Positions 1 through 29,248 of a DNA stretch of 29,248 nt are shown here, one piece after another. Under the pieces are notes generated by a model that had not been told where the DNA came from, made no database searches, and saw nothing but the letters and a program-made list of their open reading frames with translations. Source of the stretch: Jaenimonas drosophilae (lineage: Eukaryota; Euglenozoa; Kinetoplastea; Trypanosomatida; Trypanosomatidae); NCBI GenBank assembly GCA_030849065.1, contig JASAON010001446.1, positions 1 to 29,248 of the forward strand, in the 5' to 3' direction. Positions within the stretch are counted from its first letter, which is position 1. Every line of letters starts with the position of its first letter. The translations under genes were made by a program, and so were the position numbers.

Positions 1-264
1 GTGGTCCTTCATGTGTGGGTTCAGAACAAAGGCCCAGTGCTGCATTGCAAACAGCACGAGGCCAATCGTTGACACAACACGTAGGTTTGCACGCTTGAAG
101 GTTAGCAGGATTGGAAACAGGGGGAAGTACTTGGTCAGTAGCTTTGTGGTGGTTGGCTCCGGGAAGACTAACTGCTTGGAGCTGTTGGCTGCACCTGCAC
201 CAAGTGCGTTTGCGCGGCTGTGGCGCGAGCTCGTGTTCGAGGCAAGATCATCGAAATCCTGCAT
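1..264 (-). CDS. N-terminal part of an unrecognised membrane protein (runs off the window)
   Basis: An open frame begins with ATG at 264 and stays open for 88 codons to the window edge, so the C-terminal part is missing. The first 30 or so residues are polar and rich in Ser, Ala and Asn, without a signal peptide. From about residue 44 there are hydrophobic runs: KYFPLFPILLTF, then a stretch around VVSTIGLVLFAMQHWAFVL that is long enough for a membrane span. The start is supported by an AG at 316-315 preceded by a strong pyrimidine tract, and by the lack of any other ATG in the roughly 50-base leader. I do not recognise the family. It is the last gene in transcription order here, downstream of histone H2B. 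Being real and co-directional is likely; function is unknown. Confidence 0.6.
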   Translation of the reverse strand, partial: MQDFDDLASNTSSRHSRANALGAGAANSSKQLVFPEPTTTKLLTKYFPLFPILLTFKRANLRVVSTIGLVLFAMQHWAFVLNPHMKDH

Positions 265-598
265 CGGACCTTCTCAGAGCTTGAGTAGTGGTATACCGCA
301 AAAGAAAAGAAGTTCTATTGTGAGACAGTGGCAGGCAAGGAATGCGTATGTGGGCGTGTGTGGAAAGAGAGAAAGGAGAGAAGAAACACGTGCATGTGAT
401 TGAATTTGGTGGATGGCATTTTGTCATTGTGGCGGGAAGTTGCAGGACCCGCTTGATGACAGAGAAGATTGTCTAGATGGATCGTGCTGATAGAGAGTGG
501 TTTCGGTCAGCATTTCCATTGTAACAAGAAAACAAATCTCTATTGGGTCAATGACGGAAAAGGTAGTGTGCAAGTACAGTGGATCAAAGCCTCGTTTC
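265..598. other. Intergenic / 3' UTR of histone H2B
   Basis: This gap holds the H2B 3' UTR and the leader of the next gene. No stem-loop of the animal replication-dependent histone type was seen next to the stop, so polyadenylation coupled to the downstream splice acceptor is the likely 3' end mechanism. No coding frame is convincing on either strand. Confidence 0.5.
315..387 (-). promoter_or_regulatory. Predicted trans-splice acceptor for the gene at 264-1
   Basis: On the minus strand a pyrimidine-only-like tract (about 387-362, TTTCTTCTCTCC...) is followed, with no intervening AG, by the AG at 316-315. The ATG lies 51 bases beyond. This is the textbook arrangement for spliced-leader addition in kinetoplastids; use of the site is inferred. 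Confidence 0.5.
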
Positions 599-1039
599 CT
601 AGTTGAGCGCACTGGGCTTGTTGGTGTACGTGTCTTCGCGAGAGGCGTTGTACTTGGCTACCGCCTTGGTGCCTTCACTCATGGCGTGCTTAGCGAGCTC
701 TGGGGGGAGAAGAAGGCGCGCAGATGTCTGAATCTCGCGAGCAGTGAGTGTCTTGACCTTGTTGATGCGAGCCACAAAAACGGCCTCGGACTGAATCTTG
801 TTGAACATGTCCTCAATGAAGGATGACAACACACGCACGGCGGCCTTGCTCAGAGTACCGCGGCGGTAGACCTGCCTGAGGGCACGGTGAATGTAGAGGT
901 CCCAATGCTGACGCTTCTTGTGATGGGCACCCTTTCGCTTGCCACTGGAGATCTTAGGAGCCTTACCACCGGTAGAGCGCTTGCCCTTTCCCTTACCGCC
1001 AAGTGGGATTGGCCGCTTTCCTCCTTTGGTTGCGGGCAT
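599..1039 (-). CDS. Histone H2B (long-tailed; possibly the H2B variant)
   Basis: This encodes a 146-residue core histone. The C-terminal H2B signature is clear: LLPPELAKHAMSEGTKAVAKY at about 110-130, preceded by TLTAREIQTSARL and by a histone fold from about residue 45 (WDLYIHRALRQVY). The N-terminal tail is about 44 residues, rich in Lys, Gly and Arg. Lys129 sits where the ubiquitinated lysine of animal and yeast H2B lies. A polar extension of about 15 residues (NASREDTYTNKPSALN) follows, which ordinary H2B lacks. ATG at 1039 was chosen because the predicted splice AG is at 1089-1088 and the leader has no other ATG; a GTG further upstream is not used. Only one copy is present, flanked by unrelated genes, unlike the tandem histone arrays known in trypanosomatids. 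Family assignment is secure; canonical versus variant is open. Confidence 0.92.
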   Translation of the reverse strand: MPATKGGKRPIPLGGKGKGKRSTGGKAPKISSGKRKGAHHKKRQHWDLYIHRALRQVYRRGTLSKAAVRVLSSFIEDMFNKIQSEAVFVARINKVKTLTAREIQTSARLLLPPELAKHAMSEGTKAVAKYNASREDTYTNKPSALN

Positions 1040-1758
1040 GTTGTGCTGTGCTTGGTAAAGACTTGTGCAGAGTAAGAACACTCAAGACTAGGAAGAGAAA
1101 AGACAAGATCAAAAGATTGCATTAAGTTGCAGTGACGAAGTGAGCGATATTGTGGGCTCTCGGTATCACGAGAGTATCAAGCGTATGGTAGAGGTCGCGA
1201 GCTTCTTCTTGCTTAGTTGGTGGACACAATTTGGAGTATGATTGAAAGAATGAAAAATTGCGAACTCATGCAAATAAATTCATCCGCCGTTGATGGTATG
1301 GGCTGGGAGTTGATAGAGTAGCGACACGGCACAAAAAATCGAGAGCAAACAAAACAAAAAAGCGGAGCGGGGAGAGAGAGTCCGTTTCGTGGGCGAAGGG
1401 CCTTTCGCGCAGGACTCGTGGTGCAACACAGAAATTCAAATATTTCTTAAGTTGTTGTCTGTGGTTTTTGTATGTTACGGTTTCTTTCGTTCCATTATCT
1501 TTCTCACTATACACCGAAAAGGCATGCTTGCATGTTCAAGCTTCGTGTACCAGAGACGCATGCAGTTTGCTCCTTTCGGACGTACAAAGAAGATACAAAA
1601 GACATCAGCCACCATGACTCCGACAAGATCGACTACCCACGTGGGTGAATAGGTGATATTTCCCCACTGCCGAACTTCAATTTTGTAATCGCAAAAAAAA
1701 TAATAACATGTTCTTCATTCGCTCATTGAGGCCTGTGCACGCGCCATCTCTGGCTCTC
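1040..1758. other. Intergenic region / 3' UTR of the PLP enzyme gene
   Basis: About 670 bases separate the stop at 1759 from the H2B acceptor. The stretch is moderately A/T-rich with several A-runs on the plus strand (U-runs in the transcript, for example 1690-1705). Short frames on both strands lack family similarity and use non-ATG starts or low-complexity sequence. I see no RNA gene. Confidence 0.45.
1088..1107 (-). promoter_or_regulatory. Predicted trans-splice acceptor for histone H2B
   Basis: Minus-strand reading gives CTTGTCTTTTCTCTTCCTAG, a nearly pure pyrimidine tract ending directly in AG at 1089-1088, 48 bases before the ATG. This is among the cleanest acceptor sites in the window. 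Confidence 0.6.
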
Positions 1759-3645
1759 CTAGAACAATCTCGCGGTGCGCCGCCGTTTGAGGGAGGGCTC
1801 CAGGCCAGAAACTCCGCACCCGCCCTGGAGCCGTATGCGCTCATCGCAAGGAGGCTTTTCTGGTTCAGCGACATCGTCCTCCTCCCGCCCACGCTGGCGC
1901 TGTGGATGACGCTCCCCGTGGGACCTCTCGTCCACAGCCAACTCGGGCTGAGAAAGCAGAAGCTGCTCCCATTTGGTGGCGATATTTCGAACTGCCTCCC
2001 GAAGGTAGACGTACTCCTGAGGGGTGTTGTAAACGAAGGCGCTGATACGGAGGTAGTGCCGCCCCTCAATCCGCTTCACGGGGACCTCAATCGAAAAGAA
2101 GTCGTGGAGGTTATCCTGAATGTACTTTGGTGTGATCGCGCCCTTCTGCAACGCTTCGGGAAGCTCCACCAGAGCCATGAACGGCGCATGCCGCGGCACC
2201 AATCGAGAGCCAAAAGCCCCCGTCAGCATCTTCACCGCAGAGCGAAGGAGGCTGCTGCAGTACTCACGGACTCTCGGCACCCCCTGCATCTCCCAAAAGG
2301 TTGTGAGCGCGGGAAGACAAAGGTAGGCGCCGTAGTCACGAGTTCCATCCCAAATGAACTCTGACAAGAGTCCATCTCCTGCACCGTGGGAAAGCACCAC
2401 ACTGCGCAGAAACTCACGATCACTCTCTTGAATCCAAAAGAAGCCAACGGCCTTGGGCGAGGAGAACCACTTGTGCAGATTTCCAACAAACACGTTAGGC
2501 TGCGACTCGGGGGGCAGGGCGTCGAAGTTGAGATCCACCTGTAGAGGGGCATGGGCACCATCCACAATGATCTTGGACACCCCCCGCTTGCGCAGCGCGG
2601 GAATGATGTGTGAGAATACAGGGAGCTCCAGAGCACTCGTAGAGGTGACGTAGTCAATCACCACGACAGAGCAGCCGGCAGGGAGCTGACGGCAGATTTC
2701 CTCGGTCAGGGCGGCATCGTTGCCCATCACCGCCTCGTTGTGGAGGTGGGCGGAGACAGCAATTTCATGGAGCGAAGCACCAACCTCCTGGCAGCGGTAC
2801 CACATCATCTTGTAGACGGATAAGTACTCCACGTCAAGGTAGGCCACCACATCATCCTTCTCAATCAAGCCCATGGCACAGTTGAGGGCGAAGGTTGCAT
2901 TTTGGACGAGGATGACTTGGTTGGGCTTGGCGTGAATGAAACGGCTCAAGCAACGGATGCTGTAGACCAGTAAAGGGAGAAGCTCTCGATCCACAAACTG
3001 CACCACCTCCTCCTCCATGTGCTCTTCATAGAGATGTTTGATGGCCATGGCACCAACCAACGCACCACCAAAGGCGCCATGGTTGATGAAGACCATCTCT
3101 TCGGAGATGGAAAAATGGGCTGATCGGAATGGTGCACCGAACTCGCACACTGGGGATGGGTGTATCGCTGATAGACTACGTTCATCTACGTTGCTATCTG
3201 AATCGTCCGACGATGGAGGGCTAGAATCACCGCGAGATTTCTGCCCGCCCACAGTGGCAGCCTCCACATATACGTCACTGGCCATAGAGTCCGTTGGCGA
3301 GTGCGCTGGGGGTCCGGCCTTGCTGATGGCAAACTTGGACGATTCTATCCGCGTCGCACCCTGAAAAGGCCGAAACGCATGCGTGCGGAGGTGTTGAATG
3401 CGCTCCACGGGAAGAATGTACCGAGCAAAAGATGGAAAGCATGTGGGAATGGTGTAGTCGGCATCGCTCTTGGCAATGAGATCCTCTACGTTCTCAGAAT
3501 GAAATGAGCCGAAACCTTCGTAGTAGGAAATGGGGTTGCGTAGAGATGCTTCCTTTGCCCGTGTCAGCTTTTCCAGGGAGGTTGCGGACAGCGCAATCCG
3601 ATCCCAGTGGAGATCTCCACTCTCCACAGTGAGAGAGGAGTGCAT
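1759..3645 (-). CDS. Class V PLP-dependent enzyme, isopenicillin-N-epimerase/cysteine-desulfurase-like
   Basis: The 628-residue product has an aminotransferase class V fold over about residues 175-560. Key elements are FINHGAFGG at the start of the domain, DYVTSTSALELP, the cofactor aspartate in IIVDGAHAPLQVDL (Asp362), and the Schiff-base lysine in FVGNLHKWFSSPK (Lys392), followed by GTRDYGAYL and LRISAFVYNT, which carries the substrate-carboxylate arginine. This pattern is that of the isopenicillin N epimerase-like branch, which also holds C-S lyases, so the substrate cannot be named. About 170 N-terminal residues lie outside the catalytic domain and end in a Ser/Asp-rich linker. The C-terminus is polar with a basic KRRR cluster that could be a nuclear signal. 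ATG at 3645 follows the predicted acceptor at 3704-3703; an in-frame GTG at 3684 is disfavoured. Confidence 0.85.
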   Translation of the reverse strand: MHSSLTVESGDLHWDRIALSATSLEKLTRAKEASLRNPISYYEGFGSFHSENVEDLIAKSDADYTIPTCFPSFARYILPVERIQHLRTHAFRPFQGATRIESSKFAISKAGPPAHSPTDSMASDVYVEAATVGGQKSRGDSSPPSSDDSDSNVDERSLSAIHPSPVCEFGAPFRSAHFSISEEMVFINHGAFGGALVGAMAIKHLYEEHMEEEVVQFVDRELLPLLVYSIRCLSRFIHAKPNQVILVQNATFALNCAMGLIEKDDVVAYLDVEYLSVYKMMWYRCQEVGASLHEIAVSAHLHNEAVMGNDAALTEEICRQLPAGCSVVVIDYVTSTSALELPVFSHIIPALRKRGVSKIIVDGAHAPLQVDLNFDALPPESQPNVFVGNLHKWFSSPKAVGFFWIQESDREFLRSVVLSHGAGDGLLSEFIWDGTRDYGAYLCLPALTTFWEMQGVPRVREYCSSLLRSAVKMLTGAFGSRLVPRHAPFMALVELPEALQKGAITPKYIQDNLHDFFSIEVPVKRIEGRHYLRISAFVYNTPQEYVYLREAVRNIATKWEQLLLSQPELAVDERSHGERHPQRQRGREEDDVAEPEKPPCDERIRLQGGCGVSGLEPSLKRRRTARLF

Positions 3646-4275
3646 GGGCTGATGGCTCCAAGCAGGATCGGCCACCACACTCACGACGACGTGCGGAATT
3701 GACTGATTCGTAGATGTCAGTCAGCACCAACAATAAAAATACCAAAAACAAAAAGTATAGTACTATCACAGAACAGAGTGGCGCGAGTAGTGTCAGGTAG
3801 CCTGGCTTCAAGTCTTTCGATGGCCACCTTGAACGCTCTCAGTGAATTCTCTAGCAGGGAAAGCTGTTGGGCGTGGCCCTGGCTTCAAGAGCAGGAGGCG
3901 CTACCGGTAGTCACTGTGCCTGATGTACGCAGCAACGAATGCAAAAAAGCGATGTCGAAGGATTCGCTTGCCGAGGTGTGTGTTAGAGCAAAAAGAAAAA
4001 GAAACTAGGAGGTTGACGTTTGGGTGTGTGACGAGTAGCAATATTGGCAGGTCGCGCGCGGTTCCCTACATAGCTACCACAATCTGTACGGGGAAAGCAG
4101 AATGATGAAACAACGGAGATATGAGGGATAGAGAGAGATTGCACGTAGGAACAGATTGGAGGAGGATTCATCAACAACGCACAGGACACGTCGTGATGTG
4201 ATTGCGTTATCTTCGGTACTGGCAACAGAACTAGCAACAAGTTCCGAATCAATGTATCCATCATGGTCATCCATC
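3646..4275. other. Intergenic region / 3' UTR of the Mpv17-like gene
   Basis: About 570 bases lie between the stop at 4276 and the downstream acceptor at 3704. Frames on either strand are short and unlike known families. A short A/G-rich plus-strand run near 3990-4010 would be a pyrimidine tract in the transcript. Nothing else was recognised. Confidence 0.4.
3703..3756 (-). promoter_or_regulatory. Predicted trans-splice acceptor for the PLP enzyme gene
   Basis: The minus strand has a U-rich tract (CTTTTTGTTTTTGG, about 3755-3725). The first AG after it is at 3704-3703, 57 bases before the ATG at 3645. Confidence 0.45.
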
Positions 4276-4899
4276 CTACAAAAGACCCACCGACTGGCTG
4301 TATGAGAGCCCCACCACCCATGGAAGCAAGATTGCATCCCACATGGGTGCACGGCAGTGAAGGTAGCGAAGGGCGTACAGTGGCACAAAGGCTGCCCACG
4401 ATGACAGCAACGCCGCGGGCATGACTTCTTCAACCACATAGGTATTCACATCCCACGGGCCAAGACGGGGTTTGGCTCCAGTGGGAAGGTGGCTATGGAG
4501 AAAAGTGGGATCGCTGATTCCACCTCGCACAGTAGTCATGGAGAGGAAGTAGCCCCACGTCATGAAGGGCGTCAGCAGAAGCTGCTGAAGTCCCAATGCA
4601 CAAACTGTGGCAACGGCATTGGACGGTAGCTTACCGAATATCACTGGAAGAAAGGTATCAAAGCGATGGGAGCACAGTCCAGCCACAACTCCAAAAGCTA
4701 CGGACTGAGCAAGCCGAGGTTGGTCCACCATGCCCAGCATTTGTGCTCCGGATGGTCGCGGTCCTGTTCGAGCTTCTCCACGCGCTCGCCGGGCGGCAGC
4801 TTCCTTGTGGGCAGACCAAAACTGAGCGAAGAAGTCTCCGCCACCCCAAATAAGCCCCCAGGCGCCCGCTTTACGAGCGTACATGGCAGCTGACGACAT
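4276..4899 (-). CDS. Divergent Mpv17/PMP22-like membrane protein
   Basis: A 207-residue protein with several hydrophobic segments. Features resembling the Mpv17/PMP22 family are a GDFFAQ motif near residues 21-26 (family pattern GD..Q), then D-x-x-R-x-x-x-S-x-A-F-G at about 59-70 followed by G..SHR, and a hydrophobic stretch LQQLLLTPFMTWGYFL at about 104-119. The usual later W..WP..Q.xNF motif is not obvious, so the match is partial. Mpv17 relatives are small four-span proteins of the mitochondrial inner membrane or peroxisome; the length fits. A hydrophilic Ala/Arg-rich loop at about 30-50 is atypical. ATG at 4899 follows the predicted acceptor at 4945-4944, and Met6 is an alternative start. 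It could instead be an unrelated small membrane protein. Confidence 0.5.
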   Translation of the reverse strand: MSSAAMYARKAGAWGLIWGGGDFFAQFWSAHKEAAARRARGEARTGPRPSGAQMLGMVDQPRLAQSVAFGVVAGLCSHRFDTFLPVIFGKLPSNAVATVCALGLQQLLLTPFMTWGYFLSMTTVRGGISDPTFLHSHLPTGAKPRLGPWDVNTYVVEEVMPAALLSSWAAFVPLYALRYLHCRAPMWDAILLPWVVGLSYSQSVGLL

Positions 4900-4943
4900 G
4901 AACTACAGCTACTACTTTCACACACAAAGAACAAGTGGGATCG

Positions 4944-4988
4944 CTATGGAGTACCGAGAGGAGATGATGAACGAAAAAAACAAAAAAT
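4944..4988 (-). promoter_or_regulatory. Predicted trans-splice acceptor for the Mpv17-like gene
   Basis: Minus-strand TATTTTTTGTTTTTTTCG followed by a C/T-rich stretch leads to the first AG at 4945-4944, 44 bases before the ATG. Confidence 0.55.
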
Positions 4989-5052
4989 AATATTTGTTGA
5001 GAGACGCAACACCGTGCAGATCCCGAAGTTGATCCTCCTCCCCACAATCCAA

Positions 5053-5091
5053 CCAGCTGCGGAGCTGGCCGCAACGTCTTGTCTGGACAAG
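5053..5091. repeat. Two adjacent short inverted repeats (potential hairpins)
   Basis: CCAGCT/AGCTGG with a GCGG loop occupies 5053-5068. CTTGTC/GACAAG with a tight centre occupies 5078-5091 (stem TCTTGT/ACAAGA with a CTGG loop if counted from 5077). They are nine bases apart in a GC-rich patch of an otherwise A/T-rich UTR. Both could fold in the phosphatase 3' UTR; function is unknown. Confidence 0.45.
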
Positions 5092-5908
5092 ATGGCGATG
5101 GCAAAATCATCACCAGCCTCCGCCCCAGCGGTGAGTGTTTGGTTCATTATAGTAGTAACATATAACAGATTCAATGTCCGTTCACAGAGCTGCAAATTTT
5201 TTCTTCTTCTGACTTCTCTTAGCAGGAGGAAGCGGGAGGAGGGCAGTCTTCCATAGATTAGATCGCACATATCCATGTGCTTGGAAACACGACTCACCCG
5301 TCGCAGATAACGTCTTTCAATTTCTCTTTCGTACTTCCACAGATCCCATAAATGTTTTTTTCTGGCTCAGTCCATCACCATCCACGTATAAAAGCCTATT
5401 TGTTTACCCCTTTCAATTAGTTGTGGTGGGGCATTGCATCTTCTACTCAACAAACGATGGCAAGCGGACGTGTGACAAAAACAAACGCTTCGGACAACAA
5501 CAACAAAGAAAAAATGAGTGGGACGAGGGAAAGGTTCGGCCCAGCTCCTTACACCGCGAGGGAGGTGGGCTGGGAACACGACAAGAGAAAAAAAACAGAA
5601 CACAAAACGAGGAAACACACGCACAGCAATGACAGCAAAAGTCCATGAGGGAAGAAAGTGAGTGAGAGAGAGAAAGAGAGGGAGACAGAGCTAGGGGAGC
5701 TCCAACACAACGCGTGGTACACAACATCCAAGGCAAAGGAGTTGCATCGACGAAGCACTCTAGAAGCGCCACCCATACTATCCATTTGATCCCACTTCTT
5801 TTTTTTCTTTTGCCTGCCATATTGAGTGCTCTGATTGAAAAAGAAGTGGAGTCAGAGAGCCACATCTTGGACTTACCCGTGGAATGTGGAGTTTGACCAG
5901 AGTGATGA

Positions 5909-7285
5909 CTAAATGACATAATCGTTTGGCTCTGCATCCACCACAGTGGATTGTGCTTGCCGCATATTTCGAAGCTTTGCATCATAGGATTCCAGACATC
6001 GCATGAACCCTTCATTGGGTTGAGCAGCTGGTCTCGCAGAACGGACCGTTGCTAGCGCCTCTTCAAGGCATTGGTGTTCCGCATACATTAGATAAGCTAC
6101 AGCGATGGAAGCAGATCGAGAAAGGCCAGCAAAGCAATGAACCAGCACCTTTGAACCCTCGTGTCTTGCTGCATCAATGAAATCAAACGCTTCCTTGAAG
6201 CAAGACCCCAGGTCTTCTTCGGGGAAGTCGTTGAGAGGGAGTACCAGATGCTGCATGCCCTCCTCCGTTCGTACCTCCAAGTTACGGCCAACGGTGAGGA
6301 GATGTGTGATGTCCAAATCATGATAGACGGACATGGTTTGAGCCGTACGAAGGGAGCCAAGGTACAAAAAATCAAGCACACGGTCAGGATAGATTTTGTG
6401 GAAGTCCACCACGAGCCATGGCGCACGTTCAGCCCAGTCTTCTTCAGCCACCTGCGAGACAAGACGTGGGCGGTTGTCTAAGGTGACGTGCACCCTTCGA
6501 CCCACCTCGCCATCCTCGTAGGCCCAAGCTGCTGGGGAGTCCATCAAGAGATCAAATGGAATGGGATCGTCTAGCATCGAAGAGTTCTGTCCCAGGAACA
6601 CATCCTGGATATCCGCACACACCAAGAAGAACTCCACTGGAAATCGTTCCAACTGATTCCAATCCAGCCCAACACGTCGCAGTTTAGGCAAGATCTCCTC
6701 CACAGGTACTTCCGGGTCATCAAGGGGAGGAAAAGGAATATCACGGAGGTAGTTGTGGTTCAGCTGGAGAACCTCCAACGATGGAAGAAACAAGAGTGTC
6801 TCTGGAATATCCACGAGTTGATTCGAGTTCACGTCGAGCTCACGAAGATGAGGACAGTGCTCGCGGCAGAACACATCCTCTGGCAGAAAGGTGAGGCCAT
6901 TGTCGGACAGTCGAAGCACCACTAAAGTTTGTATGGGCAGCCCATCGGGGAGGTTGGTAAGCTGCAGGGCCGAAAGGTTGCAGTCATGGGAGGTCCTGCT
7001 AATTTCCAGCTCGGAGGCTAGCTCTAGTTCAGTGTCTTCGCTATCTGGAAGAACAACTTTGCGTTTTCCGTGGCAATCCAACGATGCCGCGGTGGGATCG
7101 CTTGAGTGATCGGTGCGGCCGCTTCGGGGAGATGAGGACGACTCGCTGGACGTAGATGATGAGGCAAAAGATGAGTTTGACTCCAGTGTTACGGAGGGAA
7201 AATCCAGATGCCACACAGCCGAGCCCATTCTTTCTGAGCTGGAGGGCTTCAGTCCACGAGGTTCAAGAATTGATTCTCCTTCCAT
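5909..7285 (-). CDS. Leucine-rich-repeat dual-specificity protein phosphatase
   Basis: The 458-residue protein couples leucine-rich repeats to a dual-specificity phosphatase. Residues about 10-85 are Ser/Asp/Glu-rich and probably disordered. LRRs run from about 103 to 235 (LRLSDNGLTFLPEDVF, LRELDVNSNQLVDIPETL, LEVLQLNHNYLRDIPFPPL, VGLDWNQLERFPVEF). The phosphatase domain spans about 300-440 with the P-loop VHCFAGLSRSAS: nucleophile Cys384, phosphate-binding Arg390, and the general-acid loop LPLNDFPEED with Asp353. All catalytic residues are present, so it should be active on phosphotyrosine or phosphothreonine/serine substrates. LRR-DSP combinations are known from the kinetoplastid phosphatase set. 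ATG at 7285 was chosen because the AG at 7328-7327 precedes it; an upstream GTG frame extension with a poly-Val run comes from the (GTT)n leader repeat. Confidence 0.9.
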   Translation of the reverse strand: MEGESILEPRGLKPSSSERMGSAVWHLDFPSVTLESNSSFASSSTSSESSSSPRSGRTDHSSDPTAASLDCHGKRKVVLPDSEDTELELASELEISRTSHDCNLSALQLTNLPDGLPIQTLVVLRLSDNGLTFLPEDVFCREHCPHLRELDVNSNQLVDIPETLLFLPSLEVLQLNHNYLRDIPFPPLDDPEVPVEEILPKLRRVGLDWNQLERFPVEFFLVCADIQDVFLGQNSSMLDDPIPFDLLMDSPAAWAYEDGEVGRRVHVTLDNRPRLVSQVAEEDWAERAPWLVVDFHKIYPDRVLDFLYLGSLRTAQTMSVYHDLDITHLLTVGRNLEVRTEEGMQHLVLPLNDFPEEDLGSCFKEAFDFIDAARHEGSKVLVHCFAGLSRSASIAVAYLMYAEHQCLEEALATVRSARPAAQPNEGFMRCLESYDAKLRNMRQAQSTVVDAEPNDYVI

Positions 7286-7326
7286 ACGTGGACGTATACG
7301 GGGTGGGCTGGTCACTGTGATTGGAT

Positions 7327-7402
7327 CTAAACGCGCCAATACGCAAATGACAACAACAACAACAACGTCAGCCAACACTCAAACAACGAGGAGGAAAGGG
7401 AA
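7327..7402 (-). promoter_or_regulatory. Predicted trans-splice acceptor for the LRR phosphatase
   Basis: The minus strand shows CCCTTTCCTCCTCG (about 7401-7388), then a (GTT)n run (about 7366-7349) and ATTTGCGTATTGGCGCGTTTAG ending at 7328-7327. The ATG is 41 bases downstream with no earlier ATG after the AG. Confidence 0.5.
7349..7366. repeat. (CAA)n microsatellite
   Basis: Five to six CAA/ACA units on the plus strand, read as (GTT)n in the transcript. It lies between the pyrimidine tract and the predicted splice AG of the LRR phosphatase gene and may act as part of the pyrimidine-rich signal. Confidence 0.6.
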
Positions 7403-8498
7403 CACACGACCACCTGGAGGTGCGATACTGTGACCACAAGTGGGGGATCAGAAACTCCACAAGTCACGAAGGCTTCACACGTCACAGACAACGAGAAAAA
7501 AAACTGGTGGTTTTGTTATGTCAAACCAACTACCGAGTCCTGCAAACTGCCGCCAAAAAGGGAAGCGCGGGTAGTGTTATGGCACGCGGCCTTTCTGCGG
7601 AGTACAGGTTCAGAGTCCCGTCCAGTTAGGTGTTGCTTGCTCCTGTGCGTGTGGGGTGGGTGGCAGAGAGGCACAGCCCAGCACGAACGAGAAAAATGGG
7701 TAGTGTTCCTTTGTTATATAACGTGCGTGTGCGCGTGTTTGCGTGGGTGTGCACCCGGGGTACAAATCGATGTGCTGAAAAAAGTGAAGAAAACAGAGGT
7801 CAGCAGTGCCAATGTGACTCCTTAGCCGCCTTTGCTTGGAGCTTCACAAGGGGAAGGACCTCCAGAGAATTGACGGGAAAAGTTCAATCGTCGGTACACG
7901 TCACAATCGCTGCTCAAGGTGTGGGAGCGGTGGATACAAGGTGAGAGTACCAAAGAGAAAAGGGTTGAACAACAACGACGCCCCGGGCGGGAGTCAGCGA
8001 AAGTGGGGGAAAAGAAAAAGAAAAGTTCACAACAAAACGCACGCAAAGATAAATAAACGGGCAAACGCACCACGGGAACCAAGGAGCAGGACGCAACAGC
8101 TAAGAATCAGTGCTGCTACTGTAGTCGTGTGTGCAGAAACTGAAAGGAAGGGGGGGGCCCTAAACTACGGTGTAGTGTATGGGCGGAGGGGTATCTACCA
8201 AGGAACGAACTCAGATCCGTAGACAAGAGACTTCACAAGCAGAAACGTGAAAGATCATACACAATACAGACACACTGGTGCTGAGAAATGAATGCACCAG
8301 CTGACTACAATCTCCAAAACTACCGTTGTCGCAACGGGAGGGAAGAGAATGGACTACATCAAAATGAGAAGATTGGGGAAGAAGAAGGTCAGTGACGTAT
8401 TGAAGAAGTACATCGCAGCACAGCATCATCTGGTTTATTCATACAATAACAGACAGCTTGTTTTCATTCATTGTTACTCGTAGTTTATGTATGCCCGG

Positions 8499-9299
8499 TT
8501 ACCCTCGGCGACGAATCGCTTCACCTCGTTGGCTCTTGTCTGCTGCAAAGTTACAGCGAAGCGCCTTCCCCTCCACCTTTAGTCCATCCAGTCTCGATGC
8601 TGCACAACCGGCGAGTGGCACCGAGGCAAGGGTCACGTACATGTGGCGAACCTTAGCCTGATGCTTGGTGGGGAGGAAGTCAACCTCTTCAACAGCAGCC
8701 TTGTCAGTCTCGATTTCACTGAGGTATTCTGCAGCGAGTTCATCGGTATCCAGGATTGAGAATATCATGTCCTTGATTTTTGCTTCATTGTAGGAGGATG
8801 GAATGCCGCCCAGAAAGAGCGTTCGAGCACGGCGCTCCTTTCTTGTGCGCCAAAATGTTCCATTTGCAAACTTGGGATCGTGGCGTTCCTTCACCGCTTC
8901 AGCTAACGGCGCGACAGCAACAGCCTCGTCACCATCTTCGGCAGTTGTGGGGGTCGCCACCGCAGAGGCAGCAGCAGCTGTGTTGTACCGCGTCAGCTGT
9001 TTCTGGAGTCGGGCATTTGACTCCACACGACGGCGTTCCTTTCGAGAGAGGCCTTCTAGCTGCACTTCCTCCACGGGTTCCTCAACCCGATGACGTTTAG
9101 CCACTACACGGACGGTGGGAACGGCAACACGTGGAGCGTGTTGGACAATACGCGGAGTCTGCACAGACGTCTGTTGTTCATGCTCATCGTCATGTTTAAA
9201 CGGCGCAGGTGCAGCGCTTCCGCTACGCGATGAATCACTACCCTTGGCCCGCTTGGCCTCTCGTCGTGCCTTCTTTCGAGTTACTGCCCTACTTGGCAT
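8499..9299 (-). CDS. RNA-binding protein with one RRM, possibly nucleolar
   Basis: The 266-residue protein starts with a very basic segment (TRKKARREAKRAKG, residues 7-20), which looks like a nuclear/nucleolar signal. A second charged stretch (SRKERRRVESNARLQKQL) lies at 85-102. A single RRM spans about 159-253: RNP2-like TLFLGGIP at 160-167 and RNP1-like VRHMYVTL at 217-224, with an unusually long acidic stretch between beta-1 and beta-3. This order of basic N-terminus and late single RRM with TLFLGG is reminiscent of the Nop12/RBM34 group of ribosome-biogenesis factors, but those have two RRMs and I cannot confirm homology. The aromatic residues normally seen in RNP1 are only partly kept. 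ATG at 9299 follows a predicted acceptor at 9326-9325. Confidence 0.75.
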   Translation of the reverse strand: MPSRAVTRKKARREAKRAKGSDSSRSGSAAPAPFKHDDEHEQQTSVQTPRIVQHAPRVAVPTVRVVAKRHRVEEPVEEVQLEGLSRKERRRVESNARLQKQLTRYNTAAAASAVATPTTAEDGDEAVAVAPLAEAVKERHDPKFANGTFWRTRKERRARTLFLGGIPSSYNEAKIKDMIFSILDTDELAAEYLSEIETDKAAVEEVDFLPTKHQAKVRHMYVTLASVPLAGCAASRLDGLKVEGKALRCNFAADKSQRGEAIRRRG

Positions 9300-9718
9300 G
9301 GATCGTTGAAGATGAAGAAGTAGACTGCGTCAATAGTACGAGCAGAAACAAAAAGAGGAGTTGAATTGATGGTGACGCAGATGTGGTGCAACGAACTCAG
9401 ATTGCGGATGCAGCCAAAGTGTTGGGGGAAAAGATGTGGGATACAGCAAGCACACAGCCCACGCGACGAGAGAAGGAGCAGTGAACCATAATTTCAGGAA
9501 ACAACAACAACATGCGGTACTCTGGATGCAGCATAATGGATGGGAAGAGAAGATGAATGAATGAAGAGATAGGAGATCTGCTCCGGCATGATGCACACCG
9601 AGGACTCGTATAGGCTCCTGCGGCATCAGGTGTCAGTGGTGGAAGCATTGAAGTTCATTCGGCGTGATTGGTACTGGCGAAGTTCACCCCATCAACTCCA
9701 GTACACAAAAGAGGGTAG
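9300..9718. other. Intergenic region / 3' UTR of the MFS transporter gene
   Basis: About 390 bases follow the transporter stop at 9719. No coding frame with an ATG and family resemblance was found on either strand. The stretch includes short (CAA)n-like runs near 9500-9510. Confidence 0.4.
9325..9360 (-). promoter_or_regulatory. Predicted trans-splice acceptor for the RRM protein gene
   Basis: Minus-strand CTCCTCTTTTTGTTTCTGCTCG leads to the first AG at 9326-9325, 25 bases before the ATG. Confidence 0.55.
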
Positions 9719-11275
9719 TCACTCACCGCTAGCGACACACGCACGTGCGTGGGGATCAAGCAGACACTCTCCCGTTAGAGAAGCCTGACTGTTCTCAATG
9801 ACCACCTCCGAGACCGATTGTTCATCGAGACCTCTTCCAGAGGACCACAAAACGCCTTCTCCCCGTCGATCGGTCCATGCCACAACGAGACTCGCCACGA
9901 GTGCAACGATACCCGAGGCAAGCAGAAGGTACTCCACGCAGTAGAACCCCTCCAGGCTCGGATCTCCTGTGGCAGAGCTCCCCAGTCCTTTGGGTGCTGT
10001 GCGGTGATGATCCAGGATGGACCCCACCATCGTAGGAAAGAGGGCAAGCCCAATGTTCTGTAGAGAGGTCATCATGCCGTAGGCAAAGGCCGTCACATGG
10101 GCCTCCACTGTACGAGGTATCGACGGCCACAGTCCAGAAGCCAGGGCGCTGTAGGTGCAGCCCATGAAGATGGTGATAGCGTAGGCGGGAGCGGTGGTGC
10201 AGAGGAAGCACAGGTGTGCCACTGCAAAGCCTGAGGTGGCGGCCACCAACCACAGCGCGTGATGGCCTACACGGTCCGTCAGCCACCCTGCAAAAGGGCT
10301 GGCAACAGCGGAGCTCAGTTGAAAGAAGGATACATAACGAGCTGCATCGATGCTTGGATAGCCGTACTTGACCGCGAAGAAGTTCTTAGCCACCCCAATA
10401 AAGGGGAAGATCGAGGTGTAGCAAAAGACGCACACCACGCACAACAGCCAATAGCACTGGGGCATATCTTGGATATCTTTGAGTTCCATCCTGCCACTTT
10501 CTTCCGCTCCATCCCCAGTGGTATTCAAACCGCTCTCCTCTCCTGCTGCTACTGTGTCCTGTTGGTTGGACGGGATCTTCAGGTACCCCATGCGCACGGC
10601 ATACACATCCACCAGCACAAGAATCACACAGACAGAAAATGAAATGGAGCACATGCCAGCTCCAGCAACGGCAGCAGCTGTTACAGAGCTTTGCTCGGCA
10701 ATGGAAGGAGACCACAGAAAGTTAAGGGAGGAACCAACACGTGAGCAGCTAATTGTGATGCCAAAAGCCAAGGACATGCCGGGGCCATCGCGAAACCAGC
10801 GAGCAATAAAGGCCGACTGGGCAACAGAGAGCGATTCTCCACCGAGGCCAAAGACGATACGGCCGAGGACCATCCAGCGATAGTTGGCTTGACCTACACC
10901 AGCAGCAAAGAGCATCGAGCCCGTGAACACCAAGAAGGAGAACAGCAGCATCGCCCTACGAATGCCAAAGAAGCCATCAATGAGTAGGCCGCCCACCATT
11001 GCAAGCACAGTGTTGGGCCATGAGTAGACGCTGTAGAGAGCTTGATTCATTTCATGTGTGTAGGTTAATCCTTGTTCACGGAACATTGACTCAATGGTAT
11101 GAGAAGGGCCAGTGCCAATGGAGCCAGGAAAGTCGTATATGTAGTAGCTTCCCAGTGGCAATATGCAGGTTAAGCTCAGGACGAGCCACTTGATCTCACA
11201 GCATGACGATGAGCTGTCTTCTGAATCACGAGGAAGGGTGGGTGTTTCCACCACCTCGCTGCTGCTGAGGTCCAT
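9719..11275 (-). CDS. Major facilitator superfamily transporter, MFSD1-like
   Basis: The 518-residue protein has about twelve hydrophobic segments split by a hydrophilic central loop (about residues 240-270). Distinctive MFSD1-type motifs are present in the N-terminal half: YIYDFPGS at about 46-53, LYSVYSWPNTVL at about 80-91, the GGLLIDGFFGIRR loop at 95-107 (MFS motif A region) and GRIVFGLGGESLSVAQ at 138-153, followed by RVGSSLNFL. Animal MFSD1 is a lysosomal dipeptide exporter, so an endolysosomal carrier is a reasonable guess, though substrate is inference. The N-terminus (first 28 residues) is acidic and Ser-rich and cytosolic in character. ATG at 11275 was chosen because a predicted acceptor AG at 11339-11338 precedes it and the upstream in-frame TTG is not credible. 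Confidence 0.88.
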   Translation of the reverse strand: MDLSSSEVVETPTLPRDSEDSSSSCCEIKWLVLSLTCILPLGSYYIYDFPGSIGTGPSHTIESMFREQGLTYTHEMNQALYSVYSWPNTVLAMVGGLLIDGFFGIRRAMLLFSFLVFTGSMLFAAGVGQANYRWMVLGRIVFGLGGESLSVAQSAFIARWFRDGPGMSLAFGITISCSRVGSSLNFLWSPSIAEQSSVTAAAVAGAGMCSISFSVCVILVLVDVYAVRMGYLKIPSNQQDTVAAGEESGLNTTGDGAEESGRMELKDIQDMPQCYWLLCVVCVFCYTSIFPFIGVAKNFFAVKYGYPSIDAARYVSFFQLSSAVASPFAGWLTDRVGHHALWLVAATSGFAVAHLCFLCTTAPAYAITIFMGCTYSALASGLWPSIPRTVEAHVTAFAYGMMTSLQNIGLALFPTMVGSILDHHRTAPKGLGSSATGDPSLEGFYCVEYLLLASGIVALVASLVVAWTDRRGEGVLWSSGRGLDEQSVSEVVIENSQASLTGECLLDPHARACVASGE

Positions 11276-11337
11276 TTGTTTCACGGTACGGTCTATGGGC
11301 CAGAGCAATCTGATGGTTTCGCACTATACCACGAGAG

Positions 11338-11376
11338 CTACCAAAGTAAGAGAACAAGTAAGGAGGGTGATGATGT
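11338..11376 (-). promoter_or_regulatory. Predicted trans-splice acceptor for the MFS transporter
   Basis: Minus-strand CATCACCCTCCTTACTTGTTCTCTTACTTTGGTAG ends with the AG at 11339-11338, 62 bases before the ATG. Confidence 0.5.
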
Positions 11377-11972
11377 AAATGCAGTACGGAGAAGATTAAG
11401 CTATCCATTCGGCATAACCTTCATCGGTTAACGACGACGAAAACAAAATCTGTGCTGTGATCACAGAGCCATCCACATACCCGTTTTTCCAGCTTGCATC
11501 TCGCTGGCGCATCGAATGATGAGGGGGGGAATTGAAAGATGAAGTGAAAGAGGGTAGGGACGAGTGGAATTGGTCAGAAGACATATCAGGAAGTCCCCCA
11601 CGCTGAACTTCACACTTACGCCCACACGCACAAAAACAAAGAAAGATGAGAAGGTATCCAGGCCTCCTCCACTCGGAATCACTTGTATGTCACTCCCCAC
11701 CAGCAACCTGTGGAGCTCCAGCAACGAGGATGAAGAGAAGCAAGGAAAGTGCAAGAAAGAAAAACTCATCGGCAAAAGGTCACAATAGTGGAGAGAAGAA
11801 ACGACTCTGCGTCCGTTTGGCAACAACATCACGCACAAGAACAATTGAATGATGGGCACCAGGAGAAAACCAAATGATGGAGATGCAGTCGTGCGTCATC
11901 TCACATAAATAAATAATGGCGCCACCAATTTGATCAAAGTTTCACACAACAACCAAATAGGTTATCGGTGAA

Positions 11973-11991
11973 GATGAGATGAGATGAGATG
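11973..11991. repeat. (GAGAT)n short tandem repeat
   Basis: Three to four consecutive GAGAT units on the plus strand (ATGAGATGAGATGAGATGGA). It lies in the 3' UTR of the fusion gene; no function is apparent. Confidence 0.6.
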
Positions 11992-12126
11992 GAGGTGGAA
12001 GTCACGAAGCTGTTTGCCTGTGATATGGTTGAAGAAGATCAAGTGAGAGTTGTGGACGAATGAAGAAGAAGATGTTGTCCCACAACAATGTGCTTCTTCA
12101 CAAAGGTGAATCTGAACGTCATGTCC

Positions 12127-15100
12127 TCACGCCTCGTCCTCGGTGTTCAAGACGGCACACCCAAGCGCACCAAGGTAGCCATCATGTTCGAGGAAGTGCG
12201 CGTGGTACTCACCCCCTGACCAGTACTGCATCGCAGTGCTAATCAGAGACCACACAATTGGATTATCACGCACAAAACCACCGGTGAAGAAGACGTTGCG
12301 CACGCCATGAACGCGGCTGTGGAGGTAGGCCAACTGGGTCACATTGACGGCAATCATGTTGAGCAGAGATCGAACGATGTCGATGGAGGTTGCGTTCCCA
12401 ACAGCGGCCTCAGCGTTGACGGAAAAGGTTCGGTTGGTCGGATTGGACCTGGGCGAGAGCACCACCCCGTTGTCCTCGGCGGCGAAGTGTTCTGATGCGG
12501 TGCGCGGCACCTCGGAGAGGCGGCGGTCTACACCAAACTTTCCAAATGAGCTGGCCACCGTCTCGCAGGAAAGCATTGCGGGGAGGTCCTTGGCGTTGTA
12601 GCCGTAGATGTCACCCACGAGAAGATCCACATTCTTGTTGTCACCTGGGCCGTCAAGACGCATAATCTCCATCACCTCCTCCCAGGAGGTGAGGCTCGTC
12701 ATCTTGCGAATCAAACCCCAAAAGGTTGCCCCTCCAATGGGCGAGCCCCCGACACGCACATGAGATCCATCCGGGCCCAGGCACTTGATGAAGGAAATAC
12801 CCGAGCCCATGTTGAAGACGAGGTACGGGAAGGGCGAGAAGCCATCTCCAGAGCTCACGAGCTTGTGTGGTAGATGGGTTCCCGTCGTGGGCTCCACCGT
12901 GAAGATAGACTCTGCGGCGAGCTGGATAATGAGGTTCAGGCCCTTGATGACCGCGTCCATCTCCTTCACCACCTCCAGCTTAACCCCAAGGGTACGTCGG
13001 GCGAGGTTGGCGTACTTGAAGGCACCACCACCGGTAGCTCGAATGCTCTGCACGCATTCATCCTTGTAGGTGTGTACGAGCTGCTCACGCGCAAGGAACT
13101 CGGCCATTTGCGGAATATGGCTGGAGGGAATCTTGGCGAAGTGTAGGGTTCCTGTGCGGGATTTTGGGTTCTGCTGCAGCTCCTTCTCTGCCGCTTCACG
13201 GTCCCGAAAGAAGCGGAACGAACGCACGCCAAGTCGCTCTGAGAGTGAGGAAGCCTCCCGGACGAAGAATGTTGGCAGTTTGAGGTCATGCGCACCAGGT
13301 GGGGTGATGTACGTGATCTTAGCGAAGGTGCCGCCAATGTCGATGGTGATGGGGACGCGAAGCTCGCGCAACTTCCGCTCCAAAGGGTGGGAGCTAGTGG
13401 AGCACTCTCCCTCGCTGAGATTGTCATCGGTGAGGCCAGGGCTCACGCTGTTGCCACCATCTTCATATAGCCGGCTGAAGACAGAGGCGAAGTAACGGCT
13501 CACATCCCCACGACGAATCTTCCCATAGGGTGTCAAGAAGGTAAGGTGATCGCGAAAAGCATGTGGATGCAAGTGAACCAAGGATGGTATCTGCGATGGG
13601 TGGAGCTTCTGCTCCGCTGCGATGCACTTCAGGTCCTCCATAATCACGTCGGTGGCGTAGTGAACGAGGTCCGTCCAGCTGAGCGCTTTGTTTCCCTTTG
13701 ACTGATCGTGTTCCTGCATCCACTCAAACTCCACCGTATCCCGATTGGGGTTGACCACGACGATGATGGGCTTCAACGCATCGCAGTGAACGAAGACGTC
13801 ATTGACGTAACGTGAGGAAGCAAAGCTACGCTCCAGCTCTGAGGCAATGGCGTACTCATACTCTACGGGCCACAGAACTCCTTGTGGGGGGCCGAGGAAG
13901 GTCAAGGTCCGGTCGGTAGTCTCCCACTTGGCGGCAACCTCCAGCAACTGCTCCTTCTCATCTCGGTGAATGACGAGCTCCCCCAGGCCCGATTTCTCTG
14001 AGAGTTCGTTAAAACACCGAAGCTGTACGCGCAAGTTGGGTGCGGGGGCTCCATCAATGGTGCATACGCCCACTGTGTGAAGATAGCTCACCTCACGCAC
14101 CACAGGAGCGTAGCAGACGGCGATGTGCTCCACCAAGTAGAAGGGCGTACTCTCCTGGGCGGTGTTGAGCACAATGCGCCGAACCGCCCCACCCAGTTGC
14201 TGCGCAAAGGAGCGGAAGAAGAGGTAGCGCAGGATTTCTGAGTCTCTCCCTTGGACAAAAATGAGGTACGAACGGAGTTGGAAGACTCGATCAGCCAGCC
14301 AACGCGGAAGTCGGTATCCACGATCCTTGGAGCGCCGGTGTTGGACGTAGCTCGTGCTGAAGAGAGATGGAGATGCCACCAGCAACGTGGGCTGCACACG
14401 CTCCAGCGTCTCTTGGAGATGGGATGAGTCAGAGGTGGCCACTGAATGGCCGTAGGAGAGGAGGCCAAAGACGCACATGCGGTTGAAGAGTGAGGCGAAC
14501 GGAGAGTACCACAGCATCCGCTCCTTTACCGAGCCATCCGGCAGCACCTCCGTCCGTCGTAGCACCTCCAAGTCGCGTAGCACATCGCCGTGCGTGACGG
14601 GCACCAGGTTGAGTAAGTCGGAGGTGGACACGTTGTCCATCGTCATGGAAAAGAGTGTGGCATCGGTAAGGCGTGGGAAGGCTGGACGCGCGGCACTGCG
14701 GCCCTTTAGCTCCACAGAGCTGCTTGGGATGAGGGTGATACTCAGGCCCACAGCCTGCTGGACGTCCTCCTCGTCCAGGGTTGACCCGACGGTGATGACC
14801 GTCTCGAGACTGGTAGAGCGGCAGTTGAGGAGAATAGGTACAGAACTTCGTCCAGCAAAGACAACGTGGATGTTGTGCTGATCCAGCAACGTACGAATTG
14901 TCGTACGTTTACCGGAGAGTGGAACTGTGACGTACCCGTACAAGATGCAGGCGAGATCGAGGATGGCGGCATCCTCACTCGCCTCACACTCCACCCCAAT
15001 TAGGCTCCCGGCTGTTAGACCCAGCGCGGCGAGGCCGGCACCAAAATGCCTCGCCCGCTTGTCCACCGCATCGAAGCTCATCCACTCAACCGAGCCCACC

Positions 15101-16518
15101 TCACGTGCGGAGCCGATACACGGGCTCCCACGGAAGCTTGATACTGCGTGGAGCCACATCTCCTGCAGCGAGGCGTACTGCCGTCCAGACACCTCCGCCG
15201 ACTTGCTTGAAGCGCCAGTCGTTGGAATGGTGGTTTCTGCACGTCCCGCCACCACCTCATCCGTCACAATGGGAGCACGTCTGCTGAAGATGACGCGGGT
15301 TGTGGTTCGATATCGTGTGTATTGAAAAATGGCAGCAGCAATGGCGATGATGCACACCTGCAACCAGTTGGCTGAGAGTGCCAACCAAGCCACGATGGAA
15401 GCAAGAAAGACCTCCATGTGAACGTTGGAAGATGGGTTGCTGAGCTCATGATGGGCGCTTTCAACAAAGGATGGAAGTTGAAGACGAGAGGGTGATCTCG
15501 GTAGGAGAGCGTGTTGGCCGGCTGGATTGAGGGCGATGGTGGTGGCGATGCCAAAGTGGTCCGAGAGGTAAGTGTAGGGACGACGGCTGCCAACCACAAA
15601 CTTCTCCATACGTGCGTCAATTGGAAGAACGGCTTCGTTGTAGAGAAGATAATCCTGGCACTGCGGAGTAGTCTCGTACTTTTCCAGACGAGATTGAGTA
15701 GGGAAAAAGCGGTTTGGTGGACGCGTGGGGAGGTGCGTGCCCAAGGTGCAAAATACTACATCCTGCACGTTGCCGAGCGACTGGAGCTCCGTCATGAAGT
15801 CGTTCAGCTTCGTGGTCAGTTTGGCATTATTTGCATCAATTCCGTGGATGTTGAAGTCCCCAGAAACCACAAAGGGTGTGTTGGAGAAGCTGGAGTTGGT
15901 GTCGTCATCATTGCGGTAGGAGAGCTGGCCCAGAACTGTCTTCATGCACTGTTTTAGCTGAAAAACCTGTGAAGAGTGGGTTGGGGAGCTCTCCTCAGGA
16001 CGCATATGAACGTTGAAGAAGAGCACACGTTGATTCATGGATGGCGTGCCCTTGGACGGAACCTCAATCTCCGCAAAGAGGCATCCTTTTGGCGCGCTGG
16101 CATCTCCACGAGTGCTTTTATGGCGAAATGTGTATGAGCCGCGGTGCCAAATGGGAAACCGTGAGGCAATCACGAGACCACTATCTGATACCACACCCAC
16201 GCGCATCATCGTCTGATAGGACGGCTGGCGGGAGATGGCATAGTAGGGAAAGCCCTTGGCCTTGAGGCCATCCAGGAGCATCTTTTGATAGCAAAACCGC
16301 TTCTGCAATGCATAGGGGAATATACTCGTGGCGTACACCTCTTGAAGCAAAACCACGTCGTACTTGTCCACGGCAGACAAAAAGGTATCGATACGCTCAT
16401 GCTGGTACCCGCCGCAGCCACGTGGAAGGATGTTGAAGTTGTAACTGAGCACACGAACCTTGGCTTCATGTCCCACGTCGTCGCTCAGCGTGCTCTCGCT
16501 CTTCAAATCCACGTCCAT
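12127..16518 (-). CDS. Multidomain fusion: sphingomyelinase-like phosphodiesterase, membrane segment, acyl-CoA-synthetase-like domain, type II pantothenate kinase
   Basis: One open frame of 1463 codons carries four modules. Residues 20-335 are an endonuclease/exonuclease/phosphatase fold of the neutral-sphingomyelinase type with the expected active-site set: Asn27 or Asn29, Glu60 (LLQEVY), His171 (FNVHMRP), Asp221/Asn223 (SGDFNI) and Asp320-His321 (LSDHFG). A hydrophobic stretch at 368-398 could give one or two membrane spans, as in ISC-type sphingolipid phospholipases. Residues about 447-1017 resemble long-chain acyl-CoA synthetases (AMP-binding), ending in LTPYGKIRRGDVSRYF with Lys1000, but the SGTTGxPKG and TGD motifs are degraded. 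Residues 1055-1463 are a complete type II (fumble) pantothenate kinase: IDIGGTFAK, ATGGGAFK, catalytic Glu1186 in KEMDAVIKGL, NMGSGIS, GGATFWGL and EHDGYLGALG. The kinase would make 4'-phosphopantothenate, the first step to CoA. I recall, unverified, long trypanosomatid proteins annotated as pantothenate kinase subunit; this may be their relative. ATG at 16518 follows an acceptor at 16542-16541. Confidence 0.92.
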   Translation of the reverse strand: MDVDLKSESTLSDDVGHEAKVRVLSYNFNILPRGCGGYQHERIDTFLSAVDKYDVVLLQEVYATSIFPYALQKRFCYQKMLLDGLKAKGFPYYAISRQPSYQTMMRVGVVSDSGLVIASRFPIWHRGSYTFRHKSTRGDASAPKGCLFAEIEVPSKGTPSMNQRVLFFNVHMRPEESSPTHSSQVFQLKQCMKTVLGQLSYRNDDDTNSSFSNTPFVVSGDFNIHGIDANNAKLTTKLNDFMTELQSLGNVQDVVFCTLGTHLPTRPPNRFFPTQSRLEKYETTPQCQDYLLYNEAVLPIDARMEKFVVGSRRPYTYLSDHFGIATTIALNPAGQHALLPRSPSRLQLPSFVESAHHELSNPSSNVHMEVFLASIVAWLALSANWLQVCIIAIAAAIFQYTRYRTTTRVIFSRRAPIVTDEVVAGRAETTIPTTGASSKSAEVSGRQYASLQEMWLHAVSSFRGSPCIGSAREVGSVEWMSFDAVDKRARHFGAGLAALGLTAGSLIGVECEASEDAAILDLACILYGYVTVPLSGKRTTIRTLLDQHNIHVVFAGRSSVPILLNCRSTSLETVITVGSTLDEEDVQQAVGLSITLIPSSSVELKGRSAARPAFPRLTDATLFSMTMDNVSTSDLLNLVPVTHGDVLRDLEVLRRTEVLPDGSVKERMLWYSPFASLFNRMCVFGLLSYGHSVATSDSSHLQETLERVQPTLLVASPSLFSTSYVQHRRSKDRGYRLPRWLADRVFQLRSYLIFVQGRDSEILRYLFFRSFAQQLGGAVRRIVLNTAQESTPFYLVEHIAVCYAPVVREVSYLHTVGVCTIDGAPAPNLRVQLRCFNELSEKSGLGELVIHRDEKEQLLEVAAKWETTDRTLTFLGPPQGVLWPVEYEYAIASELERSFASSRYVNDVFVHCDALKPIIVVVNPNRDTVEFEWMQEHDQSKGNKALSWTDLVHYATDVIMEDLKCIAAEQKLHPSQIPSLVHLHPHAFRDHLTFLTPYGKIRRGDVSRYFASVFSRLYEDGGNSVSPGLTDDNLSEGECSTSSHPLERKLRELRVPITIDIGGTFAKITYITPPGAHDLKLPTFFVREASSLSERLGVRSFRFFRDREAAEKELQQNPKSRTGTLHFAKIPSSHIPQMAEFLAREQLVHTYKDECVQSIRATGGGAFKYANLARRTLGVKLEVVKEMDAVIKGLNLIIQLAAESIFTVEPTTGTHLPHKLVSSGDGFSPFPYLVFNMGSGISFIKCLGPDGSHVRVGGSPIGGATFWGLIRKMTSLTSWEEVMEIMRLDGPGDNKNVDLLVGDIYGYNAKDLPAMLSCETVASSFGKFGVDRRLSEVPRTASEHFAAEDNGVVLSPRSNPTNRTFSVNAEAAVGNATSIDIVRSLLNMIAVNVTQLAYLHSRVHGVRNVFFTGGFVRDNPIVWSLISTAMQYWSGGEYHAHFLEHDGYLGALGCAVLNTEDEA

Positions 16519-16540
16519 GAGCGGTGATGAGAGGAGGAAA

Positions 16541-16598
16541 CTAGATTGTGAGTACCCAACAGAAGAAGGAAGGATGGTGAAAAGAGCGAAAAGATTGG
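16541..16598 (-). promoter_or_regulatory. Predicted trans-splice acceptor for the fusion gene
   Basis: Minus-strand TCTTTTCGCTCTTTTCACC and CTTCCTTCTTCTG are followed by the AG at 16542-16541, 22 bases before the ATG at 16518. A 5' leader of about 22 bases without upstream ATG supports this start. Confidence 0.55.
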
Positions 16599-16693
16599 AT
16601 ATGGAGAGACAATCAAAAAAGTTGAGTCAGCAGAAAAATAAACGCGATGAAATTGTTGATGGTTGTGCAGAGCCGAAGCTGGTGAATGCACTC

Positions 16694-17230
16694 TCAATTG
16701 GAGTCTGATGGTTGCGGCAGAGACATCACACCACCACCGTTTTCAGGAATCATCTCATCGTCCAGCATCTGTCGTTCCGGGCCTCTAAACACTTGCAGCC
16801 GGTAGCTGACGGCCTTCATGTAGGCAAACCACGACGCAAAGCCGCCGATGACGGCAGCGATTGAGCTCATCACGAAGACCATAATGTCCAGCGGGTAAAT
16901 GAACTGACTATCAAGGCCGAGAAAAATAAGAAGCTCAATGACGGCAATCGGAAGCGAGGAGCTGAGGAACATCACGGAGATACCTCCCTGGAGACGCCCC
17001 GTTCGTCGTTGTTTTGAACGACCGTACTTGTACGCGTACACAAACAATGGAGCTCCAACAAATGCATACGCCGCCAAACCAGCGATGGCGAAGATGAGGT
17101 AGACGGATGCCAGAATGGGTTTCATGACTTGCCTTCGAGTGTAAACCACATAATTCACCATCACCAACACCGTGAGGACGAAGTGGAAGAGGAGGCAGTA
17201 GAGTGGTACAGAGAGTCGTAGAAGCCGCAT
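16694..17230 (-). CDS. Four-span membrane protein, family unknown
   Basis: The 178-residue product has four predicted membrane spans at about 6-30, 38-67, 83-106 and 111-138, a basic loop between spans two and three (YGRSKQRRTGR, about 69-79) and a hydrophilic tail of about 40 residues with Pro, Glu and Ser. I do not recognise a family; the layout resembles small tetraspan proteins generally. ATG at 17230 was chosen because the best acceptor AG, at 17253-17252, lies 22 bases upstream, which excludes the longer TTG-started frame. An ATG at 17247, in another frame, would come first in such an mRNA and start a short overlapping upstream frame. It lies between the pantothenate kinase fusion and RPB9. 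Confidence 0.7.
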   Translation of the reverse strand: MRLLRLSVPLYCLLFHFVLTVLVMVNYVVYTRRQVMKPILASVYLIFAIAGLAAYAFVGAPLFVYAYKYGRSKQRRTGRLQGGISVMFLSSSLPIAVIELLIFLGLDSQFIYPLDIMVFVMSSIAAVIGGFASWFAYMKAVSYRLQVFRGPERQMLDDEMIPENGGGVMSLPQPSDSN

Positions 17231-17573
17231 GATGATGGTTTGCACATGCGACTGTTGTGTGGGTGAAAAAAAATCCAATTCAACTAAATTGCTGCGAACC
17301 AAGTCGTACCGTGGGTGTATCTAGGTCTACGTACGAGTGTGATCTAGAGTAGGCAGCTACAGAAGGAAGATGGAAAAGAAGAAAAGAAGAAAAGACATGT
17401 GGCAGTGCAGGCGATGAAGCGGCTGTCTCTGCCGTGGCTCCCCTGGAGAAGGGGATTCATTCATTCAGCACATAGCATCCAATCAGGATTACAGATACGC
17501 CTTGGGAATCCATGCGTTTGGAGCGACGAGTTAACCAGTACGCTCCATCCACAGTGGCGCTCACGGCAATGGG
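17231..17573. other. Intergenic region / 3' UTR of RPB9
   Basis: About 320 bases follow the RPB9 stop at 17574 and include the splice signal of the next gene. An A/G-rich plus-strand run at about 17360-17395 is a second pyrimidine tract on the transcript strand. No coding or RNA gene seen. Confidence 0.4.
17252..17276 (-). promoter_or_regulatory. Predicted trans-splice acceptor for the four-span protein
   Basis: Minus-strand GGATTTTTTTTCACCCACACAACAG is a strong U-tract followed by the AG at 17253-17252, 22 bases before the ATG. Two weaker AGs lie upstream of the tract. Confidence 0.5.
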
Positions 17574-17990
17574 CTACGCTTCATCTGCCTGCTCACCCTT
17601 CCACACATGGCGGCAGGTGGGATTCGAACATGCGAAGTAGAGCGTCATGTCTTCTTGGGGCTGGCCAAGAGGATTGACGAAACACGCCACGCCGCTCATC
17701 ATGCATCTCTTGCAGTGCTGCGTAGGATCACGCTGTGCGGTCGGGTCGCTGGCAAACTCTGCCAGGAGCTTCGTCTCACCCTCCGTTCCTCCGCTCTTCA
17801 GCTTGAGGTTGAGGACGTACACCAGGTTGGACCCAAGGAACTCGTCCGTCTTGTTGCAGTTACTACAGTACCACAGCATCTTGCGCTCATCATCACTCTG
17901 AGGATAGAGGAGGTTGCTGCAGGTGGAGCAGAAGAGCATCGGTGCGGTGGCATCATCGGCGATGCCGTGGGGAGAGGCACCAATTTCCAT
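17574..17990 (-). CDS. RPB9: DNA-directed RNA polymerase II subunit RPB9
   Basis: A 138-residue protein with two zinc ribbons in the RPB9 layout. The N-terminal ribbon uses Cys21, Cys24, Cys42 and Cys45 (FCSTCSNLLYP ... YCSNCNKTD). The C-terminal TFIIS-like ribbon uses Cys93, Cys96, Cys121 and Cys126 (HCKRCMMSG ... FACSNPTCRHVW). The SDPTxxRDPTQ linker before the second ribbon and the C-x4-C pair with HVW are RPB9 hallmarks. The subunit binds the polymerase lobe/jaw and affects start-site choice, elongation and fidelity. RPA12 and RPC11 are related, but their usual acidic DE hairpin with Q-RS is not present here (the ribbon loop reads NPLGQPQEDMTL), which favours RPB9. ATG at 17990 follows a pyrimidine tract and AG choices at 18034-18021. 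Length is typical, with a short N-terminal extension. Confidence 0.87.
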   Translation of the reverse strand: MEIGASPHGIADDATAPMLFCSTCSNLLYPQSDDERKMLWYCSNCNKTDEFLGSNLVYVLNLKLKSGGTEGETKLLAEFASDPTAQRDPTQHCKRCMMSGVACFVNPLGQPQEDMTLYFACSNPTCRHVWKGEQADEA

Positions 17991-18317
17991 GGCTCCACAA
18001 ACACAAATCGCAAAGCTTAACTACTTACGAAACTTGAAGAAAATGAAGGAAGAAAACAAAGAACACAACTTACACATGCACACTTCGGCCACACAGCGAT
18101 GACATGAAAGTGGGGCACACGTACCCTCCACCTCATCAGATGGTGTACGCCAGCAATGGGCATACAAACATCCAAATGAGGGCTATTTCAACTGTTGTTG
18201 CTTTTTTCGTTCAGAGAAGACATCAATAACTTCGGCAACATAGCCTTCGCAACACCCGTGTGCCATCTTTTCTTGGTTGGCAAGTGCTGCTGCACTTGCC
18301 CCACGCACCGCCCCCTC
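17991..18317. other. Intergenic region / 3' UTR of proteasome beta-3
   Basis: About 250 bases follow the proteasome stop at 18318, then the RPB9 splice signal. No convincing frame or RNA gene seen. Confidence 0.4.
18021..18063 (-). promoter_or_regulatory. Predicted trans-splice acceptor region for RPB9
   Basis: Minus-strand GTTCTTTGTTTTCTTCCTTC then ATTTTCTTCAAG gives candidate AGs at 18034-18033, 18025-18024 and 18022-18021, about 30-45 bases before the ATG. Which one is used cannot be decided here. Confidence 0.5.
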
Positions 18318-18935
18318 CTAATCCTTACGGCCGTTAATGAGACGGGTAACCATCTTGCCCTTTGTCACCAAGATGGCCACCGCTCCATAACCGGAAAGAC
18401 TGTCGCGGTCGCAGGCAGACAACATCGCCTGTGCCGCTACTTCGAAGAGTTCCTCCGCTTCTAAGTTGGGCCGCCAGAGCGCCTCGCACATGCCGTGAAG
18501 GCTGTCGGCGCAGGTGCCCGCGCAGACGTAGTCTTCCGGCTCACACGGGGCACCAATCAGATCCATGGCGCAGAGGAAGACATCTCCCGTCTTGGGGTCT
18601 ATGCTTCCCACAACCGGCTCCACAAACCACGGTCCAAAGCGCGCCTCGTACAGCATGGCCGCCACCATGGAGCACAATGCCTTGCCGCTGATATCGCGCT
18701 CCTCACGCAGCTTGTACATCTCCGTCTGAAAACGTAACTTGTGTGCGAAGGTCTGCTGATCGGTGCGAAGGCCAGTGAGACCAATCACGACGGTGTCGTT
18801 GATCACGTGCAGCTTTGGTACCTCCATGGAGATGGTCTTGAGCTGCTCACCAAGTCGGTTATCGGAGATGATCACGAAGCACTCCTTTCCGGCCATGGCC
18901 ATGACGGAGCCGCCGCTGTATTGAAGGATGGACAT
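18318..18935 (-). CDS. 20S proteasome subunit beta-3 (PSMB3 type)
   Basis: The 205-residue protein has exactly the usual length of proteasome beta-3. It starts MSILQYSGGSVMAMAGKECF, as expected for this subunit, which keeps no propeptide and has no N-terminal catalytic threonine. Other family marks are VIGLTGLRTDQQTF at about 53-66, LYEARFGPWFVEPVVGSIDPKTG, the DLIGAP and GTCADSLHGMCEALWRPN blocks, and AMLSACDRDSLSGYGAV. It is a non-catalytic structural member of the beta ring. ATG at 18935 is favoured over an upstream in-frame GTG because length and N-terminus then match the family, and because the leader from the predicted acceptor at 19079-19078 has no ATG before it. Confidence 0.95.
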   Translation of the reverse strand: MSILQYSGGSVMAMAGKECFVIISDNRLGEQLKTISMEVPKLHVINDTVVIGLTGLRTDQQTFAHKLRFQTEMYKLREERDISGKALCSMVAAMLYEARFGPWFVEPVVGSIDPKTGDVFLCAMDLIGAPCEPEDYVCAGTCADSLHGMCEALWRPNLEAEELFEVAAQAMLSACDRDSLSGYGAVAILVTKGKMVTRLINGRKD

Positions 18936-19299
18936 GGTTTGGTCTTCGTGAGTAGAAAACTCTCTGGATATATCGTCGTGATGAGTTTGTTTGTTGAATG
19001 AATGAGCTACTGGCACTCAAGCGATAACCACAACCAAGGCAGTACGGTACACCACAAATTGAGCTATCAACTTCTAACTGACGAAAACATGGGTAGAGAA
19101 GAAGAGTATAGGTGACTGGAGATACACCACCGTCACACACAACAAAGGTTGGATGGCAGAAGAAGAAAAACAACGCGGATTGCAATGATGATGTTTTTAT
19201 CTGTTCGCGGCGGGAATGCAACAGGGAGGATAGGAGATTGGCTACGATTCTGTGAAGAACAAGTGGGAATGCAGATTGAGTTACCTAGGCCTCACCCCT
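18936..19299. other. Intergenic region: beta-3 leader and 3' UTR of the 71-residue protein gene
   Basis: The part from 18936 to 19077 is the presumed ATG-free leader of beta-3. The rest is the short 3' UTR of the upstream gene, with pyrimidine-rich transcript segments near 19170-19150. Nothing else recognised. Confidence 0.4.
19078..19109 (-). promoter_or_regulatory. Predicted trans-splice acceptor for proteasome beta-3
   Basis: Minus-strand TACTCTTCTTCTCTACCCATGTTTTCGTCAG ends at 19079-19078. It leaves a leader of about 142 bases that contains no ATG before the beta-3 start, which supports the choice; closer AGs (for example near 18989) lack a pyrimidine tract. Confidence 0.4.
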
Positions 19300-19515
19300 T
19301 CACTGACGTTCGCGATACTTCTTGCCAGCCTCCACAAGCACAGGATGCGTGAAGCCCTCCAGCTTTCCATCTTCTGAGTAAATGGGTAAGAAATCGTGGC
19401 CAAACTTCACCACATCTTCGTTCGCCCGGCTAAACTTCACAATGGCACCAATCACAGCAACAGAAACCAGACCAGGAAGGTACACCCTCCAGTTTGTCTT
19501 GTAAGGTTGACGCAT
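19300..19515 (-). CDS. Small single-span protein (71 residues), unknown, possibly mitochondrial
   Basis: A 71-residue frame from ATG at 19515 to TGA at 19300. A basic start (MRQPYKTNWR) is followed by one membrane span at about 11-28 (VYLPGLVSVAVIGAIVKF) and a hydrophilic tail with PVLVEAGKKYRERQ at the end. The shape is typical of small inner-membrane accessory subunits of respiratory complexes or assembly factors, but I recognise no family. Reality is supported by its co-directional place between two real genes, a splice-acceptor-like AG at 19573-19572 with a pyrimidine-rich stretch, an ATG-free leader, and clean coding-like composition. The localisation is inference. Confidence 0.65.
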   Translation of the reverse strand: MRQPYKTNWRVYLPGLVSVAVIGAIVKFSRANEDVVKFGHDFLPIYSEDGKLEGFTHPVLVEAGKKYRERQ

Positions 19516-19571
19516 GACAACGCCACTACGTTATGCACACCGTGTTCTTGTGTAAAGCTACTGAACCTAAT

Positions 19572-19602
19572 CTACACCGAAGCACAAGAAAGTAAAGTGA
19601 GA
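19572..19602 (-). promoter_or_regulatory. Predicted trans-splice acceptor for the 71-residue protein
   Basis: Minus-strand CTCACTTTACTTTCTTGTGC then TTCGGTGTAG ends at 19573-19572, 57 bases before the ATG, with no ATG in between. Confidence 0.45.
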
Positions 19603-19914
19603 ATAACCTTTGGATCCACCACTAACACATCCTTCCTCTCCACGGGCAGAAAAAGAAGCACAGCTATACCCATACCATTTGTCTGCTGCACAGCCACACG
19701 GCTATCACACTCCCTCTCGCATGAGGTTTCCACGATACCAACAATTCGTGGTGAAACAGCATCCAAGCTACCTCTTTGCCATGGAAGGCAGGGGAAGATG
19801 AGCACATTGGCCAGAGATTCTCGAGTCGAAGGAGTCGGAGCACGACGACAGCGAGCTGGAGTCGAGAACCACAACACACAATTTGTGCTTCTCCAACAAC
19901 CACGCTTATTACTC

Positions 19915-19933
19915 ATCATCATCATCATCATCA
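19915..19933. repeat. (ATC)n microsatellite
   Basis: Six uninterrupted ATC/CAT units on the plus strand, (GAT)n in the transcript, inside the presumed cyclase 3' UTR. Confidence 0.65.
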
Positions 19934-20281
19934 CGATGCACATATTGCAGTGCACAAGTCTTAACATCCCACGAAAGAAAACAAAACAAAACAAGTCACA
20001 ACAATACAAAGAAACAAACAAGAAAGATTGGTTGATGGAGGAATGCAACAAGAAAAAGAATCAAAACAGTGATCGCGTCCGAATTTACGTAACAATGCAA
20101 CAACGATCTGTTCCATCATGGCCCAGTGGTACCCACTCATCAACTGGAAGCAGAATCTGTGCATTCATTCAAATCGAACACATGACACGTCTTCTTACCA
20201 AGCATTTATAGAGCTACTCCCCCAATAGGAGGGGAGGGGGGAAACGTGGCTCGATTCACACATTGAAGTGAGCGTATATCG

Positions 20282-22228
20282 TTAAATGTAGTAGCCTTCT
20301 GCCGTTCTTGGACGAATCTCCTCTGCCGAGACCACCTCCGTTTCTGTGCGTTCAATCTTGTTGGTGAATGTACGTCCATCGAAACACTTGGGGACGATAG
20401 AGACCAGATGCACCGGCTGATCAATGCCTTTGAGGGAAGCGAGGCCAACATCAGATACAGAGATGAAGCAATCCAAACCACGATCGTCCAGCTTTACACT
20501 AGGCGAGGGTATCTCCAGTGAGCGCAGCACACCAGGGCACGGCTCACGATGAAACTCTGGAATGAGCTTCAAGGATTCGTAACTTTCTTTAGACATGAGA
20601 ATTTGCCCGCCGCAGGAGGCAGCCTCAATACGTGCACAGCGGTTTACACTTGGGCCGTAGTAGTCATACCGACGATGAATGGTATCGTAGGTGGCTGTGG
20701 CTTCGGTGCAGTGTTCTACACCAATACGTACACGCAGCGTCGTATCATCCCAGGCTTTGGGGTCTCCGCCACCTTGTGTCTCGTCGACCATCTTGAAGTT
20801 TGGAGCAATGGGGGCCATGCGCATCAACACCAGCTGAATGGAGAGCGCAATCTCCAACCCCACGAGCACATTCTTCGCGGCAATAATAAATGAATCGCCC
20901 ACAGTCTTCACCTCATAGGCGCCGTATTCAGCAATCAAGCCGCGAATGAGACGATGGTGCTGCTTCACGGCCGCCCCCATTGAATCGGAGTCCTTTTGCC
21001 ACAGATTAGTGCTGGACTCAATGTCTGTAAACAAGAGACAGAAGGCTTCGTTGTTACTAGGTGCACGTTTGTTGGCCACGCTGTTGATGCCACTCGCCAT
21101 GCCCGTGGCAATGCCGTTGACCATGTACTCAAACGCCCACTTGAAGCGGTGCTCCATGGGAGGATTCCACTCCTCGGACAAAAAACGTTTGCACGTCAAG
21201 ACAAATGGCTGAGTAAAGGCCTTTAGGTTTTCTAGAGAAACGTTGTAGGCAACGTGGCGCGCACCGAGCTCCTCCATGTACTCCTTGGAGCGCTCACGAT
21301 CCAACAAGTTACCCACGATATCAACAAATGACTGAAACACACGATTGGCAGATCGTAAATCGTTGAGAGCATCGAATTTAGAGAGATCCCCACACATTTC
21401 CATCGCAATTGCGTACATGGTACCTACAAACTGCTGTCGTCCACTAAGACGGTCTTGGCGTTCCTTGAGAATTTTGAAGTCACTCTGTAACGCCCGAAGA
21501 GTGGCCTCACGATGCTGCTCACCAAGTCGATCACCTTCCAGACTATTGCACCCATGCTCCACCTGACTAAGAAGGGTGGTCCAGAAGCTGTTCCACTCCT
21601 CTTCAGACTGCTCGTACACCCTCTTGCCCACAAACTTTGGGAAGAACTTGAAGAAGGACTCCTTCAAATGAACAAAGGTTTCAAAGGTAACGCCGTGCTT
21701 TCGATGGCGAGCCCCGGCCTTGGTCAGGATGTCGAGCGACACCTGTGGTTTTTCGTAGAAGTGAACGGCGGTGGCCAACATGCGCATCAACGCCCGTGGC
21801 TGTTCATCTGGATCAATGCCAAAAAAGAGTACTTGCATGGGGACCTCCTTCATCATCATGTCGTGGTACACTGCCCGACCAAAGTCATCGAGAACACCCT
21901 TCTTCGTCAGGCAAAGCCAGGTTACCTCTACGGTGTACTGTGTTTTCTTGATGATTTTCTTCAAGTTTTCTAGCTCTCGGGTGAGAAGCGTTAGGTCCTC
22001 CAAATCAGCTTTGGAAATACTCGATCCACCTTTGCGTTGACGTTGGCGAAGTTGTTCCGAAGCTGCCATAAGTGAATCATGAAAGTAGTTGGTCAGTCCA
22101 TCCTGATGCTCCCGAAAGTCTCCGGAGCAATCCTCCGAAGCCGGTGGATCACTTCCAAGCTTCATCCTAGATTGAGAAAAGCTCCGCCCTGCCGGGGGTG
22201 AGTCTCCGCCACCACTTCGACTAGGCAT
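20282..22228 (-). CDS. Soluble adenylate cyclase with two N-terminal globin domains (HemAC-like)
   Basis: The 648-residue protein has no membrane span. Residues about 95-222 form a sensor-type globin: VEVTW, DDFGRAVYHDM, a CD-corner Phe in VLFFGIDPDEQPRALMRML, and AGARHRKHGV with the likely proximal His175. Residues about 248-375 form a second globin with LGARHVAYNV and likely proximal His325, 150 residues later. A class III cyclase catalytic domain follows at about 392-555: metal ligands Asp402 (FTDIESST) and Asp445 (VGDSFII), adenine-specifying Lys441 (EVKTVGD) and Asp522 (YDYYGPSVN), and the transition-state pair Asn529 and Arg533. These favour ATP over GTP. A C-terminal 90-residue tail has no known domain. 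Leishmania HemAC is a globin-coupled, oxygen-responsive soluble adenylate cyclase, so this is probably its counterpart, making cAMP in response to a haem ligand. Class III cyclases work as dimers. ATG at 22228 follows an AG at 22252-22251. Confidence 0.88.
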   Translation of the reverse strand: MPSRSGGGDSPPAGRSFSQSRMKLGSDPPASEDCSGDFREHQDGLTNYFHDSLMAASEQLRQRQRKGGSSISKADLEDLTLLTRELENLKKIIKKTQYTVEVTWLCLTKKGVLDDFGRAVYHDMMMKEVPMQVLFFGIDPDEQPRALMRMLATAVHFYEKPQVSLDILTKAGARHRKHGVTFETFVHLKESFFKFFPKFVGKRVYEQSEEEWNSFWTTLLSQVEHGCNSLEGDRLGEQHREATLRALQSDFKILKERQDRLSGRQQFVGTMYAIAMEMCGDLSKFDALNDLRSANRVFQSFVDIVGNLLDRERSKEYMEELGARHVAYNVSLENLKAFTQPFVLTCKRFLSEEWNPPMEHRFKWAFEYMVNGIATGMASGINSVANKRAPSNNEAFCLLFTDIESSTNLWQKDSDSMGAAVKQHHRLIRGLIAEYGAYEVKTVGDSFIIAAKNVLVGLEIALSIQLVLMRMAPIAPNFKMVDETQGGGDPKAWDDTTLRVRIGVEHCTEATATYDTIHRRYDYYGPSVNRCARIEAASCGGQILMSKESYESLKLIPEFHREPCPGVLRSLEIPSPSVKLDDRGLDCFISVSDVGLASLKGIDQPVHLVSIVPKCFDGRTFTNKIERTETEVVSAEEIRPRTAEGYYI

Positions 22229-22250
22229 GTTGTGTGGAGCTAAACAGAAC

Positions 22251-22280
22251 CTGTGTTAGGGAAAGATTTATGGAAGAGTC
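22251..22280 (-). promoter_or_regulatory. Predicted trans-splice acceptor for the globin cyclase
   Basis: Minus-strand TGACTCTTCCATAAATCTTTCCCTAACACAG ends at 22252-22251, 22 bases before the ATG. The intergenic distance from the channel gene stop is only 262 bases. Confidence 0.5.
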
Positions 22281-22490
22281 AGTGCATTCATCGACGTGTG
22301 TGAGCAGCACAACAACACAGTCAGTGAGGTCCCACACAGGGAGACGAATTTCACGGAGGAACGGATTGTTTGTCTGTAGATCCACAATTGATTGGGAGAG
22401 AGATTTTTCTATGCGTTGTTGGTGTATGTGCTGCGCACACAGGTGCGAATAGGTGCTCTATACGCGTTGTTGTGTTTTCATCATGTACAA

Positions 22491-25400
22491 CTACAGAATT
22501 TGCGAGTCAATGCTGTCGGAGTGAGCCTCACCGAGCTCTTCTACAGTAGGCGAGGCTGGGGCGGTGGTCAGGTTCACACCGCCACCACGTGGAATGAGCT
22601 GCTGGTAGTGCCCACGTAGGCGGTCGAGCACGTCATGATGATCGGCTCCGGGGTTGAAGGTGAGACGGCCATGCTTCACCGCCTCCTCAAAGGTCTCTGA
22701 GGAGCGGAAGTCAATGTTGCGGTGTAATTGAAGGCTGCGGAAGGAGCGGCGAAGCTGTGAGAGGTACACCCGCTCACGAAGTGAACGAGTGGGGTCCGCG
22801 TCAAAGGTCAGCTGAGCCTTGTGCATGCGCCAGAGTGATTGCATGAGTGTGGCACCACGAAGCTTCTGCGTGGACTTGAAGAAGTCGAGCCACAAGCGCG
22901 TTTCTACAGACGAATCTGATGGGAAGCTGAGCTCAAACAGGGCGATTGCCTGGATGAGTCGAAGAGGATGGACGTAAATGGTGGGCACCACAGGCTCTCG
23001 CTGTGGCGTGGGGATAGCCTCGAGTGGGTTCCCTTCACTAGTCTGCTCCTTTGCCGCTGGTGGGAAAACCTCGAGGGATGAAAAGCTGAGTTTGGCAGGG
23101 CCACCAGCCCGGTAGGTGACCCACTGGTCCATGTACTCGTGCACCTGAAGCTGGCGCTTCTCTCGAATCGGGAGGTAGGTGAGAAGTTGCCGCAGGGCAA
23201 ACATAAACCGTCGCTGATTTGCTGGTCGGCAAATGTTAAGCTCCTCCAGCAGGTGTGGTAGCGTCCATAGTGGGATGCCACTCAGAGTGAAGACGTGCCT
23301 CAGCTTTTGGCGTTGCATCTTGAGCCGCACTTGGGGACGCATGTCATCGTGCACCTTTGCCCCCTCTCGCAGAATGGCATCGATGCCACCAAACAAGGTG
23401 TTGTACATGAACTGAGCCTTGGGTGGAAGTGGAACACCGCCACGGAAGGGTACGAGCAGCACCGCAATCACCAAGCCACACGTGGTCGAGAGCAGCACTT
23501 TCCCAATCACTGCCAATGCAAACAGTAATTTGGCACTGGAGTAGTTGTTGGAAATCAGCTCCACAGAGGTACCCGCTGCCATCATATCAAGGGCCACGCT
23601 CGTCGCGTTGTAGGGCTGCCATGCACGGTTCACCACTGCGGGGACGGCGGAGGTGAAAATCTGCCGCACCAACTCATTGAAGGCTTCGTGCCACATGGAG
23701 GGTGTAATGGGTACGTCAGTTGCCGCCACAGCCACATCGCACATGGCGCTCGATGAACCGAAAAAGTAAATCAGAATCGTAATCACGGCAAAGAGGAGGA
23801 GGGAGAACTCTCTAAAGAAGGAGAGGGCGTACTGCCGAGGCGTCAGTCGAAGGATGAAGATGAAGCGCACGCAAATGAAGATGACGGCGTAGTTGTCGGC
23901 TGAGATGAGGCACACATCCTTCTCCATCAAAAGTGTAACCGCTAGTGGAAGGGCAAAGGCGTAGTACAGGAGCTCCATCACCGCCAGTGTCATGAGAATA
24001 GCATCGCCAAGCCAAATATTGAGGCACCGTTCATCCTCATTGAAGCAGTGAATGCGAGTCCAGGTACGTACGCAACGATGCACCGCAGCCGACACGGCAG
24101 CCACCGAGGACAGAAGACCCACCAATGTAAAGAACACTTCCCAGGAAAAGAAGAAGTTGTAGTTCTGCTCATCCCTTGAAAAGACGGTGCTGGAGGGACT
24201 AAAGATGCACCCAAAGACGAGCGAAATCACCAACACACCATTTCCCACCCAGCGGTAGTAGAAGTCGTACCGATGAAATCCAAGCATGGACACGGGGTCC
24301 TCCAAAAGAGGAATCGTGTTGATGAGAAGGCTGCGAGAATTGCGAAGGTTTCCGCCAGACCAGTAGAGATAGGCGATGCAGCTAGACATGCACAACGCCG
24401 GGCAGACCCACCAGCTGAAGATGGAGTAGAGCACGTTCGAGTCCTCCGTGAATTGATGGGCAATGTTGGATCGCACGGCCTCCAGCGACTTACCCGGGTG
24501 GTCAACGTAGTGGGCCTTTACCACCTCCACCACGAAGAAGATCAACCCCACAAGCAGAGCGGGGAGCAAAATACGCACCCCACTATCCAGGTAGGACTCA
24601 AGAAACCGCTGCACCTTCGACAAGGGGAAAACCTGAATTTGGAAGATGCGCAACAGCGATACAAATCGCAGTGCTGCAAAGACGCGCACCGAGCGATCGG
24701 TGGAGAAGCCGATGGCCACTGCGGCCAACAAGGTGGCACAGCTCACGACGGTTAGAACACCGGTGCGGTTGCGGGGAAGAACCACCAGGGCACTTACTAC
24801 ACTCAGGACGTGAACGACGGCGGCCACCACCCGCAAAGAGGACGGACTGTGACTGCTGCTCGTGGATGCCCACAAAAAGGCAAAGGAGGCCAGAGTCAGA
24901 ATGGCGTGTGCGGAGTGCAGGGGGGTGGATCGGGTCCACCTAATAGATGAAATGAAGCACAACTTCCACAGCCAATGATGCTCGTGTCGGCTAGCCTTCA
25001 GGGCGTCATCTAGAGAAAGAAAAGTTCCGGTGCTGACGATTTCGTTCTGTACATGCTCGGTGTTCCTCCCACGTGCGATGAAGGAGGAGTCCTCCACCTC
25101 AACTGGAAACACCGCACTGGGTAAGTGGTGCGAGATGTGAAGATGATCGCACATGTTCAAGTCAATGAAGTGACGAAAGGCAATACGCCAGCGATCGTAG
25201 ACCCACATCTTGGCACGTACGGCCATCTTCACAGGAAGGCCAATAGATAACCGCCAATGACGATACCACGTGGCCCCTTCAATGTAGCTGTCGAGGTACT
25301 CCACCACATCCACGTGAAGGCTGTGAAGGACAAGTCGAAGGAAGCGGCCAATAAAGTTGCCAATGTGTAGCAGTGGGTGCAGCAAAATGGAGAGGAAGAA

Positions 25401-28400
25401 CGGTATGAAGAGCATCTGGCACACGATGATCTCTACGGACACCGCAACAGACTCATCTTTGGCTGCAATGTGCTGAACAATCCAAGCGGGGAGCAGTAAA
25501 TCTCGTATGGAGTGAGCCAAGCAACGCGCGGCACCAATTGCCTTGCTTGGGTGGTTTGCTTCAAACTCGAGATATGCAACGAACGCAATCATCCAAGCCG
25601 TGACGAGAGAGGCTAAGCTGTAGGCGCAGCTCCACATCACCATGCCAGGGATGGTAAGCATAAAGGACCAACCTTCGCACAGTCGCAATGCGCGGAGCGC
25701 AACAAGAGGGAACGCCGCTGGCACAAATCCCACGACGATGCAGAACAAACGGAGGATGAGCGCCACGTAGTGCGTAAAGATGTACTCCATGCGAAGAAAG
25801 TAGATGGATAGCAGAAACTCGACCAGGAGAACCGCGCTGAATATGCCTTCCATCACCTTGTTGTTTGGTTGCACAGCTGACATGATGAGCATAACCAACA
25901 ACACCACATTGGACTCACGGATCGTAGCGGGTCCTGTCCACTGCCGCTCCATCACCTGAATCCCGAAGCTCTTGCGTTCTGTAGCACTTAAGGCCACCTC
26001 AATCACTTCCATATCATGAATCGCGCGCATACCAGGGTCTTCGTTGCGGCAGTCCCATGCCTGGTCAATGGAGTGTGCTAGAGAATCCGCTGTTCTTACA
26101 CGGAGACCTGCACTCGTTGTCTGTGCATTCCCAGCCGAGACGGACTGCTCCACGTTGCGAACAAACCGCTGGACGCCATCCCGCCCACGGCGGTCGTACT
26201 GAGCTGCCTCAAGTGCTTCCTTGGCAGCACGAATGTCATCTGCCCACATGATGCCATCCACCTGCTCACGAAGAGCTTCCATGTTCGGTGCCCGATGGGC
26301 ATCGAGCAGCTCCATCTTGCTCTGATTGCGGAATCGTGCTCGGTTCTTCTTGAGCTTCGTTTCGTCACTGATCTCATAGTGGCTCATGATGGCGCTGTGT
26401 GTACCAAGAAAGGTGGCTGCCCAGGGATAGATGAGCAAAAATGCATTGCAGATGGCCACCTGTGCAATGGGAATACGAAAGCGTTGAAGCACGTAGTCCC
26501 CCAAGACGTGGAACTCTGCCTTGGTGTACCGAACATGAAAGACGGGTGAGTCGGGGAGCTCGTCTGCTGCTCTTGGCGTGTGGGTGAGGATGGTTGCCGC
26601 GTACTGCGGGCTCACTGTGCTCCATAGGTACAGGAAGACGCTACCCCAGTTGCCGTCGCTCGTGACGAGGAGGGAATTCTGTGCGAGGCCACGAACGGAG
26701 GAACCAATCCCGGCAATGGCAAAGGGGAAGAGCAGCACCAAGTAGTAGATGGATCGCATCAGCGCACGGCAGTAGGTTCGAGTACCCGAGTGCTCTGGCA
26801 CGAAGGCCCGCACCACAAAGGGGAACTTGAAGAGTAAGAAGGTCACGGCGATCGCACCGCCGTACTTCACTACAGCTGCGTAAATGAGGGCCCCAACAAT
26901 GAGGCACAAATCAAACACAAGCCAAATATTCCACGGCAGCATCAGGGCAACCACAAACTGTAGGCAAATGATGACGATATCTAGGTCATTGTGTACCCGT
27001 GTAAGGAGAGTCCGTGGAACGATACCAATGTATATCAGCAGAAGTGCGCTGATCACTAATTGAGCCAGCAACACGTACTTTGCATAAAGACCCTTGAGAC
27101 TTTGAACGCGCTCCCAGCGAGAGGGTCGAGGAGGGGTCGGGGGAACCCAGCGCCGTCGATGCAATGCCACCAAAAGATCCTTACAGGCGCAGCAGAAGTT
27201 CTCCCGCCACACGAGGCGAGTCACCGCGTGGAGCACCTCCCTCTTCCGGGACGCCAACTGATTAGAAATGTGCTCCATGATATAGTGATGACGCATTTGA
27301 GCGCTGTAGTGTAGTCGAAGTGCAGAGCAAATCCGGTCTGTAGCCTGCTGGCGCTCAGCTGCAAGAATAATTTGCCGCTGCTGCCATCGGCGTTGAGTAA
27401 ACAGCACAGCATTCCGCAATTGCGTGTAGTGATTTCTCTGCTGAATCCCACGTCTCCAGGCACTGATGGCCGTTGAAGCCTGGTGCCGTCGAGCCTCCGC
27501 CCTTCGTTCACGTTGCACAAATGACCAACGCCTAAAGAACAACTGAATACGGGACGCAGCAGCCACCTTCTCCTCTTCGCGGATCGGTTGTTCTGAGTCA
27601 GCTGTACGCGGAGCCAACAACTCATGCTCCACCATGGCATTGTCCGTCAACTTGGAGGGAGTGTTCCGAGAACTGGTGTGGTCGTAATGTGCAGGCGGGG
27701 TGCGCTCACCACTGCAGACTACATGAGAGCCAATGGGTTNTGTGGCAGCTTCCTTAGCCTGCTGGCGGACCAGTGCACGACGCATATTATAACCACGTGC
27801 AACCCGTTGCAAGAAGAACGCCGCCTGCGTCCTACGCACTTGCTCTTGTTCTAGCAGGCGAAGGTACCGGGTAGTGAACTTAGGCATCACACGGTTCTCA
27901 AAGGCGTCCATCTCTTTTGCAATGATGCCTTGGCGTCGCGCAGCTTCTTTACTAAGCAGGGCAGCCTTTCGATTAACGAAGGTAGTCGTGAGAAGAGCAG
28001 ACTGAAAGCACGTCTTTTGAACGCCAGATCGTGCTTCCTCTTCTTGCTTGAAAAAGCGTTGTCGAGCAAGATACTCCTCGTATCCAAGAGCGTGCAACAC
28101 CTGGGCAAAGAGCGCTGAGCTGCGGTTGCCGTCATGGAGCAGCAGCTGCTTAAGGAGGGGAAGATTGGTGCATTGATGCAGCAGCGCCTCATCGTACACC
28201 GTGTGGCCCTTGGAGTTGATCACATTTAGTGTATCAACAATCTCTTGACTAAGAAAGAGCCACTCCACCAGCTCTGACATGGATGACGCTTCCAGCAAAC
28301 GATTTCTCATCAAGATGTGCATGAAGGTATTGCCCAGCACGTCTTGAGCATCTACAGCGCTGCTGAAAGCACGAACAAGTATCATCAGCACAGCAATCCT

Positions 28401-28673
28401 CTGTGAATGCCGAGCAGCTACATGCAGTGGTGTTTCCCCACGAGCGTTTATCGACCATCGCGTGTAGGGGCGGTGGCGAAGAAGGACTAACAGGCAATCC
28501 GATGCATCATGGGAAGCAGCCACATGCAGCAAGGAGTTTCCCCCACTAACGTCACAGACAACATCGCAGCCATGATCGATTGCCTGGCATAGAGCAGTAA
28601 CATCGTCCCGCTCCACGATTTCTGCGAGAGCAGCCCCATTCTGAGGTTCACGCAGTCGTTCGGCCATCTCCAT
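22491..28673 (-). CDS. Ankyrin-IQ-four-repeat cation-channel-like protein
   Basis: A 2060-residue protein. Residues about 14-150 hold ankyrin repeats (GGNSLLHVAASHDASDCLLVLL, RGETPLHVAARHSQRIAVLMIL, then a weaker GNTFMHILMRN unit). IQ-like calmodulin-binding motifs follow at about 284-301 (FFLQRVARGYNMRRALVR) and 372-392 (SRIQLFFRRW), with more Arg-rich helices to about 490. Four blocks of hydrophobic segments lie at about 530-760, 920-1105, 1250-1440 and 1475-1745, each with S1-S6-like spans and a re-entrant segment before the last span, as in four-domain voltage-gated-type channels. S4-like helices have few, widely spaced Arg (block III: VRVFAALRFVSLLRIF). No Ca- or Na-type selectivity ring is recognisable. 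The C-terminal 315 residues are cytosolic. ATG at 28673 was chosen because an AG at 28788-28787 precedes it and the leader has no other ATG. An ambiguous base at 27740 leaves one residue undefined. Ion and gating are unknown. Confidence 0.75.
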   Translation of the reverse strand: MEMAERLREPQNGAALAEIVERDDVTALCQAIDHGCDVVCDVSGGNSLLHVAASHDASDCLLVLLRHRPYTRWSINARGETPLHVAARHSQRIAVLMILVRAFSSAVDAQDVLGNTFMHILMRNRLLEASSMSELVEWLFLSQEIVDTLNVINSKGHTVYDEALLHQCTNLPLLKQLLLHDGNRSSALFAQVLHALGYEEYLARQRFFKQEEEARSGVQKTCFQSALLTTTFVNRKAALLSKEAARRQGIIAKEMDAFENRVMPKFTTRYLRLLEQEQVRRTQAAFFLQRVARGYNMRRALVRQQAKEAATXPIGSHVVCSGERTPPAHYDHTSSRNTPSKLTDNAMVEHELLAPRTADSEQPIREEEKVAAASRIQLFFRRWSFVQRERRAEARRHQASTAISAWRRGIQQRNHYTQLRNAVLFTQRRWQQRQIILAAERQQATDRICSALRLHYSAQMRHHYIMEHISNQLASRKREVLHAVTRLVWRENFCCACKDLLVALHRRRWVPPTPPRPSRWERVQSLKGLYAKYVLLAQLVISALLLIYIGIVPRTLLTRVHNDLDIVIICLQFVVALMLPWNIWLVFDLCLIVGALIYAAVVKYGGAIAVTFLLFKFPFVVRAFVPEHSGTRTYCRALMRSIYYLVLLFPFAIAGIGSSVRGLAQNSLLVTSDGNWGSVFLYLWSTVSPQYAATILTHTPRAADELPDSPVFHVRYTKAEFHVLGDYVLQRFRIPIAQVAICNAFLLIYPWAATFLGTHSAIMSHYEISDETKLKKNRARFRNQSKMELLDAHRAPNMEALREQVDGIMWADDIRAAKEALEAAQYDRRGRDGVQRFVRNVEQSVSAGNAQTTSAGLRVRTADSLAHSIDQAWDCRNEDPGMRAIHDMEVIEVALSATERKSFGIQVMERQWTGPATIRESNVVLLVMLIMSAVQPNNKVMEGIFSAVLLVEFLLSIYFLRMEYIFTHYVALILRLFCIVVGFVPAAFPLVALRALRLCEGWSFMLTIPGMVMWSCAYSLASLVTAWMIAFVAYLEFEANHPSKAIGAARCLAHSIRDLLLPAWIVQHIAAKDESVAVSVEIIVCQMLFIPFFLSILLHPLLHIGNFIGRFLRLVLHSLHVDVVEYLDSYIEGATWYRHWRLSIGLPVKMAVRAKMWVYDRWRIAFRHFIDLNMCDHLHISHHLPSAVFPVEVEDSSFIARGRNTEHVQNEIVSTGTFLSLDDALKASRHEHHWLWKLCFISSIRWTRSTPLHSAHAILTLASFAFLWASTSSSHSPSSLRVVAAVVHVLSVVSALVVLPRNRTGVLTVVSCATLLAAVAIGFSTDRSVRVFAALRFVSLLRIFQIQVFPLSKVQRFLESYLDSGVRILLPALLVGLIFFVVEVVKAHYVDHPGKSLEAVRSNIAHQFTEDSNVLYSIFSWWVCPALCMSSCIAYLYWSGGNLRNSRSLLINTIPLLEDPVSMLGFHRYDFYYRWVGNGVLVISLVFGCIFSPSSTVFSRDEQNYNFFFSWEVFFTLVGLLSSVAAVSAAVHRCVRTWTRIHCFNEDERCLNIWLGDAILMTLAVMELLYYAFALPLAVTLLMEKDVCLISADNYAVIFICVRFIFILRLTPRQYALSFFREFSLLLFAVITILIYFFGSSSAMCDVAVAATDVPITPSMWHEAFNELVRQIFTSAVPAVVNRAWQPYNATSVALDMMAAGTSVELISNNYSSAKLLFALAVIGKVLLSTTCGLVIAVLLVPFRGGVPLPPKAQFMYNTLFGGIDAILREGAKVHDDMRPQVRLKMQRQKLRHVFTLSGIPLWTLPHLLEELNICRPANQRRFMFALRQLLTYLPIREKRQLQVHEYMDQWVTYRAGGPAKLSFSSLEVFPPAAKEQTSEGNPLEAIPTPQREPVVPTIYVHPLRLIQAIALFELSFPSDSSVETRLWLDFFKSTQKLRGATLMQSLWRMHKAQLTFDADPTRSLRERVYLSQLRRSFRSLQLHRNIDFRSSETFEEAVKHGRLTFNPGADHHDVLDRLRGHYQQLIPRGGGVNLTTAPASPTVEELGEAHSDSIDSQIL

Positions 28674-28786
28674 GGCAGGCCTTGGGAGGAAGTGAGTAGG
28701 GGATTGGAGTAACAAGCAGTACCGAAACAATCAAGTCGTCGGTGGTTTTCCCCCACTGAGGAAGTCTTCTTCTTCGAATGACTTCG

Positions 28787-28822
28787 CTTAACCAGGAAGA
28801 GATTGGAAAAGAAGAGAAGATG
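28787..28822 (-). promoter_or_regulatory. Predicted trans-splice acceptor for the channel-like gene
   Basis: Minus-strand CATCTTCTCTTCTTTTCC and AATCTCTTCCTGGTTAAG end in the AG at 28788-28787. The 113-base leader to the ATG at 28673 contains no other ATG. Confidence 0.5.
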
Positions 28823-28904
28823 TACATCAGAAGACTAATACACCGCAGTAGTCAGTTCTACCAAACATCATGATTTGTGATCAATGCTTCGCTGTTTTCC
28901 ATCC

Positions 28905-29248
28905 TCAGTCACCATAGGCAATGCTTAGGGCATTCATCAGCTGCTGCTGGGCGATGTTGTGGAAGCCTTCCAATTGGCGCTCGGTTTTGGCAAGCTCTTC
29001 CTCAATACATGCATCCCACTTCTCCTTTCGTGCAACAAGCTGTGCCACGAAGTCACAAAGAGTACGGAAGCTTGAGCTACTCCGCTCTGCTGGGCATCCC
29101 TTTGGTAGTGGTGTGCACTTTTGGCTGTAGGGTTGTAGTCGATCCACACTCCGCTCCAGGTTGATACGACGATGGAAGTGTTTCACAATGGACATCTCCA
29201 GACAACGAAGAGACTGCATGGATACTCTCAGATACTGTAGAACCATCG
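28905..29248 (-). CDS. C-terminal part of an unrecognised protein (runs in from outside)
   Basis: An open frame enters at the right edge and ends with TGA at 28907-28905. A Met codon lies at 29246-29244, but the frame is open to the edge, so the true start may be outside. The 113 visible residues are polar and largely helical in character, with a charged stretch DFVAQLVARKEKWDACIEEELAKTE that could form a coiled coil, then a Gln-rich helix near the end. I recognise no family. It is the first gene of the co-directional set seen here; the channel-like gene starts 231 bases downstream. Confidence 0.6.
   Translation of the reverse strand, partial: MVLQYLRVSMQSLRCLEMSIVKHFHRRINLERSVDRLQPYSQKCTPLPKGCPAERSSSSFRTLCDFVAQLVARKEKWDACIEEELAKTERQLEGFHNIAQQQLMNALSIAYGD

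What the first reader, a model, noticed from the sequence alone, without database searches (positions are those of the whole stretch)
12127..16518. Pantothenate kinase fused to a sphingomyelinase-like phosphodiesterase and an acyl-CoA-synthetase-like domain
A single 1463-codon frame joins a lipid phosphodiesterase-type EEP domain, a membrane segment, an AMP-binding-like domain and a full type II pantothenate kinase. Pantothenate kinases elsewhere are about 300-770 residues and are feedback-regulated by CoA and acyl-CoA. A membrane-tethered fusion to two lipid-linked modules suggests CoA synthesis controlled by, or located next to, lipid turnover. I have an unverified memory of long trypanosomatid proteins annotated as pantothenate kinase subunit, so the architecture may be lineage-wide yet functionally unexplored.
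Basis: partly seen in the sequence, partly recalled or inferred. Interest (0 to 1): 0.8.

Follow-up and report, generated by a model that had tools for sequence, protein, structure and literature searches.

The report
Kinetoplastids' membrane-anchored, three-module pantothenate kinase
In this single-celled flagellate the vitamin-B5 kinase is the tail of a long, probably membrane-anchored protein whose front carries a relative of a lipid-cutting enzyme and a dead relative of a fatty-acid-activating enzyme; trypanosomes, Leishmania and a free-living relative have the same protein, suggesting that making coenzyme A is wired to lipid sensing there.

Summary
Window 12127-16518, minus strand, is one 1463-codon frame: an N-terminal EEP domain of neutral-sphingomyelinase type, a predicted two-helix hydrophobic hairpin, a complete acyl-CoA-synthetase (ANL) fold and a type II pantothenate kinase (PanK). 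It is no assembly join: 38 relatives were found; the 26 that bear an organism name are all kinetoplastids, Bodo saltans included. It is the only PanK match over its cut-off in this genome.

(1) The AMP-binding domain is a pseudoenzyme: the ATP P-loop is absent in 38 of 38 family sequences that cover it (window included), and the A7/A8 motifs in 39 of 39, while acyl-CoA synthetases of the same genome mostly keep them. (2) The EEP active site is complete in 26 of 36 sequences but altered in 10 (five changes on the tree), although the rest of the domain stays conserved. Published L. major data argue against sphingomyelinase activity.

Best reading: two former lipid enzymes now tether and regulate PanK, coupling CoA synthesis to a lipid or acyl ligand. 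Architecture is shown; ligand, regulation and location are inferred. The domain order is already in database annotation; I saw no functional study in the open-licence listings searched.

The parts
12127..16518 (-). complete ORF, 1463 aa, EEP - hairpin - pseudo-acyl-CoA synthetase - pantothenate kinase
15523..16467 (-). EEP domain of neutral-sphingomyelinase type (aa 18-332); catalytic set N27 E60 H171 D221 N223 D289 D320 H321 all present, P-loop-like pair D139/K144 present
15301..15429 (-). predicted two-helix hydrophobic hairpin (aa 364-382 and 385-406), likely membrane anchor
   Evidence: hydropathy and AlphaFold2 model of moderate confidence here
13453..15177 (-). ANL (acyl-CoA synthetase / adenylation) fold without ATP-binding motifs (aa 448-1022): pseudo-acyl-CoA synthetase
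14584..14673 (-). place of the ATP P-loop (A3 motif), aa 616-645, where TSGTTGxPKG is replaced
12151..13353 (-). type II pantothenate kinase (Fumble) domain, aa 1056-1456; D1060, G1062, E1186 and R1255 conserved in 39 of 39
12385..12531 (-). poorly conserved insertion inside the PanK domain (about aa 1330-1378), probably disordered (inference)
   Evidence: unaligned gap between the two PANK1 stretches; mostly non-consensus columns in the family

Best explanation
The protein is the kinetoplastid pantothenate kinase. Its C-terminal type II PanK domain phosphorylates pantothenate (inferred from a complete active site and from being the only PanK match over cut-off in the genome). Its N-terminal part descends from a neutral-sphingomyelinase-like enzyme, EEP domain plus hairpin, whose hairpin fixes the enzyme to a membrane with EEP, ANL and PanK domains all on the cytosolic side. 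The middle domain is an acyl-CoA synthetase that has lost ATP chemistry and most likely now binds an acyl ligand (fatty acid or acyl-CoA), or contacts PanK directly, to set its activity. The EEP domain keeps a conserved body in the members that have it but a complete catalytic site only in some lineages, so its lasting role is probably recognition of a lipid or other phosphoester, with hydrolysis a lineage-dependent addition. SHOWN by sequence or model: order of modules, hydrophobic stretch, loss of ANL motifs, state of EEP catalytic residues, PanK residues, single Fumble match in the assembly. INFERRED: membrane side, ligand binding, regulation of PanK, location in the cell.
Confidence: 0.5

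Rival explanations
1. Scaffold only: hairpin, EEP and ANL folds are inert structure that places PanK on a membrane and holds its dimer, with no ligand sensing.
For: Both appended folds lost catalytic residues, in all members covering them (ANL) or some (EEP); Angomonas P0035 lacks EEP and hairpin.
Against: EEP kept a complete catalytic set in 26 of 36, including the long-branched P0039, and ANL has 69 columns invariant in 25 members; inert spacers of about 1000 residues usually erode (general expectation).
Confidence: 0.22
2. Opposed enzymes, as in human PANK4: the EEP domain hydrolyses a CoA-pathway metabolite or CoA-like phosphoester and so counteracts PanK.
For: PANK4, a PanK domain fused to a DUF89 phosphatase acting on 4'-phosphopantetheine, limits CoA synthesis (PMC9352595, abstract excerpt and passages). 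EEP folds include small-molecule hydrolases such as nocturnin bound to NADPH (row 6nf0). The complete catalytic set is the commonest state and looks ancestral by parsimony.
Confidence: 0.13
3. Trifunctional enzyme: active lipid phosphodiesterase, active acyl-CoA synthetase and PanK channel substrates.
For: Pfam names all three; EEP site complete in the window; A10 lysine K1000 present in the window and in 24 of 39.
Against: ATP P-loop absent in 38 of 38 covering it, and A7/A8 motifs in 39 of 39, while synthetases of the same genome mostly keep them.
Confidence: 0.04
4. A second sphingomyelinase / inositol-phosphosphingolipid hydrolase attached to PanK.
For: Nearest fold and profile matches are SMases; EEP plus two C-terminal helices is the SMPD2/Isc1 plan; the window keeps the D139/K144 pair whose counterparts are essential in Isc1 (D163, K168; PMC4544949 passage; the equation of residues is mine, by spacing).
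Against: L. major lacking ISCL loses all SMase and IPCase activity (PMC2784226, PMC3267774 passages) although Leishmania copies of this EEP are catalytically complete; the D position is E in 16 and D in only 5 of 26 EEP-intact members.
Confidence: 0.06
5. Artefact: a frame or assembly error joins neighbouring genes.
For: None found.
Against: Same order and length in relatives from many sources, no stop or N inside.
Confidence: 0.01

Closest known systems
Database entries 'pantothenate kinase (subunit)' or 'Endonuclease/Exonuclease/phosphatase family/AMP-binding enzyme/Fumble' of trypanosomatids and Bodo saltans
   Same: Direct homologues: 35 of 38 align over 93-99% of the query at 36-56% identity; two (L. 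naiffi, T. vivax) are named after the three domains.
   Different: Annotated only; the pseudoenzyme state of the ANL domain and the repeated EEP changes are not stated in the names seen (names are cut in the listing).
Human PANK1-3 and yeast Cab1 (type II PanK)
   Same: Kinase domain homologous, active-site motifs kept.
   Different: The PDB chains matched (constructs) are 360-386 aa, without EEP, hairpin or ANL modules.
Human PANK4 (PanK domain + DUF89 phosphatase)
   Same: PanK domain joined to a hydrolase on one chain, with one enzyme of the chain degenerated.
   Different: In PANK4 the kinase is dead in amniotes and the hydrolase lives (PMC9352595 passage); here the kinase looks intact, the ANL partner is dead, and the hydrolase is EEP, not DUF89.
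Neutral sphingomyelinase SMPD2 / Isc1 / Leishmania ISCL / TbnSMase
   Same: EEP domain followed by two hydrophobic helices; catalytic residues; best structural match.
   Different: A separate SMPD2 homologue (L002) exists in this genome; ISCL's two helices lie far apart (447-466, 612-634 in PMC3267774), here they are modelled as a tight hairpin; the SMase D/K pair is not kept across the family.
Long-chain acyl-CoA synthetases and carboxylic acid reductase A domains (ANL superfamily)
   Same: Whole fold, both subdomains.
   Different: ATP-binding and adenylation motifs lost.

Membership tests
Type II pantothenate kinase (Fumble) | Pfam Fumble profile over gathering score | tested here: met
   315 bits against 28.5
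Type II pantothenate kinase (Fumble) | NCBIfam equivalog TIGR00555 over its cut-off | tested here: not met
   213.1 bits against 247.6; nearly full-length match, so filed as a divergent Fumble-domain kinase, not as that equivalog
Type II pantothenate kinase (Fumble) | Catalytic Glu, nucleotide-binding DxGGT, conserved Arg (roles recalled from PANK3 work) | tested here: met
   D1060, G1062, E1186 and R1255 in 39 of 39; aligned to PANK1 and Cab1
Type II pantothenate kinase (Fumble) | Phosphorylates pantothenate, feedback by CoA/acyl-CoA | not testable with these tools
   no experiment
Neutral sphingomyelinase / Isc1 family | EEP fold and nSMase-type sequence profile | tested here: met
   fold alone separates SMases from TDP2 by only about 2 Z, so this leans on the sequence profile
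Neutral sphingomyelinase / Isc1 family | EEP catalytic set | tested here: met
   all eight in the window; 26 of 36 sequences
Neutral sphingomyelinase / Isc1 family | P-loop-like D and K five residues apart, across the family | tested here: not met
   window has D139/K144, but D in only 5 of 26 EEP-intact and 0 of 10 altered; K in 16 of 26 and 2 of 10; alignment around this loop is uncertain in some rows
Neutral sphingomyelinase / Isc1 family | Hydrolyses SM or IPC | not testable with these tools
   published ISCL-null data argue against it in Leishmania (passages)
Acyl-CoA synthetase (ANL) | ANL fold | tested here: met
Acyl-CoA synthetase (ANL) | ATP P-loop (A3), TGD (A7), Arg (A8) (motif names recalled) | tested here: not met
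   absent in window and relatives
Acyl-CoA synthetase (ANL) | A10 lysine | tested here: met
   K1000 in the window; 24 of 39 in the family
PANK4-type fusion | DUF89 phosphatase domain on the PanK chain | tested here: not met
   no DUF89 on P0001; the own-genome match lies on another contig

The most novel reading that the evidence does not exclude
Kinetoplastids built a single-chain lipid-to-CoA control device: a membrane-tethered PanK gated by a dead acyl-CoA synthetase that reads free fatty acid or acyl-CoA, and by an nSMase-type EEP domain that in some lineages still cleaves a new, non-sphingolipid phosphodiester and in others only binds it. Former lipid enzymes have become the allosteric inputs of the first step of CoA synthesis.
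Probability: 0.3. Interest if true: 0.78.

Novelty: new variant of a known kind. Interest (0 to 1): 0.56.

Why it matters
PanK is the usual control point of CoA synthesis (established knowledge). In a group that includes major parasites, no other PanK over its cut-off was found in the one genome searched, and the architecture is unlike the human enzymes'. If the dead acyl-CoA synthetase and the EEP domain gate the kinase, this gives a direct, testable link from lipid state to CoA supply, an unusual pair of enzyme-derived regulatory domains on one chain, and a group-specific target distinct from human PANKs. Published work reports compounds acting on T. b. brucei CoA synthesis (PMC5114727, abstract and passages); the 12 of 45 passages shown to me did not discuss the trypanosome PanK's architecture.

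Tried and rejected

Motif checks. A regex P-loop hit in P0024 lies at residue 8, outside the domain; an A8 regex hit in P0033 lies at residue 721, outside that motif's place. Own-genome controls are not perfect: the relaxed P-loop regex matched 10 of the 13 loci L013-L025 (not L022-L024, and not the split frame L026-L028), but 9 of 9 paralogues that I aligned (chosen from those 13) show a loop of this type.TGD occurs in 13 of 13; the A8-type Arg is seen in 7 of the 9 aligned (L017 is gapped there, L023 has S). A10 lysine: 22 of 32 by my reading, 24 of 39 in the larger alignment; the latter is used.

Rows dropped: P0038 (T. rangeli, starts mid-ANL) from the tree and EEP counts; P0020 and P0035 (part or all of the EEP missing) from the EEP counts; P0039 also from the invariant-column count and, with these three, from the identity means. 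P0039 has a very long branch and deviant composition, so its place and its EEP alignment are unsure. Type I PanK profile: three weak matches below cut-off, not followed. PPAT: five CTP_transf_like matches over cut-off on four contigs, not resolved. Diplonemid and euglenid proteomes could not be searched by name; one search scored only the 7,992 candidates sharing most words, so absence there proves little.

Full report
WHAT IS THERE. The reported interval is exact: 12127-16518 on the minus strand is a single ATG-TGA frame of 1463 codons with no inner stop and no N. Pfam places Exo_endo_phos at 42-321, AMP-binding in two stretches (best 475-584) and Fumble at 1057-1455, each over its curated cut-off. 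The window lies in an 18.8 Mb, 370-contig assembly in which Fumble matches once; the type III PanK family gives no match and the bacterial type I profile only three weak ones, best 39 bits against a cut-off of 235. The host is a trypanosomatid by the relatives of this protein: best hit Herpetomonas muscarum, 56% identity over 98%. In the tree its place among the non-Trypanosoma trypanosomatids is unresolved.

NOT AN ARTEFACT. A search of 5.8 billion proteins gave 38 relatives at E <= 0.001 (7,992 candidates scored). Twenty-six bear an organism name, all kinetoplastids, from Leishmania, Trypanosoma, Phytomonas, Strigomonas and Angomonas to the free-living Bodo saltans (36% identity over 98%). 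Twenty of the 26 are called pantothenate kinase in some form; two (L. naiffi, T. vivax) are literally named after the three Pfam domains. Thirty-five of 38 align over 93-99% of the query and 34 are 1445-1597 aa long.

EEP CATALYSIS. Eight catalytic columns were read in a 39-row alignment. Three rows lack some or all of them (P0020, P0035, P0038). Of the other 36, 26 have the full set N-E-H-D-N-D-D-H, the window and P0039 included, and 10 do not: two Phytomonas (D221 to S), T. equiperdum and P0025 (N223 to D), P0027 (E60 to G), P0032-P0034 (D221 to C, T, S; P0032 also D289 to E), and Bodo with its near-twin P0036 (H171 to Y, D221 to N, N223 gone). The tree needs five changes, four of them forced by well-supported branches. 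In L. major ISCL, D200G abolishes activity (PMC3267774, passage); by spacing against L002 (GDFN at 190, SDH at 371) I take D200 to be the same Asp as D221 here (inference). Yet 45 other columns invariant in 25 intact members stay at 9.6 of 10 in the altered ones, 36 of them fully. The altered set was defined by the catalytic columns, so only the retention of the rest is informative. In one clade the EEP diverges about twice as fast as the kinase (ratios 1.8-2.1 for altered pairs, but also 1.75 for an intact pair); in the Phytomonas and Bodo pairs it is slower (0.68, 0.55).

PROBABLY NOT A SPHINGOMYELINASE. In L. [quoted passage not shown] T. brucei likewise was reported to have one nSMase (PMC2904498, passages). 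Leishmania copies of the present EEP have the full catalytic set, so if active they act on something else or under other conditions. The Isc1 residues D163 and K168 are essential (PMC4544949, passage); the counterpart D139/K144 pair is present in the window, but that D is E in 16 and D in only 5 of 26 intact members, and K is R in seven.

KINASE. The PanK domain aligns with yeast Cab1 and human PANK1; D1060, G1062, E1186 and R1255 are present in 39 of 39. It passes Pfam by far but not NCBIfam's equivalog cut-off. CoaE, DFP and Flavoprotein families of the CoA pathway each have their own frame on other contigs; five CTP_transf_like matches exist, of which I did not decide the PPAT.

MECHANISM. 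I think the N-terminal two-thirds is a regulatory and targeting head made of two recruited lipid enzymes. The hairpin tethers PanK; the ANL domain, without ATP chemistry, binds an acyl ligand or the kinase itself; the EEP domain recognises a lipid or other phosphoester, cleaving it only in some lineages. Each of these last steps is inference. The main rivals are a pure scaffold and a PANK4-like opposing hydrolase; PANK4 (PMC9352595, passages) shows that a hydrolase joined to a PanK domain can control CoA synthesis.

NOVELTY. Architecture: known in annotation. In open-licence PMC papers "pantothenate kinase subunit" occurs in 0 papers, Fumble with Trypanosoma in 0, six PanK names for trypanosomes or Leishmania in 0. 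The broader searches list no title or abstract start on this protein in the parts shown: 30 of 34, 15 of 30, 10 of 10, 2 of 2. The 2013 vitamin paper names the enzyme in its pathway figure and does not mention a fusion in the 12 of 13 passages seen (PMC3833962). Subscription journals were not searchable. What I did not see stated elsewhere, and add here: the middle module is dead in all members seen, the EEP is nSMase-type and repeatedly altered at its active site, and the rest of it is retained.

Noticed in passing
window 20282-22228 (-): A 648-aa protein with a globin domain match (294-371) directly before a class III nucleotide cyclase domain (393-558): a globin-coupled cyclase, possibly a gas or redox sensor.
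   Followed up: no
window 22491-28673 (-): A 2060-aa protein with N-terminal ankyrin repeats and, by eye, many hydrophobic segments like a multi-domain cation channel; the translation holds one X, so the sequence has an ambiguous base there.
   Followed up: no
window 5909-7285 (-): Leucine-rich repeats fused to a dual-specificity phosphatase.
   Followed up: no
own genome contig C361, 45853-71678 (L014, L015, L017, L018, L020, L021, L026-L028): Seven AMP-binding frames within about 26 kb, all on one strand: a tandem acyl-CoA synthetase cluster.
   Followed up: partly
P0039 (2344 aa): Alanine-rich protein of unnamed source with the same module order, full EEP catalytic set, no ANL P-loop and a very long branch; may be a deep lineage.
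   Followed up: partly
P0035 (Angomonas deanei, 1004 aa): Starts at the ANL domain with no EEP or hairpin: true loss in this symbiont-bearing genus, or a short gene model.
   Followed up: no
own genome C319, L032-L033: A frame open over 1036 codons with a DUF89/ARMT1-type domain, the family of the PANK4 phosphatase; the genome's only Fumble match is elsewhere.
   Followed up: no
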